Shown here one piece after another: positions 1 through 64,000 of a stretch of 64,000 bases of DNA; position 1 is the stretch's first letter, and every line of letters begins with the position of its first letter. The notes under the pieces were generated by a model. The model was not told the DNA's origin and did not search any database. It saw nothing but the letters and a program-made list of their open reading frames with translations. Origin of the DNA: Alicycliphilus denitrificans K601 (lineage in GTDB: Bacteria; Pseudomonadota; Gammaproteobacteria; Burkholderiales; Burkholderiaceae_C); the NCBI RefSeq assembly GCF_000204645.1, contig NC_015422.1, forward strand, positions 1,753,001-1,817,000, written 5' to 3'. Made by a program: the position numbers and the translations under genes.

Positions 1-194
1 TGGCCGGGGCGGATTCCGACCGGCTGGCCGCGGACATCGACTGGCATGCGTCCGCAGAGGCGCCGGACAAGGGGGGCTGGACGCGCGCCGCCCTACTTGC
101 CGCCGCTGCCGGCCTGGCGGGCGTGGCCCTGGGGCTGTGGGCCTGGCTGCGCAGCCGCCGCAGCGCCGCCGCGCGTACGGGAGGTGCCGCATGA
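1..194 (+). CDS. C-terminal end of an unidentified membrane-anchored protein (partial)
   Basis: The third forward frame is open from the window edge to a TGA at 192-194. The visible 63 or so residues contain one hydrophobic segment rich in Ala, Leu and Gly (about 20 residues) followed by a short Arg-rich tail, which looks like a single C-terminal membrane anchor with a cytoplasmic basic end. Its stop overlaps the start of the RND adaptor by the four-base ATGA arrangement, so it is very probably the upstream gene of the same operon. The family cannot be told from this fragment. It may be a periplasmic or membrane accessory protein of the metal efflux system, but that is only inferred from position. 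Confidence 0.6.
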   Translation, partial: AGADSDRLAADIDWHASAEAPDKGGWTRAALLAAAAGLAGVALGLWAWLRSRRSAAARTGGAA

Positions 195-1303
195 GCCGCC
201 GCCTCTACATGCGCGCCGTGGCCTGCCTGCTCGCCACCGCCCTGGCCCTGCCGCTGGCCGCGCCGGCCCATGAAGGCCACGACGAGGCAGCGCCCGCCGC
301 CGTCGGCGAGAGCCCGCGCCGCCAGCCCGACGGCAGCGTCTTCGTGCCCAAGAGCGTGCAGCGCCAGATGAACCTGCGCGCCCTGGCCGCGGCGGCGGGC
401 GAGTACCCGCAGGCCTTCGAGCTGGCGGGCACCGTGGCCATGGATCCCAACGCCGGCGGCAAGGTGCAGGCCGCTCTGGCCGGGCGGCTGCAGGCCGGCC
501 CCCAGGGGCTGCCCGTGCCGGGCCAGAGCGTGAAGAAGGGCCAGGTGCTGGCCTACGTGGTGCCCACGGCGGGGGCGATAGAGCGCTCGAACCAGCTCGC
601 GCAGCAGGCCGAGCTGCGCGCCGCCCAGGCCCTGGCGCAGAGGCGCGTGGCGCGCCTGCGCGAACTGGCCGACACCGTGGCGCGCAAGGACATCGAGGCG
701 GCGGAGAGCGAACTGCACAGCCTCACCCAGCGCCTGGCCGCCGTGGGCGCCGGCCTTGCGCAGCGCGATGCGCTGGTGGCGCCGGTGTCGGGCGTGATCG
801 CCTCCAGCAACGCCGTGGCGGGGCAGGTGGTGGACGCGCGCGAGCTGATCTTCGAAGTGGTGGACCCCGCGCGCCTGCGCATAGAGGCGCTGGCCTACGA
901 GCCGGCCCAGGCGCAGGACATCGCCTCCGCCCACCTGGCCCTGGACGGCCAGGCCGTACCGCTGCGCTTCGTGGGCGCGGCGCGCAGTCTGCGCGAGCAG
1001 GCCCTGCCGCTGTTCTTTGCCGGCGACGCCCAGGCTCTGGGCAGCCTCGCCCTGGGCCAGCCCGTGCGCCTGGTGGTGCAGACGCGATCGCGCGTGGCCG
1101 GGGTGCGCGTGCCCATGGCCGCGCTGCAGCGCAACCCCTCCAACCAGAGCATCGTCTGGGTCAAGACCGCGGCCGAGCAGTTCGTCCCGCGCGTCGTCGG
1201 CTACCTGCCGCTCGATGGCGTGAGCGTGGCCGTGATCCAGGGCCTGGCGGCTGGCGAGCGCGTGGCCACCCAGGGCGCGGCGCTCATCAACCAAGTGCGC
1301 TGA
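191..1303 (+). CDS. RND efflux periplasmic adaptor (HlyD/MFP family)
   Basis: This is the periplasmic membrane-fusion subunit that would link the inner-membrane RND pump encoded immediately downstream to an outer-membrane channel. The ATG at 191 overlaps the preceding stop (ATGA) and gives 370 residues with an N-terminal signal sequence ending near an Ala-rich cleavage site. A His/Asp/Glu-rich stretch (AHEGHDEA) follows directly, which often occurs in metal-efflux adaptors and could bind metal. The middle shows a lipoyl-like hairpin interrupted by an Ala/Leu/Arg-rich coiled coil (about residues 125-190), then beta-barrel segments. The pump gene starts 13 bases after the stop. The pump class suggests metal export, but the substrate is not shown. 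Confidence 0.88.
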   Translation: MSRRLYMRAVACLLATALALPLAAPAHEGHDEAAPAAVGESPRRQPDGSVFVPKSVQRQMNLRALAAAAGEYPQAFELAGTVAMDPNAGGKVQAALAGRLQAGPQGLPVPGQSVKKGQVLAYVVPTAGAIERSNQLAQQAELRAAQALAQRRVARLRELADTVARKDIEAAESELHSLTQRLAAVGAGLAQRDALVAPVSGVIASSNAVAGQVVDARELIFEVVDPARLRIEALAYEPAQAQDIASAHLALDGQAVPLRFVGAARSLREQALPLFFAGDAQALGSLALGQPVRLVVQTRSRVAGVRVPMAALQRNPSNQSIVWVKTAAEQFVPRVVGYLPLDGVSVAVIQGLAAGERVATQGAALINQVR

Positions 1304-1316
1304 AGGAGCCCGCGAC

Positions 1317-4300
1317 ATGTTCAAGTGGCTCTTGGAAAACAGCCTGGCCAACCGGCTGCTGGTCCTGGCGACGGCGGCGGTGCTCATGGCCTACGGCGCG
1401 TTCACCCTTTCGCGCACGCCGGTCGATGTGTTTCCCGACCTCAACAAGCCCACCGTGACCCTGATGGCCGAGGCCGGCGGCATGGCGGCCCAGGAGGTCG
1501 AGCAGCTCATCACCTTTGTGCTGGAGACCTCCATGAACGGCCTTCCCGGCGTGGAGAGCGTGCGCTCCACGTCGAGCGCCGGCCTGTCCTTCGTCTACGT
1601 CACCTTCGACTGGAGCGTGGACATCTTCCGCGCCCGGCAGATGGTGGCTGAGCGCCTTGCGGCGATGGAGGAGGCGCTGCCCCCGGGCATCACGCCGACC
1701 ATGGGGCCGGTGAGTTCCATCATGGGCGAGATCATGCAAGTGGCGATTCCCATCGACCCCGCGCGCACCACGTCCATGGCCGTGCGCGAGTACGCCGACT
1801 GGGTGCTGCGCCCGCGCCTGCTGGCCATCCCCGGCGTGGCGCAGGTGATACCGATCGGCGGCGAGGTGCGCCAGTTCCAGGTGCAGCCCGACACGGCGCG
1901 CATGGCGCAGCTGGGCATCACGCACGAGCAGCTGACGGCCGCGCTCAAGGGCTTTTCGGCCAATACCTCGGGGGGCTTCCTGGAGCTCAACGGACGCGAG
2001 TACCTGATCCGCCACCTGGGCCAGACCACGCGCCTGCAGGACTTGCAGAACCTGGCACTGGCCGCGCCCAACGGCCAGAGCCTGCTGCTGCGCCAGGTGG
2101 CCGAGGTCAGCTTCGCCGCTGCCACCAAGCGTGGCGATGCGGGCTTCGAGGGCGGCCCCGCCGTGATCTTGGGCATACAGAAGCAGCCCACGGCCGACAC
2201 CATCGCGCTCACCGGGCGCATCGAGGCGGCCCTGGCCGGGCTGGAGAAATCCCTGCCCGAGGGCATGCAGGCGCCGCGCGTCACCTTCCGCCAGGCGAGC
2301 TTCATCGAGGCCTCGGTACACACCCTGCAGGGCAAGCTGATTGGCGCCTCGGTGTTCGTGGCGGTGATCCTGTTCGTCTTCCTGGGCACGCTGCGGCCCA
2401 CGGTGATCGCGCTCACGGCCATACCGGTCTCCATCCTTGTTTCCGCGCTGGTGTTCCGCTACTTCGGCCTGTCGATCAACACTATGACGCTGGGAGGACT
2501 GGCGATCGCCATCGGCGGCCTGGTGGACGACGCCGTGGTGGACGTGGAGAACGTGCTGCGCCGGCTGAAGATGGACCGGCAGAAGAAACCCGGCATGCGG
2601 CTGCACCCCATCGAGGTGGTCAAGCTTGCCTCCATGGAGGTGCGCACGGGCATCGTCTACGCCACGGCCATCATCGTGCTGGTGTTCCTGCCGCTGTTCG
2701 CGCTGCCGGGCATAGAGGGGCGGCTGTTCGTGCCGCTGGGCGTGGCCTTCATCGTCTCGACGCTGGCTTCGCTCCTGGTGTCGGTCACGGTCACGCCGGT
2801 GCTGGCCTTCTACCTGCTGCCGCGCATGAAGAACCTCGACCACGGCGACACGCGCCTGCTGGCCTGGCTCAAGGCGCGCTACCGCAGCGGCCTGCAGGCG
2901 GTGCTGAACCGCCCGCGGCAGGCGGTGGCGGCGGGGGCGTTGGCGGTGCTGGCTGCGGCGGCGGCCGTGCCGCTGTTTCCCACCACGTTCCTGCCGCCGT
3001 TCAACGAGGGCACGCTGCTCATCGGCATGCGCCTGAATCCGGGTGTGACCCTGGCAGAATCCACGGCCCTGGCCAGCCAGGCCGAGCGCCTGGTGCGCGA
3101 GGTGCCCGAGGTCACCCGCGTGGGGCGGCGCAGCGGCCGCGCCGAGCTCGACGAGCATGCCGAGGGCGTGCATGTCAGCGAGCTGGACGTGGGCCTGCTG
3201 CCCGCTTCCGAGATGCGCCGCAGCATGGGCGAGGTGCAGGCCGACATCCGCGCGCGCCTGGCGCCGTTGCCCGCGGCCATCTCCATGGGGCAGCCGATCT
3301 CGCACCGCATAGACCACATGCTCTCGGGCGTGCGCTCGCAAATCGCCATCAAGCTGTTCGGCGAAGACCTCGACACGCTGCGCGGCCAGGCGGAAAGCCT
3401 GCGCACGCGCTTGTCGGGCATAGCCGGCCTGGCCGACCTGGAGGTGGAGAAGCAGGTGCTGGCGCCGCAGATCACGGTGCGCGTGGACTATGCCGCCGCC
3501 GCCCAGTACGGCGTGAGCGCGGCCCAGGTGCTGGCCACCCTGCAAGGCCTGGTGGAGGGCGAGAAGATCGCGCAGATCGTCGAGGGCGGGCGCCGCTTCG
3601 CCCTGGTGGTGCGCCTGCCGGACAGCGCGCGCGCGCCCGGCGGGCTGGCGCAGCTGCTACTCGACACTCCCCGCGGGCGCGTGCCCCTGTCGCGCCTGGC
3701 CAGCATCGAGGAGGGCGACGGCCCGAACCAGATCAGCCGTGACGACGGGCGCCGGCGCATCGTGCTGTCGGCCAACGCCCAGGGGCGGCCGCTCTCGGAC
3801 GTGGTGGCCGACATCCGCGCCGTGGTGGACGGGACCCGCCTGCCCGAGGGCTACTTCATCACCCTGGGCGGGCAGTTCCAGGCGCAGGAGGAGGCCAGCC
3901 GTCTCGTCGCGATGCTGGCCGTCGTCTCGCTGGCGCTGATGTTCGTCGTGCTCTATGCGCGCTACCAGTCGGCGCGGCTGTCGGCCCTCATCATGGCCAA
4001 CATCCCGCTGGCGCTGGTGGGCGCGGTGCTGGGGCTGTGGATCTCGGGCCAGCCGCTGTCGGTGGCGGCGCTGATCGGCTTCATCACGCTGGCGGGCATC
4101 TCGGTGCGCAACGGCATCCTGAAGGTCAGCCACTACCTGAACCTGATGCGCACCGAGGGCGAGGGCTTCGACCACGCCATGATCCTGCGCGGCTCCCTGG
4201 AGCGCCTGAGCCCCGTGCTCATGACGGCCCTGGTGACGGCTTTCGCCCTGGCGCCCCTGCTGTTCGAGGCCGAGCGTCCGGGCACCGAGATACTGCATCC

Positions 4301-4436
4301 GGTGGCGGTGGTGATCTTCTCGGGGCTGGTCAGCTCGACCTTGCTCGACACCTTCCTCACCCCGGCGCTGTTCTGGCTCCTTGGCCGGCGCGACGCCGAA
4401 CGCCTGCTCGACGACAAGCGCACCGAGGCATTCTGA
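1317..4436 (+). CDS. Heavy-metal-type RND efflux permease (CusA/CzcA-like)
   Basis: This is an inner-membrane proton-driven RND pump of 1039 residues, the normal length for the family. It shows the two RND repeats, each with an N-terminal membrane helix, a large periplasmic loop and a run of five helices. The fourth helix carries GLVDDAVVDVENV with Asp404-Asp405, the position of the proton-relay acids in heavy-metal RND pumps. The start MFKWLLENSLANRLL and the early VDVFPDLN motif are typical of the CusA/CzcA branch. It forms an operon with the adaptor at 191. No outer-membrane factor gene is visible in the window. The specific ion (Cu/Ag versus Zn/Co/Cd) cannot be assigned by reading alone. 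Confidence 0.9.
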   Translation: MFKWLLENSLANRLLVLATAAVLMAYGAFTLSRTPVDVFPDLNKPTVTLMAEAGGMAAQEVEQLITFVLETSMNGLPGVESVRSTSSAGLSFVYVTFDWSVDIFRARQMVAERLAAMEEALPPGITPTMGPVSSIMGEIMQVAIPIDPARTTSMAVREYADWVLRPRLLAIPGVAQVIPIGGEVRQFQVQPDTARMAQLGITHEQLTAALKGFSANTSGGFLELNGREYLIRHLGQTTRLQDLQNLALAAPNGQSLLLRQVAEVSFAAATKRGDAGFEGGPAVILGIQKQPTADTIALTGRIEAALAGLEKSLPEGMQAPRVTFRQASFIEASVHTLQGKLIGASVFVAVILFVFLGTLRPTVIALTAIPVSILVSALVFRYFGLSINTMTLGGLAIAIGGLVDDAVVDVENVLRRLKMDRQKKPGMRLHPIEVVKLASMEVRTGIVYATAIIVLVFLPLFALPGIEGRLFVPLGVAFIVSTLASLLVSVTVTPVLAFYLLPRMKNLDHGDTRLLAWLKARYRSGLQAVLNRPRQAVAAGALAVLAAAAAVPLFPTTFLPPFNEGTLLIGMRLNPGVTLAESTALASQAERLVREVPEVTRVGRRSGRAELDEHAEGVHVSELDVGLLPASEMRRSMGEVQADIRARLAPLPAAISMGQPISHRIDHMLSGVRSQIAIKLFGEDLDTLRGQAESLRTRLSGIAGLADLEVEKQVLAPQITVRVDYAAAAQYGVSAAQVLATLQGLVEGEKIAQIVEGGRRFALVVRLPDSARAPGGLAQLLLDTPRGRVPLSRLASIEEGDGPNQISRDDGRRRIVLSANAQGRPLSDVVADIRAVVDGTRLPEGYFITLGGQFQAQEEASRLVAMLAVVSLALMFVVLYARYQSARLSALIMANIPLALVGAVLGLWISGQPLSVAALIGFITLAGISVRNGILKVSHYLNLMRTEGEGFDHAMILRGSLERLSPVLMTALVTAFALAPLLFEAERPGTEILHPVAVVIFSGLVSSTLLDTFLTPALFWLLGRRDAERLLDDKRTEAF

Positions 4437-4469
4437 CGCAGCCCTGGCCCCGGCCCGGCGGACTGGAAC

Positions 4470-5300
4470 TCAATACACCAGCCGCTCGGGCCGCACCTCC
4501 TGCAGGATGGTGGTGGCGATCTCCTCGATGCTCTTGGTCGTGGTGGAGAGCCAGCGTATGCCCGCGCGGCGCATCATGGCCTCGGCCTCGTTGACTTCGT
4601 AGCGGCAGTTGGCCAGGTCGGCGTAGCGCGAGTTCGGGCGTCGCTCGTTGCGGATCTCGGACAGGCGCTCGGGCTGGATGGTCAGACCGAAGATCTTCTT
4701 GCGGTAGGGCATGAGCGCGGGCGGCAGCTGGCGGCGCTCGAAGTCCTCCGGGATCAGCGGGTAGTTCGCCACCTTCAGGCCGCATTGCATGGCCAGGTAC
4801 AGACTGGTGGGCGTCTTGCCGCTGCGCGAGACGCCGATCAGGATCACGTCCGCCCCCTCCAGGTCGCGGTGGCTCTGGCCGTCGTCGTGGTCCAGGCTGA
4901 AGTTGATCGCCTCGATGCGGTCGAGGTACTCCTTGGAGCGCGTGATGTCGGAGAAGCGCCCCACGCGGTGCAGCGACTTGATGCCCAGCTCCTGCTCCAG
5001 CGGGCGCACGAAGGTGCCGAACATGTCCATCAGCATGCCCTTGCAGCCCTCCTGTATCACCCTGAGCACGTCCATGTTCACGAGCGTGGTGAAGATGATG
5101 GGCTTCCTGCCCTCCAGCTCCGCCGTGTGGTTGACCTGGCGCACGGCCTGGTGCGCCTTGTCCACGGTGTCCACGAAAGGCAGGCGCACGTGGCGCGGCC
5201 TCATGTCGAACTGGGCCAGGATGGCATTGCCGAAGGTCTCGGCCGTGATACCGGTGCCGTCGGAGATGTAGAACACGGTGCGCGTGTGCATGGGCAGCAT
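4470..5300 (-). CDS. ppsR: PEP synthase regulatory protein (bifunctional kinase/pyrophosphorylase)
   Basis: This is a DUF299/PSRP family protein. By family knowledge it switches PEP synthase off by ADP-dependent phosphorylation of a threonine next to the catalytic histidine, and on again by phosphate-dependent removal. Visible motifs are the N-terminal [13 protein letters not shown] and a P-loop-like [11 protein letters not shown] in the second half. The ATG at 5300 ([11 protein letters not shown]) gives 276 residues, near the family's usual length. An upstream in-frame ATG at 5357 would add a Pro/Arg-rich leader unlike the family, so I did not use it. The gene is divergent from ppsA, its expected target, across about 220 bases. 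Confidence 0.95.
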
Positions 5301-5522
5301 GGACAGGGGGCGGGTAGGGTTGAACGAGGGGCGGCTGCGGCGGGGCGTGCGCGGCATCGGGCTGCGCCCCTACAATGGCGCCCATTATTCCCAATTTCTC
5401 CCCATGCACCGCGCCGGCCCACAACCACAACAGCAAAGCCGTGGCCGCTGCATGGGCGACCGCCTGAGGCATCTCCCAGCCTGTGCAGGCGCAGACCCGG
5501 TTTCAACTTCTGGAGCTTTCCC
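5301..5522. promoter_or_regulatory. Divergent ppsR/ppsA intergenic region
   Basis: About 220 bases separate the two start codons and must hold both promoters. I see no convincing operator or conserved dyad, and no strong -35/-10 pair can be named with confidence. The ppsA start is preceded by a purine-rich stretch (GGAGC) at a reasonable Shine-Dalgarno distance. Confidence 0.45.
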
Positions 5523-7913
5523 ATGTCTGCACGTTTCGAGGCGACCGCCCTGGTCGTACCGTTTGAAAACCTGAGAATGAGCGACGTCGAGGTCGTCGGC
5601 GGCAAGAACGCCAGCCTCGGCGAGATGATCTCGCAGCTGCCCCAAGGGGTGCGCGTGCCCACCGGCTTCGCCACCACGGCGCACGCTTTCCGCGAGTTCC
5701 TGAAGTACGAGGGCCTGGCGGACCGCATCAGCGCCCGCCTGGCCAGGCTCGATACCGAAGACGTGCGCGCCCTGGCCGAGGCCGGTGCCGAGATCCGCGG
5801 CTGGGTCGAGGCCCAGCCCTTCCCGGCAGACCTGGAAAAGGCCGTGCGCGAGGCCTTCGCTCGGCTTTGCGGCGGCAACGAGCAGGCCAGCTTCGCCGTG
5901 CGCTCCTCGGCCACGGCGGAAGACCTGCCGGACGCCTCGTTCGCGGGCCAGCAGGAGACCTTCCTGAACGTCGTCGGCATCGAGGACGTGCTGCACAAGA
6001 TGAAGGAGGTGTTCGCCAGCCTCTACAACGACCGCGCCATCAGCTACCGCGTGCACAAGGGCTTCGCGCACGACGTGGTGGCCCTGTCGGCCGGCGTTCA
6101 GCGCATGGTGCGCTCCGACCTGGGCGCGGCCGGCGTGATGTTCACCATCGACACCGAGAGCGGCTTCGAGGACGTGGTCTTCATCACCAGTAGCTACGGC
6201 CTGGGCGAGACCGTGGTGCAGGGCGCCGTGAACCCCGACGAGTTCTACGTGCACAAGCCCATGCTCAAGGCCGGCAAAAAGGCCGTGATCCGCCGCAGCC
6301 TGGGCAGCAAGCTGATCCAGATGGTGTTCGCCAGCCCCGAGGAAAAGGCGGCCACCGGCAAGCTGGTCAAGACCATCGACGTGGCGACCGAGCAGCGCAA
6401 CCGCTATTCGCTGACCGACGCCGATGTGCAGCAGCTCGCGCAGTACGCGCTGGTGATCGAGCAGCACTACGGCCGCCCCATGGACATCGAGTGGGGCAAG
6501 GACGGCCAGGACGGCCAGCTCTACATCCTGCAGGCCCGCCCCGAGACGGTGAAGAGCCAGGCCAAGGGCCAGGCCGAGCAGCGCTACAAGCTCAAGGGCC
6601 ATGGGCAGGTGCTGGCCGAGGGCCGCGCCATCGGCCAGAAGATAGGCACCGGCCCGGTGCGCCTGATCCACGACATCCGCGAGATGGACAAGGTGCAGCC
6701 GGGCGACGTGCTGGTCACCGACATGACCGACCCCAACTGGGAGCCGGTGATGAAGCGCGCCAGCGCCATCGTCACCAACCGCGGCGGGCGCACCTGCCAC
6801 GCCGCCATCATCGCGCGCGAGCTGGGCATTCCCGCCGTCGTGGGCTGCGGCCACGCGACCGACCGGCTCAAGGACGGCACCCTGGTGACGGTGAGCTGCG
6901 CCGAGGGGGACACCGGCAAGATCTACGACGGCCTGCTGGAGACCGAGGTGACCGAGGTGCAGCGCGGCGAGATGCCGCAGATCGCCACCAAGATCATGAT
7001 GAACGTGGGCAACCCGCAGCTCGCCTTCGACTTCGCCCAGCTGCCGAACGAGGGCGTCGGCCTGGCGCGCCTGGAGTTCATCATCAACAACAACATCGGC
7101 GTGCACCCCAAGGCCATCCTGGACTACCCCGCCGTCGATGCCGACCTGAAGAAGGCCGTGGAATCCGTGGCCCGGGGCCATGCCAGCCCCCGCGCGTTCT
7201 ACGTGGACAAGGTGGCCGAGGGCGTGGCGACGATCGCCGCCGCGTTCTGGCCCAAGCCCGTCATCGTGCGCCTGTCGGACTTCAAGTCCAACGAGTACCG
7301 CAAGCTCATCGGCGGCAGCCGCTACGAGCCCGAGGAAGAGAACCCCATGCTGGGCTTCCGCGGCGCGGCGCGCTACATCAGCGAGGACTTCGGCGAGGCC
7401 TTCGCCATGGAATGCGAGGCCCTCAAGCGCGTGCGCAACGACATGGGCCTGACCAACGTGCAGGTCATGGTGCCCTTCGTGCGCACCCTGGGCCAGGCCG
7501 ACCGCGTGACGCAGCTGCTGGCAGAGCACGGCCTCAGGCGCGGCGAGAACGACCTCAAGCTCATCATGATGTGCGAGGTGCCCAGCAACGCCGTGCTGGC
7601 CGACGAGTTCCTGCAGTTCTTCGACGGCTTCTCGGTGGGCTCCAACGACCTGACCCAGCTCACCCTGGGGCTGGACCGCGACTCGGGCCTGGAGCTGCTG
7701 GCGAAGGACTTCGACGAACGCGACCCGGCCGTGCGCGCGCTGCTCAAGCGCGCCATCGAGGCCTGCAAGCGCCAGGGCAAGTACGTGGGCATCTGCGGCC
7801 AGGGGCCCAGCGACCACCCGGACTTCGCCCTGTGGCTGGCGGGCGAGGGCATCACGTCGATCTCGCTGAACCCGGACAGCGTGATCGACACCTGGCAGAA
7901 GCTGGCCGGCTGA
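5523..7913 (+). CDS. ppsA: Phosphoenolpyruvate synthase
   Basis: PEP synthase (pyruvate, water dikinase) converts pyruvate, ATP and water to PEP, AMP and phosphate, the entry step of gluconeogenesis from three-carbon acids. The ATG at 5523 gives 796 residues, as in other bacteria. The N-terminal ATP-binding domain starts with [12 protein letters not shown]. The swivelling phosphohistidine domain has [15 protein letters not shown] with the catalytic histidine at residue 426. The C-terminal PEP-binding barrel includes [17 protein letters not shown] and the GICGQ motif. The divergent ppsR encodes its regulator. A small symporter gene begins 16 bases after the stop, so uptake of an organic acid may be co-transcribed with gluconeogenesis. 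Confidence 0.97.
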
Positions 7914-7929
7914 CGGCCACCGCCGCGCC

Positions 7930-8247
7930 ATGCCGCACCGCAGGACGCTCACGCACGACGAGCACGCGGGGGCGCCGTTCGCCCCCGACCTGCACGACGC
8001 GCGCCACCTGTGGCTCAAGGCCGGGCTGCTGCTCGTCTGGGCGCTGGTGTCGTTCGTCGCCTGCTTCTTCGCGCGCGACCTGCAGTTCGCGGTGGGGCAG
8101 TGGCAGCTGAGCTACTGGATCGCCTCCCAGGGGGCGGTGCTGATGTTCATCGCCATCGTCTGCGTCTACTGCGCGGCGATGAGCCACTTCGAGCGGCAGG
8201 ACAGGGCCGCGCAGCACAAGGCCGCCGAGGCACGGGCGCATGACTGA
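7930..8247 (+). CDS. Sodium:solute symporter small subunit (DUF4212 family)
   Basis: This is a 105-residue protein with two strongly hydrophobic segments (about residues 30-50 and 63-85) and a charged C-terminus. That is the size and topology of the DUF4212/TIGR03647 small subunit, which is found only beside a large symporter of the ActP-like VC_2705 subfamily. Its stop overlaps the start of that large subunit by eight bases (ATGACTGA), indicating translational coupling. It probably stabilises or is required by the partner. The transported substrate, perhaps acetate, lactate or another short acid, is inferred only from family and from the gluconeogenic neighbour ppsA. Confidence 0.88.
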   Translation: MPHRRTLTHDEHAGAPFAPDLHDARHLWLKAGLLLVWALVSFVACFFARDLQFAVGQWQLSYWIASQGAVLMFIAIVCVYCAAMSHFERQDRAAQHKAAEARAHD

Positions 8248-10324
8248 GCGTGGCGCAGGGCGCTCCTACATGGCGCGCCTGAACCGCATCGTCGCGCTGT
8301 ACATCGCGGGCCTGCTGGGCTTCCTGGCGCTGATGGCCTGGGCCGAGCAGAACGGCCTGTCGCGCCAGTGGATAGGGCCCATCTTCCTGTTCCTGACGGT
8401 GATGGTCTATGCCGCCATCGGCGTCTACGGGCGCACCACCGACCCGGACGAGTACTACGTGGCGGGCCGCCGCATCCCTCCCATCTACAACGGCATGGCC
8501 GCGGCCGCGGACTGGATGAGCGCGGCCTCGTTCATCAGCCTGTCGGGGGCTCTGTACCTGCAGGGCTTCTCGGGCACGCCGGACCAGCCCGGCGGCCTGG
8601 CCTACCTGCTGGGCTGGACGGGCGGCTTCGTGCTCGTGGCCATGCTGGTCGCGCCGCACCTGCGGGCCATGAACCTCTACACCATCCCCGACTTCTTCCA
8701 GGTGCGCTATGGCGGGCGCTGGCCGCGCGTCATCGCGGCCCTGTCGGCCGTGCTGTGCTCGTTCACCTACGTGGTGGCGCAGATCTACGGCGTGGGGCTG
8801 ATCGCCTCGCGCCTCACCGGCGTGCAGTTCGAGATCGGCATCATGCTGGGCCTGGGCGGCGTGCTGCTGTGCTCGTTCCTCGGGGGGATGCGGGCCATCA
8901 CCTGGACGCAGGTGGCGCAGTACATGGTGATCCTGCTGGCGTTCCTGATCCCCGTGTCCTGGCTAGCCTACAAGCAGCTGGGCAATCCCGCGGCGCCGGT
9001 GGTGGCGGGGGCCCAGATCGGCAAGATCGCGCAGCTCGAAGAGGGACTGCTGGCCTCGGAGGTCGAGCGCGAGGTCGTGGCCGCCTACCTGGAGCGCGCG
9101 CGCGACTACGAGGAGCGGCTGGCCGACGTGCCCGCAGCGCTTGCGCGCGAGCGCGAGGCCGCGCGCCAGCGCATCCAGCGCCTGCGCGCGCAGAACGCCG
9201 ACGTGGGGCTGATCGTCGCGGCCAGCCGCGAGCTGGCCTCCATGCCGCGCGACGAGGCGGCCGCGCGCGAGCGCTGGACGCGCGAGATGCACGCCAACTA
9301 CGAGCGCGCGCGCGCGCTGGGCGGCCTGCCGCGCCACAGCCAGGCCTTCGCCGGCGACCCGCAGGGCACGCCCGCCGAGCGGCAGGCATTCGAGGACGGG
9401 CGGCGCAACTTCCTGGCGCTGATGTTCTGCCTCATGGTGGGCACGGCGGGCCTGCCGCACCTGCTCACGCGCTACTACACGGTGCCGTCGGTGGCGGGGG
9501 CGCGCACTTCGGTGGCCTGGTCGCTGTTCTTCATCGCCCTGCTGTACCTGAGCGCGCCGGCGCTGGCGGTGCTGGTGAAGTTCGAGGTCATGAACAACCT
9601 CGTGGGCAGCAGTTTTGACCAGCTGCCCAACTGGATGGCGCAGTGGGCGCGCGTGGACGCCTCGCTGCTGTCGGTCGAGGACGTGAACGGCGACGGCATC
9701 GTGCAGTTCGGCGAGATCCGCTTCGGCGCCGACCTCATCATGCTGGCCACGCCCGAGATCGGCGGCATGCCCTACGTCATCTCGGGCCTGGTGGCCGCGG
9801 GCGGGCTGGCCGCGGCGCTGTCCACCGCCGATGGCCTGCTGCTGACCATCAGCAACGCGCTGGTGCGCGACCTGTACTTCCAGGAGACGCGCCGCAGGGC
9901 GTCGCCCGAGCAGCGCGTGATCCTCACCAAGTTCACGCTGCTCACGGTGGCGCTGTCGGCCGCGTTCGTCGCGGCGCTCAAGCCCTCGGAGATCCTGCCC
10001 ATGGTCTCGGCATCGTTCTCGATCGCCGCGTCGGCCTTCGTGCCGGCCATGGTCCTGGGCATCTTCTGGCGCGGCACCACGCGGCACGGCGCCGTGGCCG
10101 GCATGCTGGCGGGCCTGTCGGTCACCATGTACTACCTGCTCGCCCAGGTCGATGGCGTGCGCGAGCTGGTGCCGAAGATGCTGCTCACGGATGGCCTGTG
10201 GTTCGGCATACACCCGATCTCCGCCGGGGTGTTCGGCGTGCCCACGGGCCTGGCGGTGGCCTGGCTCGTCAGCCTGGCCACCCGGCCGGGCAGGCCGCAG
10301 CCCGTGCCGGCGGACGGCCTGTGA
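8240..10324 (+). CDS. Sodium:solute symporter large subunit (ActP-like, VC_2705 subfamily)
   Basis: This 694-residue inner-membrane transporter of the SSS family has many membrane helices and the motif DEYYVAGRRIPPIYNGMAAA near the N-terminus, typical of ActP-like cation/organic-acid symporters. Between helices, about residues 255-385, lies a long hydrophilic insert rich in Glu, Arg and Ala that looks like a helical or coiled-coil hairpin. This is a feature of the VC_2705 subfamily rather than of classical ActP. The ATG at 8240 overlaps the small-subunit gene, and a second in-frame ATG at 8270 is an alternative start. The conserved ALSTADGLLLTISNALVRDLY segment supports the call. The substrate is not determined. 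Confidence 0.92.
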   Translation: MTERGAGRSYMARLNRIVALYIAGLLGFLALMAWAEQNGLSRQWIGPIFLFLTVMVYAAIGVYGRTTDPDEYYVAGRRIPPIYNGMAAAADWMSAASFISLSGALYLQGFSGTPDQPGGLAYLLGWTGGFVLVAMLVAPHLRAMNLYTIPDFFQVRYGGRWPRVIAALSAVLCSFTYVVAQIYGVGLIASRLTGVQFEIGIMLGLGGVLLCSFLGGMRAITWTQVAQYMVILLAFLIPVSWLAYKQLGNPAAPVVAGAQIGKIAQLEEGLLASEVEREVVAAYLERARDYEERLADVPAALAREREAARQRIQRLRAQNADVGLIVAASRELASMPRDEAAARERWTREMHANYERARALGGLPRHSQAFAGDPQGTPAERQAFEDGRRNFLALMFCLMVGTAGLPHLLTRYYTVPSVAGARTSVAWSLFFIALLYLSAPALAVLVKFEVMNNLVGSSFDQLPNWMAQWARVDASLLSVEDVNGDGIVQFGEIRFGADLIMLATPEIGGMPYVISGLVAAGGLAAALSTADGLLLTISNALVRDLYFQETRRRASPEQRVILTKFTLLTVALSAAFVAALKPSEILPMVSASFSIAASAFVPAMVLGIFWRGTTRHGAVAGMLAGLSVTMYYLLAQVDGVRELVPKMLLTDGLWFGIHPISAGVFGVPTGLAVAWLVSLATRPGRPQPVPADGL

Positions 10325-10365
10325 CCCGCGCCCGGCCGCACCTCTGCGCAAGTGGTTTTACGGTT

Positions 10366-10385
10366 CACAAATTTTCACGTTTGTG
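10366..10385. promoter_or_regulatory. Dyad CACAAA-N8-TTTGTG upstream of the small hypothetical gene
   Basis: A six-base inverted repeat separated by eight bases lies in the AT-richest part of the 120-base gap before the gene at 10445. Position and symmetry suit an operator, but no regulator can be assigned. Confidence 0.3.
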
Positions 10386-10444
10386 CAAGACTGAAACCTT
10401 CACGGCGCCACGTTCCCCATGTGGCGCGAGGCGAGGGCAAGCGC

Positions 10445-10903
10445 ATGATTTTTGTGAAAACCCAGGCCGGGCAGAAGGCGCTCAAGGAACGCCATGGCGC
10501 GCTGTCGCCGCGCCAGCGCTCGGCCTTCATCCTGTTCGACGGCCGGCGCACGCTGGCGCAGGTGCTCGCGGCCACCGCCGCGCTCGGGATCACGCAGGAC
10601 GACGTGCAGTTCATGATCGACGAGGGGCTGCTCGAGTACGCCAGCGCGGCGCCGCAGGCCAGGGAGCCCGAGGCGCCGGCGCAGGCCGATAAGGGCGGCG
10701 CGCATTCCGCCAGCGAGCGCTACCAGGCGGCCTACCTCATCGCCACCGAACTCACGGCCAGCCTGGGACTGCGCGGGTTCCGCCTGAACCTGGCCGTCGA
10801 AGGCACGACGGGCTTCGAGTCCCTGGCCGCGCTGGCGCCCAAAATCCGCGATGCGGTGGGCGAGGCGAAGTACGAACGGCTGGAGCGCGCGCTGTTCGCA
10901 TGA
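10445..10903 (+). CDS. Hypothetical small protein, possible winged-helix N-terminus
   Basis: The protein is 152 residues from the ATG at 10445; an earlier in-frame ATG at 10352 would add an unlikely basic leader. I do not recognise the family. The N-terminal 60 residues (RSAFILFDGRRTLAQVLAAT and a following helix ending in DEGLLEY) resemble a small helical or winged-helix module. An Ala/Glu-rich linker follows (about residues 60-80), then a helical C-terminal part. It is preceded by 120 bases with AT-richer sequence and the dyad CACAAA-N8-TTTGTG at 10366-10385, which could be a promoter or operator. It is soluble by composition and transcribed alone. Function is unknown. Confidence 0.65.
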   Translation: MIFVKTQAGQKALKERHGALSPRQRSAFILFDGRRTLAQVLAATAALGITQDDVQFMIDEGLLEYASAAPQAREPEAPAQADKGGAHSASERYQAAYLIATELTASLGLRGFRLNLAVEGTTGFESLAALAPKIRDAVGEAKYERLERALFA

Positions 10904-10969
10904 CCGCGCCGCCCGAAGGGTGAACCGTGGCGTCGTAGCCGTTCAAATCGTTGATCGTCTGCTCTTCGC

Positions 10970-12754
10970 TCAAAGCTGGTCGACTGCCAGAGCCAGGGTG
11001 CTGCCGGCACCGCCGGTGACGATATCCCGCAACATCAGGGCCTGCACCAGCACATGGGCCGCATAGTGGCTGCCCGTGGCAAGCTTGGCCGCGAGGAAGC
11101 CCGCGTCGCCGGTGCCCGCTGCCAGCTGCGCGGCGGCGGCCTCCGCCATGCGTGCCGACAGCCAGCCGCCGATCACCGTGCCGGCCAGGCGCAGGAAGGG
11201 CACGGCGCCTGCCGCGCAGTGCTGCGGCTGCGCATCGCTGTGCGCCAGCAGCCAGTCGGTGGCCTGCTCCAGCGCGTGTGCCGCCGCTGCCAGCGCGCCG
11301 CCGATCTGCGCCAGGGCCGGGCCGGGCGATTCGATCAGGCGGTGCGCATCCGCGTCTATGCGCCGCAGCAGCGCCTTCAGCGTGGCGCCGCCTTCGCGCG
11401 CCAGCTTGCGGCCGATCAGGTCGTTGGCCTGGATGCCGGTCGTGCCTTCGTAGATGGTGGTGATGCGCGCATCGCGCAGGTACTGCGCGGCGCCGGTCTC
11501 CTCGACATAGCCCATGCCGCCGTGCACTTGCATGCCGTCGGAGGCGATGCCCAGCGCGTTGTCGGTGCACCAGCCCTTGACCACCGGTGTCAGCAGGCCG
11601 ACCAGGGCCTGGGCCCGGGTGCGCTCCTGCGCATCCGGGTGGCCGGCGGCGCGGTCCATCTGGCCGGCGCAGAAGTAGGCCAGCGCGCGCATGGCCTCGG
11701 TGCGCGCCTTCATGTCCATCAGCATGCGGCGCACGTCGGGGTGGCCGGCGATGGTGCCGCTGCCGGCCAGCGCCGGGCGGCCCTGCACGCGCTCCAGCGC
11801 GTAGGCGCGCGCATGCTGGTAGGCGCGCTCGGATACGCCCACGCCCTCCAGCCCGACATTCAGCCGCGCGTGGTTCATCATGGTGAACATGCAGGCCAGC
11901 CCCTGGTGCGGCTCGCCGATCAGGTAGCCGATCGCGCCCCCGCGTTCGCCGAAGCACATGGACGCCGTGGGGCTGGCGTGGATGCCCAGCTTGTGCTCGA
12001 TCGAGGTGCAGGCCAGGTCGTTGCGTTCGCCCAGGGTGCCATCGTCGTTGGCCAGGAACTTGGGGCACAGGAACAGCGAGATGCCCTTCACGCCCGCCGG
12101 CGCATCGGGCAGGCGCGCCAGCACCAGGTGCACGATGTTCTCGGCCATGTCGTGCTCGCCCCAGGTGATGAAGATCTTGTTGCCGCTCACGCGGTAGTGG
12201 TCGCCCTCGGGCATCGCGCGGCTGCGCAGCGCGGCCAGGTCGGAGCCGGCCTGCGGCTCGGTGAGGTTCATGGTGCCGGTCCAGCGGCCCGCGACCATGG
12301 GCTCCAGAAAACGGCGCTTGAGCGCGTCGCTTCCGTGGTGGGCAATGGCCTCGACCGCGCCGAGCGTCAGCATCTGGCACAGGCTGAAGGCCAGGTTGGA
12401 CGATTTCCACATCTCCAGCACCGCGGTGGAGACCAGCACCGGCAGGCCTTGCCCGCCCCATTCGGCGGCGGCCGGCATGCCGGCCCAGCCGTTGTCGCAG
12501 AAGCTCTTCCAGGCGTCGCCAAAGCCGTCGGCGGAGCTCACGGCACCGTCGTGCCAGCGCGCGCCCTGCTGGTCGCCGGAGCGGTTCAGCGGGTCCAGCA
12601 CGCCGGCGGCGTAACTGGCAGCCTCGTGCAGGATGGCCTCGACGAGGTCGGGCGTGGTTTCCTCGTGGCTGGGCTGGGTGCAGATCGCATCCAGGCCGCC
12701 GATTTCCTTCATGGTGAACAGCATGTCGCGCACAGGCGCGGCGTAGGTGGACAT
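10970..12754 (-). CDS. Acyl-CoA dehydrogenase with C-terminal extension (FadE5/DmdC type)
   Basis: This is a flavin-dependent acyl-CoA dehydrogenase of 594 residues that introduces the alpha-beta double bond in an acyl-CoA. The length and the extra C-terminal helical domain place it with the larger dehydrogenases (AcdA/DmdC/FadE5 type) rather than with the classical 380-residue enzymes. Visible motifs are MNLTEPQAGSDLA, the HGGMGYVEETGAAQYLRDARI segment, and IYEGTTGIQA, whose Glu is the catalytic base in this subfamily. The start MSTYAAP at 12754 is preceded by the 44-bp element shared with the livK-type operon. It therefore appears to be co-regulated with the beta-oxidation genes at 14282-22253. 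Confidence 0.93.
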   Translation of the reverse strand: MSTYAAPVRDMLFTMKEIGGLDAICTQPSHEETTPDLVEAILHEAASYAAGVLDPLNRSGDQQGARWHDGAVSSADGFGDAWKSFCDNGWAGMPAAAEWGGQGLPVLVSTAVLEMWKSSNLAFSLCQMLTLGAVEAIAHHGSDALKRRFLEPMVAGRWTGTMNLTEPQAGSDLAALRSRAMPEGDHYRVSGNKIFITWGEHDMAENIVHLVLARLPDAPAGVKGISLFLCPKFLANDDGTLGERNDLACTSIEHKLGIHASPTASMCFGERGGAIGYLIGEPHQGLACMFTMMNHARLNVGLEGVGVSERAYQHARAYALERVQGRPALAGSGTIAGHPDVRRMLMDMKARTEAMRALAYFCAGQMDRAAGHPDAQERTRAQALVGLLTPVVKGWCTDNALGIASDGMQVHGGMGYVEETGAAQYLRDARITTIYEGTTGIQANDLIGRKLAREGGATLKALLRRIDADAHRLIESPGPALAQIGGALAAAAHALEQATDWLLAHSDAQPQHCAAGAVPFLRLAGTVIGGWLSARMAEAAAAQLAAGTGDAGFLAAKLATGSHYAAHVLVQALMLRDIVTGGAGSTLALAVDQL

Positions 12755-12810
12755 CGTGCTCTCTCCAGGTGAAAAGACCGCTCCGACTGGCGGGCGATCG
12801 CGGTGGAAAG

Positions 12811-12839
12811 ATGCTATGCGCTGCGGTCGCCGCTGGCGA
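12811..12839 (-). promoter_or_regulatory. Predicted promoter of the large acyl-CoA dehydrogenase
   Basis: On the minus strand a TCGCCA -35-like box (12834-12839) lies exactly 17 bases from a TAGCAT -10-like box (12811-12816). The identical arrangement TCGCCA-N17-TACGAT is found before the gene at 14282. Both are weak sigma-70 boxes directly abutting the shared element, the geometry expected for an activator-dependent promoter. Confidence 0.5.
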
Positions 12840-12875
12840 TGGCAGATCACTTCGATCCGCTGGCAAGCGACCTCT
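12832..12875 (-). promoter_or_regulatory. Conserved 44-bp promoter element, copy B
   Basis: Read on the minus strand, this stretch matches 14126-14169 (plus strand) at 40 of 44 positions, including an uninterrupted shared run ATCGAAGTGATCTGCCATCG. Both copies have the same orientation relative to the gene they precede and lie about 80-115 bases from the start codon. The AraC-family gene at 12910-13938 lies between the two copies, so binding by that protein is the simplest explanation. Confidence 0.65.
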
Positions 12876-12909
12876 TTCGGCGGCCGCCGATGGTCCTTGC
12901 CTGCCCGCG

Positions 12910-13938
12910 CTACGCCTTGCCGGCTTGCGACCGGTAGTCGCCGGGTGCGCTGCCGGTCCAGCCCTTGAAGGCGCGCTGGAACGAGGTGCTGTCGGTGAAT
13001 CCCAGTTCCACGGCAATCGCGTGCAGCGACGCGCGGGTGCTGGTCAAGCGCACGATGGCCATGTCGCGCCGCAGCTCGTCCTTGAGCATCTGGAAGGATT
13101 TGCCTTCTGCAGCCAGGTGCCGCTGCAGCGCGCTGACCGACATGTGCAGGCGCTGTGCGGTCGCCGTCAGGGTGGGCCACTCCGGGCAGGTCTGCTGCAG
13201 CAGCGCGCGCACCTGGGCGCTGGCGTCGCGCTCGATCAGGCGGGGGCCCACGAGGTTGCCAGGCGTGGCGTGCAGGAAAGCCCGGAGCGCGACCGCATCG
13301 CGGTGCACCGGCTGTGCAAAGGCGGCATCATCGAACCAGACCGCCGAGCGCGGCTGCCCGAAGCGCAGCGTGCCCGAGTAGATCTGGGCATAGCCCGCGG
13401 CATGCGGCGGTGCCTCGAACGCGAAGTCGAAGCCCTGGGGCACCAGCCGCCCGCCGTGCAGCCATACCAGCATGCGCCAGAACACGCGCAGCAGCAGGCT
13501 GTGCAGGAAGTCGCCGTGCACGCCTGGGCCGCCGCGCATCTCCAGCGCGGCGCCGCGCCGCGGGCCTTCGCAGACCGGCACCAGCGCCACGTCGTCCTGC
13601 AGCAGAGCAAAGGATTGGCTCAAACGCTGCAAGGCGGTGGCCAGCGTCCGCTCCCCGAGCGTGGAGCGCGCCATCAGCGCGAAGCTGCCGCAGCGCATGG
13701 GCCTGCCGTGGAGGTAGCCCATGCATTCGTCGTCCAGACTGTCCTTCACCGCATTGAAGAGCGCAATGTACTGCGCGACGGTCACGCGCGACTGCTCCAG
13801 GCCGAGCAGCGATTCGGCGATGCCGGCCTGGCCCAGGACGCCGCTGCGCCAGGCCGGGGTGTCCAGGCCCCGGTTGCGGGCACCGCCCAGCAGGCCATGC
13901 ACGGCAAAGATCGGAACGGTGGTAGCGGGTCGCAGCAT
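12910..13938 (-). CDS. AraC-family transcriptional regulator (arabinose-binding-like N-terminus)
   Basis: This 342-residue regulator has the layout of the OruR/ArgR-like group: an N-terminal ligand-binding region of about 210 residues and a C-terminal AraC DNA-binding domain with two helix-turn-helix motifs. The second is marked by IAVELGFTDSTSFQRAFKGWTGSAPGDYR. The ATG at 13938 is preferred; a start at 13986 would add 16 residues with no family support. It lies between an acyl-CoA dehydrogenase and a full beta-oxidation operon. Both are preceded by the same 44-bp element, so it probably activates both in response to a fatty-acyl or related ligand. The effector is unknown. Confidence 0.92.
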   Translation of the reverse strand: MLRPATTVPIFAVHGLLGGARNRGLDTPAWRSGVLGQAGIAESLLGLEQSRVTVAQYIALFNAVKDSLDDECMGYLHGRPMRCGSFALMARSTLGERTLATALQRLSQSFALLQDDVALVPVCEGPRRGAALEMRGGPGVHGDFLHSLLLRVFWRMLVWLHGGRLVPQGFDFAFEAPPHAAGYAQIYSGTLRFGQPRSAVWFDDAAFAQPVHRDAVALRAFLHATPGNLVGPRLIERDASAQVRALLQQTCPEWPTLTATAQRLHMSVSALQRHLAAEGKSFQMLKDELRRDMAIVRLTSTRASLHAIAVELGFTDSTSFQRAFKGWTGSAPGDYRSQAGKA

Positions 13939-14125
13939 GGTCGATCGATGAGCAGGTGGTGCGTTGCGCGTGGAATGCAAAAACAATAGCTGCTGGCACT
14001 GGTTGCTACTGGTTTTTAGGTTTAAAAATATCTGAAAACGGGAGATTGTGCACGCTATTAGCTACTATTTTTATAGCAGCTCAACGCCTCGCAAGAGATG
14101 GCCGTGATGGCCGCAGCCCTCAATC

Positions 14126-14169
14126 AGAGGTCGTTTGTCAGTGTATCGAAGTGATCTGCCATCGCCAGC
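14126..14169 (+). promoter_or_regulatory. Conserved 44-bp promoter element, copy A
   Basis: This is the partner of copy B at 12832-12875 (minus strand), with 40 of 44 identical positions. It ends within the predicted -35 box of the operon that begins at 14282. Conservation of a non-coding block at both promoters flanking one regulator gene is strong evidence of a binding site. Confidence 0.65.
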
Positions 14170-14190
14170 CGGGAAGCCCGTCACTACGAT
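14162..14190 (+). promoter_or_regulatory. Predicted promoter of the beta-oxidation operon
   Basis: TCGCCA (14162-14167) and TACGAT (14185-14190) are separated by 17 bases and overlap the end of the conserved element, exactly as at the divergent acyl-CoA dehydrogenase promoter. The boxes are poor matches to the sigma-70 consensus, as expected for an activated promoter. Confidence 0.5.
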
Positions 14191-14281
14191 TTGGCACAAG
14201 CCTTGGGCATGCGGCCGGCGCGATTCCAGACGCCGGACCGGCTGCCGCGAGACCCCCAAAAACAGTACCAGGAGACCTTTC

Positions 14282-15496
14282 ATGAAGCGTTTGACCGCCC
14301 TTGCCGCCGCAGCCTTGCTGGCCGCCGCCGCGGCGCTGCCAGCCCAGGCCCAGGGCATCTCGGGCGACGTGGTGAAGATCGCCGTGCTCAGCGACATGTC
14401 CGGCCCCTATGCCGACACTGGGGGCAAGGGTTCGGTGGAGGCGGCGAAGATGGCGATTGCCGACTTCGGCGGCACGGTGCTGGGCAAGAAGATCGAGCTG
14501 GTCTTTGCCGACCACCAGAACAAGGCCGACGTGGCTGCGACCCGTGCCCGCCAGTGGTTCGACAGCGATGGCGTGGACATGGTCATGAACATGAACAACT
14601 CCGCCGTCGCCATCGCCGTCAACGGCCTGGCGCGCGAGCGCGCAAAGATGGTCATGAACACCGGCGCCGTCACCACGGCGCTGACCAACGAGCAGTGCGG
14701 CCCCACGCTGGTGCACTACGTCTACGATTCCTATGCGCTGACCAACGTCGCCGTCAAGGGCGTGCTGGCGCAGGGCAAGAAGGATTGGTTCATTATCCTG
14801 GTGGACTACGCCGGGGGCAAGGCCATGGCGAACGCCGCGGCCGAATTCGTCGAGGCCGGCGGCGGCCGGGTCGTCGGACAGGTGGCGCACCCGATCAACA
14901 CCGGCGACTTCGCGTCCTACGTGAACCAGGCCCAGGCTTCGAAGGCACAGGTGGTGACGCTGGCCAACGCCTCCAGCGACACGGTCAACACCATCAAGGC
15001 CGCGCACAACTTCGGCCTCACGAAGGGCCAGGTGCTGGTGCCGCAACTGATGCTGATCAACGACATCCACGGCCTGGGCCTGCGTCTCGGCCAGGGCCTG
15101 GTCTTCGCCACCGCCTTCTACTGGGACCGCACGCCCGAGTCGCGCGCCTGGTCCCGACGCTATTTCGAGCGCATGAAAAAGATGCCGACGATGGTGCAGG
15201 CCGGCGACTATTCGGCCGTGACCACCTACCTGCAGGCCGTGCAGGCGGCCGGCACCGACGACGGCCCCGCGGTGGCGCGGCAGCTCAAGACCATGAAGAT
15301 CAACGACGCCTTCTCGCAGAACGGCTACGTGCGCGAGGATGGCCGCATGGTGCATGACATGTACGTGGTGCAGGTGAAGAAGCCCGAGGAGTCCAAGGCG
15401 CCCTGGGACTACTACAAGGTGCTGTCCACCATCCCCGGCGATCAGGCCTTCCGCCCGCTGTTCAGGAGCACCTGCAAGCTGGTGCAGAAATCCTGA
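14282..15496 (+). CDS. Periplasmic branched-chain-amino-acid-type (LivK-like) substrate-binding protein
   Basis: This is a 404-residue type I periplasmic binding protein with a clear signal peptide (MKRLTALAAAALLAAA, cleavage near AQA) followed by VVKIAVLSDMSGPYADTGG, the usual opening of LivK/UrtA-like proteins. The ATG at 14282 is preceded by AGGAGA. No permease or ATPase gene (LivHMGF) is present nearby, so it either shares a transporter encoded elsewhere or acts with other components. It heads an operon for acyl-CoA degradation. The likely ligand is thus the carboxylic acid degraded by that operon rather than an amino acid, which is inference from context. Confidence 0.9.
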   Translation: MKRLTALAAAALLAAAAALPAQAQGISGDVVKIAVLSDMSGPYADTGGKGSVEAAKMAIADFGGTVLGKKIELVFADHQNKADVAATRARQWFDSDGVDMVMNMNNSAVAIAVNGLARERAKMVMNTGAVTTALTNEQCGPTLVHYVYDSYALTNVAVKGVLAQGKKDWFIILVDYAGGKAMANAAAEFVEAGGGRVVGQVAHPINTGDFASYVNQAQASKAQVVTLANASSDTVNTIKAAHNFGLTKGQVLVPQLMLINDIHGLGLRLGQGLVFATAFYWDRTPESRAWSRRYFERMKKMPTMVQAGDYSAVTTYLQAVQAAGTDDGPAVARQLKTMKINDAFSQNGYVREDGRMVHDMYVVQVKKPEESKAPWDYYKVLSTIPGDQAFRPLFRSTCKLVQKS

Positions 15497-15530
15497 TTCC
15501 CCACCGATTCCCTGTTTCAAAGAGATTTCC

Positions 15531-16676
15531 ATGCTGCCCCAACTGCACCGCCATTCCTGGATGGACGAATCCATCGAGGCCTTCCGTGAACAGGTGCGCC
15601 GCTATATCGCGGCCGAGTTCTCGCCCCACCTGGACGGCTGGCGCCGCCAGGGCTACGTGCCGCGCCAGGTGTGGCGCGGCTTCGGCGAGATGGGCTTTCT
15701 GCTGCCCGAGATGGACGAGGCTTATGGCGGCGCCGGCGCCAGCCTGGCCTACCAGCTGGTGGCTCAGGACGAACTGGCCAAGGCCGAGATGCCGAACAAC
15801 CTGGCGGTGCACACCATCGCCTCGCACTACATCCGCGCCTACGGCACCGAGGCGCAGAAGCAGCGCTGGCTGCCTCGGCTGGTAAATGGCGAGATGCTCG
15901 CGGCCATCGCCATGACCGAGCCCGGCTGCGGTACCGACCTCAAGGCGATCGGCACGCGGGCGCGCCGCGACGGCGGCGGCTACGTGATCGACGGCGCCAA
16001 GACCTTCATCACCAACGGCTTCACCTGCAACCTGCTGATCGTGGTGGCGCGCACCGGCGGGCCGGGCAGCCGCGGCCTGTCGCTGATCGTGCTGGAGACC
16101 GAGGATCTGCCGGGCTTCCGTGTCGGCCGGCTGCTGGAGAAGATCGGCCTGCACGCATCCGACACTGCCGAGCTGTTTTTCGACGGCGTGCGCGTGCCGG
16201 CCGACCAGCTGCTGGGCGGCGAGGAAGGCCAGGGTTTCGGCCAGCTGATGGGCCAGCTGCCCTACGAGCGCATGCTGATCGCGGTGCCGGCCGCCGCCAC
16301 CATCGAGCTGGCGCTGCAGCTGACGCTGGACTATGCGCGAGAGCGCAAGGTGTTTGGCGCCCCGCTGCTGGACATGCAGAACACGCGCTTCAAGCTCGCC
16401 GAGGTGGCGACCATCGCGCACGTGGTGCGCACCTTCGTCAACGACTGCACGCAGCGCCTGGTCGACGGCAAGCTGGATGCCGAGGCAGCCTACATGGCCA
16501 AGTGGTGGTGCACCGAACAGCAGTGCCGGGTGGTGGACGAATGCCTGCAGCTGTTCGGCGGCTACGGCTACATGACCGAATACCCGATTGCGCGCCTGTA
16601 TGCGGCCTCGCGCGTGCAGAAGATCTACGGCGGCGCCAACGAGGTCATGAAGGACCTGATTGCGAGGAAACTGTGA
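15531..16676 (+). CDS. Acyl-CoA dehydrogenase
   Basis: This is a classical 381-residue FAD acyl-CoA dehydrogenase. It has the substrate/flavin motif IAMTEPGCGTDLKAI, the QLFGGYGYMTEYPIARLYAASRVQKIYGG segment, and the catalytic-base position ANEVMKDLIARKL with Glu371. It starts 34 bases after the binding-protein gene, and its stop overlaps the GTG start of the racemase gene by four bases (GTGA), so the two are translationally coupled. It would perform the first oxidation of the pathway on a substrate different from, or later than, that of the larger dehydrogenase at 10970. Chain-length or branching preference cannot be read from the sequence. Confidence 0.94.
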   Translation: MLPQLHRHSWMDESIEAFREQVRRYIAAEFSPHLDGWRRQGYVPRQVWRGFGEMGFLLPEMDEAYGGAGASLAYQLVAQDELAKAEMPNNLAVHTIASHYIRAYGTEAQKQRWLPRLVNGEMLAAIAMTEPGCGTDLKAIGTRARRDGGGYVIDGAKTFITNGFTCNLLIVVARTGGPGSRGLSLIVLETEDLPGFRVGRLLEKIGLHASDTAELFFDGVRVPADQLLGGEEGQGFGQLMGQLPYERMLIAVPAAATIELALQLTLDYARERKVFGAPLLDMQNTRFKLAEVATIAHVVRTFVNDCTQRLVDGKLDAEAAYMAKWWCTEQQCRVVDECLQLFGGYGYMTEYPIARLYAASRVQKIYGGANEVMKDLIARKL

Positions 16677-17752
16677 CCGCGGCGCAAGACGCCCGGGCTC
16701 TGGCGCGGCCGCTGCACGGCGTGCAGGTGCTGGAGTTCGAGGGCATAGGCCCCGGCCCGCTGGCCGCGCGCATGCTGGCCGACATGGGGGCCGAGGTGAC
16801 CACGCTGGCACGCGCCACCCCCGCCGCGGCCGACGCGCTCCTGGGCAGTGCGGCCGGGAACCCGCTGCACCGCGGCAAGCGGGTCGAGGTGGCCGACCTC
16901 AAGTCGCCCGCCGGCCGCGCCCGCGCCCTGGCGCTGGTGTCCGAGGCCGACGCGCTGATCGAAGGCTATCGCCCCGGCGTGATGGAGCGCCTGGGCCTGG
17001 GGCCGGCCGATTGCGCCGCGCGCAACCCCCGGCTGGTCTACGGCCGCATGACCGGCTGGGGCCAGCACGGCCCCCTGGCCCAGGCGGCCGGGCACGACCT
17101 GAACTACGTGGCGCTCACGGGCCTGCTCTCGCTGGCCGCGCGCCCGGGGCAGGCGCCCATCGTTCCGCCTACCGTGCTGGGCGACGCTGGCGGCGCGCTC
17201 GGCCTGGCCTTCGGCATTGCCTGCGCACTGCTCGATGCGCGAGCCAGCGGCCGCGGGCGCGTGGTGGATGCGGCCATCGTCGACATCGTGGCCATGCTGG
17301 GCACGCTGGCGCAGTGGATCCGCGCCGGCGGCCAGCTCGACGGCAGCCAGCCGAGTCCGTTCCACGACTCGCCGTTCTACGACGTCTACGAATGCGCCGA
17401 CGGCGGCTTCGTCAGCCTGGGGCCTGTCGAGCCCCCGTTCTACGCGCTGCTGCTGGCCCGGCTGGGACTGGATGGCGTGGACCCCGCCGCGCAGTACGAC
17501 AAGGCGGCCTGGCCAGCGCTGAAGGCGCGCATCGCCGCACTGCTGCGCAGCCAGCCGCGCGCCCATTGGTGCGCGCTGCTCGAAGGCAGCGACGCCTGCT
17601 TTGCCCCGGTGCTGGGCCTGGCCGAGGCGGCGCGGCACCCGCACAACGCTGCGCGCGGCATCTATGCGCCGCAGCCCTCGGGCGCGATCGACGTGGCGCC
17701 CGCACCGCGCTTTCGCGCACTCACCGATTCAACCCAGGAGACAAGCATATGA
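16673..17752 (+). CDS. Alpha-methylacyl-CoA racemase-like protein (CaiB/BaiF family III)
   Basis: This is a family III CoA-transferase-fold protein of 359 residues, the length of alpha-methylacyl-CoA racemases and shorter than the 390-420 residues of most CoA transferases. The region around GHDLNYVALTG carries His141, and LGDAGGALGLAFG carries Asp171. The 30-residue spacing equals that of the catalytic His/Asp pair of the mycobacterial racemase MCR, as I recall it. The segment FHDSPFYDVYECADGGFVSLG is also AMACR-like. The start is GTG at 16673, overlapping the previous stop. A racemase here suggests a 2-methyl-branched acyl-CoA intermediate whose stereocentre must be inverted before dehydrogenation. 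Confidence 0.85.
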   Translation: MTAAQDARALARPLHGVQVLEFEGIGPGPLAARMLADMGAEVTTLARATPAAADALLGSAAGNPLHRGKRVEVADLKSPAGRARALALVSEADALIEGYRPGVMERLGLGPADCAARNPRLVYGRMTGWGQHGPLAQAAGHDLNYVALTGLLSLAARPGQAPIVPPTVLGDAGGALGLAFGIACALLDARASGRGRVVDAAIVDIVAMLGTLAQWIRAGGQLDGSQPSPFHDSPFYDVYECADGGFVSLGPVEPPFYALLLARLGLDGVDPAAQYDKAAWPALKARIAALLRSQPRAHWCALLEGSDACFAPVLGLAEAARHPHNAARGIYAPQPSGAIDVAPAPRFRALTDSTQETSI

Positions 17753-19422
17753 ACGCCCCCGCACAGACGACGGCCCCGATCCGCGGCTGCCCTTCCACCA
17801 TGGGTGATGAGCGCCAGCTCAACACCACCACCCTGATCCGGCATGCGGCGCGTACCCATCCGGAGCAGGAGATCGTCTACCGCACGCCCGACGGCGGCTG
17901 GGCGCGCTACACCTATGCCGACTGCTACGAGCGCGTGTGCCGCGGCGCCAATGCACTGCGCGCGATCGGCGTACAGCCGGGCGACCGGGTCGGCGTTCTG
18001 GACTGGAACAGCCGCCGCCACTTCGAGCTGTACTGGGCCATTCCGGGCCTGGGCGCGGTGATGCTGCAGATGAACCTGCGCCTGGGCGCCGAAGACCTGG
18101 GCTACGTGGCCGGCCACAGCCAGGCCCGGTACGTCCTGGTGGACGAATCGCTGCTGCCGGTGGCCGAAGCCATTGCCGCGCACGTGCCCGGCGTGCAGGG
18201 CTGGATCGTGATGAGCGACAAGCCGCTGGCGCAGATCCAGACCACGCTGGCGCCGCTCCTGCACTACGAAGACCTGCTCGCGCAGGCGCCGGCCGCGATG
18301 GACTGGCCCGAGATCGACGAGCGCTCGGCCTACAGCGCCTGCTACACCACCGGCACCACCGGCCGGCCCAAGGGCGTGTACTACTCGCACCGCGCGATCT
18401 ACCTGCACTCCACGACCATGGCCACCAACCTGGGCATGACGCTGGACGACTGCTGCATGCCGATCACGCCGATGTTCCACGGCCAGAGCTGGGGCCTGCC
18501 GCAGGCCGCCACCCTGCTGGCCAACAAGATCGTGCTGCCCGGGCGCTATCAGGCCGAGGACACCGCGCCGCTGACCGACGCGATGATCGCCGAGGGGGTG
18601 ACGGTGACCAACGGCGCGCCGGCCATCTTCCAGCCCATGCTGCAGTACATCGAGACGCTGCCGGTCAAGCCCGACTTCCGCCGCCTGCGCATGCTCTCGG
18701 GCGCCACCGAGCCGCCGCTGTCCATGATGCGGGGCTTCTACGAACTCACCGGTGCCGAAGTGGTGCAGGCCTATGGCGCCACCGAGACCACGCCGCTGGT
18801 GACGGTCAGCCGCCTCAAGCCCACGCTCAGGCAAAAGCTCAGCGCCGAGGAGCGCTGGAACCTCAAGCGCAAGCAGGGCCTGGTCGTGACCGGCGTGGAC
18901 ATCCGCCTGCTCGGGCAAGACGGCCAGGAGTTGCCGCACGACGGCCAGTCAGCCGGCGAGATCTGCCTGCGCGGCCCGTGGATCAGCGCCCGCTACCACG
19001 ATGCGGCCGACAACGACGGCCGTTTCGTCGATGGCTGGTGGCGCTCGGGCGACGTGGGCACGCTGGATGCCGACGGCTACCTTAAGGTCACCGACCGGAT
19101 CAAGGACGTGATCAAGAGCGGCGGCGAGTGGATCTCGTCGATCGACATGGAGAACCTGCTCATGGGGCACCCGGCCGTGCGCGACGCGGCGGTGATCGGC
19201 ATTCCCCACGCGAAGTGGCAGGAGCGGCCCCTGGCCCTGGTGGTGCTGAGGCCGGGCCATGCGGCCACGCAGGAAGAGTTGCACGCGCACTTGGGCAGCG
19301 CCTTCGCCAAGTGGCAGCTGCCCGACCAGGTCCTGTTCGTCGAGGCCATTCCCAAGACCAGCGTTGGCAAGAACGACAAGAAGCGCATGCGCGCCGAACA
19401 TGCGCAGCGCTATGCCGGGTAG
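17749..19422 (+). CDS. Fatty-acid/carboxylate-CoA ligase (FadD-like, AMP-forming)
   Basis: This 557-residue member of the ANL superfamily activates a carboxylic acid to its CoA thioester via an acyl-adenylate. The P-loop YTTGTTGRPKGVYYSH (about residues 200-215), YGATETTP, the SGDVGTLDADGYLKVTDR hinge region and a C-terminal KTSVGKNDKK with the catalytic lysine are all visible. The ATG at 17749 overlaps the racemase stop (ATGA). It resembles medium/long-chain ligases of the AlkK/FadD group more than acetate or aromatic ligases. It would start the pathway encoded by this operon by activating the imported acid. Confidence 0.93.
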   Translation: MNAPAQTTAPIRGCPSTMGDERQLNTTTLIRHAARTHPEQEIVYRTPDGGWARYTYADCYERVCRGANALRAIGVQPGDRVGVLDWNSRRHFELYWAIPGLGAVMLQMNLRLGAEDLGYVAGHSQARYVLVDESLLPVAEAIAAHVPGVQGWIVMSDKPLAQIQTTLAPLLHYEDLLAQAPAAMDWPEIDERSAYSACYTTGTTGRPKGVYYSHRAIYLHSTTMATNLGMTLDDCCMPITPMFHGQSWGLPQAATLLANKIVLPGRYQAEDTAPLTDAMIAEGVTVTNGAPAIFQPMLQYIETLPVKPDFRRLRMLSGATEPPLSMMRGFYELTGAEVVQAYGATETTPLVTVSRLKPTLRQKLSAEERWNLKRKQGLVVTGVDIRLLGQDGQELPHDGQSAGEICLRGPWISARYHDAADNDGRFVDGWWRSGDVGTLDADGYLKVTDRIKDVIKSGGEWISSIDMENLLMGHPAVRDAAVIGIPHAKWQERPLALVVLRPGHAATQEELHAHLGSAFAKWQLPDQVLFVEAIPKTSVGKNDKKRMRAEHAQRYAG

Positions 19423-19469
19423 GCCCCATCGAGCCCCATGTCCGGATCGGACGACTCCAGGAGATACGC

Positions 19470-20666
19470 ATGAATGAACATGAACCCGTCATCATCGGCG
19501 CGCTGCGCACACCGGTCGGCAAGCGCGGCGGGCGCTTGCGGCAATGGCACCCGGTCGATCTGCTGGGCGAGACCCTGCACCAGCTGGTGGAGCGCACGGG
19601 CATCGACCCGGCCGACCTGGACGACGTGATCGTCGGCTGCGTGCTGCAGTGGGGGCCGCAGCACGGCAACCTGGGCCGGCACGCCGTGCTGGCGGCCGGG
19701 CTGCCCGAATCCGTTCCCGCCGTGACGATCGACAGGCAGTGCGGCTCCGGCCAGCAGGCGGTGAGCTTCGCGGTCCACGGCGTGCGTGCGGGTGCCTACC
19801 AATTGGTGATCGGCGCCGGGGTCGAGTCCATGTCGCAGGCGCCGCTGCCGCCCTCGTTCAAGCCCGGCGAACCGCTCGGTCCGCAGTACAGCCCGCGCGA
19901 ACTGGCGCGCTACCAGGACAACCCGCTGCTGCCGCAAGGCGTTTCGTCGGAGCTGATGAACCAGCGCTTCGGCCTCGGCCGCGAGATGCTCGATGCCTTC
20001 GCCGTTCGCAGCCACCAGCGGGCCGCCGCGGCTGCGCAGGCCGGGCGCTTCCAGGAGCAGCTTGTGTGGCTCACCGAGGAGCCGGCAGACCCGGACAGCC
20101 CGGTGGTCGCCGCCGACGAGGGCGTGCGCGCGAATTCCGACCCCGCGAAGATGGCGGCTCTGAGGCCGGTGTTTGCCGCCGACGGCGCCACCACGGCCGC
20201 CAACTCGTCGCAGATCAGCGATGGTGCCGCCGCGCTGCTAATCGCCAGCCGCGCGTACGCCGAGCGGCATGGCCTGCAGCCGCGCGCCCGCTTCGTCAGC
20301 ACCGCCGTGGCCGCCGCCGACCCGGTGATCCAGTTCACCGCCGTGCTCGATTCCACCCGCAAGGCGCTGAAGGAGGCAGGCCTGGGCATCGGCGACATCG
20401 ACCTGTTCGAGGTCAACGAAGCCTTTGCCGGCGTGCCGCTCATGTTCCAGCGGGAGTTCGGCATTCTCGACGACCGCCTCAACGTCAACGGCGGCTCCGT
20501 GGCGATCGGCCACCCCCCGGGCTCCACTGGTGCGCGCATGCTGACCGACCTGCTGTGCGAGCTGGAGCGCCGGGGCTCCCGCTATGGCCTTCAGACCATC
20601 TGCGAGGCCTCGGGCACGGCCAACACCACCATTATCGAACGGCTGGATCCGGGGAGCAGGCCATGA
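19470..20666 (+). CDS. Thiolase (acetyl-CoA C-acyltransferase)
   Basis: This is a 398-residue thiolase that would cleave a 3-ketoacyl-CoA with CoA. The nucleophile Cys91 lies in DRQCGSGQQAV, the histidine His348 in SVAIGHPPGSTGARM, and the second cysteine Cys378 in ICEASGTANTTIIER. The usual C-terminal CxGGG motif reads CEASG here, so two of the three glycines that line the active site are replaced. The catalytic residues are intact and the enzyme is probably active, perhaps with altered substrate preference. The start ATG at 19470 follows AGGAGA. The stop overlaps the start of the hydratase gene by four bases. Confidence 0.92.
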   Translation: MNEHEPVIIGALRTPVGKRGGRLRQWHPVDLLGETLHQLVERTGIDPADLDDVIVGCVLQWGPQHGNLGRHAVLAAGLPESVPAVTIDRQCGSGQQAVSFAVHGVRAGAYQLVIGAGVESMSQAPLPPSFKPGEPLGPQYSPRELARYQDNPLLPQGVSSELMNQRFGLGREMLDAFAVRSHQRAAAAAQAGRFQEQLVWLTEEPADPDSPVVAADEGVRANSDPAKMAALRPVFAADGATTAANSSQISDGAAALLIASRAYAERHGLQPRARFVSTAVAAADPVIQFTAVLDSTRKALKEAGLGIGDIDLFEVNEAFAGVPLMFQREFGILDDRLNVNGGSVAIGHPPGSTGARMLTDLLCELERRGSRYGLQTICEASGTANTTIIERLDPGSRP

Positions 20667-21439
20667 CCGAGGTGCTGGTCCACCGCCAGGACGCCATCGC
20701 CGTCCTGACCATCAACCGCCCGCGCGCAAAGAACAGCCTGAACCGCGCGGTCTTCGATGGGCTCCACGCGCAGCTCGCGCAACTGCGCCACGACGAGTCG
20801 GTGCGGGCGCTCATCCTCACCGGCGCCGAAGGCGTGTTCTGCGCCGGCGCCGACATCACGGCATTCGACGCACTGCGCGCCGAACCGCTGCTGGGCGCGC
20901 GCGCGGCGGCGGGCGGCATGCTGTGGCCCGCGCTGGCGGGCTTTCCGAAACCCGTGATCGCGGCCGTGGAGGGGCTGGCGCTGGGCGGCGGCATGGAGCT
21001 TGCGCTGGCCTGCGACATCGTGATCGCCGGCGAGTCGGCCCGCTTCGGCGTGCCCGAGGTCAAGCTCGGCGCCATACCCGGTGGCGGCGGCACCCAGCGC
21101 CTGATCCGGGCCGCGGGCAAGTCCAAGGCGATGGCGCTGCTGCTGACCGGCGACTTCATGGACGCGCGCAAGGCATGCGAGGCCGGCATCGTCGCCGACG
21201 TGGTGGCGGACGGCCAGGCCTTGCCGGCGGCACTGGCCATGGCTGCCCGGATCGCCGCCAATTCGCCGCTGGCGGTGGCGCTGGCGAAGGACGCAGCCCT
21301 GTGCAGCTTCGAGACCTCGCTCGCGCAGGGGCTGGAGCATGAGAAGCGCAATTTCGGCGTTGCCATGCATTCGGCCGACAGCCGCGAAGGCCAGGAGGCA
21401 TTCCTGGGCCGGCGCGCACCCCGGTTCACGGGCCGCTGA
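20663..21439 (+). CDS. Enoyl-CoA hydratase
   Basis: This is a crotonase-family protein of 258 residues that hydrates 2-enoyl-CoA to 3-hydroxyacyl-CoA. Both catalytic glutamates of true hydratases are present and 20 residues apart: Glu112 in LGGGMELALACD and Glu132 in GVPEVKLGAIPGGGG. The oxyanion-hole segment FCAGADI is intact. It is translationally coupled to the thiolase gene (ATGA overlap) and followed 31 bases later by the dehydrogenase gene. It supplies the second step of the beta-oxidation cycle of this operon. Confidence 0.94.
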   Translation: MTEVLVHRQDAIAVLTINRPRAKNSLNRAVFDGLHAQLAQLRHDESVRALILTGAEGVFCAGADITAFDALRAEPLLGARAAAGGMLWPALAGFPKPVIAAVEGLALGGGMELALACDIVIAGESARFGVPEVKLGAIPGGGGTQRLIRAAGKSKAMALLLTGDFMDARKACEAGIVADVVADGQALPAALAMAARIAANSPLAVALAKDAALCSFETSLAQGLEHEKRNFGVAMHSADSREGQEAFLGRRAPRFTGR

Positions 21440-21470
21440 GGCCCGCTGGCCAACCACCAAGGAAACCACC

Positions 21471-22253
21471 ATGCAATTGAATTCCGATATTGCCGCCGTC
21501 ATCACGGGCGGTGCTTCCGGCCTGGGGGCCGCCACGGCCCGGCGCCTGGCCGGCCATGGCGTCAAGGTCGCCATCTTCGACATGAACGAGGCGCTCGGCC
21601 AGGCGCTGTCCAGCGAGCTCGGCGGCGTCTACTGCAACGTGGACGTGACTTCCGAGGAGCAGGTGGACGCGGCCTTCGCTCGCTCGCGCGCCGCCGTCGG
21701 GCAGGAGCGCATTCTCGTCAACTGCGCCGGCACCGCCGACGCCGTCAAGACCGTCGGCCGCGACAGGAAAACCGGCGAAATCCGCCACTCCCAGGTGGAG
21801 CGCTTCAACCGCCTCGTCCAGATCAACCTGGTAGGCACCTTCCGCTGCATTGCCAAGTCGGCTGCGGGCATGCTGGCGCTCGATCCGCTGGCCGACGGCG
21901 ACCGTGGCGTCATCGTCAACACCGCCTCGACCGCTGCGGTGGACGGCCAAGCCGGGCAGGCCAGCTACGCGGCCAGCAAGGCCGGCGTCATGGGCATGAC
22001 GCTGCCCATCGCGCGCGACCTGATGGACGAAGGCATCCGCGTCAACACCATCCTGCCGGGCCTCTTCGGCACGCCCCTGGTGCAAGGCCTGCCCGAGAAC
22101 GTCCAGCAGGCGCTGGCGGCCACCGTGCCGTGCCCCAAGCGTATGGGCGAGCCCTATGAGTATGCGCAGGCCGTGGAATTCCTGGTCCTCTGCGGCTACA
22201 TGAACGCCGAATCCATCCGCGTGGACGGCGCCCTGCGCATGGCGCCGCGCTGA
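21471..22253 (+). CDS. SDR-family 3-hydroxyacyl-CoA dehydrogenase (type II-like)
   Basis: This is a short-chain dehydrogenase of 260 residues with the NAD-binding GGASGLG and NCAG motifs and the catalytic set Ser153, Tyr166 and Lys170 (SYAASK). The acidic residue at the end of the second strand (FDMNE) predicts NAD preference. Overall it resembles 3-hydroxyacyl-CoA dehydrogenase type 2 (HSD17B10-like), which oxidises straight-chain and 2-methyl-branched 3-hydroxyacyl-CoAs. That fits the racemase in the same operon. It is the last gene of the operon; an insertion sequence begins 41 bases beyond its stop. Confidence 0.9.
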   Translation: MQLNSDIAAVITGGASGLGAATARRLAGHGVKVAIFDMNEALGQALSSELGGVYCNVDVTSEEQVDAAFARSRAAVGQERILVNCAGTADAVKTVGRDRKTGEIRHSQVERFNRLVQINLVGTFRCIAKSAAGMLALDPLADGDRGVIVNTASTAAVDGQAGQASYAASKAGVMGMTLPIARDLMDEGIRVNTILPGLFGTPLVQGLPENVQQALAATVPCPKRMGEPYEYAQAVEFLVLCGYMNAESIRVDGALRMAPR

Positions 22254-22287
22254 TTTCAGCGCAATGACGGGCTGGAGTCTTCTCTTC

Positions 22288-22294
22288 GTGAAAC
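22288..22294. repeat. Left target-site duplication of the IS481-type element (GTGAAAC)
   Basis: The seven bases GTGAAAC directly precede the left inverted repeat and recur at 23580-23586 directly after the right one. This marks the ends of the insertion. Confidence 0.85.
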
Positions 22295-23579
22295 TGTATG
22301 GACCGGGGACATAGGTAACAGGTGTGCCAAGACATGGGTAACACCTCAGAGGCAAGTATCGCCAGCCTGCTCACGCAAGTCGATCTGCATGAAGCGCTGA
22401 TGGCAGAAGTACACATCGTGCAACCCATCGACCTGGGTATTGGCCCGATGGGTAAGCGGTGCAGTGCGCTGGACACGCGCAACCTGCGGCCTTTGAAGTG
22501 GATGAAGCCGTTCCAGCCCACGGTGAGCACGCAATCCGTGGACGGATACTCGATGGGTGCGGGCTGCTCGCGATAGGGCAAAGGTCTGGGCCGGTAGCGC
22601 TGCACGGGCGTTTGCAGCTTCAGCGCCTCGTGCGGGCGCTCGCAGTTGTAGCTGGGGCGCCAGGCATCGAAGGCGCGCTGCACCGCTGCGTGGTCGGCAA
22701 AGTGGCGCCCAGCCAGCACCTCGATATCCAGCGTGCGGTGAAAGCGCTCGAGCTTGCCATTGGTCTGCGGATGGTAGGGCGCACTGAAGCTCACGCGCAC
22801 CCCCTGGCGGATCAGCCATACGGCCAGCTCGCTCAGGCTGTGTCTGCCTGAACTGGGGCTGCCCCAGGGCGCGCCGTTGTCGGCATTCATGCGCAGCGGC
22901 AGGCCGTAGCGGCGGAACACCCCCGTGAGCCGCTCGCGCACACACGCTGCGCGGGTGCTGGCCTGGGCACTGAGCAACAGGTTGAAGCGTGAATGGTCAT
23001 CCAGCAGCGTGAGCGCATGGCAGCGCCCGGCCAGGGTGGGGAAGTCTCCCTTGAAGTCGATCTGCCACAGGCTGTTGGGTGCCTCGTGCTCGAAACGCTG
23101 CCAGGCTTGGGCAGCCTTGCGGGCACCGGCTGCAATCAGTCCGTGGCGGTGCAGGATATGGGTGACGGTGCTGGGCGCGACAGTGGCCCGGCCCAGCTCG
23201 TGCAGGCGCGCGGCGATCTTGCGGCCACCCCAGGCCGGATGCTGCTGGCGCTGCGCCAGCACCGCCTGCTCGGTAGCGTCGCCGCTTCGCGTGGGACTGC
23301 TCAGTGGCCTGCGGCTGCGATCGTGCAGGGCGCTCGCATCACCGTCGGCCGCTTTGAAGCGGGACAACCACTTGTAGCCCGTCTTGGGGCTGATGCCGAA
23401 ATGGCGGCACAAGGCACGCACATTGGCATCGTCCTGGCCCGCCAGGTGCACGAATTCTTGGCGCAGGGACACGGTGTTCTTCTCCATCCAGACCATGGGT
23501 TTCTTCCGGGGGGCTTCAATATCCCGAAAGCGTTACCTATGTCCTGGCACACCTGTTACCTATGTCCCCGGTCCATACA
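22295..23579 (-). mobile_element. IS481-family insertion sequence
   Basis: This 1285-bp element is bounded by terminal inverted repeats of about 48 bp that begin TGTATGGACCGGGGACATAG. The first 35 bp are identical at both ends, and two mismatches follow in the next 13. Each end holds two copies of the word GACATRGGTAAC, probably transposase binding sites. A 7-bp target duplication flanks it. It carries one transposase gene on the minus strand with a C-terminal frameshift. It sits between the SDR gene and the efp terminator, so no neighbouring reading frame is broken. Complete ends and a perfect duplication suggest fairly recent insertion. Confidence 0.93.
22346..23496 (-). pseudogene. IS481-family transposase with a C-terminal frameshift
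   Basis: The reading frame starts at 23496 (MVWMEKNTVSLRQEF). It has an N-terminal helix-turn-helix (HFGISPKTGYKWLSRF) and a DDE catalytic core with Asp in QIDFKGDF, Asp in MNADNGAPWG and Glu in NGKLERFHRTL. Near 22440-22446 the frame shifts. The expected family C-terminus (TQVDGLHDVYFCHQRF, ending at a TGA at 22346-22348) lies in the neighbouring frame. In the original frame translation would run out of the element and antisense through the SDR gene to 22042 (484 residues). All catalytic residues precede the shift, so partial activity is possible. A sequencing or assembly indel is an alternative. Confidence 0.75.
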
Positions 23580-23586
23580 GTGAAAC
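23580..23586. repeat. Right target-site duplication of the IS481-type element (GTGAAAC)
   Basis: Identical to 22288-22294. It lies immediately before the A-run of the efp terminator, so the element inserted at the distal edge of that terminator. Confidence 0.85.
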
Positions 23587-23617
23587 AAAAAAAGGAACGT
23601 GCACTGCACGTTCCTTT
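23587..23617 (-). terminator. Rho-independent terminator of efp
   Basis: Bases 23591-23617 form a perfect 13-bp stem (AAAGGAACGTGCA and its complement) with a one-base centre. On the minus strand it is followed by a run of seven T residues, a strong intrinsic terminator placed 19 bases after the efp stop. The IS481 element begins seven bases beyond the T-run. Confidence 0.9.
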
Positions 23618-23636
23618 CCGTCCGGGTGGCGCCTGT

Positions 23637-24191
23637 TCAGACGCGCTTGCGGTATTCGCCCGTGCGGGTGTCGATCTCGATCTTGTCGCCCTGGCCCACG
23701 AACAGGGGCACGGCCACTTCGAAGCCGGTGGCGATCTTCGCGGGCTTGAGCACCTTGCCGGACGTGTCGCCCTTGACGGCGGGTTCGGTCCAGGTGATTT
23801 CGCGCTCGACGCTGGTCGGCAGTTCCACCGAGATGGCCTTGCCGTCGTAGAACACCACTTCGGCGGCCATACCGTCTTCGAGGTAGCTGATGGCGTCGCC
23901 CATGTTGCCGGCCTCGACCTCGTACTGGTTGTACTCGGAGTCCATCCACACGTACATGGGGTCGGCGAAGTAGGAGTAGGTGCACTCCTTCTTGTCCAGG
24001 ATCACGTTGTCGATCTTGTCGTCGGCCTTGAAGACGACTTCGGTGCCCATGTTGGACAGGAGCGCCTTGAGCTTCATGCGCACGGTGGCGGCGCCGCGGC
24101 CGCCGCGGGCGTATTCGGTCTTGAGGACGATCATGGGGTCTTTGCCCTGCATGATCACGTTGCCGGCGCGGATTTCTTGAGCGATTTTCAT
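23637..24191 (-). CDS. efp: Translation elongation factor P (EarP-modified type)
   Basis: EF-P rescues ribosomes stalled at consecutive prolines. The protein has 184 residues with the three beta-barrel domains expected of EF-P, ending in [12 protein letters not shown]. The loop that reaches the peptidyl-transferase centre reads ARGGRGAA, with Arg at residue 32 instead of Lys. This is the hallmark of the arginine-rhamnosylated group, and the rhamnosyltransferase gene earP lies directly upstream. The ATG at 24191 ([14 protein letters not shown]) is the family start. A strong terminator follows. The 159-base gap to earP suggests it also has its own promoter. Confidence 0.97.
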
Positions 24192-24305
24192 GGCTTGCTT
24201 GGGATGGTAAGGTTGGGCCGCTCCACAAGTCGGGGCGGGCGGGCGTGGCCGCGGGGGGGCCGCCTTCCACCCCGGCGCATGTTCCGCGGCGGGGGCGCCG
24301 GCTGG

Positions 24306-24319
24306 GCACGCTAGCGTGC
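24306..24319. other. Perfect 14-bp palindrome between earP and efp
   Basis: The bases GCACGCTAGCGTGC read the same on both strands, within the 159-base efp leader. It could be a regulator site or part of a hairpin. No T-run follows, so it is not a clear terminator. Confidence 0.35.
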
Positions 24320-24350
24320 GGCCTTGGGGTATGGCGCAAAACCGAGGATT

Positions 24351-25433
24351 CTAGCGTTTCTCGGCCACAAACCCTAGTAGTAAGGTCAATAAATCGGGTT
24401 GTGCCAGCAGCCGGGCGCGTGCCGCCGCCGTGCAGGCGCGCCATTCGGCCAGCGTGGCGGCATCGAGCAGCGGCAGCGCGGGCGCGCTGTCCAGCCCGTT
24501 CCACAGCGCATGGAAGCGCCGCAGCGATGCGGGCGCCTGCAGCCAGTCCAGGAACGCCAGCAGCTTGGCGTGGTGCGCGCCGTCATGCTGCGGGTAGATG
24601 TGCCACACGAAAGGCTGGCCGGCCCAGAGCGCGCGCACCAGCGAATCCTCGCCGCGCACGAGGTTCAGGTCGCAGGCCCAGAGCATTTCGTCGAATGCCG
24701 GCTGGGGGCAGGGTTCTAGATATGAAAAAGAGAGCTGCTGGCGATCCATCCATACGGGTTTCAGGCCGATTTCATGCAAAACGGCCGCCGTGGCGCGGCC
24801 CGGCGTGACCAGCAGGTGCGCACCGGGGCGGGGCCCGAGCTGCGCGAGCAGCTGCGCAAGGGCGGGGGGCTCGTAGCAGAACAGCGAGATGGCCAGATCG
24901 TGCGGCGCGATGCCGTGGCGCGCGCGCCAGGCCTGGTGGTCGAAGGCCGCCTGGCGGGCGGCGAGGTCGCGCTCGCGCAGCAGGCCGCCCGTGCGTTCGG
25001 TGAAGCCGGGGTAGAAGAACCAGCGCGTCAGGCCCGCGCCGGGGCCTTTCATCAGGGGCGAGGGCAGGCGGTGGCAGCGTTCGACGTAGCTTTCGGCCGA
25101 CAGGTACTCCAGGTTGATCCACAAGGGTTTTTTGCCTCCATCGCCCGTGTGGCGGGCGATAGCAGCTATGAAGTCGGGAGCAATCTCGCAGCCGAAGGCC
25201 TCCACCACCACGTCGCCCGTCCCATCCGGCGGCGCCTTGCCAGGCCAGGGCAGCACCTGCACGCCCGCGGCCCCGCGTGGCGCCATCCACGAGAGGGCCG
25301 TGGCGTCGTCCACCCACAGGCGCACGCGGTGGCCCCGGGCGCCGAGCTCGGCGGCCAGGCGCCAGCACACGCCGATGTCGCCGTAGTTGTCGATGACCTG
25401 GCAGAAGATGTCCCAGCGCAAGGAGGTGTTCAT
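24351..25433 (-). CDS. earP: EF-P arginine rhamnosyltransferase
   Basis: EarP transfers rhamnose from dTDP-rhamnose to Arg32 of EF-P. The protein has 360 residues in a two-domain GT-B fold. The N-terminal motif CQVIDNYGDIGVCWRLA carries the conserved aspartates, and VRGEDSLVRALWAGQPFVWHIYPQ near residue 275 carries the conserved glutamate and substrate loop. The ATG at 25433 overlaps the stop of the LysR gene by four bases. The frame is open far upstream, but only this start gives the family N-terminus. The coding segment at about 25128-25169 contains a copy of the family-typical hairpin repeat, translated in frame. Confidence 0.95.
   Translation of the reverse strand: MNTSLRWDIFCQVIDNYGDIGVCWRLAAELGARGHRVRLWVDDATALSWMAPRGAAGVQVLPWPGKAPPDGTGDVVVEAFGCEIAPDFIAAIARHTGDGGKKPLWINLEYLSAESYVERCHRLPSPLMKGPGAGLTRWFFYPGFTERTGGLLRERDLAARQAAFDHQAWRARHGIAPHDLAISLFCYEPPALAQLLAQLGPRPGAHLLVTPGRATAAVLHEIGLKPVWMDRQQLSFSYLEPCPQPAFDEMLWACDLNLVRGEDSLVRALWAGQPFVWHIYPQHDGAHHAKLLAFLDWLQAPASLRRFHALWNGLDSAPALPLLDAATLAEWRACTAAARARLLAQPDLLTLLLGFVAEKR
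25128..25169 (-). repeat. Dispersed hairpin repeat inside earP
   Basis: On the minus strand the segment reads TAGCTGCTATCGCCCG, a five-base loop, CGGGCGAT, then GGAGGCAAAAAA. This is the arrangement of the hairpin repeats found in intergenic positions at 47265, 55146 and 59887. An eight-base stem (25140-25147 with 25153-25160) is perfect. It stays in frame and encodes roughly IAAIARHTGDGGKK. Confidence 0.45.
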
Positions 25434-26332
25434 GCGCCGGCCTCCGTGCCCTGGGCGCGCAGGTGGTCCACGAGCAGCCGGGCCACGCCAGAGAGCGGCT
25501 CTTGCGCGCGCACGCACAGCGAGAGCCGCCGGCGCGCCCAGGGCTCGGCCAGCGTGATGGCGCGGATGGCCAGCGTGCCGCGCAGGTTCTGCGCGCTGCC
25601 GCGCGGCAGCACGGCCACGCCCAGGCCGGCCGAGACCATGAGGCACAGCGCGTCGTAGCTCGTGACCTGCATGCGCAGCCGCAGGGGCATCTCCAGCTCG
25701 GCCGCCGCGCGCGTGAGCAGGTTGTTGATGGCGCTGCCCGGGTGCATGCCGACGAAGTCGCAGGGCAGGGCGTCGGCCAGCCGCACGCGCCGCCGGCGCG
25801 CCAGCGCATGGCCCGCGGGCACGATGAGCACCAGCTCGTCCTCGCGGTAGGGCAGTAGCGCGACGCGCTCGCCGTAGCTGCCGTGGTTGAGGATGCCCAC
25901 GTCGGCCGCGTTCTCGGCCACCGACTGCGCCACGGCGCTGCTGATCTGCTCCTGCAGCCGCACGCCGACCTGCGGGTGCGCGGCCATGAAGCGCTGCAGC
26001 TCGCCGGGCAGGAACTGCGTGATGGCCGAGATGTTGGCCACCACGCGCACGTGGCCGCGCACGCCGGCGCGGTAGTCGCGCATCTGCGTGGCGATGCCGT
26101 CCAGGTCGTTGAGCACGCCGCGCGCGAGGTTCAGCAGCGCGTAGGCCGCGGCCGTGGGCTCGGTGCCGCGGTTGCTGCGCGTGAACAGCTCCACGCGCAG
26201 CTGGTCCTCCAGCTCCGCCAGGCGGCGGCTGGCGGCGGATGGCGCGATGTGTTCGCGCGCGGCAGCGCGGGCGATGGCGTTTTCCTCCATCACCGCGACG
26301 AACAGGCGCAGGGAGACCGGGTCGAGCTTCAT
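25430..26332 (-). CDS. LysR-family transcriptional regulator
   Basis: This is a 300-residue LysR regulator. The N-terminal winged helix (residues 1-60, with AAAREHIAPSAASRRLAELEDQL as recognition region) is followed by a two-lobed effector domain. It lies divergent from the CoA transferase/HMG-CoA-lyase-like operon at 26460 across about 130 bases, the usual arrangement for a LysR protein and its target. Its stop overlaps the earP start by four bases, which ties earP transcription partly to this promoter. The likely inducer is the acid or acyl-CoA processed by the divergent operon, which is inferred from position. Confidence 0.93.
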   Translation of the reverse strand: MKLDPVSLRLFVAVMEENAIARAAAREHIAPSAASRRLAELEDQLRVELFTRSNRGTEPTAAAYALLNLARGVLNDLDGIATQMRDYRAGVRGHVRVVANISAITQFLPGELQRFMAAHPQVGVRLQEQISSAVAQSVAENAADVGILNHGSYGERVALLPYREDELVLIVPAGHALARRRRVRLADALPCDFVGMHPGSAINNLLTRAAAELEMPLRLRMQVTSYDALCLMVSAGLGVAVLPRGSAQNLRGTLAIRAITLAEPWARRRLSLCVRAQEPLSGVARLLVDHLRAQGTEAGA

Positions 26333-26459
26333 GGGAGGGGATGGTACTGTGGCGGCGCGCGGCCATGCCGGTTTGCGATGGCAGCGTCGCGCTTGAGCGT
26401 TTTGTGCGCGGCACCGGGCGGCGCATCATCCACGGCGGATTTCAGGAGACGACACCGCC

Positions 26460-27665
26460 ATGCAAGAGACAACCACCCCCGCCGCGCTGGCCGGCGTGCG
26501 CGTGATCGAGATGGGCCAGCTCATCGCCGGGCCGTTCTGCGGCAAGACGCTGGGCGAGTTCGGCGCCGAGGTCATCAAGATCGAGGCGGTCGGAGCCGGC
26601 GACCCGCTGCGCAACTGGCGCCTCATCAAGAACGGCACGTCCGTGTGGTGGCAGGTGCAGTCGCGCAACAAGAAGTCGGTGGCGCTGGACCTGCGCCAGG
26701 CCGAGGCGCAGGACATCGTGCGCCGCCTCATCGCCGAGGCCGACGTGCTCATTGAGAACTTCCGCCCCGGCACGCTCGAGGGCTGGGGCATGTCGCCCGA
26801 GGAGCTGCACGCGCTCAACCCGGGCCTCGTGATCCTGCGTATCTCGGGCTATGGCCAGACGGGGCCGTACCGCGACCTGCCGGGCTTCGGCGTGATCGGC
26901 GAGGCCATGGGCGGCCTGCGCCACCTCACGGCCGAGCCGGGCCGCGTGCCGGTGCGCGTGGGCGTCTCGATCGGCGACACGCTGGCCGCGCTGCACGGCG
27001 CCATTGGCGTGATGATGGCGCTGTACCACCGCAAGGTGAACGGCGGTGCGGGCCAGGTGATCGACGTGGCGCTGCACGAGGCGGTGTTCAACTGCATGGA
27101 GAGCCTGATCCCCGAGTACAGCGCCTTCGGCGTGGTGCGCGAGGCCGCGGGCAGCGCGCTGCCGGGCATCGCGCCTTCCAACGCCTACCCCTGCCAGGAC
27201 GGCTGGGTGCTGGTGGCGGGCAATGGCGACAGCATCTTCAAGCGCCTGATGGCCGCCGTCGGCCGCCAGGACCTGGCCGACGACCCGCAGCTGGCCGACA
27301 ACGCGGGCCGCGTGGCGCGCGTGGCCGAGATCGACGCTGCCATCGGCGCCTGGACGGCCACGCTGACCGTGGCGCAGGTCATGGAGCGGCTGGCCGCCGC
27401 GCGCGTGCCCGCGGGCAAGGTCTACACGGCCCGGGACATCGCCGAGGACCCGCACTACCAGGCGCGCGACATGCTGCTCACGCAGCAGACGCGCGACGGC
27501 GACGAAGTTACCGTGCCGGGCATTTGCCCCAAGCTCTCGGCCACGCCGGGCACGATCCGCTCCAGCGCCCCCCGCCTGGGCGACGACACCGACGCCGTGC
27601 TGGCCGAGGCCGGCCTGACGCAGGAACAGATCGCGCTGCTGCGCGGCAAGGGAGTGATCCAATGA
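26460..27665 (+). CDS. CaiB/BaiF family III CoA transferase
   Basis: This is a 401-residue family III CoA transferase. It shows VRVIEMGQLIAGPFCGKTLGEFGAEVIKIE, the usual N-terminus with the CoA-binding strand, and ENFRPGTLEGWG. The segment around DLPGFGVIGEAMGG is where the catalytic Asp of this family normally lies, but no Asp is obvious at the expected GxDx position and the assignment there is uncertain. It would activate a carboxylic acid using a CoA donor. It overlaps by four bases with the HMG-CoA-lyase-like gene, a pairing that suggests formation of a 3-hydroxyacyl-CoA with subsequent retro-aldol cleavage. Confidence 0.9.
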   Translation: MQETTTPAALAGVRVIEMGQLIAGPFCGKTLGEFGAEVIKIEAVGAGDPLRNWRLIKNGTSVWWQVQSRNKKSVALDLRQAEAQDIVRRLIAEADVLIENFRPGTLEGWGMSPEELHALNPGLVILRISGYGQTGPYRDLPGFGVIGEAMGGLRHLTAEPGRVPVRVGVSIGDTLAALHGAIGVMMALYHRKVNGGAGQVIDVALHEAVFNCMESLIPEYSAFGVVREAAGSALPGIAPSNAYPCQDGWVLVAGNGDSIFKRLMAAVGRQDLADDPQLADNAGRVARVAEIDAAIGAWTATLTVAQVMERLAAARVPAGKVYTARDIAEDPHYQARDMLLTQQTRDGDEVTVPGICPKLSATPGTIRSSAPRLGDDTDAVLAEAGLTQEQIALLRGKGVIQ

Positions 27666-28633
27666 ACACCGTGTGGAACGGCGCCGGGCGCCGCATCGAG
27701 ATCTGCGACGTGGGCATGCGCGACGGCCTGCAGATGGAGGCGCAGTTCGTGCCCACCGAGGACAAGATCGCCCTCGTCGACGCGCTGTCGGCGGCGGGCC
27801 TCGCCAAGATCGAGGTGACCTCGTTCACCTCGCCCACGGCCATCCCCGCGCTGCGCGACGCCGAGGTGGTGATGCGCGAGATAGCGCGCCGCCCCGGCGT
27901 CACCTACACCGCGCTGGTGCCCAACGCGCGCGGCGCGGAGCGCGCCATCGAGTCGCGCACCGACGAGCTCAACCTCGTCATGTCGGTGAGTGAGACGCAC
28001 AACCTGGCCAACCTGCGCATGACGCGCGCGCAGTCGTTCGCGGCGCTGGCGCATGTGGTCACCATGGCGCAGGCCGCGCGCGTGCCGGTGAATGTGTCGC
28101 TGTCGTGTGTGTTCGGCTGCCCCATGGAGGGCGACGTGGCCCTGGACGGCGTGTGGGACTGGGTGCAGCGCTTCGCCGGCCTGGGCGTGGCCGGCATCAC
28201 GCTGTGCGACACCACGGGCATGGCCTACCCCTCGCAGGTGGCGCAGGTGGTGGCGCAGGCGCGCGCGCGCTGGCCGGGCCTGGCGTTCACGCTGCACTTC
28301 CATAACACGCGCGGCATGGGGCTGGCCAACGTGCTGGCCGCCATTGACGCGGGGGCCGACCGGTTCGACGCCTCGCTCGGCGGCCTGGGCGGCTGCCCCT
28401 ATGCGCCGGGCGCCACGGGCAACGTGTGCACCGAGGAGATCGTGCACGCGCTCGCGCTCATGGGCTACGACACGGGCGTGGATCTGCCCGCGCTCATGGC
28501 GGCGGCAGCGCGCCTGCCCACGCTCATCGGCCACGAGGTGCCCAGCCAGATCGCCCGGGCAGGGCGCCGGCTCGACCTGCACCCGGTGCCCCCCGGCTTC
28601 GACGCGATCCGCGAACGCGCGCTGGCGCGGTGA
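27662..28633 (+). CDS. Hydroxymethylglutaryl-CoA lyase-like protein
   Basis: This 323-residue DRE-TIM metallolyase has the N-terminal VGMRDGLQ with the catalytic Arg-Asp pair, the metal-binding FHNTRGMGLAN histidines, and GGLGGCPYAPGATGNV with the catalytic cysteine of HMG-CoA lyases. It would cleave HMG-CoA or a related 3-hydroxy-3-methyl acyl-CoA to acetyl-CoA and an acid or ketone. The start overlaps the CoA transferase stop (ATGA). Together the two genes form an activation-plus-cleavage module. Substrates such as HMG, citramalate or related diacids are possible, and the sequence does not decide between them. Confidence 0.9.
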   Translation: MNTVWNGAGRRIEICDVGMRDGLQMEAQFVPTEDKIALVDALSAAGLAKIEVTSFTSPTAIPALRDAEVVMREIARRPGVTYTALVPNARGAERAIESRTDELNLVMSVSETHNLANLRMTRAQSFAALAHVVTMAQAARVPVNVSLSCVFGCPMEGDVALDGVWDWVQRFAGLGVAGITLCDTTGMAYPSQVAQVVAQARARWPGLAFTLHFHNTRGMGLANVLAAIDAGADRFDASLGGLGGCPYAPGATGNVCTEEIVHALALMGYDTGVDLPALMAAAARLPTLIGHEVPSQIARAGRRLDLHPVPPGFDAIRERALAR

Positions 28634-28675
28634 CGCCGTGACGCCGTACCCCGCATACCCACAGGAGACAACCCC

Positions 28676-29665
28676 ATGCCTTTCACCCATGCCGTGACCC
28701 GGCGCCATGCCGCACTGGCGCTGGCCGCCGTACTGTGCGTCGCGCCGCTGGCCATCGCCGCGCAGGACAAGTATCCCTCCAGGCCCATCACCCTCGTGGT
28801 GCCGCAGGCCGCGGGCGGCGCCAACGACGCGATCGCGCGCGTGCTCGCGCAGCGCCTGACCGAGCAGATGGGCCAGAGCGTGATCGTGGACAACCGCCCC
28901 GGCGCGGGCGGCACGCTGGCCACGGCGACCCTGGCGCGCGCCAAGCACGACGGCTACACGCTGCTGGTCACGGCCGACAGCGCGCACGTGATCGGCCCCG
29001 CGCTCTACAAGAACCCGGGCTTCGATGCCGTCAAAGACTTCGAGCCCGTGGCGCCCATCGCAACGGCGGGCTACGTGCTCGTGGCGCACCCCTCGTTCCC
29101 GGCCAACAACGTGGCCGACCTGATCCGGCTCGCCAAGGCCAGCCCGGGCAAGTACGCCATCGCCTCGGCCGGCAACGGCACGCTCAACCACCTGATCGGC
29201 GAACTGCTGCAGAAGGCCGCGGGCATCCAACTGCAGCACATCCCCTACAAGGGCTCGGCCGCCGCCGCCACCGACGTGGCGGGCGGGCAGGTGCCACTGT
29301 CGGTGCAGAGCCTGCCCTCGTCGATTTCCTTCATCAAGGCGGGCAAGCTCAAGGTGCTGGGCGTGGTGAACGAGAAGCGCGTGGCCGCGCTGCCCGACGT
29401 GCCCACCATCGGCGAGACGCTCAAGGGCTTCGGCCAGGCGCCGTGGTATGCCATGTTCGCCCCCGCGGGCACGCCCGCGCCCATCGTGGAGCGGCTGCAG
29501 GCCGAGGTGGCGCGCGCGCTGGACCACAAGGACGTGGCGGACAAGCTCGCCGTCGTCGGCTGCGAGCCGTTCAAGGGCACATCGGCCCAGCTCGGCGTGC
29601 TGGTGCGGGCCGACCTGCCCAAGTGGGCGCGCGTGGTGAAGGACACCGGCGCCACCGTGGATTGA
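28676..29665 (+). CDS. Bug-family tripartite tricarboxylate binding protein (1)
   Basis: This is a 329-residue periplasmic protein of the Bug family (TctC-like). It has a signal peptide of about 29 residues (cleavage near AIAAQ) followed by YPSRPITLVVPQAAGGANDAIAR, the family ligand-binding loop, and VIVDNRPGAGGT. Such proteins bind carboxylates or related small molecules. Betaproteobacteria carry many copies with no membrane partner nearby, as here. It follows the CoA transferase/lyase genes by 42 bases and is probably in the same operon, so its ligand is likely the acid degraded by those enzymes. Confidence 0.93.
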   Translation: MPFTHAVTRRHAALALAAVLCVAPLAIAAQDKYPSRPITLVVPQAAGGANDAIARVLAQRLTEQMGQSVIVDNRPGAGGTLATATLARAKHDGYTLLVTADSAHVIGPALYKNPGFDAVKDFEPVAPIATAGYVLVAHPSFPANNVADLIRLAKASPGKYAIASAGNGTLNHLIGELLQKAAGIQLQHIPYKGSAAAATDVAGGQVPLSVQSLPSSISFIKAGKLKVLGVVNEKRVAALPDVPTIGETLKGFGQAPWYAMFAPAGTPAPIVERLQAEVARALDHKDVADKLAVVGCEPFKGTSAQLGVLVRADLPKWARVVKDTGATVD

Positions 29666-29709
29666 CAGCACGACCAACCGTTTTGATTGAAACCCCCGAA
29701 GGAGACGAG

Positions 29710-30693
29710 ATGACGACGATCACCCGCAAACGCTTCACCGCGCTGGCCCTGGCCGCGCTCGCGCCACTGGCGCTGTCCACGGCCTGGGCCCAGGGGCCTT
29801 ACCCCTCCAAGCCCGTGACCTTCGTCGTGCCGGCCGCGGCCGGAGGCACCACCGACATCGCGGCGCGCATGGCCGCGCAGGCGCTGTCACCCGTGCTGGG
29901 CCAGTCGGTGGTGGTGGACAACAAGGCTGGCGGCAACGGCACGATCGCGGCTGCTATCGTTAAGCGCGCCGAGCCCGACGGCTACACGCTGCTCATGCAG
30001 TACTCGGGCTACCACGTGATCTCGCCCCACCTGACCCGCGCGCCGCAGTGGGAGCAGAAGGACTTCCAGCCCATCGCCAACGTGCTCTCGGCGCCGCAGA
30101 TCATCGTGGTGCGCGAGGGCCTGCCCGTGAAGACGCTGGCCGAGCTGGTCGCCTACGCCAAGGCCAACCCGGGCAAGCTCAACTACGCCTCGTCGGGCAA
30201 CGGCTCGCTGCAGCACGTGACGGGCGCCATGCTGGAGCAGCAGGGCGGCATCAAGATGGTGCACGTGCCCTACAAGGGCACGGGCCCCGCGCTGCAGGAC
30301 CTGCTGGGCGGCCAGGTGGACCTGACCTTCGGCACCGCGCCGCCGTTCATGCCGCACATCCAGTCCGGCAAGCTGCGCGTGCTGGCCGTCACGGGCAAGG
30401 AGCGCCTGCCCAGCCTGCCCGACGCGCCCACCACGGCCGAGGCCGGCTACCCCGGCGTCAATGCCACCTCGTGGTTCGCGCTGTTCGCGCCCGCGGCCGT
30501 ACCCAAGCCGATCATCGACAAGCTGGCGGCCGACATGAAGAAGGTGGTGGAAGACCCGGCCTTCCGCAAGAAGGCGCAGGAGCAGGGCGCCACGGCCGAC
30601 TACCAGGGCCCGCAGCAGCTCGGCGCGCGCGTGAAGGCCGACTTCGCGGCCTGGGCCAATGTGATCAAAAGCTCCAAGATCGACCCCGAATAA
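29710..30693 (+). CDS. Bug-family tripartite tricarboxylate binding protein (2)
   Basis: A second Bug protein of 327 residues, with signal peptide (cleavage near AWAQ) and the motif YPSKPVTFVVPAAAGGTTDIAAR. It follows the first copy after 44 bases with its own Shine-Dalgarno (GGAGACGAG), probably in the same operon. The two are clearly homologous but diverged, so they may bind different ligands or enantiomers. No TctA/TctB membrane genes occur in the window. Confidence 0.93.
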   Translation: MTTITRKRFTALALAALAPLALSTAWAQGPYPSKPVTFVVPAAAGGTTDIAARMAAQALSPVLGQSVVVDNKAGGNGTIAAAIVKRAEPDGYTLLMQYSGYHVISPHLTRAPQWEQKDFQPIANVLSAPQIIVVREGLPVKTLAELVAYAKANPGKLNYASSGNGSLQHVTGAMLEQQGGIKMVHVPYKGTGPALQDLLGGQVDLTFGTAPPFMPHIQSGKLRVLAVTGKERLPSLPDAPTTAEAGYPGVNATSWFALFAPAAVPKPIIDKLAADMKKVVEDPAFRKKAQEQGATADYQGPQQLGARVKADFAAWANVIKSSKIDPE

Positions 30694-30727
30694 GCAGCGC
30701 TGCCGCCCCCTCCCCCCCCCGGGGCGG

Positions 30728-31654
30728 CTACGGCGCATCGGGCGCCGTCATGGCATCGCGCTGGCGCGTGAAGCACTCGCGCACCACGCGCGCAAACAAG
30801 GGCGCGCGCGGATTGTGAGCGCCGAGGCGCTCGGGGTATGCCATGACCACCGACTGGGCCGCCAGCGGCCCGCGCAGGCGCCTGCAGGCCAGGCGCTTGC
30901 CGTCGTAGCTCCAGTCGCGCACGGGGCGCGTGGTGAGCAGCGAGACGCCCAGCCCGTTGGCCACCAGCGAGCGCACCATTTCGATCGACGGCGTCGCATG
31001 CGCGATGCGCGGCGCGGCGCCCGCCTGGCGGAACAGCGACAGGAAGTATTCGCGGCTGTGCGGCAAGTCGATGAGGATGAAGGGCTCCTGCGCCAGCGCG
31101 GTGACCGGCAGGCTGGTGCGCGCCGCCAGCGCGTGGCCCGCGGGCAGCAGGGCGTAGGGCACGAATGCCGTCACGGCCTCCAGGCGAACGGGGCGCGCTA
31201 GGCCCATGTCGTAGAGCAGGGCGGCGTCCAGCGCGCCGCGTTCGAGCATCTGCAGCAGCGCCTCGGTGTCGCCCTCGTGCACCTCGACCTCCACCTGCGG
31301 ATGGCGTTCGCGCATGCGCACCAGCATGGCGGGCAGGTGGCGCGGCGCGAGCGTGGACAGGCAGCCGACGCGCAGCAGCCCCGCTTCCTCGCCCGTGCGC
31401 GGCCCTTCGAGCGCGCGGGCGCGCTCCAGCAGCGCGTGCGCCTCGCGGTGGCGCATCTGGCCCGCCGCCGTGAGCTCCAGGCCACGCGCATGGCGGCGCA
31501 CGAACAGCGCCTCGCCCCACAGCGCCTCCAGGTCGGCGATGGCCTTGGAAATGCTGGGCTGCGACACGCTGAGTGCCGCGGCCGCGCGCGCCGCGCCGCC
31601 GTGCTGGGCCGCGGCGGCGAAGTATTCGAGCTGGCGCAGGCTGATATTGATCAA
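30728..31654 (-). CDS. LysR-family transcriptional regulator
   Basis: This LysR regulator has 308 residues with an N-terminal winged helix (LRQLEYFAAAAQHGG and LSVSQPSISKAIADLEALWG) and an effector domain. It is convergent with the Bug genes and divergent from the CoA transferase at 31746. The shared 91-base gap is markedly AT-rich and contains repeated ATCAAGAT words, suitable for LysR binding. It probably controls the CoA transferase/acyl-CoA dehydrogenase pair to its right. Confidence 0.92.
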   Translation of the reverse strand: MINISLRQLEYFAAAAQHGGAARAAAALSVSQPSISKAIADLEALWGEALFVRRHARGLELTAAGQMRHREAHALLERARALEGPRTGEEAGLLRVGCLSTLAPRHLPAMLVRMRERHPQVEVEVHEGDTEALLQMLERGALDAALLYDMGLARPVRLEAVTAFVPYALLPAGHALAARTSLPVTALAQEPFILIDLPHSREYFLSLFRQAGAAPRIAHATPSIEMVRSLVANGLGVSLLTTRPVRDWSYDGKRLACRRLRGPLAAQSVVMAYPERLGAHNPRAPLFARVVRECFTRQRDAMTAPDAP

Positions 31655-31745
31655 GATAGTTGATTCAAAGTATCAAGATTGAATATTTTATTTTGATCCT
31701 GCTTTGGGCAACCATCGGGCTTCCGTGCATTTCCTGGAGCCCCGC
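31655..31745. promoter_or_regulatory. AT-rich divergent LysR/CoA-transferase promoter region
   Basis: The region contrasts sharply with the GC-rich surroundings. It contains ATCAAGAT twice (one at 31651-31658, partly in the LysR start region, one near 31672-31679), an intervening TTGATTCAAAG and a run TATTTTATTTTGATCC. These could be a LysR box and -10 elements for both genes. Exact boxes are not assigned. Confidence 0.45.
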
Positions 31746-32957
31746 ATGCCCGTACCGCCCCCCACCATCCGACCGCTCGACGGCATCCGCATCCTCGACT
31801 TCAGCCGCGTGCTCGCGGGCCCGCTGTCCACGGCGCTGCTGGCGGACCTGGGGGCCGAGGTCATCAAGGTCGAGCCGCCGGGCGGCGACGACTACCGCCA
31901 CATCGGCCCCATGCGCGGCGGCATCAGCAGCCTGTTCACCGCGCTCAACCGCAACAAGAAGAGCATGGTGCTGGACCTCAAGCACCCCGAGGCCGCGGGC
32001 ATCGTGGCGCAGCTGGCGCAGGAGGTGGACGTGGTGGTGGAGAACTTCCGCCCCGGCGTGGCCGAGCGCCTGGGCGTGGGCCCCGGGCTGCTTTGCCGTG
32101 CCAACCCGCGCCTGGTGTACGTGAGCGTGTCGGGCTTCGGCCAGACGGGGCCGCTCGCGCACCTGCCGGCCTACGACATCATCGTGCAGGCCATGAGCGG
32201 CCTGATGGAGGCCACGGGCGAGCCCGACGGCCCGCCCACCCTGGTGGGCGAGGCCGTGTCCGACGTGATCGCGGGCCTGTTCGCGTCCTGGGCCACGCTG
32301 GCTGCGCTGCTGCAGCAGCGCCGCACGGGCCAGGGCCAGCACGTGGACGTGGCGATGTTCGACGCCACGCTGGCTTTCCTCGTCACGGGCGTGGGCCGCT
32401 ACCTGTTCACGGGCGAGAGCGCTCGGCGCAATGGCAACCGGCATTCCTTCTCGGCGCCGTTCGGCGTGTACCGCGCGCGGGACGGGCATTTCGCGCTGGC
32501 CGTGCTCAACAACAGGCTGTTCGCCTCGCTGGCGGCGCTGATCGGCGCGCCCGGCTTTGCGCAGGACGCGCGCTTTGCCACCGACGAACTGCGCCGCGCC
32601 CACGAGCCCGAGCTGGCCGCCGCCATCGAGGCCTGGGCCGGCAGGCTCGGCGTGGCCGAGGTGGTGGCGCAGCTGGAGGCCGCCGGCGTGCCCGGCAGCC
32701 CGCTGTGGACCATGGCGCAGGCCCTCGAATCGGAGCAGGGCCTGGCGCGCGGCCTGCTGCGCGCGGTGGACGACCCGCGCCTGCCGGGGCTGCGCGTGCC
32801 TACGCAGCCCGTGAAGTTCGGCGGCGCCGCGCCCAACCGCGCCGAGCCCGCGCCCGACCTGGGCCAGCACACCGACGAGCTCATGGCCGGGCTGCTGCAG
32901 GCGGGTGGAGAGCGGCTGGCCGCGCTGCGCGCGGCGGGGCTGTTCGGCCCCGCCTGA
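31746..32957 (+). CDS. CaiB/BaiF family III CoA transferase
   Basis: This is a 403-residue family III CoA transferase from the ATG at 31746; an upstream in-frame ATG at 31704 adds a leader without family similarity. Typical features are IRILDFSRVLAGPLSTALLADLGAEVIKVE, ENFRPGVAERLGV, and AYDIIVQAMSGLM, in which the Asp is the expected catalytic residue. The acyl-CoA dehydrogenase at 32996 follows after 38 bases. The pair resembles glutarate or C5-dicarboxylate activation/oxidation units (CoA transfer, then dehydrogenation). The true substrate is not established. Confidence 0.92.
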   Translation: MPVPPPTIRPLDGIRILDFSRVLAGPLSTALLADLGAEVIKVEPPGGDDYRHIGPMRGGISSLFTALNRNKKSMVLDLKHPEAAGIVAQLAQEVDVVVENFRPGVAERLGVGPGLLCRANPRLVYVSVSGFGQTGPLAHLPAYDIIVQAMSGLMEATGEPDGPPTLVGEAVSDVIAGLFASWATLAALLQQRRTGQGQHVDVAMFDATLAFLVTGVGRYLFTGESARRNGNRHSFSAPFGVYRARDGHFALAVLNNRLFASLAALIGAPGFAQDARFATDELRRAHEPELAAAIEAWAGRLGVAEVVAQLEAAGVPGSPLWTMAQALESEQGLARGLLRAVDDPRLPGLRVPTQPVKFGGAAPNRAEPAPDLGQHTDELMAGLLQAGGERLAALRAAGLFGPA

Positions 32958-32995
32958 ATTCCGTGATCGCTCACAACCTTGGAGGAGCTCTTTAT

Positions 32996-34153
32996 ATGAA
33001 TACCTTGAACCGACTCGGCGTCACCGCCGATGACCGGGCCGTGGCCGACGCCGTGGCCCGCTTCGCCACCGGGACCCTCGCGCCGCGCGCGCGGGAGATC
33101 GATGAACACGGCCTGTCCGTCACCTGCCACGTGCCGCAGCTGGCCGAGCTGGGCGTGATGGGCATGAACCTGCCGGAGCACCTGGGCGGCGCGGGCGTCA
33201 CGCCCACGGCGATGCTGCTGTCGCTGGTGGAGATCTCGCGGGCTTGCGCGGCCACCTCGTCGATGATCGGCGCGCACTACCTGGGCACCGACGCGGTGCT
33301 CATAGGCGGCAGCCCCGGGCAGCACGCGCGGTGGCTGCCGCGCGCGGCCAGCGGCGAGTGGCTGGCGGGCTTCGCGCTGACCGAGCCGCGCGGCGGGTCG
33401 CACCCGGCCGACCTGCGCACGCGCGCCACGCGCGAGGGCGAGGGCGCGCATTACCGCATCGATGGCGTGAAGCACTTCATCTCGAACGCGAAGGAGGCCA
33501 GGTTCCTCGTGGTCTTCGCCAAGACTGACCCCGACGCAGGCGCGCGCGGCGTCAGCGCCTTCGTGGTGGAGACCGATTCGCCCGGCATCAGCATCTCGTC
33601 GCCCGAGAGGCTCATGGGCATACAAGGCGCGCACGCGTTCGAGGTGGCGTTCGACAGCGTGCGCGTGCCGGCCGCGAACCGCCTGGGCGCCGAGGGCACG
33701 GGCTTCAAGACCGCGATGAAGGTGCTGGACAACAGCCGCCTCGACGTGGCGGCCACGGCCCTGGGCATTGCCGAGGCCGCGCTGGCCGACGCCACGCGCT
33801 GGATGAAGGAGCGCCAGATCGGCGGCGAGCCCATCGCGGGCAAACAGGGCCTGCAGTGGATGCTGGCCGACATGAAGTTGCGCCTGGAGGCGTCCTGGGG
33901 TCTCACGCTGCAGGCGCTCGCGCTGCGCCAGGCGGGCCAGCCGTTCACGCTGCAGTCGGCCATGGCCAAGCTGCACGCCTCCGAGATGGCGGGCTTCGTG
34001 GCCGACGCCGCGCTGCAGATCCACGGCGGCTACGGCTACACGCGCGAGATGCCGCTGGAGCGCTACGTGCGCGACGCGCGCATCCTGCGCATCTACGAGG
34101 GCTCGTCCGAGGTGCAGCGCAACATCATCGCGCGCACCGTGCTGGCGGATTGA
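32996..34153 (+). CDS. Acyl-CoA dehydrogenase
   Basis: This 385-residue FAD acyl-CoA dehydrogenase has FALTEPRGGSHPADLRTRA and HFISNAKEARFLVVFAKT in the middle domain, then QIHGGYGYTREMPLERYVRDARI. The catalytic base Glu372 lies in IYEGSSEVQRNIIA. The start is ATG 32996 with Shine-Dalgarno GGAGGAGC. It forms a unit with the preceding CoA transferase. The middle-domain motif TEPRGGSHP replaces the usual TEPxAGSD pattern with a His, a modest deviation that may affect substrate choice. Confidence 0.92.
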   Translation: MNTLNRLGVTADDRAVADAVARFATGTLAPRAREIDEHGLSVTCHVPQLAELGVMGMNLPEHLGGAGVTPTAMLLSLVEISRACAATSSMIGAHYLGTDAVLIGGSPGQHARWLPRAASGEWLAGFALTEPRGGSHPADLRTRATREGEGAHYRIDGVKHFISNAKEARFLVVFAKTDPDAGARGVSAFVVETDSPGISISSPERLMGIQGAHAFEVAFDSVRVPAANRLGAEGTGFKTAMKVLDNSRLDVAATALGIAEAALADATRWMKERQIGGEPIAGKQGLQWMLADMKLRLEASWGLTLQALALRQAGQPFTLQSAMAKLHASEMAGFVADAALQIHGGYGYTREMPLERYVRDARILRIYEGSSEVQRNIIARTVLAD

Positions 34154-34256
34154 CGGCCCCCGGCACGTACCGCGCCGGAGCGTTTTGCAGCATGTTCCCG
34201 GGAGGTGGGAAGAAGGCCGTTTTCTTGGTGCTCCAGGGGCGATTTCTAGCGTTTAC

Positions 34257-34270
34257 CCTGTATAGACAGG
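34257..34270. promoter_or_regulatory. HutC-like operator 1 (CCTGTATAGACAGG)
   Basis: This near-palindrome has core TGTATAGACA (34259-34268) and lies 90 bases before the NMT1-type binding-protein gene. The same core occurs in reverse at 40217-40226, and TGTATATACA before hutH. It indicates that the ABC operon belongs to the hut regulon. Confidence 0.75.
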
Positions 34271-34360
34271 TCCGTGGGAGCGCTGATCATCGCGGCGAGG
34301 AGGCAAGGCCTGCTTCCCGATCCGGGTGAGCCAACGTACTTTTTCCTACAGGAGCTGAAG

Positions 34361-35326
34361 ATGAGCCGAACGGTTGTGAAGATGGCGCCACTGGCGGCGG
34401 CGGTGGCATGCGTGGCGGGGCTGGCCGCGCCGGCCCACGCGCAGGAGACCAAGGTGGCCTTGGGCATGTCGGGCTGGACGGGGTTTGCGCCGCTGACGCT
34501 GGCGGACAAGGCAGGCATCTTCAAGAAGAACGGCCTGGACGTGGAACTCAAGATGATCCCGCAGAAGGACCGTCACCTGGCCCTCGCCTCCAAGGCCATC
34601 CAGTGCGCCGCCACCACGGTGGAGACGCACGTGGCCTGGAACACCAACGGCGTGCCCATCGTGCAGATCTTCCAGATGGACAAGTCCTACGGCGCCGACG
34701 GCCTGGCCGTGCGCAACGACGTCAAGGGTTTCGCCGACCTCAAGGGCAAGACCGTGGGGGTGAGCGCTCCCGGAACGGCGCCGCACTTCGGCCTGGCCTG
34801 GATGCTGTCCAAGAACGGCATGAGCCTCAAGGACGTGAAGATCGTTTCGCTCGAACCCCAGCCAGCGGCCCAGGCCTTCATCTCGGGGCAGAACGATGCG
34901 GCCATGACCTACGAGCCCTATCTCTCCTCCGTGCGCGCCAACCCGCAGGCTGGCAAGATCCTGGCCACCACGCTGGACTACCCCATGGTGATGGACACCG
35001 TGGGGTGCGACCCCGCCTGGCTCAAGGCCAACCCCAAGGCCGCGCAGGCCATGGCCAATTCCTACTTCCAGGCGCTGGAGATGATCAAGGCCGATCCCGC
35101 CAAGTCCTACGAGATCATGGGCTCGGCCGTCAAGCAGACGGGCGAGGCCTTCGGCAAGTCCGCGTCCTACCTGCGCTGGCAGGACAAGGCTGCGAACCAG
35201 AAGTTCTTCGCGGGCGAGCTGCAGCAGTTCATGAAGGACGCCGCGGCCATCCTGCTCGAGTCCGGCGTGATCCGCAAGCTGCCCGACAGCTACGACGCGA
35301 TGTACGACGCCAGTTTCATCAAGTGA
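34361..35326 (+). CDS. NMT1/TauA-type ABC transporter substrate-binding protein
   Basis: This is a 321-residue periplasmic binding protein with signal peptide (cleavage near AHAQ) and the NMT1/THI5-like (SsuA/TauA) fold. It shows GFAPLTLADKAGIFKKNGLDVELK, a central KGKTVGVSAPGT and a hinge. It starts an operon with a permease, an ATPase and a GntR regulator. An HutC-like operator lies 90 bases upstream. I therefore infer that the ligand is histidine, urocanate or a related imidazole compound, although members of this family more often bind sulfonates, pyrimidines or aromatic acids. Confidence 0.9.
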   Translation: MSRTVVKMAPLAAAVACVAGLAAPAHAQETKVALGMSGWTGFAPLTLADKAGIFKKNGLDVELKMIPQKDRHLALASKAIQCAATTVETHVAWNTNGVPIVQIFQMDKSYGADGLAVRNDVKGFADLKGKTVGVSAPGTAPHFGLAWMLSKNGMSLKDVKIVSLEPQPAAQAFISGQNDAAMTYEPYLSSVRANPQAGKILATTLDYPMVMDTVGCDPAWLKANPKAAQAMANSYFQALEMIKADPAKSYEIMGSAVKQTGEAFGKSASYLRWQDKAANQKFFAGELQQFMKDAAAILLESGVIRKLPDSYDAMYDASFIK

Positions 35327-35351
35327 GCGCAGGGTGCGAGAGGAGCGGGAT

Positions 35352-36190
35352 ATGAATCAGGCGATGAGCGCAGCCCCCGCGCTGGGGCGGCAGGAGCGGC
35401 GGCCGCGCCGCCGCGGCCTAGCGCCGCTGGAGCCCGTGAGCGCCCGCACGCGGGTGGCCCTGGGGGTGGGGTTCTTCGTGCTGTTCTTCGTGGTGTGGGC
35501 CTTCTTCACGCTGGGCGGCTTCGTGTCGCCCACGTTCCTGGCCAGCCCCATCACCATGGCCAGGGAGGGCTGGCTGCTTTTCACCGAATTCGGCTTCCTG
35601 CACGACATCGGCATGACCGTGTGGCGCGTGCTCGGCGGCTTCGTCATGGCCGCCGTGGTCGCCGTGCCGCTGGGCATCGCGATGGGCGCGCACAAGGGGG
35701 TGGAGGCCTTCCTGGAGCCCTTCGTGTCGTTCTGCCGCTACCTGCCGGCCTCGGCCTTCATTCCGCTCCTGATCCTGTGGGCGGGGCTGGGCGAGCTGCA
35801 GAAGCTGCTGGTGATCTTCATCGGCTCGGTGTTCCAGATCATCCTGATGGTGGCCGTCACCGTGGGCAACGCCCGCAAGGACCTTGTGGAGGCCGCCTAC
35901 ACGCTGGGCGCCTCCAGCAGCGGCATCGTGCGCCGCGTGCTGATTCCGGGCGCCGCGCCCGACATCGCCGAAACGCTGCGCCTGGTGCTGGGCTGGGCCT
36001 GGACCTACGTGATCGTGGCCGAGCTCATCGGCTCGGCCTCGGGCATAGGCCACATGATCACCGACAGCCAGGCGCTGCTCAACACGGGGCAGATCATCTT
36101 CGGCATCATCGTCATCGGCCTGATCGGCCTGGTGTCCGACGTGCTCTTCAAGGCCGTCAACCGCCGCCTGTTCGCTTGGAGTGCCCTGTG

Positions 36191-36191
<1 letters not shown>
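35352..36191 (+). CDS. ABC transporter permease (SsuC/TauC type)
   Basis: This 279-residue inner-membrane permease has about six hydrophobic segments and the EAA loop (EAAYTLGASSSGIVRRVLIPGAAPDI) that docks to the ATPase. The ATG at 35352 has a good Shine-Dalgarno (AGGAG). A GTG at 35334 is a less likely start, lying before it. The stop overlaps the ATPase start. The protein is the single permease of the operon, so it probably acts as a homodimer. Confidence 0.93.
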
Positions 36192-36973
<782 letters not shown>

Positions 36974-36989
36974 GCAACGGTAGAGCATC

Positions 36990-37772
36990 ATGGCACCCGC
37001 TTCCCCCGCCCGCGCCAAGGAGCGGAATGCACCACGGCTCGCCGAGGCCTCGCCGGTGGCCCTGTACCAGCAGGTCAAGGACCATGTCGCGCGCCGGATC
37101 CAGGACGGCTCGTGGAAGGCCGGCGACCGCCTGCCGTCCGAGAACGAGCTGGTGCTGCAGTTCGGCATCTCGCGCATGACCGTGAACCGCGCCCTGCGCG
37201 AACTGGCTGAGCAGGGGCGCATCGTGCGCGTGGCGGGTGTGGGCAGCTTTGTGGCCGAGGGCAAGCCCCAGTCCACGCTGCTGCAGATCGCCAACCTGGC
37301 GAGTGAGATCCGCCAGCGCGGCCATGACTACCGCTGCAAGGTGCTCGGCGTGGAACGCGTGGCGGCCAGCATGGAGGTGGCGGCGGCGCTCGACCTGCAC
37401 ACGGGTGAGCCGGTGTTCCATGCCCTGTGCGTGCACCTGGAGAACGGCGTGCCCGTGCAGCTCGAGGACCGCTACGTCAACCCGCGCGTCGTGCCCGACT
37501 TCATCGACCAGGACTTCGCGCAGCTGCAGCCGTCGGAGTTCCTGGTGCGCAACGTGCCCTACGACCAGATGGAGCACGTGGTCGACGCCGTGCTGCCCAC
37601 GCCGCAGCAGGCCCGGCTGCTGGAGATGGAGCCGACCCAGCCTTGCCTGTTGCTGATGCGCCGCACCTGGAACCGCGGCACGCCCGTGACGCTGGTGCGC
37701 TGCCTGCATCCGGCGTCGCGCTACCGCTTGGGCTGCCGCATCCGCGCCGACGGCAACCCGGTGTTCGGATAG
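36990..37772 (+). CDS. hutC: GntR/HutC-family histidine-utilisation repressor (first copy)
   Basis: This 260-residue regulator has an N-terminal winged helix (LPSENELVLQFGISRMTVNRALRELAEQG) and a C-terminal UTRA ligand-binding domain with the HutC-typical VQLEDRYVNP and HPASRYRLG motifs. HutC senses urocanate and represses hut promoters. It is the last gene of the NMT1-type ABC operon and sits 63 bases before hutH. A second HutC-like protein is encoded at 39426, so the locus has two paralogues that may divide the operators or bind different inducers. Confidence 0.92.
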   Translation: MAPASPARAKERNAPRLAEASPVALYQQVKDHVARRIQDGSWKAGDRLPSENELVLQFGISRMTVNRALRELAEQGRIVRVAGVGSFVAEGKPQSTLLQIANLASEIRQRGHDYRCKVLGVERVAASMEVAAALDLHTGEPVFHALCVHLENGVPVQLEDRYVNPRVVPDFIDQDFAQLQPSEFLVRNVPYDQMEHVVDAVLPTPQQARLLEMEPTQPCLLLMRRTWNRGTPVTLVRCLHPASRYRLGCRIRADGNPVFG

Positions 37773-37813
37773 CCGCGGGCCGGGCCTGCGCGAACCTTTT
37801 TCGCTTGTGTGAA

Positions 37814-37827
37814 CTTGTATATACAGG
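37814..37827. promoter_or_regulatory. HutC-like operator 2 (CTTGTATATACAGG)
   Basis: The core TGTATATACA at 37816-37825 is a perfect palindrome and resembles the known HutC box (CTTGTATATACAAG type). It ends eight bases before the preferred hutH start at 37836, so bound repressor would block initiation directly. Confidence 0.8.
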
Positions 37828-37835
37828 ATCGAACC

Positions 37836-39425
37836 ATGAACCCAGCCAACCCTTCCGCGCCCGACGTTCTGGTGCTGCGCCCCGGCCATGTGAGCCTGGC
37901 CGAGCTGCGCCGCATCCAGGCCGGCGGCGTGCATCTGCGACTCGACCCTGCGGCCCAGGCTGGCATGCTGGCCGCGCAGGCCACGGTGCAGCGCATCGTC
38001 GATGAAGACCAGGTGGTCTACGGCATCAACACCGGCTTCGGCAAGCTGGCCAGCACCAGGATCGCCCACGACCATCTGGCCGACCTGCAGCGCAACCTGG
38101 TGCTTTCGCACAGCGTCGGCACGGGCGAGCCCCTGCCCGACCCCGTGGTGCGCATGGTGCTGGCCACCAAGGCCGTGAGCCTGGCGCGCGGCCACTCGGG
38201 CGTGCGTCCGGCCCTGGCCGACGCGCTGCTGGCCCTGGCCAATGCCGACGTACTGCCCGTGATCCCGGCCAAGGGCTCGGTGGGCGCCTCGGGCGACCTT
38301 GCGCCGCTGGCGCACCTGGCCTGCGTGCTGATCGGCGAGGGCCAGGCCCGGGTGCAGGGGCGGGTCGTGCCGGGCCGCGAGGCCATGGCGGCCGTGGGGC
38401 TCGATCCCTTCGTGCTCGGGCCCAAGGAGGGGCTGGCGCTGCTCAACGGCACACAGGTGTCCACGGCGCTGGCGCTGGCGGGCCTGTTCGATGCCGAGAG
38501 CGTGTTCGCTGCGGGCCTGGTGTCGGGCGCGCTCACGCTCGAAGCCATCAAGGGATCGGTCAAGCCCTTCGACGCGCGCATCCACGAAGCGCGCGGCCAG
38601 GCCGGGCAGATCGCCGTGGCCGCCGCCGTGCGCGCGCTGCTGGAGGGCAGCGCCATCGACCCCTCGCACCCGCACTGCGGCCGCGTGCAGGACCCGTATT
38701 CCATCCGTTGCGTGCCCCAGGTCATGGGCGCGTGCCTGGACAACCTGCAGCATGCCGCGCGCGTGCTGCGCATCGAGGCCAATGCCGCGTCCGACAACCC
38801 CCTGGTGTTCACCGACACCGCGGAGGTCATCTCGGGCGGCAACTTCCACGCCGAGCCCGTGGCCTTCGCGGCCGACATCGTCGCGCTGGCGCTGGCCGAG
38901 ATCGGCGCGATCGCCGAGCGGCGCCTGGCGCTGCTGCTGGACCCGGGCCTCTCGGGCCTGCCCGCCTTCCTGGTGCGCGAGAGCGGGGTGAACTCGGGCT
39001 TCATGATCGCCCAGGTCACGGCCGCGGCCCTTGCCGCCGAGAACCAGTGCCTGGCCCACCCCAGCAGCGTGACCAGCCTGCCCACCTCGGCCAACCAGGA
39101 GGACCACGTGTCCATGGCCACCTACGGCGCGCGGCGCCTTGCCGACATGGTGCGCAACACGGCCGTGATCGTGGGCATCGAGGCCATGGCCGCCGCGCAG
39201 GGCATCGACTTCGACCGCGTGCCGGCCCCGGGCGCCGCGCCCCCCGCGCCGTGGCTCAAGAGCTCCCCGCCGATCGAGGCGCAGCTCGCTGCCATCCGCG
39301 CGCGGGTGGCCTTCCTCGAACGGGACCGCTACCTCGCGCCCGACATCGAGGCCATGCGCCTGTGGGCGCTTCGGACCTGCTGGCCCGAGACGTTGCGGCG
39401 CATCCTGCCAAGCTCGGCGAGCTGA
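37836..39425 (+). CDS. hutH: Histidine ammonia-lyase
   Basis: HutH deaminates histidine to urocanate and ammonia, the first step of the hut pathway. The protein has 529 residues, slightly longer than the usual 510. The MIO cofactor triad is Ala151-Ser152-Gly153 in [24 protein letters not shown] and [10 protein letters not shown] are also present. The ATG at 37836 is preferred over 37809, because the latter would place the operator inside the gene. It is the only gene on the plus strand between the two hutC copies. Confidence 0.96.
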
Positions 39426-40151
39426 TCAGAAACTGCCCGTGAACCGGTAGCGCGATGCCGGATGCCACAGCGCCGATACGGAGGCCACCTGGCCCTGCGA
39501 TCGCGTGCTGCGGCGCAGCACCAGGCAGGGCTCGCCGGCGTCCATGCGCAGCATGTCCGCCACATCGGCGCCGGGCATGCCGGCTTCGATGGAGAACTGC
39601 ACACCCTGCAGCGGCGCCACGCGCATCAGGTAGGCGTTGGGCGTCTGGCTGCCGAAATCCTGAGCCAGGTAGTCCGGCGCGACCGCGGGGTTGACGTAGC
39701 GGTCCTCGACCTGGATGGGCACGTCGTTCTCGAAGTGCACCACCACGGAATGGAACAGGGTCTGGGCGGCGGACAGCTCGAATTGCCGCGCCAGGGCGGC
39801 GTCGGCGCGGCAGCGCTCCAGCTTCTGCAGCTCGCCGCGGTGCACGTGGCCGCGGGCCGCGATCTCGTCGGCAATGTTGCGCAGCTGGACCAGGGTGGAC
39901 TGGTACTTCTGCTGGGCCACGAAGGTGCCCGATCCCCGCACGCGCGTCAGCGTCCGTTCGTCACTGAGCTCGCGCAGGGCGCGGTTGACCGTCATGCGGG
40001 CCACCTCGAACTGCTTGGCCAGGGCCGCTTCGCTGGGGATGGCATCGCCTTCCTGCCACGTGCCGCTCTGGATCTGCTGCAGCACGTAGTCCTTGATGCG
40101 TTGGAACGTCGGAACGGCTGCCGGGGAGGATGCGCGAATGGGGCGATGCAT
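39426..40151 (-). CDS. hutC: GntR/HutC-family histidine-utilisation repressor (second copy)
   Basis: A 241-residue HutC-type regulator with winged helix (IPSEAALAKQFEVARMTVNRALRELSDE) and UTRA domain (IQVEDRYVNP, HPASRYRF). It is transcribed towards hutH, its stop abutting the end of that gene, and away from the NCS1 permease. The start at 40151 (MHRPIRA) is chosen for its match to the family; upstream codons run through the operators. An operator copy at 40174-40185 lies 23 bases before its start, which suggests autorepression. It is related to but clearly distinct from the paralogue at 36990. Confidence 0.93.
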   Translation of the reverse strand: MHRPIRASSPAAVPTFQRIKDYVLQQIQSGTWQEGDAIPSEAALAKQFEVARMTVNRALRELSDERTLTRVRGSGTFVAQQKYQSTLVQLRNIADEIAARGHVHRGELQKLERCRADAALARQFELSAAQTLFHSVVVHFENDVPIQVEDRYVNPAVAPDYLAQDFGSQTPNAYLMRVAPLQGVQFSIEAGMPGADVADMLRMDAGEPCLVLRRSTRSQGQVASVSALWHPASRYRFTGSF

Positions 40152-40173
40152 AGGGTTTGTACGGATCAAAAAA

Positions 40174-40185
40174 CCTGTATAGACG
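40174..40185. promoter_or_regulatory. HutC-like operator 3 (CCTGTATAGACG)
   Basis: The core TGTATAGACG differs from operator 1 by its last base. It is placed just upstream of the second hutC gene and 30 bases from operator 4, so the pair could bind two dimers and control both divergent promoters. Confidence 0.65.
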
Positions 40186-40214
40186 ATTGACGGTGCCGCC
40201 AGTAAAACACAGAA

Positions 40215-40228
40215 TTTGTCTATACAAC
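40215..40228. promoter_or_regulatory. HutC-like operator 4 (TTTGTCTATACAAC)
   Basis: The core TGTCTATACA (40217-40226) is the exact reverse complement of the operator 1 core. It is followed by an AT-rich dyad (GATAA-N5-TTATC, 40230-40244) that may be part of the permease promoter or a second regulator site. Confidence 0.75.
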
Positions 40229-40293
40229 TGATAAGAAATTTATCAATAGTTGTATGTGCAAATAAACATCCCCAGGGGAATGACGGAGCACCC

Positions 40294-41772
40294 ATGAGCA
40301 GTGAGGCAAGCACGCCGGTCTCGACCGGTCCCATCGAGAGAAGAACCATAGACATGGTCCCGGAGGATGAGCGCCACGGCTCGCCCTCCAGCCAGTTCAC
40401 CCTCTGGTTCGGCGCCAACATGCAGATCACGGCCGTGGTCGATGGCGCCCTGGCCGTGGTCTTCGGCGCCGAGGCCATGGCGGCCATCGTCGGCTTGCTG
40501 ATCGGCAACATCCTCGGCGGCATCGTCATGGCCCTGCACTCGGCCCAGGGCCCGCGCCTGGGCCTGCCGCAGATGATTTCCAGCCGCGTGCAGTTCGGCG
40601 TCAAGGGCGCGGCCCTGCCGCTGCTGCTCGTGATCCTCATGTACCTGGGCTTCGCGGCCACGGGCACGGTGCTCTCGGGCCAGGCCATCAACCTGATGTT
40701 CGGCTTCAGCGCGCCGGCGGCGGGCATCGCCATCTTCGGCGCGCTGACGGCCCTGGTCGCCGTCGTGGGCTACAGGCTGATCCACACGGTGGGCCGCATC
40801 TCCACCGTGGTCGGCATCCTGGGCTTCGGCTACCTGGCCTGGCAGTTGTTCCACCAGTACGACGTGGCCAGCGCCTTCGGCCAGAAGCCCTTCACCTGGG
40901 CCAGCTTCCTGACGGCCATGGCCCTGTCGGCCGGCTGGCAGATGACCTTCGCGCCCTATGTGGCCGACTACTCGCGCTACCTGCCGAGCAAGACCTCCAC
41001 CGCCGCCACCTTCTGGACCACCTTCGGCGGCAGCGTGATCAGCGCCCAGCTGGCCATGACCTTCGGCGCGCTGGTGGCCGCCCTGGGCGCCAACTTCATC
41101 AAGAACCAGGTCGGCTTCCTGGGCGAGCTGGCCGGCCCGCTGGCCGTGGTGATCTACCTGGTCATCGTGACCGGCAAGCTCACGGTGAACTGCCTCAACG
41201 CCTACGGCGGCGTCATGACCATGCTCACCACCGTAAGCGCCTTCAACGACAGGAAGCAGTTCTCTCCCGCCACCCGCCTCGCCTACATCCTGGGCTTCGT
41301 GCTGGTGACGGTGCTGGTGGCCCTGCTGGCCAGCTCCAACTTCCTGTCCACGTTCAAGAACTTCGTGCTGCTGCTGCTCACCGTGTTCGTGCCTTGGAGC
41401 GCCGTCAACCTCGTGGACTACTACCTGATCTCCAAGGAGAAGGTGGACATCCCCGCGCTCTACGACAGCCGGGGCCGCTACGGCGCCTACAACGGCGTGG
41501 CCCTGTTCAGCTACATACTGGGCATCGTCGTGCAGATCCCGTTCATCAACCAGGCCATGTACGAAGGCCCGCTGGCCAAGGCCATGGGCGGCGCCGACAT
41601 TTCCTGGATCGTGAGCCTGGTCGTCACTGCGCTGGTGTACTACCCGCTGGCGGCGAGAACCATGGACGTGCCCAGGCAAATGATCTATCCGGCCGCCGAG
41701 CCGGCCGCCGGGGCGCCCGACACGTTGCCCGGCTATGACGGCAGCCTTGCCCATACCAGCCATGCCGGGTAA
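40294..41772 (+). CDS. NCS1-family permease (cytosine/purine/hydantoin-type), hut-associated
   Basis: This is a 492-residue membrane transporter with about twelve hydrophobic segments and the NCS1 signature region ([29 protein letters not shown]). NCS1 proteins import nucleobases, hydantoins and allantoin. Here the gene sits between hutC and hutU with HutC-like operators in its promoter, so histidine or urocanate is the likely substrate. The ATG at 40294 follows GGAG at a short distance. It is probably co-transcribed with hutU, which begins 43 bases beyond its stop. Confidence 0.92.
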
Positions 41773-41815
41773 ACCGGCCAGACCCATCCCCCTCTCTTTC
41801 ATGAAGGAAACGACC

Positions 41816-43537
41816 ATGAACGCCAACGACGCCATCCTCAACGCCGCCCGGCAAGACCCCCGCCACGACGCAAGCCGCGTCATCCGCGCGCCGCGCGGCA
41901 GCGAGCTCGCCTGCAAGAACTGGCTCGCCGAGGCCGCCTACCGTATGCTCCAGAACAACCTGGACCCCGACGTGGCAGAGAACCCCAAGGCCCTGGTGGT
42001 CTACGGCGGCATAGGCCGCGCCGCGCGCAACTGGGAATGCTTCGACGAAATCCTCGCGCAGCTCAAGAAGCTCGAGGCCGACGAGTCGCTGCTGATCCAG
42101 TCCGGCAAGCCCGTGGGCGTGTTCAAGACCCACCCCGACGCGCCGCGCGTGCTGCTGGCCAACTCCAACCTCGTGCCCAAGTGGGCGAACTGGGAGCACT
42201 TCAACGAGCTCGACCAGAAGGGCCTGTTCATGTACGGCCAGATGACGGCCGGCAGCTGGATCTACATCGGCAGCCAGGGCATCGTGCAGGGCACCTTCGA
42301 GACCTTCGTCGAGGCCGGCCGCCAGCATTACAACAACGACCTGACCGGCAAGTGGATCCTCACGGCCGGCCTGGGCGGCATGGGGGGCGCCCAGCCGCTG
42401 GCGGCCACGCTGGCCGGCGCCTGCTCGCTCACCATCGAGTGCAAGCAGAGCAGCATCGATTTCCGCCTGCGCACGCGCTACGTGGACAAGCAGGCCAGGG
42501 ACATCGACGACGCGCTGGCGCTCATCGAGTACCACACCGGAAAGGGAGAGGCCGTCTCCATCGCGCTGCTGGGCAACGCGGCCGAGGTCCTGCCCGAACT
42601 GGTCAAGCGCGCCAAGGCGGGCGGCCCCAGGCCCGACATCGTGACCGACCAGACCTCGGCCCACGACCTGGTCAACGGCTACCTGCCCACCGGCTGGACC
42701 GTGGAGCAGTGGAACGCCGCCGCGGCCGATCCCGGCCAGCACCCCACGCTCAGGAAGGCGGCGGCCCAGAGCTGCGCCGTGCACGTGCAGGCCATGCTGG
42801 ACTTCCAGGCCATGGGCATCCCCACGGTGGACTACGGCAACAACATCCGCCAGGTGGCCTTCGACGAGGGCGTTCAGCGCGCCTTCGACTTCCCCGGCTT
42901 CGTGCCCGCCTACATCCGCCCGCTGTTCTGCGAGGGCAAGGGGCCGTTCCGCTGGGTGGCGCTGTCGGGCGACCCCGAGGACATCTACAAGACCGACGCC
43001 AAGATCAAGGAGCTGTTCCCCGAGAACAGGCATACGCACCGCTGGCTCGACATGGCGCGCGAGCGCATCAGCTTCCAGGGCCTGCCTGCGCGCATCTGCT
43101 GGCTGGGCCTGGGCGAGCGCCACAAGGCGGCGCTGGCCTTCAACGAGATGGTGAAGAGCGGCGAGCTCAAGGCCCCCATCGTCATCGGCCGCGACCACCT
43201 GGACTGCGGCAGCGTGGCCAGCCCGAACCGTGAGACCGAGGCCATGAAGGACGGCACCGACGCCGTCTCCGACTGGCCGCTGCTCAACGCGCTGCTCAAC
43301 ACCGCGGGCGGCGCCACCTGGGTGAGCCTGCACCACGGCGGCGGCGTGGGCATGGGCTACTCGCAGCACGCGGGCGTGGTCATCGTGGCCGACGGCACCG
43401 ACGCGGCCGCGCAGCGCCTCTCGCGCGTGCTCTGGAACGACCCGGCCACGGGCGTGATGCGCCATGCCGACGCGGGCTACGAGAGCGCCGTGGCCTGCGC
43501 CAAGCGCAACGGCTTGAACCTGCCGATGGTGCGTTGA
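41816..43537 (+). CDS. hutU: Urocanate hydratase
   Basis: HutU converts urocanate to imidazolone propionate using tightly bound NAD+. The protein has 573 residues, within the usual 550-575. It shows the NAD-binding [15 protein letters not shown] region, the DQTSAHD motif and the C-terminal [15 protein letters not shown] segment. The ATG at 41816 follows AAGGAAACG. It is the second gene after the NCS1 permease in what looks like a single operon running towards the IclR regulator and the polar-amino-acid ABC genes. Confidence 0.97.
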
Positions 43538-43589
43538 GGAAAGGGGAGGGAAGGGAAAAGGGAATCCCACGGAACGTCAAAAAAAGGGA

Positions 43590-43618
43590 CCCTCATTCCC
43601 AATTTTTGGGAATGAGGG
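43590..43618. promoter_or_regulatory. 12-bp inverted repeat upstream of the IclR gene
   Basis: CCCTCATTCCCA and its exact complement are separated by five bases (ATTTT) within the gap after hutU. There is no T-run beyond it, so an intrinsic terminator is doubtful. The central TTCCCAATTTTTGGGAA symmetry and its place just before an IclR-type gene fit an operator for that protein. Confidence 0.5.
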
Positions 43619-43625
43619 GCTGTGA

Positions 43626-44405
43626 ATGGCAACGGCTTGCTTTGATACTGCCGCCATGTCCAAGAGCGCTTCGTCCGCCGCAGTCCCCACCGCAGACCGT
43701 GTGCTGCAGGTGCTGGCCGTACTGGCCCGGCAGGGCAAGACCCTATCGGCCGCGGAGCTCATGGAGCACACGGGCCTGGCGCGCAGCACGCTGTACCGCC
43801 AGCTCGCGCGGCTCAAGCGCTGGGGCTTCGTGCTCGAAAGCGATGGCCACTACGCGCCCGGGCCGCTGAGCCTGCAGCTCGCGCTGGGGTTCGACCTGGC
43901 CTCGCACCTGGTGCGGCTGGCGCGCCCCGGCATGCTGGAGCTGGCGCAGCAGTCGCAGGAAAGCGTGGGCCTGATCGTGGCCGTGAACGACCAGGCGATC
44001 TGCCTGGACATGGTGGAGAGCCAGCAGTCGCTGCGCTGCTCGTTCGAGAAGGGGCGCAGCGTGCCCCTGCGCGCGGGCGCCTCGGCCAAGTGCGTGCTGG
44101 CCCACCTGCCCGAGGCCGCGCGCGCGGCCGTGCTCGACAGCCTGTGGGGGCCGGGCACGCCCGCGCGCCAGGCCGCGCAAGACGAGCTTGACGCCATCCG
44201 CCAGGCGGGCTTCGCCGTGAGCGCGGGCGCGGTGGACCCCGGCGTGTGGGGCTGCAGCGTGCCGCTGTTCGGCGCTTCGCGCCAGGCCGTGGGCGCCATC
44301 ACGCTGATGGCGCCGATCCTGCGTTCCCAGGGCCACGAGGAGGCGCTGATTCGCATGACGGTCGTGGCCGCCGCGCGCATATCGCGCCAGCTGGTGCTGC
44401 ACTGA
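43626..44405 (+). CDS. IclR-family transcriptional regulator
   Basis: This 259-residue regulator (249 if started at the second ATG, 43656) has an N-terminal winged helix (ELMEHTGLARSTLYRQLARLKRWG) and an IclR effector domain. It lies inside the hut locus between hutU and the ABC transporter. Such IclR members occur in hut loci, but I know of no settled role for this one. The 12-bp inverted repeat at 43590-43618 immediately upstream could be its own operator. Which of the flanking genes it controls is not shown. Confidence 0.9.
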   Translation: MATACFDTAAMSKSASSAAVPTADRVLQVLAVLARQGKTLSAAELMEHTGLARSTLYRQLARLKRWGFVLESDGHYAPGPLSLQLALGFDLASHLVRLARPGMLELAQQSQESVGLIVAVNDQAICLDMVESQQSLRCSFEKGRSVPLRAGASAKCVLAHLPEAARAAVLDSLWGPGTPARQAAQDELDAIRQAGFAVSAGAVDPGVWGCSVPLFGASRQAVGAITLMAPILRSQGHEEALIRMTVVAAARISRQLVLH

Positions 44406-44449
44406 TTTCCCTTTTCCCTACCCCCTAGAACCTCAACCGGAGACTTTCC

Positions 44450-45205
44450 ATGACGACTATCCGCCGCAACCTTCTTCTCGCCGGCATGGCCGCGCTGGCC
44501 CTGGGCGCCGCAGGCGCGCACGCCCAGGACAACGTGCTGCGCGTGGGCACCGACGCCACGTTCCCACCCATGGAGTTCGTCGAGAACGGCAAGCGCACGG
44601 GCTTCGACATCGAGCTGGTGGAAGCCATCGCCAAGGCCATGGGCAAACAGGTCGAGTGGGTGGACATCGACTTCAAGGGCCTGATCCCGGGCCTGATCTC
44701 CAGGCGCTTCGACATGGCCGTGTCGGCCATCTACATCACCGACGAGCGCAGGAAGGTGGTGGACTTCACCGAGCCCTACTACGCGGGCGGCCTCGTGGCC
44801 ATGGTGAAGGAGGGCAACACCTCGATCAGGAAACTGTCCGACCTCGACGGCAAGAGGGTCAGCGTGCAGGTGGGCACCAAGTCGGTGGGCTTCCTCACGC
44901 AGAACTACCCCAAGGTGCAGCGCATCGAGGTCGAGAAGAACCAGGAGATGTTCAACCTCGTGGACATCGGCCGCGCAGATGCCGCCGTGACGGGCAAGCC
45001 CGCGGCCTACCAGTACGTGCGCACGCGCCCCGGCCTGCGCGTGCTCGAGGAGCAGCTCACCACCGAGGAATACGGCATGGCCCTGCGCAAGGACACGCCC
45101 GAACTCACCAAGGCCGTGAACGCCGCCCTGGCCAGGCTCAAGGCCGACGGCACCTATGCCGCCATCGTGAAGAAGTGGTTCAGCGCCGGCGCCGCGGCCA
45201 AGTGA
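44450..45205 (+). CDS. Polar-amino-acid ABC transporter substrate-binding protein
   Basis: This 251-residue periplasmic protein of the HisJ/ArtJ type (SBP family 3) has a signal peptide (cleavage near AHAQ) and the motif [31 protein letters not shown]. The arginine of [16 protein letters not shown] and the Asp of the second lobe form the amino-acid binding site in relatives. With the permease and ATPase genes directly downstream it forms a complete importer. The hut context points to histidine, although glutamate or formiminoglutamate are possible. Confidence 0.93.
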
Positions 45206-45219
45206 TGCGGGGTTGAGCG

Positions 45220-45884
45220 ATGGAACTCGATTTTTCCCCCGTCTGGGCCGGGTGGCTCCAGCTGCTGCAGGGCGCGGTGGTGACGGTGCAGGTCACCGCG
45301 GCTTCGCTGCTGCTGGGCTGCGTCATGGGCCTGCTGGTCGGCATTGGCCGGCTCAACCCCAGGAACCGCATCGTCTACGGCCTGTGCACGGCCTACGTGG
45401 CGGCCATCCGCGGCACGCCGCTGCTGGTGCAGCTGTTCCTGCTGTTCTTCGGCCTGCCGCAGCTGGGCGTGCTGCTGCCGGCCTTCGTGTGCGGCGTGAT
45501 CGGCCTGGGTATCTACTCGGGCGCCTACGTGTCGGAGATCGTGCGCGGCGCGATCCAGTCCATCGACAAGGGCCAGATGGAGGCCGCGCGCTCCATCGGC
45601 CTGTCGTCGGGCCAGGCCATGCGCAGCGTGGTGCTGCCCCAGGCCGTGGTGCGCATGATCCCGCCGCTGGGCAACGAGTTCATCGCGCTCATCAAGAACT
45701 CGGCCCTGGTGTCGCTGCTCACCATCCACGACCTCATGCACGAAGGGCAGAAGATCATCAGCGTGTCCTACCGTTCGCTGGAGGTGTACCTGGCCATCGC
45801 GGTCGTGTACTTCGTCCTCACGGGCGCCACTACGCTTGTGCTGCGCCACATGGAGCTGCGCCTGCGCGCGGGGGGGATGGTGCA

Positions 45885-45888
<4 letters not shown>
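45220..45888 (+). CDS. Polar-amino-acid ABC transporter permease
   Basis: This is a 222-residue HisM/GlnP-type permease with an N-terminal helix, a conserved [20 protein letters not shown] segment and the EAA loop ([21 protein letters not shown]). It starts 14 bases after the binding-protein gene and overlaps the ATPase gene by four bases. Only one permease is encoded, so the transporter likely uses a homodimer. Confidence 0.94.
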
Positions 45889-46667
<779 letters not shown>

Positions 46668-46672
46668 CCAGC

Positions 46673-47275
46673 ATGCAACGCTTCGACCTCGCGGCCGTGC
46701 CGCCCACTCCCTGGAAGAACGGCGGCGGCCACACGCGCGAGCTGGCCTGCTGGCCGCCCGGCGCGGGCATGGATGGCTTCGAGTGGCGCGTGAGCGTGGC
46801 CACCATCGCGGCGCCGGGGCCGTTCTCGGCCTTCGCGGGGGTGGACCGGCAGATCATGCTGCTCGATGGCGACGGCGTGCACCTGAGCGCGCCGGGCGTC
46901 GGCCTGGACCACCGGCTGGACCGGCGCTGGCGGCCGTTCGCCTTCCCGGGCGACGTGGCCGTGGGCTGCCGCCTGCTCGGCGGCAGCTCCACCGACTTCA
47001 ACCTCATGCTGCGCCGCGGCCGCTGGCGCGGCAGCGTCGAGGTGGCGCGCGATGCGCGCGTGCCCGGCAGCACGCCCGCGGGCCTGTGCATGGTGCTCGC
47101 GGGCCGCTGGAGCCTGGGCGGCGACATGCTGGAGCCGGGCCAGGGCCTCTGGTGGAGCGCCGCCGGGGCCGGCTCCGCGCTCGCGCCGCATGCGCGGCAG
47201 GGCGGCGAGGCGCCCGTGCTCGCCTGGGTGGCGCTCATGCCGTGGATTCAAGAGAAAAACGCCTCCAGCGCTTGA
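46673..47275 (+). CDS. hutD: HutD family protein
   Basis: This 200-residue HutD/DUF886 protein has a cupin-like fold and begins MQRFDLAAVPPTPWKNGGGHTREL, with the family motif WKNGGGxTRE. HutD is conserved in hut operons. It has been proposed to act as a governor that limits pathway flux, not as an enzyme, but this remains debated. The ATG at 46673 is chosen, and a TTG at 46664 overlapping the ATPase stop is possible. Its last codons and stop lie within a hairpin repeat (47265-47289), so the C-terminus (EKNASSA) is encoded by repeat sequence. Confidence 0.93.
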   Translation: MQRFDLAAVPPTPWKNGGGHTRELACWPPGAGMDGFEWRVSVATIAAPGPFSAFAGVDRQIMLLDGDGVHLSAPGVGLDHRLDRRWRPFAFPGDVAVGCRLLGGSSTDFNLMLRRGRWRGSVEVARDARVPGSTPAGLCMVLAGRWSLGGDMLEPGQGLWWSAAGAGSALAPHARQGGEAPVLAWVALMPWIQEKNASSA

Positions 47276-47289
47276 TGGGCAAGCGCTGG
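47265..47289. repeat. Family-typical hairpin repeat at the end of hutD
   Basis: CCAGCGCTT (47265-47273) and AAGCGCTGG (47281-47289) form a perfect nine-base stem with a seven-base loop. AGCTACC follows the right arm, the usual context of this dispersed repeat. The hutD stop codon falls inside the stem and loop, so the repeat overlaps the gene end and could act as a transcript 3' structure. Confidence 0.6.
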
Positions 47290-47321
47290 CAGCTACCGTT
47301 TGCATAGCGAGAGAACCAACC

Positions 47322-47600
47322 ATGGACGATACCGATCCCTTCACCGCGCCTAGGGTGCATCGACATTCAAACACCCCCGCCGCCAAGGCCCTGGGCTGTC
47401 CATGGCTAGGCGCGAGCCACGCCGTGTATCGGGATACACCAGCGGCGAGCAACGACGCCAGGGGCAGCCCAGGGCCTTGGCCCGGAGGGTTGCCCCGCCC
47501 GGCCCGCCATGCGTCGTTGCTCCTCGGTTGCTGGTGCCTACCAGCGTCCTCCTCGCGCTTGGCCTGGCGGGCCGGGCGGGGCAACGGCGGGGGTGTTTGA
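47322..47600 (+). other. Open frame through the element, in phase with hutI
   Basis: An ATG at 47322, preceded by the purine-rich GAGAGAACC, begins a frame (MDDTDPFTAP) that enters the inserted element and stays open for 92 codons. It ends in a TGA that abuts the hutI ATG (TGAATG), and it is in the same phase as hutI. The first ten codons may be the original start of hutI, cut off by the insertion, or a coupled leader. The rest looks like translated element sequence, not a protein family. Confidence 0.4.
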
Positions 47601-47621
47601 ATGTCGATTCACCCTTGCGCC
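47346..47621 (+). mobile_element. MITE-like element made of two inverted stem-loop units, between hutD and hutI
   Basis: The core at 47352-47615 (264 bp) has terminal inverted repeats of 31 bp (30 matches; 47352-47382 and 47585-47615) starting AGGGTG. Inside are two arms. The left arm has a perfect 17-bp stem (47382-47398 with 47465-47481) and the right arm a perfect 21-bp stem (47489-47509 with 47565-47585). The arm loops are related in inverted orientation, sharing GAGCAACGACGC (47447-47458, complement 47511-47522) and CACCAGC. The stems themselves have different sequences. A possible 5-bp duplication GCGCC lies at 47346-47350 and 47617-47621. There is no transposase gene. The right end contains the apparent hutI start codon. 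Confidence 0.7.
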
Positions 47622-48839
47622 GACGGCGTCTGGGAGGGCCTGCGCCTTGCCCCCGGCCTGGCCCGCGCCGACGTGGCCGTGGGCGCCGGCGAGCGCGCCA
47701 GCCTGGTCGTGCAGGGCGGGGTGCTGCGCTGGGTGGGCCCGTCCGCGGCCCTGCCCGCAGGCTACGCGCGGCTGGCGCGCCGCGACGGCGGCGGCCTGCT
47801 GGCCACGCCCGGGCTGGTGGACTGCCATACCCACCTGGTCTACGGCGGCCAGCGTGCCAACGAATTCGCCATGCGGCTGGCCGGCGCCAGCTATGAAGAG
47901 GTGGCCAGGGCCGGCGGCGGCATCGTCTCCAGCGTGCGCGCCACGCGCGAGGCGAGCGAGGACGAGCTGTTCGCGCTCGCGCTGCCGCGCCTGTCGGCGC
48001 TGCTGGCCGAGGGTGTGTGCGCCATCGAGATCAAGTCGGGCTACGGCCTGACCCTGGAACACGAGCGCAAGCAGCTGCGCGTGGCGCGCCGCCTGGGCCA
48101 GGCGCTGGGCGTGACGGTGCGCACCACCTTCCTCGGCGCGCACGCGCTGCCGCCCGAGTACGCCGGCCGCAGCCAGGACTACACCGACGCGGTCTGCGAC
48201 GAGATGCTGCCCGCGCTCGCCGCCGAGGGGCTGGTCGATGCGGTGGACGCGTTCTGCGAGCGCATCGCGTTCACGCTGGCCGAGACGCGGCAGGTCTTCC
48301 AGGCCGCGCAAAGGCTGGGCATCCCGGTCAAGCTGCATGCCGGGCAGCTCTCCGACATGGGCGGCGCGCAGCTCGCGGCGCGCCACGGCGCGCTCTCGTG
48401 CGACCACATCGAGCATCTTTCGCAGGAGGGCATAGACGCGATGAAGGCCGCCGGCACCGTGGCCGTGCTGCTGCCCGGCGCCTACTACACGCTGCGCGAC
48501 ACGCACCTGCCGCCCATCGCGCAGCTGCGCGCCGCGGGCGTGCCCATGGCCGTCTCGACCGACCACAACCCCGGCACCTCGCCCGCGCTGAGCCTGCTGC
48601 TCATGGCCAACATGGCCTGCACGCTGTTCCGCCTCACGGTGCCCGAGGCGCTCGCGGGCATCACCACGCACGCGGCGCGCGCGCTGGGCCTTTCGGACAC
48701 GCACGGCCTCATCGCGGCGGGGCGGCCCGCCAACTTCGTGCTGTGGTCCGTGGGCGAGGCGGCGGAGCTGGCCTACTGGCTCGGCCACAACCCGGCGCGC
48801 ACCATCGTGCGCCAGGGCCGCATCGTGAAAGGCGCGTGA
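47601..48839 (+). CDS. hutI: Imidazolonepropionase
   Basis: HutI hydrolyses imidazolone propionate to N-formimino-glutamate. This is a metal-dependent amidohydrolase of 412 residues with [14 protein letters not shown] (metal histidines), [12 protein letters not shown] and [12 protein letters not shown]. The ATG at 47601 lies within the right inverted repeat of the upstream element, so the first five residues (MSIHP) come from the element, and family similarity starts about [12 protein letters not shown]. The Shine-Dalgarno is only a G-rich run (GGGGGTG). Expression may depend on coupling to the frame that ends at 47600. Confidence 0.95.
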
Positions 48840-48843
48840 ACCC

Positions 48844-50277
48844 ATGGACAAAACCCAAACCTCAGCGCGGCCCGAAGTGCCGCACCTGCCCGCCCGCGAC
48901 GCGGGCGCCCTGTTCGCCGAACATGCCTTGCTGCCCGGCGGCTGGGCCCGTGACGTGCTGCTGCGCTGGGACGCGGGCGGGCGCCTTGTCTGCGCCGCCC
49001 CCGGCAGCGACGCGGGCGACGCGCCCCGTGCACCCGGCCCCGTGGTCCCCGGCATGCCCAACCTGCATTCGCACGCCTTCCAGCGCGCATTCGCGGGCCT
49101 GACCGAGTACCGCGCCCAGGCGCAGGACAGCTTCTGGAGCTGGCGCGACCTCATGTACCGCTTCGCCGCCCGGATCTCGCCCGAGTCGCTCCAGGCCATT
49201 GCCACCTGGCTGTACGTGGAGATGCTGGAGGCGGGCTACACCTCGGTGTGCGAGTTCCACTACGTGCACCACGACCAGGGCGGCCGGCCTTATGCCGACG
49301 ACGCCACGCTGTCGCTGGCGCTGCTGCGCGCGGCGCGGGCGGCCGGCATCGGCATCACGTTGCTGCCCGTGCTCTACCAGGCCAGCGGCTTCGGCGGCCG
49401 GCCGCCGCGCGCCGACCAGGCGCGCTTCATCCGCAGCACCGACAACATGCTCTCGTTATTGGAGCGCCTTGCGCCCGCCACCAGGGCGCAAGAGGCCGTT
49501 CTTGGCCTTGCGCCGCATTCGCTGCGCGCCGTGCCGCCCGACAGCCTGCGCGCGGCCGTGCAGGGGCTCACGGCGCTGGACGCGCGCGCGCCCATCCACA
49601 TCCACGTCGCCGAGCAGCGGCAGGAGGTGGATGACTGCGTGGCCTGGAGCGGCCAGCGCCCGGTGCAGTGGCTGCTGGACCACGCGAGCGTCGATGCGCG
49701 CTGGTGCCTGGTGCACGCCACGCACATGACGCCCGAGGAATACGCCGCCGCCGCGCGCACGGGCGCCGTGGCCGGCATCTGCCCCACGACCGAGGCCAAC
49801 CTGGGCGACGGCATCTTCGACATGCCGCTGTGGCTGCGGCATGGCGGCCGCTGGGGCGTGGGCTCGGACAGCCATGCCTGCGTGAATGCGGCCGAGGAGC
49901 TGCTGATGCTCGAATACAGCCAGCGCCTGTCGCTGCGCCAGCGCAACGTGCTGGCGGGCAGCGGGCAGCCGCAGGTTGGCACGGCCCTGTGGCTCGCCGC
50001 CGTGCAGGGCGGGGCGCAGGCGGCGGGCCGCGCCGTGGCCGGGATCGCCGAGGGCCAGCAGGCCGACTTTGCCGTGCTCGACCCCCGGCACGTGGCGCTG
50101 GCCGGGCTGCCGGCCGAGGCCATGCTCTCGGCCCATGTCTTCGCAAGCAGCCGCGGCACGGCCCTGCACGGCGTCTGGACCGGCGGCGTGCAGCGCGTGG
50201 CCGCCGGGCGCCACGCGCTGCACGAGCGCGCCGCGCAGGAATTCGTCGCCGCACGCGCGGCCATCATCGCCGCTTGA
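48844..50277 (+). CDS. hutF: Formimidoylglutamate deiminase
   Basis: HutF converts N-formimino-glutamate to N-formyl-glutamate and ammonia, the marker of the five-step hut route. This amidohydrolase has 477 residues, with metal ligands in GMPNLHSHAFQRAFAG, HIHVAEQRQEVDD and GVGSDSHACVNAAEELR-like VGSDSHACVNAAEEL. It begins four bases after hutI and is followed by hutG after 28 bases. With HutG it releases formate and glutamate in place of formamide. Confidence 0.95.
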   Translation: MDKTQTSARPEVPHLPARDAGALFAEHALLPGGWARDVLLRWDAGGRLVCAAPGSDAGDAPRAPGPVVPGMPNLHSHAFQRAFAGLTEYRAQAQDSFWSWRDLMYRFAARISPESLQAIATWLYVEMLEAGYTSVCEFHYVHHDQGGRPYADDATLSLALLRAARAAGIGITLLPVLYQASGFGGRPPRADQARFIRSTDNMLSLLERLAPATRAQEAVLGLAPHSLRAVPPDSLRAAVQGLTALDARAPIHIHVAEQRQEVDDCVAWSGQRPVQWLLDHASVDARWCLVHATHMTPEEYAAAARTGAVAGICPTTEANLGDGIFDMPLWLRHGGRWGVGSDSHACVNAAEELLMLEYSQRLSLRQRNVLAGSGQPQVGTALWLAAVQGGAQAAGRAVAGIAEGQQADFAVLDPRHVALAGLPAEAMLSAHVFASSRGTALHGVWTGGVQRVAAGRHALHERAAQEFVAARAAIIAA

Positions 50278-50305
50278 AATAGCAACACTTCACGAGGCCC
50301 ACACC

Positions 50306-51127
50306 ATGCCCGACACCACCCACCCGCTCTTCACCTTCCACCAGGGAACGGCGCCGCTGCTCATCTCCATGCCCCACGTGGGCACCTACCTGCCGCCGGC
50401 CATCGCCGCGCGCCTGACGCCCGAGGCGCGCCAGGTGCCCGACACCGACTGGCACCTGGAGCGCCTCTACGGCTTTGCCAGGGAGCTGGGCGCCTCCATA
50501 CTCGTGCCCACGCATTCGCGCTACGTGGTCGACCTGAACCGCCCGCCCGATGGCGCCAGCCTCTACCCCGGCCAGAGCGTGACGGGCCTGTGCCCCGTGG
50601 ACACGTTCGACGACACGCCCCTGTACGCCGACCCCGCCGACGCGCCCGGCGAGGCCGAGGTGGCCGCGCGCCGCACCGCCTACTGGGAGCCCTACCACGC
50701 GCAGCTGCGCGCCGGGCTGGAGCGCATGCGCGCCGAGCACGGCGTGGCCGTGCTGTGGGACGCGCACTCCATCCGCTCGGTGCTGCCGCGCTTCTTCGAG
50801 GGCAGGCTCACCGACCTGAACCTGGGCACGGGCAAGGGCACGAGCTGCGACCCGGCGCTGGCCGAGGAGCTGCTCGGCATCGCCAAGGCCGCCACGGGCT
50901 ATACGGCCGTGCTCAACGGCCGCTTCACGGGCGGCTACATCACGCGCCACTACGGCGAGCCCGCGCGCAACATCCATGCCGTGCAGCTGGAGATGACGCA
51001 GTGCAGCTACATGCAGGAGGCGCTGCCCTTCGACTACCTGCCCGAGGTGGCGGCGCGCGTGCAGCCGCACCTCAGGCGCATGGTCGAGGCGGCGCTGGCG
51101 TTCGCCCTGTCGCGGCGGGGCGGCTAG
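50306..51127 (+). CDS. hutG: N-formylglutamate deformylase
   Basis: HutG hydrolyses N-formyl-glutamate to glutamate and formate, the last step of the pathway. This is a 273-residue member of the N-formylglutamate amidohydrolase family with SMPHVGTYLP, DTDWHLERLYGFA, VVDLNRPPDG and LWDAHSIRSVLPRFFEGRLTDLN. It ends the hut locus. The convergent murI stop overlaps its final bases (51124-51127). Confidence 0.95.
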   Translation: MPDTTHPLFTFHQGTAPLLISMPHVGTYLPPAIAARLTPEARQVPDTDWHLERLYGFARELGASILVPTHSRYVVDLNRPPDGASLYPGQSVTGLCPVDTFDDTPLYADPADAPGEAEVAARRTAYWEPYHAQLRAGLERMRAEHGVAVLWDAHSIRSVLPRFFEGRLTDLNLGTGKGTSCDPALAEELLGIAKAATGYTAVLNGRFTGGYITRHYGEPARNIHAVQLEMTQCSYMQEALPFDYLPEVAARVQPHLRRMVEAALAFALSRRGG

Positions 51128-51987
51128 ACGTCTGGCAGCGCGGCGCAGCACTGCGCCGGCAGCTGCAGCCATCGCCCGGCCGCGGCCTGCAGCGCGCCGA
51201 GCTGGCCGGTGGTGTAGAGCCTGATGCCGCCCGGCGGCGCGCCGGGGCGCTCGTGCGCCAGCGCGCCGGCCTGGGCCAGGATGCGGCGCGTCTGGCGCGC
51301 CACGGCGGCACCGGTGTCCAGGATCTGCACGTCCGGCCCGACCAGGTCGCGCAGCGCGTCCTTGGCGAACACGTAGTGGGTGCAGCCCAGCACCAGCGTG
51401 TCGATGTCGCCGGTTTTCAGGCCGAATCGGCCCAGGGCACCCGTGTACCGGGCGCAGAGCGCTCTTATTTTTGTTGCCGACTCGGTGGCCGGCAGGGGCT
51501 CTTCGGTGCTTTGCTCTATGGCGCGCGCCAGTCCGTCGCAGGCCTGCACGGCAAAGCGCGTGCGCGCGCCGTGCTCGTCGTGCAGCCGCGCAAAGCGTGC
51601 GCTGCTCACCGTGCCGCGCGTGGCCAGCACGCCCACGTGGTGCGTCTGGCTGCGCGCGGCCGCGGGCTTGAGCGCGGGCTCCACCCCTATGGCCGGCAGG
51701 TCGGGCAGGGTGGCGCGCAGCCGCTCCACGGCGGCGGCGGTGGCCGTGTTGCAGGCCACCACCAGGGCCTTGATGCCGTGCTGCGCGCGCAGCCAGCGCG
51801 CGATCGCCAGCGTGCGCTGCTGCACGAAGGCCTCGCCCTTGGCGTCGCCATAGGGCGCGTTGCCGCTGTCGGCAAGGTAGACGAAGTCTTCGTGCGGCAG
51901 CTCGTGGCGCAGGGCCTGCAGCACGCTCAGGCCGCCTATGCCGCTGTCGAACACGCCTATGGGCCGGGCGGCGAGGGGTTCAGTCAT
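51124..51987 (-). CDS. murI: Glutamate racemase
   Basis: MurI produces D-glutamate for peptidoglycan. The protein has 287 residues with the N-terminal GVFDSGIGGLSVL, the first catalytic cysteine in VVACNTATA and the second in VLGCTHYVF. The start at 51987 (MTEPLAARPIGVFDSG) is the family-like one, although the frame is open further. The overlap with hutG is convergent and four bases long. The glutamate produced by the hut pathway is a substrate of this enzyme, but the adjacency is probably incidental. Confidence 0.95.
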   Translation of the reverse strand: MTEPLAARPIGVFDSGIGGLSVLQALRHELPHEDFVYLADSGNAPYGDAKGEAFVQQRTLAIARWLRAQHGIKALVVACNTATAAAVERLRATLPDLPAIGVEPALKPAAARSQTHHVGVLATRGTVSSARFARLHDEHGARTRFAVQACDGLARAIEQSTEEPLPATESATKIRALCARYTGALGRFGLKTGDIDTLVLGCTHYVFAKDALRDLVGPDVQILDTGAAVARQTRRILAQAGALAHERPGAPPGGIRLYTTGQLGALQAAAGRWLQLPAQCCAALPDV

Positions 51988-52027
51988 GGAATGCGTGGCG
52001 GAAGAAATGGGGGCGAAGGGCGCCACT

Positions 52028-52651
52028 CTACGCCTGGGCGCCGCCGCGGCGCAGCACCAGCAGCCGGTTGTTGGCCGGCATGGCGTGGTCGCGCTCCGGC
52101 GCCAGGCCGTGCCGCGCGGCCAGCGCCGCGATGTCCTCGAAGTGGCGTATGCCGCTCGCCGGGTCGCGCGCGCGCAGCCAGGCGTCGAAGGCACGGTTGC
52201 TGTCGCTGGTGAAGCCACCGCCATAGTTGAAGGGGCCGTACACCGCCAGCACGCCGCCCGGGGGCAGGTGGGCGCCGGACAGCGCGAACAGGCGCTGCAC
52301 CAGCGGCCAGGCCACGATGTGCGTGGTGTTGCTGGTGAACACGGCGTCGAACGCGCCAGGGGGCCAGTCGCTGCCTTGCAGGTCCAGCAGCAGGGGCGGG
52401 CGCAGGTTGGGCGCCGGGTGCCGGGCATGCCAGGCGCGTATGCCGGCGTGGTTCTCGGCAAGGTCGCTGGTTTGCCAGACGAGGTGCGGCAGGCGCGGCG
52501 CGAAATACACGCCGTGCTGGCCCGTGCCCGAGCCGATCTCCAGCACGTGGCGGCGGTCGGCGAAGGCCTGCGCGAGCACGGCCAGGATGGGGGCCTGGTT
52601 GTTTTCGCAGGCCTGGGAGAAGGGCAGGCCGGGGGGCTGGATGGCGGTCAT
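52028..52651 (-). CDS. DUF938 family SAM-dependent methyltransferase
   Basis: This 207-residue protein has the SAM-binding motif LEIGSGTGQHGVYFA and the family opening PPGLPFSQACENNQAPIL. The later segments DLQGSDWP, FTSNTTHIVAW and GPFNYGGGFTSDSNRAFD define the DUF938 group, whose substrate is unknown to me. The start at 52651 is chosen over 52669, which adds six residues. It lies 40 bases upstream of murI on the same strand and may be co-transcribed with it. Confidence 0.88.
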   Translation of the reverse strand: MTAIQPPGLPFSQACENNQAPILAVLAQAFADRRHVLEIGSGTGQHGVYFAPRLPHLVWQTSDLAENHAGIRAWHARHPAPNLRPPLLLDLQGSDWPPGAFDAVFTSNTTHIVAWPLVQRLFALSGAHLPPGGVLAVYGPFNYGGGFTSDSNRAFDAWLRARDPASGIRHFEDIAALAARHGLAPERDHAMPANNRLLVLRRGGAQA

Positions 52652-52851
52652 AGGGGCTGGAGCATGCACCGCCCGATTATTTCAGCTATCCATTCCGCGT
52701 ACGCGGCACCCGCGACGCATGAAACCGGCGCGACCCGGGCCAGGGCCGCTGCGCAAGGGCCGCCCCGCCGCACGGGCGGCGTCCCCCTTCCCACGCGCAG
52801 CGTGAGAGAAGGGGGAAGCGACGAAGTCGCTCAGGGGGTTGTCGTTTTATC
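52652..52851. other. Intergenic region with terminator-like hairpin repeat
   Basis: About 200 bases separate the methyltransferase start and the aldolase stop. They hold the upstream region of the methyltransferase gene and, from 52783, the double hairpin described separately. No reading frame with protein-like features is present. Confidence 0.5.
52783..52831. terminator. Double hairpin after the aldolase operon (dispersed family-typical sequence)
   Basis: CCCCCTTC (52783-52790) pairs with GAAGGGGG (52808-52815), with an inner five-base stem CACGC/GCGTG. A second hairpin AGCGAC-GAA-GTCGCT (52817-52831) follows at once. The same words recur downstream of genes in many Comamonadaceae by my recollection. 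It probably ends transcription of the minus-strand operon that finishes at 52852, although the T-run is weak. Confidence 0.55.
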
Positions 52852-53655
52852 TCAGTACGCGGCGCTGGGCGGGGCCGCGTTGGCGACGGGCTGGCCGCCC
52901 AGCTCGGCGCGCCGCTTGCGCGCCGCCTGGGTGAATAGCAGCACGTCCACTCCGACGGCCACGAAGGTGCAGCCCAGGTCGAGGTAGCGCCGCGCCAGCG
53001 CCGGGTCGGAGGTCAGCGTGCCCGCGGCCTTGCCGCTGGCAACGATGGTCCGCATCGCGCCCTCGATGGCGGCCTGCACCTCGGGGTGGCCGGGATTGCC
53101 CCGGTGGCCCATGGACGCGGCCAGGTCCGCCGGGCCGATGAACACGCCGTGCACGCCGTCCACGGCGCAGATGGCCTCCAGGTTCCTGAGTGCCGTGGCG
53201 GTCTCGGCCTGCACCAGCAGGCAGACCTCGTCGTCGGCCACGGCCAGGTAGTCGGCGCGGCTGCTCCACTGCGACGCGCGCCCCACGGCGCTGCCCACGC
53301 CGCGCACGCCCCTGGGCGGGTACTGCGTGGCGGCCACGATGGCGCGGGCTTGGCTTGCCGTATCGACCATGGGCACGAGCAGCGACTTGGCGCCTATGTC
53401 CAGCATCTGCTTGATGAGGGCGGTGCTGCCTTCCACCACGCGCACCACGGGCTGGCCGGGGTAGGGCGCCATGGTCTGCAGCGCGGCCAGCGTGCCGCGC
53501 AGGTCGTTGGGCGCGTGCTCGCCGTCGATCAGCAGCCAGTCGTAGCCGGTGGTGGCGGCGGCCTCGGCGAGGTAGGGGTCGGCCATGGAGAGCCACAGGC
53601 CGATCTGCGCCTGCCCGTTGGCAAGCGCGGTCTTGAAGGGGTTGTGTGCGGGCAT
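52852..53655 (-). CDS. hpaI: HpaI/HpcH-type class II aldolase
   Basis: This 267-residue pyruvate-dependent aldolase is closely similar in recalled sequence to E. coli HpaI: PQIGLWL-like [45 protein letters not shown] and [14 protein letters not shown]. HpaI cleaves 4-hydroxy-2-oxoheptanedioate to pyruvate and succinate semialdehyde. GarL cleaves 5-keto-4-deoxyglucarate to pyruvate and tartronate semialdehyde. The neighbouring semialdehyde dehydrogenase fits the former and the UxaA-type dehydratase the latter, so the physiological substrate is unclear. Confidence 0.88.
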
Positions 53656-53661
53656 GGCTTT

Positions 53662-55131
53662 TCAGTCGAGTTGGCCTTGGCAGACGTACTTGGTGTGCAG
53701 GTAGTCGTCGAGCCCGTGCGTCGATCCCTCGCGCCCGTAGCCCGATTCCTTCACGCCGCCGAAGGGCGCGGCCTCGGCCGAGATGGCGCCCTCGTTGATG
53801 CCGACGATGCCCGATTCGAGCGCATCGGCCACGCGCCAGATGCGGCGCACGTCCTGGCTGTAGAAGTAGGCGGCCAGGCCGAAGGGCGTGTCGTTGGCGG
53901 CCTGGACCACCTCGGCCTCGTCGTCGAACACGGTGAGCGGCGCGACGGGGCCGAAGGTTTCCTCGCAGGCGCAGGCCATCGTGGGGTCGGCGCCGGTGAG
54001 CACGGTGGGGGCGTAGTAGGTGGGGCCCAGCTCGGGCAGGCGCTTGCCGCCGGTGAGTACCCTGGCGCCCTTGGCGATGGCGTCCTGCACGTGGCGCTCT
54101 ATCTTCTCCACCGCGCGGCCGTTGATCATGGGGCCGATCTGCGAGGCCGGGTCGCTCGCGGGGCCCACCTTCAGCGCGCCCACGCGCGCGGCGAGCTTCT
54201 GCGCGAAGGAATCGAACACGGCGCGGTGCACGAATACGCGGTTGGGGCACACGCAGGTCTGGCCGCCGTTCCTGAACTTGGCGGCCATGAAGCCTTCGAC
54301 GGCCGCATCCACGTCGGCATCGTCGAACACGATGAAGGGCGCGTTGCCGCCCAGCTCCAGCGACAGCTTCTTGAGCGTGTCGGCGCTGCGCCGCGCGAGG
54401 TGTTTGCCCACGGGCGTCGATCCCGTGAAGGTGATCTTGCGCACGCGCGCGTCGTCGAGCCACACGTCCACAACCTCGGGCGTCTTCTCGCGCGAGGCGG
54501 TGACGATGTTGAGCACGCCGGGCGGCACGCCCGCCTCGTGCGCCAGCAGCACCAGGGCCAGCGAGGTCAGCGGCGTGTCCTCGGCCGGCTTGCAGACCAC
54601 GGTGCAGCCTGCCGCCAGAGCCGGCGCGATCTTGCGCGCGATCATCGCGGCGGGAAAGTTCCACGGCGTGATGGCCGCCACCACGCCCACGGGCTCGCGC
54701 AGCGCGAACATGCGCCGGCCCGGCACGGGCGCGGGGATGACCTCGCCGTTCATGCGCGTGGCCTCTTCGCCGAACCATTCGATATAGCTGGCGGCGTAGG
54801 CCACTTCGCCCTTGCCCTCGGCCAGGGGCTTGCCCTGCTCGCGGGAAATGAGCTTGCCCAGGTCGTCCTGGTGCGCCATCACGAGGTCGTGCCAAAGCTT
54901 GATGATGGCCGCGCGCTGCTTGGCCGGCACCTTGCGCCACGCGGGGAAGGCTGCGTGGGCGGCGTCGAGCGCGGCGCGGGCCTCGGCCGCGCCGCTGTCG
55001 GGCACGTCGGTGATGGCGGCGCCAGTGGCCGGGTCGGTGACGGCCAGGCGCGCGGCGGGCGTGCTGGTCCAGGCGCCGGCGATGAAGTTGGCGCTGCGGA
55101 TCAGATCGGGGCGGGAGAGAGTTAGTGGCAT
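53662..55131 (-). CDS. gabD: NAD(P)-dependent succinate-semialdehyde dehydrogenase-like
   Basis: This 489-residue aldehyde dehydrogenase of the GabD group has the catalytic cysteine in NGGQTCVCPNRV, the catalytic glutamate in LSLELGGNAPFIVF and the coenzyme segment ITPWNFPAAMIARK. The cysteine neighbourhood TCVC matches redox-sensitive GabD enzymes. It ends six bases before hpaI. In this operon it would oxidise the semialdehyde released by the aldolase, giving succinate if that is succinate semialdehyde. Ketoglutaric or tartronic semialdehyde are alternatives. Confidence 0.88.
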   Translation of the reverse strand: MPLTLSRPDLIRSANFIAGAWTSTPAARLAVTDPATGAAITDVPDSGAAEARAALDAAHAAFPAWRKVPAKQRAAIIKLWHDLVMAHQDDLGKLISREQGKPLAEGKGEVAYAASYIEWFGEEATRMNGEVIPAPVPGRRMFALREPVGVVAAITPWNFPAAMIARKIAPALAAGCTVVCKPAEDTPLTSLALVLLAHEAGVPPGVLNIVTASREKTPEVVDVWLDDARVRKITFTGSTPVGKHLARRSADTLKKLSLELGGNAPFIVFDDADVDAAVEGFMAAKFRNGGQTCVCPNRVFVHRAVFDSFAQKLAARVGALKVGPASDPASQIGPMINGRAVEKIERHVQDAIAKGARVLTGGKRLPELGPTYYAPTVLTGADPTMACACEETFGPVAPLTVFDDEAEVVQAANDTPFGLAAYFYSQDVRRIWRVADALESGIVGINEGAISAEAAPFGGVKESGYGREGSTHGLDDYLHTKYVCQGQLD

Positions 55132-55145
55132 GGCTTTGAATGAAA

Positions 55146-55185
55146 TATGCCGCCAGGGCTTGCCGGTAAAGCGCTTGCAGCTATG
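55146..55185. repeat. Imperfect family-typical hairpin repeat between the dehydratase and gabD
   Basis: The stretch ATATGCCGCCAGGGCTTGCC, a short gap, then AAAGCGCTTGCAGCTAT resembles the repeats at 47265 and 59887, with degenerate arms. It occupies most of the 66-base gap inside the operon and may attenuate or process the transcript. Confidence 0.5.
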
Positions 55186-55197
55186 GTTTCAGGAGTT

Positions 55198-56721
55198 TCA
55201 GCTGACGATGCCCAGGTGCCAGGGCACGAACTCATTGTCGCCCAGGCCCAGCAGTTCGCTCTTGGTGGGCTCGCCGCTCGCGTGGCGCAGGATCTGCGCG
55301 AAGATGCGCTCGCCCATCTCGGGCACGGTGCATTCGCCATCGACGATCAGGCCGCAGTTGATGTCCATGTCCTCCTGCAGGCGCAGGTACATGGGCGTGT
55401 TGGTGGCCAGCTTGACCGTGGGCGCGGGCTTGCTGCCGAACATGGAGCCGCGCCCGGTGGTGAAGCAGATCATGTTGGCGCCGCTGGCGATCTGGCCCGT
55501 GGCGGCCACGGGATCGTAGCCGGGCGAGTCCATGAAGACGAAGCCGTTCTGCGTGATGGGCTCGGCGTATTCGTACACGGCCTGCAGCGGCGTGGTGCCG
55601 CCCTTCATGGCGCTGCCCAGCGATTTCTCGAAGATGTTGGCCAGGCCCCCGGCCTGGTTGCCGTGGCCCACCACGCCGTTGAACTGGGCGTTCTGGCCCG
55701 CGGCGTACTTCTCCCACCAGGCCAGGCGGTCCAGCAGCTTCTGGCCCACCTCGGGGCTGACGGCGCGGCGCGTGAGCATGAACTCCACGCCGTGGATCTC
55801 GGGCGTCTCGCTCAGGATGGCCGTGCCGCCGTGGCGCACCAGGATGTCCATGGCCGCGCCCAGGGCCGGGTTGGCGGTGATGCCCGAGAAACCGTCCGAG
55901 CCGCCGCACTCCAGCCCGATCTTCAGGTGGCTCGCACTCACCGTCTGGCGCCGCGCCTGGTTGGCGATGGGGAGCATCTCCTCGATGGCCGCGATGCCCG
56001 CCGCGATGGTGGCGCGCGTGCCGCCCATGTCCTGCATCACGAAGGTGCGCAGCAGCTGCCCCGGCTGCAGGCCCTGGGACTGCACCAGGGCATCGACCTG
56101 GTTGCGCTCGCAGCCCAGGCCCACGATGAGCGCGCCCGCCAGGTTGGGGTGGCGCGCGTAGCCCGCCAGCGTGCGGCGCAGCACGTCGAAATGCTCGCTG
56201 GGCGAGGACATGCCGCAGCCGCTGGTCTGCGCGAAGGCCACCACACCATCCACGTGGGGATAGGCCGCGAGCCGCTCGGGCGTGAAGTGCGCAGCGATGT
56301 GCCGGATCGCCGTGGCCGAGCAGTTCACCGACGACAGGATGCCGATGAAGTTGCGCGTGCCCACGCGGCCGTCCGCGCGCACGAAGCCCTTGAAGGTGGC
56401 GCGCCGGTCCTCGGGCACGTATTGCACGGGCCGCACGTCCGCGCCGAAGGCCGGGTCGCGGTAGTAGTCCACGATCTTCAGGTTGTGGCTGTGCACGTAG
56501 TCGCCCGGCTCCAGGTCGCGCGTGGCCACGCCGATCACGGTGTCGTACTTCTTCACCTGCTCGCCCTCGGCGATGCGGCGCGCGGCGATCTTGTGCCCCG
56601 CGGGCACCTGGGCGCGCGTGCGCACGCCCAGCTCGGGAATCTCCTGGCCCAGCGCCAGCGCCGTCTTGGCGACGAACACGTTGTCATTGGGGTGCAGGTG
56701 CAGCAGAGGGCCCATGGTCAT
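55198..56721 (-). CDS. garD: UxaA-family galactarate/altronate-type dehydratase
   Basis: This 507-residue protein has an N-terminal SAF domain (about residues 1-90) and a large dehydratase domain with GVVAFAQTSGCGM, LGCERNQVD, KIGLECGGSDGFSGITANP and GHGNQAGGLANIFEKSLGS. These are typical of galactarate (GarD) and altronate (UxaA) dehydratases, iron-dependent enzymes that give 2-keto-3-deoxy acids. The start at 56721 overlaps the Bug gene stop (ATGA). The length matches GarD-like enzymes, but closely related D-arabinarate or other aldarate dehydratases cannot be excluded. Confidence 0.87.
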   Translation of the reverse strand: MTMGPLLHLHPNDNVFVAKTALALGQEIPELGVRTRAQVPAGHKIAARRIAEGEQVKKYDTVIGVATRDLEPGDYVHSHNLKIVDYYRDPAFGADVRPVQYVPEDRRATFKGFVRADGRVGTRNFIGILSSVNCSATAIRHIAAHFTPERLAAYPHVDGVVAFAQTSGCGMSSPSEHFDVLRRTLAGYARHPNLAGALIVGLGCERNQVDALVQSQGLQPGQLLRTFVMQDMGGTRATIAAGIAAIEEMLPIANQARRQTVSASHLKIGLECGGSDGFSGITANPALGAAMDILVRHGGTAILSETPEIHGVEFMLTRRAVSPEVGQKLLDRLAWWEKYAAGQNAQFNGVVGHGNQAGGLANIFEKSLGSAMKGGTTPLQAVYEYAEPITQNGFVFMDSPGYDPVAATGQIASGANMICFTTGRGSMFGSKPAPTVKLATNTPMYLRLQEDMDINCGLIVDGECTVPEMGERIFAQILRHASGEPTKSELLGLGDNEFVPWHLGIVS

Positions 56722-57707
56722 GATTTCATCAGCTCGCGCAGCTTGAGCTTGTCGATCAGCACGGTTTCTTTCTGGTAGACCGCGTTCACGTATTTCTCGT
56801 AGTCGGGGCCGTCCAGGTACATGACCGGGGCGTCGATCCTGTCCGTCACGGCCTTGAACTCGTGGCTGGCCACGGCCTGCCTGAAGGCGTCGCGCAGCCT
56901 GGCCAGGATGGCCGGGTCCATGCCCTTGGGCGCGCCGATGCCGTTGGGCGCGTCCACCACCACGTTGTAGCCCAGCTCCTTGAGCGTGGGCACGTCCTTG
57001 AAGCGAGGCGTGCGCTGCTCGCCCCAGGTGGCCAGCAGGCGCAGCTTGCCGGCCTCCACGTGCGGCGCCCACGAGCTGGAGTCGGCCAGCGCGTCCACGT
57101 GGCCGCCCAGCACGCCCTGCAGCGCCTCGGCGCCGCCTTTGTAGGGCACGTGGTTGAACTGGACGCCCGCGGCCATGGCGAACTCCTCCATGCCCACGTG
57201 CGTGGCGCCGCCCACGCCCGCGTGGGCGTAGGTTACCTGGCCCGGCCTCGCCTTGGCGGCGGCCACGAGCTCCTGCAGCGTCTTGTACGGCGAGCTGGCC
57301 GGCACCGCGATACCGAAGGTCTGGCCCGAGGTGCGCGCGATGTAGGTGAAGTCCTTGCGCGGATCGGCGGCCAGCGTGCCGATCTGCGAGAAGCGCGTGA
57401 CCGAGATCGGGATCTGCCCGATGGTGTAGCCGTCGGCCTTGGCCGATGCCAGCGCCTTCGCGCCGATCATGCCCGAGGCGCCCGCGCGGTTCTCCACCGC
57501 GATCGCCTGGCCCAGCACGCGCGCGGCCACAGTGCACAGCGCGCGCATCGACTGGTCGGCCGTGCCGCCCGCGGGCCAGGGGCAGATGAAGGTGATGGGG
57601 CGCGCGGGCCATTCCTGCGCGAACAGGCGGGTGGAGCCGGTGGCGAGGGCGGCGGCGCCGAGCGCGCCGAAGATGAACTGGCGGCGTTCACTGCGTGGGG
57701 TCTGCAT
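56718..57707 (-). CDS. Bug-family tripartite tricarboxylate binding protein (3)
   Basis: This is a 329-residue periplasmic binding protein of the Bug family with a twin-arginine-like N-terminus (ERRQFIFGALGAAAL) and cleavage near FAQE. WPARPITFICPWPAGGTADQSMR and AVENRAGASG follow. It is the first gene of the operon with the dehydratase, semialdehyde dehydrogenase and aldolase, so it probably recognises the aldaric or keto acid degraded by them. No membrane partner is present in the window. Confidence 0.93.
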   Translation of the reverse strand: MQTPRSERRQFIFGALGAAALATGSTRLFAQEWPARPITFICPWPAGGTADQSMRALCTVAARVLGQAIAVENRAGASGMIGAKALASAKADGYTIGQIPISVTRFSQIGTLAADPRKDFTYIARTSGQTFGIAVPASSPYKTLQELVAAAKARPGQVTYAHAGVGGATHVGMEEFAMAAGVQFNHVPYKGGAEALQGVLGGHVDALADSSSWAPHVEAGKLRLLATWGEQRTPRFKDVPTLKELGYNVVVDAPNGIGAPKGMDPAILARLRDAFRQAVASHEFKAVTDRIDAPVMYLDGPDYEKYVNAVYQKETVLIDKLKLRELMKS

Positions 57708-57836
57708 GCGTGTCTCCTGTCGTGGGTTGCTGTCAGTCCGCCATTGTTGGATCCTGCTGCATAACAATCCAATGAAAATATGGACTTGCTTCATTGCTTG
57801 TGGGTTATGAAGCTCCCCGCGACGAAAGGCCCGGCG

Positions 57837-58769
57837 ATGGCACAGATAGACCGCGTACTGCGCAGCAACCTCAAGCTGCGCCACCTGCAGATGCTGGTGG
57901 CGCTGGACCAGTTCCGCCATCTGGGGCGGGCGGCGGAATTTCTGTCGGTCACGCAGCCGGCCGTCTCCAAGACGCTGGCCGAGATCGAGTCCATGTTCGG
58001 CCTGCCGCTGTTCGAGCGCTCCACGCGCGGCACCGAGCCCACGGCCGCGGGCGCGAGCGTGGTGCGCTTCGCGCGCTCGGTGCTCGCCGGCTACGACCGC
58101 ACGCGCGACGAGATCGCCGCAGAGGCCAGCGGCGCCAGCGGGCGCACCAGCGTGGGCGCCATGGTGTCGGCCACGCCCGTGCTGCTGGCGCAGGCCGTGC
58201 AGCGGCTCAAGGCGCGCTCGCACCGCACCACGGTGCTCATCGAGGAGGGCGACCTCGCGCGCCTTTTGCCCAAGCTGCGCCTGGGCGAGCTGGACTTGTT
58301 CGTGGGCCGCCTGGAGCCCGGCTACGCCTCGCCCGACCTGGAGACCGAGCCGCTCTACGACGACCCCATGGTGGCAGTGGCGCGGCCCGGCCACGCGCTC
58401 GCGCGCAGGCGCGCCGTGCAGTGGGCCGACCTGGCCGGGCAGCCCTGCGTGATGCCCCCGCCCTGGGCCTCGCTGCGCGTGAAGCTGGAGCAGCAGTTCT
58501 TCGCCCACGGCTTGCACCCGCCCGCGGACATCGTCGAATCGGCCTCGTTCCTGTCGCAGATCACCTTCCTGCACCAGCGCGGCGCGGTGGCCTTCATGGC
58601 GCGCACGGTGGCTCGGCATTTCGCGCAGCAGGGCATGCTGGCGGTGCTGAGGCTGCCCGTGCAGGTCGCGCTCCCGCCCGTGGGACTGATCACACTGCGC
58701 GGGCAACGGGTGACGCCGGTGACGGGGCTGCTGGTGGAGAGCCTGAGAGAAGTGGGAAAAACGGCGTAA
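57837..58769 (+). CDS. LysR-family transcriptional regulator (PcaQ/GbpR-like)
   Basis: This is a LysR regulator of 310 residues from the ATG at 57837, with 57807 possible (10 more residues). It has the winged helix (HLGRAAEFLSVTQPAVSKTLAEIESMFGLPLFERS) and an effector domain resembling the sugar/aromatic-acid-sensing PcaQ/GbpR group. It is divergent from the Bug/dehydratase operon across about 130 bases containing AT-rich words (CATAACAATCCAATG), so it most likely controls that operon. It almost abuts the convergent patatin gene. Confidence 0.92.
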   Translation: MAQIDRVLRSNLKLRHLQMLVALDQFRHLGRAAEFLSVTQPAVSKTLAEIESMFGLPLFERSTRGTEPTAAGASVVRFARSVLAGYDRTRDEIAAEASGASGRTSVGAMVSATPVLLAQAVQRLKARSHRTTVLIEEGDLARLLPKLRLGELDLFVGRLEPGYASPDLETEPLYDDPMVAVARPGHALARRRAVQWADLAGQPCVMPPPWASLRVKLEQQFFAHGLHPPADIVESASFLSQITFLHQRGAVAFMARTVARHFAQQGMLAVLRLPVQVALPPVGLITLRGQRVTPVTGLLVESLREVGKTA

Positions 58770-58770
58770 A

Positions 58771-59790
58771 TCAGGGCGCGGCGCAGGAGTTGTCGAGCCC
58801 CGCCATCCCCGCCAGCTTCCGCAGGCGCGAACGGTTGTTCAGGCAGGCCTCGCGCTGGGCGTCGAGCGCCTTTTGCTGCGCCAGGCGCGTGGCCTGCGCG
58901 CGCTCCGCCTGCACCTGGGCGATGCGCTCGCGGATCTGCGCCATGGCGGCCAGCGCGGCCTTTTCACCCTCCACGATGGCGCTGGCGCGCTGGCTGAAGT
59001 CCGCCGGGCCGATGTCCAGCACCTTCGGGCGAATGACCACGTCGGCGCGCGCCAGCTCGGCCTGGCCCAGCTTCTGGCCCATGATGGCGATGGACTGGCC
59101 CAGCGCCCCCAGCAGGTGTTCCGGCGCCTTGCCACGGGCCTTGTTGGAGATGTCCACGGCGATCACCACGTCGGCGCCCAATTGGCGCGCCGCATCCACG
59201 GGCACGGGGCTGACGATGCCGCCATCGACGTAGTGGTACTTGCCGATGGCCACGGGCTGGAAAACGCCCGGGATGCTGCTGGACGCGCGCACCGCCTGGC
59301 CCGTGTTGCCGCGCGCGAACACGGTGCGCTCGCCGTCCTCCAGCCGCGTGGCCACGGCCACGAAGGGCTTGGCCAGCTGCTCCAGGGGCTTGCGGCGCAC
59401 CTGCTCGTTCACATAGTCCTCGAGCTTCTGGCCCTGCACCAGCCCGCCGGAGGACAGCTGCAGGTCGCGGATCCTGGTCTCATCCAGGGCCACGGCCTTT
59501 TCCTGCAGCTCGAAGGCATCCATGCCGCTCGCATACAGCGCGCCGACCACGCTGCCCGCGCTGGTGCCCGCCACCACGGCGGGCGCCAGGCCATTGGCCT
59601 CCAGCATCTTGATGACGCCGATGTGCGCGAAGCCCTTGGCCGCGCCGCCGCCGAGGGCGACGCCGATCCTGACAGGCTCGGCCGCGGCCTGCGCGGGCGC
59701 CGCGCTCTTGCCCGGCGGGGCGCTGCCGCACGCGGCCAGACCGGCCAGACCCAGATAAGCCAACGGGCGCCAGAGGACTGCCATGCGCAT
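58771..59790 (-). CDS. Patatin-like phospholipase, lipoprotein
   Basis: This protein of about 339 residues (starting at 59790; an upstream ATG at 59811 adds seven) has a lipobox LGLAGLAACGS, so it should be lipid-anchored. The patatin domain has the oxyanion-hole motif GGGAAKG, the nucleophile motif GTSAG and the Asp of VDGG, forming the Ser-Asp dyad. The C-terminal part is a charged helix (about residues 270-330). Such proteins hydrolyse acyl esters of lipids, and a role at the inner face of the outer membrane is likely for this lipoprotein. Confidence 0.92.
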   Translation of the reverse strand: MRMAVLWRPLAYLGLAGLAACGSAPPGKSAAPAQAAAEPVRIGVALGGGAAKGFAHIGVIKMLEANGLAPAVVAGTSAGSVVGALYASGMDAFELQEKAVALDETRIRDLQLSSGGLVQGQKLEDYVNEQVRRKPLEQLAKPFVAVATRLEDGERTVFARGNTGQAVRASSSIPGVFQPVAIGKYHYVDGGIVSPVPVDAARQLGADVVIAVDISNKARGKAPEHLLGALGQSIAIMGQKLGQAELARADVVIRPKVLDIGPADFSQRASAIVEGEKAALAAMAQIRERIAQVQAERAQATRLAQQKALDAQREACLNNRSRLRKLAGMAGLDNSCAAP

Positions 59791-59811
59791 GCCAAGAATT
59801 CCTGCATTCAT

Positions 59812-59961
59812 CGGGGCGGGGAGTATAGGGCGGGTGCCCCGCCTGCCTGCAGGTAGTGCCGTCGCGCTGCAGAAAGTTCAATAAAAATAGCCGCCAGCGC
59901 TTTATCAGAAAGCGCCGGCAGCTATCGAATGAAGAGCGGGCGCGACTGGTGCGCGGGGCGC
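59812..59961. other. Gap between the tartrate/D-malate dehydrogenase and the patatin gene
   Basis: The 150 bases contain the terminator hairpin (59887-59925) and the upstream region of the patatin gene. No gene is seen. Confidence 0.5.
59880..59925 (-). terminator. Terminator hairpin of the tartrate/D-malate dehydrogenase gene (family-typical repeat)
   Basis: ATAGCCGCCAGCGCTTT (59887-59903) pairs over 17 positions with AAAGCGCCGGCAGCTAT (59909-59925), two of them G-T type. On the minus strand the stem is followed by TTTTTATTG, a plausible intrinsic terminator 36 bases after the stop. It is the best-preserved of the dispersed hairpin repeats in the window. Confidence 0.75.
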
Positions 59962-61053
59962 TCAGCCCTTGGCGATCAGGGCCGCTATGGCCTCGCCCAC
60001 CTGCTGGGTGCTGGCTTGGCCGCCCAGGTCCGGCGTGCGCGGGCCGCTCCTGATGACCTCCTCGATCGCCGCCACGATGGCGTCGTGCGCCTGCCGGCCC
60101 GCGCCCTGGCCCTGGGCCAGGAAGTCCAGCATCAGCGCGCCGGACCAGATCATGGCGATCGGGTTGGCGATGTTCTTGCCATAGATGTCGGGCGCCGAGC
60201 CGTGCACGGGCTCGAACAGGCTGGGGAAGCCGCGCTCGGGGTTTAGGTTGGCCGAAGGCGCCAGGCCGATGGTGCCGGTGGTGGCGGGCCCCAGGTCGGA
60301 GAGGATGTCGCCGAACAGGTTGGTGGCGGCCACCACGTCGAAGCGGCCCGGCTGCAGCACGAAGCGCGCGGTGAGGATGTCGATGTGCTGCTTGTCGAGC
60401 GTGACGCCGGGATACTGCCTGGCCACTTCCTCGGCGCGCTGGTCCCACCAGGGCATGCTGATGGCGATGCCGTTGCTCTTGGTGGCCAGGGTCACGTGCT
60501 TGCGCGGGCGGCTCTGCGCGAGGTCGAAGGCGAACTTGAGCAGGCGCTCGGCGCCCTTGCGCGAGTAGACCGATTCCTGGATCACGATCTCGCGGTCCGT
60601 GCCCTCGTACATGATGCCGCCGAGCGACGTGTACTCGCCCTCGGTGTTCTCGCGCACCACGTAGTAGTCGATGTCGCCGGGCTTGCGGCCGGCCAGCGGG
60701 CAGGGCACGCCCTCGAACAGGCGCACGGGGCGCAGGTTGATGTACTGGTCGAATTCGCGGCGGAACTTGAGGAGGGACCCCCACAGCGATACGTGGTCGG
60801 GCACGGTGGCGGGCCAGCCCACGGCGCCGAAGAAGATGGCGTCCATGTCTTGGAGCTGGGCCTTCCAGTCGTCCGGCATCATCTGGCCGTGCTGGGCGTA
60901 GTAGTCGCAGCTGGCCCATTCGAAGTGGTGGATATCCAGCGCCAGGCCGAAGCGCTGGGCGGCGGCCTGCACGGCGCGCAGGCCTTCGGGCATGACCTCC
61001 TTGCCGATGCCGTCGCCGGGCAGCACGGCGATCTTGTATGTGCGTTGTTGCAT
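59962..61053 (-). CDS. ttuC: Tartrate dehydrogenase/decarboxylase (D-malate dehydrogenase type)
   Basis: This 363-residue beta-decarboxylating dehydrogenase related to isopropylmalate dehydrogenase has YKIAVLPGDGIGKEVMPEG at the N-terminus. The RPVRLFEG and VVRENTEGEYTSLGG segments, typical of the tartrate/D-malate group, follow. The metal-binding ATNLFGDILSDL aspartates and the coenzyme region EPVHGSAPDIYGKNIANP are also present. It oxidises D-malate or tartrates with NAD and Mn2+. The start at 61053 (MQQRTYKI) is preceded by GGAGAACC. A divergent LysR gene faces it across about 90 bases. Confidence 0.93.
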   Translation of the reverse strand: MQQRTYKIAVLPGDGIGKEVMPEGLRAVQAAAQRFGLALDIHHFEWASCDYYAQHGQMMPDDWKAQLQDMDAIFFGAVGWPATVPDHVSLWGSLLKFRREFDQYINLRPVRLFEGVPCPLAGRKPGDIDYYVVRENTEGEYTSLGGIMYEGTDREIVIQESVYSRKGAERLLKFAFDLAQSRPRKHVTLATKSNGIAISMPWWDQRAEEVARQYPGVTLDKQHIDILTARFVLQPGRFDVVAATNLFGDILSDLGPATTGTIGLAPSANLNPERGFPSLFEPVHGSAPDIYGKNIANPIAMIWSGALMLDFLAQGQGAGRQAHDAIVAAIEEVIRSGPRTPDLGGQASTQQVGEAIAALIAKG

Positions 61054-61144
61054 GGTGGGTTCTCCAGGAAATGTTGGCCGCCATTGTTTACTGATGACGG
61101 GATCCATACAATGCGCGCTTCCGTGGTTCCACCATTCACGAACT

Positions 61145-62050
61145 GTGCAGAAAATACCGCCGACCGACGACTTGCGCGTCTTCTGCACCGTGGTGCGCAA
61201 GGCGGGCTTTGCCGCGGCGGCGCAGGAGCTGGCGGCATCGCCCGCCTACGTGAGCAAGCGCATCCGCCTGCTGGAGCAGGAACTGGGCGTGCCGCTGCTG
61301 CACCGCACCACGCGCCGCGTGGCCGTCACGGACCAGGGCGAGCGCGTGTTCCACTGGGCGCAGCGCATCCTCGACGACATGGACCAGCTCCTGCAGGAGG
61401 TGGCCGTCACGCGCCGCGAGCCGCGCGGGCTGCTGCGCGTGTCCAGCAGCTTCGGCTTCGGGCGCAACGTGGTCGCGCCCATGCTCTCGCGCTTGGTGCA
61501 GCGGCACCCGGGCCTGCAGGTGCGGCTGGAGGTGTTCGACCGCCTCGTGGACGTGGCGGGCGAGGGCTTCGACCTGGACGTGCGCGTGGGCGACGAGATC
61601 GCGCCGCACCTCATCGCGCGGCGCCTGGCCGACAACCACCGCGTGCTGTGCGCCGCGCCGGGCTACCTCGCGCGCCGGGGCACGCCGCGCAGCCCGGCCG
61701 AACTGCCCGCGCACGATTGCCTGGTCATCAAGGAGCGCGACCACCCGTTCGGCGTGTGGCGGCTGCGCGCGGGCGCCGTGGAGCAGTCGGTGAAGGTGAC
61801 GGGGCCGCTGTCGGCCAACAACGGCGAGATGGTGGTGCAGTGGGCCGTGGACGGCTGCGGCATCGCGCTGCGCTCGCTCTGGGACGTGGGCGCCCACCTG
61901 GAGGCCGGGCGCCTAGTGCAGGTGCTGCCCGAGTGGCGCCAGGAGGCCAACATCTGGGCCGTCTACCCCACGCCGCTGGAGCGCTCGGCCAAGGTGCGGG
62001 TGTGCGTGGAATTCCTGCAGGAGTACTTCGGACGGCAGCGCCCCTGGTAG
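61145..62050 (+). CDS. LysR-family transcriptional regulator (DmlR-like)
   Basis: This is a 301-residue LysR protein of the DmlR/CrgA type. The winged helix (AAAAQELAASPAYVSKRIRLLEQELG) has the PAYVSKRI variant characteristic of this branch. The start is probably the GTG at 61145 (VQKIPPTDDLRVF), because in-frame ATGs upstream lie within the divergent gene. It is divergent from the tartrate/D-malate dehydrogenase gene and would regulate it, as DmlR regulates dmlA in E. coli. Confidence 0.9.
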   Translation: MQKIPPTDDLRVFCTVVRKAGFAAAAQELAASPAYVSKRIRLLEQELGVPLLHRTTRRVAVTDQGERVFHWAQRILDDMDQLLQEVAVTRREPRGLLRVSSSFGFGRNVVAPMLSRLVQRHPGLQVRLEVFDRLVDVAGEGFDLDVRVGDEIAPHLIARRLADNHRVLCAAPGYLARRGTPRSPAELPAHDCLVIKERDHPFGVWRLRAGAVEQSVKVTGPLSANNGEMVVQWAVDGCGIALRSLWDVGAHLEAGRLVQVLPEWRQEANIWAVYPTPLERSAKVRVCVEFLQEYFGRQRPW

Positions 62051-62066
62051 GGCCTGTTGTCCCGCC

Positions 62067-63068
62067 TCAGCCCCCGCGCACCATCTGCACGATCCTGGCG
62101 GTGTTCAGCCCGCGCGCCATCTCCTGCATCTGCGGCAGGTACTGCGCCTGCAGCTGGCGGCCGTCGGCCATCACGTGCTGGTAGGCGTCGCGCAGCATCT
62201 GCGTGCCCAGCGTGCGGCCGCCGGCGTAGTACTGGTTGGCGACATGGCCGAGCGCGTAGGTGGCGGCGAAGCTCATGCCGCTGCTCACCGCCTGGCGGCC
62301 CAGCCCGCCGAGCAGGCCCCCGCCCACTTTGCCCAGCAGGCCGCCGAGCAGCTTGCGGCCCGCCTGCTCCAGATACTGCGAGGTCAGGCCCACGCCCAGG
62401 GTGGCCAGCAGGTCCTTGATATGGCCGCTGTCCAGCTCGTAGCCGTAGCTCTGGCCGATCTGGTAGACCAGCCGCATCTGCAGCGGGATGATGGCCAGCG
62501 TGGACAGGTTCTCGGGCAGCAGCTCGATGGCACCGTTGAGCATGGCCGCGTTGAGGATCTTGCGGTCCATCTCCGCTGCGGGCAGCGTGCCCGGGCGGCG
62601 CTGCGCGGCCGTGCCCGGCAGCGCATCGACCGCGGCGGGGTGTGGCGCGGCCTGGCCCGCCGCGGCCGCCTCCGGCAGCGCCGCGGACGGCGCCCCTAGC
62701 GGCGCCGTTGCCAGCGCGTCGGCCTGCGCGGCGAACTCCGCCGGCGCCTGGCCCAGCGCCTCGCGCAGCCGGGCCAGGAAGGCCTGCTCTGCCGCGCTGG
62801 TCTGGCCGTCGGCCTCGCACACGCACACGGCCATTTCGTAGGCCAGCTGGCGCGCCTCGCTGCTGGAGAGCCTCGGCACCACGTCGGCCAGCTGGATCCG
62901 GCGCATCAGCACCTCCTGGTACAGGCCGGGCAGGTTGACCTGCTGGTCCTGCGCCAGCCCTTGCGCCACCTGGCGGATCTGCTCGCGCTCGCGGTCGTGC
63001 TTGTCGCCGTCGGCATAGGCGGCCAGCAGGCAGATGGTGAGGACGGCGCGGATTTCTTCGGTGTTCAT
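62067..63068 (-). CDS. TerB-like/DUF697 protein
   Basis: This 333-residue protein starts MNTEEIRAVLTICLLAAYADGD, an acidic TerB-like helical module (about residues 1-130, with a second VCVCEADGQTSAAEQAFLARLREAL half). An Ala/Pro-rich linker follows (about 130-170). Then comes a DUF697-type domain with IIPLQMRLVYQIGQSYGYELDSGHIKDLLATLG and two Gly-rich hydrophobic segments (KLLGGLLGKVGGGLLGGLG). The last part suggests membrane association. The role is unknown; TerB modules are linked to stress and metal response. It follows the response-regulator relic on the same strand. Confidence 0.85.
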   Translation of the reverse strand: MNTEEIRAVLTICLLAAYADGDKHDREREQIRQVAQGLAQDQQVNLPGLYQEVLMRRIQLADVVPRLSSSEARQLAYEMAVCVCEADGQTSAAEQAFLARLREALGQAPAEFAAQADALATAPLGAPSAALPEAAAAGQAAPHPAAVDALPGTAAQRRPGTLPAAEMDRKILNAAMLNGAIELLPENLSTLAIIPLQMRLVYQIGQSYGYELDSGHIKDLLATLGVGLTSQYLEQAGRKLLGGLLGKVGGGLLGGLGRQAVSSGMSFAATYALGHVANQYYAGGRTLGTQMLRDAYQHVMADGRQLQAQYLPQMQEMARGLNTARIVQMVRGG

Positions 63069-63136
63069 CGGCTTCCTTGTCGAATGGGGTGAATGGGCAG
63101 ATCTTCCGATCCGCCCGTGGCGTCCATGTTCCCCTC

Positions 63137-63277
63137 TCAGAGCAGCAGGATCACGCGGTCCACCTCGAGGTCCACGGTCTCGCGCGCCAGAGGCTCGGCC
63201 TGCGGCTCCAGCAGCCCCAGCGCGGGCCAGGCCAGGTTCTCGGCCATCTCCTTCAGCAGCTCCAGGCGCTCCTCCAT
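63137..63277 (-). other. Possible short frame downstream of the response-regulator relic
   Basis: A 46-codon frame (MEERLELLKEMAENLAWPAL onward, ending EVDRVILLL) lies between the relic and the TerB-like gene. It has an amphipathic helix and a clean stop but no recognisable family. It could be a small protein or part of the decayed gene read after a frameshift. Confidence 0.3.
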
Positions 63278-63548
63278 CGGCCCGGACCGTGGCCTGCTCC
63301 TCGCGCCGCGCATGGGGGAGAAAGGCTGCGGCCGGCGTGTTCTCGCCGCGCAGGGCCCGCAGCACGGCGTCGCCATCGAGGCCGTACAGGCCCCGGTCCA
63401 GCAGCACGCACTAATATGCATGCGTGGCCAGCGCGGCGGCGGCTTGGTCCCCGCGCCGCAGCCAGTCCACCGCGTAGCCGTCCATCTGCAGCCACGACTG
63501 CAGGGAACTGCCCAGCGAAGAATCGTCTTCGATCAGGAGGATGCGCAT
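63270..63548 (-). pseudogene. Relic of an OmpR-type two-component response regulator
   Basis: From the ATG at 63548 the translation MRILLIEDDSSLGSSLQSWL matches the start of a QseB/PmrA-like receiver domain, with the acidic pair and DGYAVDWLRRGDQA intact. At codon 46 there is a TAG (63411-63413). The same frame then continues CVLLDRGLYGLDGDAVLRALRG, which includes the phospho-acceptor Asp. After about ENTP the similarity fades and no DNA-binding domain follows. The usual proline after the DRGL motif is replaced by Tyr. This is a nonsense-mutated, truncated gene. No partner kinase is visible. Confidence 0.75.
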
Positions 63549-63755
63549 GCGCGGAGCCTACGGTGGAAAGATGAAGCGGAGCTAATGGCTTCGCCCAGGC
63601 CGTGGGCGATGAACATCTTCAGAATTTCATCAGCCCTTTAAAGCCTTCAACCGGTCCGTTTGCGGAATGTTGACGGGCCGCCGCATTGTTGGCCCTGCAA
63701 AGCGTGCTATCGGATATAAATCATGGATCGTAACCCTCAGACACATACCTTCGAT
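63549..63755. other. Intergenic region before the HU gene
   Basis: About 200 bases, AT-richer towards the HU gene, hold that gene's promoter. The segment GTGCTATCGGATATAAATCATGG at 63703-63725 includes a TATAAAT-like -10 sequence (63714-63720). An in-frame ATG at 63723 precedes the usual HU start by 11 codons. No other feature is seen. Confidence 0.4.
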
Positions 63756-64000
63756 ATGAATCGCGCCCAACTCGTCGAAATCCTGGCCTCCAAGAACGAC
63801 CTGTCCAAGACTGCTGCCAACGCTGTCCTCGAAACCTTGACCGAAACCATCCAGACGGCGGTGAAGAAGGGCGATACCGTTCAACTGGTCGGCTTCGGCA
63901 CCTTCAAGTCTGCCAAGCGTGCAGCGCGCACTGGCAAGAACCCCGCCACCGGCGCAGCCCTGAAGATCCCCGCATCGACCGTGCCGAAGTTCGTGCCGGG
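63756..64000 (+). CDS. hup: HU-family DNA-binding protein (3'-truncated by window edge)
   Basis: The first 81 codons of a histone-like HU protein are visible: MNRAQLVEILASKNDLSKTAA, a helical dimerisation region, VQLVGFGTFK and the DNA-binding arm RAARTGKNPATGAALKIPAS with the intercalating Pro in GKNPATG. HU bends DNA and organises the nucleoid. The ATG at 63756 is the family start; an in-frame ATG at 63723 would add 11 residues. There is no clear Shine-Dalgarno before 63756. The last ten or so residues lie beyond the window. Confidence 0.95.
   Translation, partial: MNRAQLVEILASKNDLSKTAANAVLETLTETIQTAVKKGDTVQLVGFGTFKSAKRAARTGKNPATGAALKIPASTVPKFVP

Follow-up and report, generated by a model that had tools for sequence, protein, structure and literature searches.

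The hutI gene in the window, the 64,000-nt stretch of the Alicycliphilus denitrificans K601 genome analyzed here, has been entered by a MITE that has the tips of an IS5-type element and an inverted dimer of a one-strand-folding unit as its interior, a unit that, in its single-stranded folded form, probably serves the element. Sequence comparison showed this interior to be an inverted dimer of a unit that also occurs in distant bacteria, within MITEs whose ends differ. The common view of bacterial MITEs is that they are remnants of IS elements with arbitrary interiors. In the present case, one interior fold is common to MITEs that differ in their tips and is absent at the IS transposase loci examined, which suggests that small transposons bring along a functional nucleic-acid module of their own. 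The unit is a concrete, testable motif.

A MITE insertion within hutI

The MITE extends from position 47350 to 47617 of the window on the forward strand, both copies of the target duplication included, with its ends set by aligning the four copies in the genome and by reference to the empty site found in relatives. It is 268 bp long, corresponding to a net gain of 264 bp (88 codons), and the five ORFs that overlap it yielded zero Pfam matches. The terminal inverted repeats, long stems and shared loop words described in the initial annotation were all recovered in their places: 31-nt terminal repeats at 47352 to 47382 (forward) and 47585 to 47615 (reverse; 97% in the inverted-repeat search), inverted repeats at 47373 to 47406 and 47457 to 47490 (34 nt, 82%) and at 47489 to 47512 and 47562 to 47585 (24 nt, 96%), and 12-nt loop words at 47447 to 47458 and 47511 to 47522, which pair in inverted orientation (100%).

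On the forward strand, hutD occupies positions 46664 to 47275 (PF05962, E = 1e-47) and hutI, as now encoded, positions 47601 to 48839 (Amidohydro_1, E = 5.8e-19); the name of the latter (imidazolonepropionase) rests on the initial annotation and the hut context. Comparison with close relatives, which had been proposed along with that annotation, revealed an uninterrupted hutI start in the five closest that have the gene (L179 to L183; four congeners and one member of another genus), with 87 to 89% identity to the present hutI. The ATG of these genes corresponds to 47322, and their N terminus runs straight into ...APSADGVW (TPSADGVW in L183). The start is likewise uninterrupted in the more distant L184 and L185, that is, in seven of seven relatives listed and unambiguously in the five closest. 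By the same comparison, the original start (ATG at 47322) and the first codons, through the left CTAG, lie at 47322 to 47353 on the forward strand. Since the relatives are uninterrupted and the window flanks, once joined across the MITE, encode an N terminus matching theirs, this alignment shows that the MITE inserted at CTAG within hutI codons 10 and 11, duplicating CTAG. The GCGCC direct repeat, initially read as a possible target duplication, is real, but the joined flanks place it in the original target (GCGCCTAGCGCC); it is ruled out in that role, the true duplication being CTAG/TA.

An ORF is open from 47052 to the TGA at 47598 to 47600, and the frame of the old ATG at 47322 stays open through the MITE to this same stop, which abuts the ATG at 47601. 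The resulting TGA-ATG (47598 to 47603, forward strand), i.e., the stop of the entering frame followed by the present hutI start, lies in the right terminal repeat; this ORF reading agrees with the earlier placement of the hutI ATG within that repeat and with an element open in the hutI phase and ending in TGAATG. Comparative reading of the locus shows that the terminal repeat put its own ATG in frame with hutI, and we infer that 47601 is the start in actual use. The sequence TTTGAATG at TGA-ATG is kept in the other three MITE copies. The hutI case is thus one of a MITE end able to shift the start codon of a gene. In each of the four copies, both ends carry GGGGGTGTTTGAATG (window 47589 to 47603, and its mirror end), which combines a G-rich stretch with an outward ATG, a potential mobile start codon.

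The genome holds four full copies of the MITE, the other three being 90 to 91% identical to that in the window. CTAG stands on both sides of these three sister copies, whereas the window copy has CTAG on the left (47350 to 47353) and, on the right (47614 to 47617), what is now CTTG, an A-to-T change according to the four-copy comparison. Several copies, conserved ends and an empty site in relatives support the MITE-like mobile element that had been suspected. Far from being unique, a finding that the initial annotation had set against its own proposal, the sequence is represented by these four copies and by nine further unit sites (E ≤ 4.1e-4). A second empty site could not be demonstrated, the left flank of the copy at C1:4212489 being unconserved.

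The MITE tip TAGGGYGAATCGACATTCA also bounds an IS5-type element of ∼837 bp (C1:1525561-1526401), with agreement over the outer ∼18 bp of the left terminal repeat and a tip match in the right one. Two reading frames of this resident element match PF13340 (DUF4096) and PF01609 (DDE_Tnp_1), which are domains of IS4/5-type transposases, and we take it to belong to the IS427-like subgroup of the IS5 family. The MITE shares only its tips with this element (locus L222), the interior of which consists of transposase coding sequence and lacks the unit; derivation of the MITE interior from the IS5-type parent is therefore not supported. In a genome of the same family (G009), a lone tip, CTAGGCTGAATCGACATTCAAACACCCCCACC, lies between globin-like and AraC-like genes, named by eye (L015:1501-1533). 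The last codons of the AraC-like gene apparently come from this tip, which may be a solo end belonging to the MITE family of the window.

The folded unit and its strand

The unit is ∼80 nt long and consists of an outer stem of free sequence, an internal loop with AGG opposite AAC, both nearly fixed, a purine-rich helix of the G.A type, and an inner hairpin. Covariance model R1 located unit 1, sense, at 47392 to 47471 on the forward strand (65.3 bits, E = 1.1e-14) and unit 2, inverted, at 47498 to 47576 on the reverse strand (63.2 bits, E = 4e-14), both being among the 44 units from which R1 was built. They are separated by a 26-nt linker (47472 to 47497) with a CCC-NNN-GGG mini-hairpin. As RNA, the 268-nt MITE strand has a predicted folding energy of −200.7 kcal/mol (z = −14.45 against 200 shuffles); as DNA, the same strand scored −117 (z = −13.58, again against 200 shuffles).

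A paired outer stem, defined as at least 10 of 16 pairs in the best of three registers, was found in 105 of the 119 listed stretches that match the core pattern. Four of the others lie too near a contig end and ten are unpaired, six of these ten having loop lengths outside the 28 to 35 of the rest. When 71 dereplicated loci were compared without removing chance matches, pairing of the outer stem reached 76% in the right register versus 36 to 47% when shifted by 1 to 4. The 44 units gave a covariation score of 0.616, compared to 0.164 in shuffles and 0.11 to 0.25 with slid structures. Changes on both sides affected 327 cells versus 126 in shuffles; stem pairing among these units was 81.4%, falling to 29 to 41% upon sliding. 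Pairs with changes on both sides (22 of 27) were not above the shuffles (mean, 21.4), and the inner helix was only 65% paired.

The core columns of the unit alignment A2 are invariant by construction, because its members had to match the exact core pattern, to have no fewer than 9 of 14 stem positions paired, and to pass a loop-length filter and dereplication. Conservation was also read from 74 units outside the exact search pattern, nevertheless picked by the covariance model, in which AGG was 97 to 100% and AAC 91 to 100% conserved and most outer stem columns ranged from 34 to 59%. Selection appears to act on the fold itself, since the folded module recurs in small transposons with different ends and in many phyla; conserved loops and covarying stems likewise fit the two head-to-head units, selected for folding, that had been postulated from the window. 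Within positions 47489 to 47585, the window copy differs from its sisters (L056 to L058) in a block of four adjacent stem pairs, in both arms at once, a hint that, besides selection, one arm may have been copied from the other.

The types of stem mismatch are unequally represented. In 107 nonredundant units, G-T/T-G cells outnumbered A-C/C-A cells by 89 to 14, and the same count in the 43-unit pattern set, from which six loci judged to be chance matches (L068, L070, L105, L109, L134, and L136) had been dropped, was 37 versus 10. The bias persisted in 57 units for which loop words and loop length were the sole criteria (all 119 listed stretches minus the four near a contig end, loop length 27 to 38), with 51 versus 17 for this comparison and 69 versus 10 for G-A/A-G against C-T/T-C. 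Arm shuffling among these 57 units gave ratios of 87:68 and 107:69, respectively; without the three core-adjacent pairs, observed counts were 49:12 and 31:9, compared to ratios of 70:50 and 70:56 after shuffling. As the mismatch excess surpasses that of arm shuffling, G-T and G-A are tolerated in the fold of one strand beyond composition. The fold is thus shown, in statistical terms, to be kept on one defined strand, that reading AGGCGCGAG...GAGCAACGACGC.

Units are often arranged as inverted dimers. Among 100 loci (59 of the 119 listed by core pattern, 27 of 29 from the class survey, L267 to L295, and 14 of 30 from the second phylum, L296 to L325), 38 of 40 neighboring pairs ran sense then inverted (+ then −), the other two being one ++ and one −−. 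The spacer measured 24 to 28 nt in 29 pairs. The CCC-NNN-GGG linker, with a loop of 2 to 4 nt allowed, is common to 26 of the 29 dimers compared, that of the window included; the remaining three have, by eye, other self-complementary linkers. Because dimers run + then −, one unit that folds correctly lies close to the 5′ end of each strand. Elements of about 158 to 160 bp with a single unit occur too.

Spread of the unit and the tips of its carriers

The core pattern derived from the two loop words has at least 119 matching stretches in bacterial genomes. The 80 of these from which carriers were named include Cupriavidus, Pseudomonas, Azotobacter, Sphingomonas, Gallionellaceae, Lewinella, Myxococcales, and Bdellovibrionales, and also Elusimicrobia, Omnitrophota, Verrucomicrobia, Planctomycetota, Acidobacteria, and Eremiobacterota, many of the distant carriers being metagenome-assembled genomes. 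In a sample of 229 genomes from the class, 41 matched R1, the present one included (E ≤ 1e-4); in the phylum of G102, where G102 and G105 were carriers known beforehand, 20 of 99 did so. Unit copy numbers are lower bounds, because 20 (class) and 47 (G102 phylum) candidates per genome were scored.

In the present genome, R1 identified 17 sites at E ≤ 4.1e-4, two weaker matches being left out; eight lie in the four MITEs and nine elsewhere (C1 560890, 1516145, 1575173, 2209469, 2798271, 4320489, 4769373, 4823343, and 4895279). The nine have tips such as CTAGGGCCTGTTAACACTATGG and CTAGAAACGGTAGTTG, representing by eye at least three other tip types, and TA or CTAG is legible on both sides of six. 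These sites are best described as putative members of other MITE families with a common interior. Neither the window element nor the Cupriavidus element had a copy among the plasmids searched. A unit-bearing Pseudomonas element matched three plasmids, two from Azotobacter and one from P. aeruginosa, and searches with its flanks gave no empty site among the matches listed. Unannotated unit-bearing elements with the tip TAGGGTCTGTTGACGTTT were observed on Pseudomonas aeruginosa and Azotobacter chroococcum plasmids (L356:2999-3269 and L357:2999-3269).

Tips link these elements to different transposases. In Cupriavidus sp. IDO, the first 13 bases of the MITE tip are those of an element with a DDE_3 (IS630-type) transposase, the left end of which is not preceded by TA, and in a Lewinella genome 18 of 20 MITE tip bases match an IS630-type element flanked by TA. 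IS630-type parents with matching tips were found in two of seven genomes examined, and parents of unit-bearing MITEs of any kind in three of eight genomes checked. An automatic test for TA-flanked terminal repeats was passed by 33 of 80 loci versus 7 of 1,572 mismatched pairings, the repeat running past TA in about half of the 33. In a stricter version, which excluded loci with short flanks as well as the six chance loci, 19 of 67 loci passed versus 9 of 263. Loss of one TA accounts for some failures (e.g., L066) among those examined; not every unit need lie in a MITE. TA-flanked repeats were found at 3 of 20 PF13340 loci examined (of 30), all three in the present genome.

Possible function of the unit and known systems

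Resident IS transposases would move such MITEs in trans via their tips, and transposition in trans is well supported by shared ends, target duplication and empty site. The unit itself probably acts for the element rather than for the neighboring gene, as a folded single-stranded nucleic acid, which would be either RNA or DNA exposed in the course of replication or transposition. The inverted dimer would let it work in either direction, since either strand has, on its 5′ side, one unit that folds correctly. We favor this role at the level of the element because the unit is common to several tip types, absent at the searched IS loci, strand specific, often dimerized, and indifferent to the orientation of neighboring genes (56 single units). 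We give about even weight to its being an undescribed structured motif, adopted in inverted dimers, across bacteria, by nonautonomous transposons that use different transposases, and hence an accessory module independent of the transposase. Such a motif could be a single-stranded DNA element or an RNA that binds protein or cleaves itself.

Alternatively, the unit could work as RNA in host transcripts, in processing, stability or termination, with MITEs kept wherever they are helpful or harmless. A mismatch pattern specific to one strand, the great stability of the MITE strand as RNA, and dimers that offer a sense unit in either direction would all suit this function, for which the RNA roles described for NEMIS and ERIC in a review of small repeats (PMC2229807) set a precedent. 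It is tentative at best, however: single units showed no orientation bias toward adjacent ORFs, 12 being co-oriented and 11 counter-oriented of 56 (ORFs called crudely by length, and some units counted as single perhaps paired with one below threshold), and no Rfam family matches significantly. The lack of ORF-orientation bias does not discriminate DNA from RNA.

Presence of the unit in elements with either IS5 or IS630 tips could also mean that it is required for transposition, recognized as folded DNA by DDE transposases of both kinds. We consider this unlikely, since these transposases belong to different families and the unit is absent at 30 transposase loci (17 of 30 available for PF13340 and 13 of 15 for PF13358), bar one chance-level match of 12.8 bits (E = 0.7), so that IS elements do without it.

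Slightly less probable still is the absence of any function, with arms kept complementary by template copying from arm to arm in hairpins and a core reflecting common descent of old MITEs. The four-pair block that differs on both arms does resemble block copying more than stepwise compensation. Such copying could equalize the arms, yet it does not predict strand-asymmetric mismatches: G-T and A-C should be equal once composition is allowed for, and the observed counts are not. Nor does descent alone hold AGG and AAC nearly constant while stems vary, as in the 74 model-picked units.

REPINs are inverted dimers with one functional strand each. A REPIN-like origin, i.e., mobile hairpins moved on single-stranded DNA by a tyrosine (RAYT/Y1) transposase and captured by MITEs, is suggested by analogy with the unit dimers and by Y1_Tnp proteins in 18 of 20 unit-bearing versus 5 of 14 control genomes, but is very improbable, since no unit lies within about 1.5 kb of any of the 30 Y1_Tnp loci examined, out of 74 matches, the unit far exceeds the 20 to 40 bp of a REP, and the elements carry IS-type tips with TA/CTAG.

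No match to the unit was significant in Rfam: nine unit-bearing loci and the IS locus were without match, the L097 unit had none up to E = 5, and the best for the window region scored 14.3 bits (E = 2.5) against a gathering score of 35.6, so that no known RNA family is matched at that score. Literature searches by sequence word and topic retrieved no description of the shared core; subscription papers lay mostly outside these searches, so this is not proof of novelty. Among the closest descriptions are a MITE review (PMC10969869) and the MITE hairpins described in the Thiomargarita genome paper (PMC4853749).

The REP/BIME resemblance raised in the initial annotation extends to hairpin dimers and broad distribution, as portrayed in PMC3733652, where REPs are 20 to 40 bp long, are tagged by GTAG or CGTC, and, in the case of GTAG, adjoin RAYT genes. 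It was not borne out further: the present units are ∼80 nt long with a conserved internal loop, and their elements have IS-type tips and no Y1 linkage found at the loci examined. Caulobacter CIR elements likewise have two long hairpin arms and a linker, with a structure proposed to be conserved; by description alone, they differ in being ∼110 bp long, with GANTC at a loop, and partly MITE-like (PMC2229807). The window element comes close to RUP-type MITEs, exemplified by RUP with IS630-Spn1 as a bacterial MITE mobilized by a resident IS, which are short, noncoding and strongly folding, share tips with a resident IS, and use a TA-containing target, as outlined in the same source (PMC2229807). 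Unlike in RUP-type MITEs, the interior here is a dimer of a unit found with other tips, with other likely transposases, and in other phyla.
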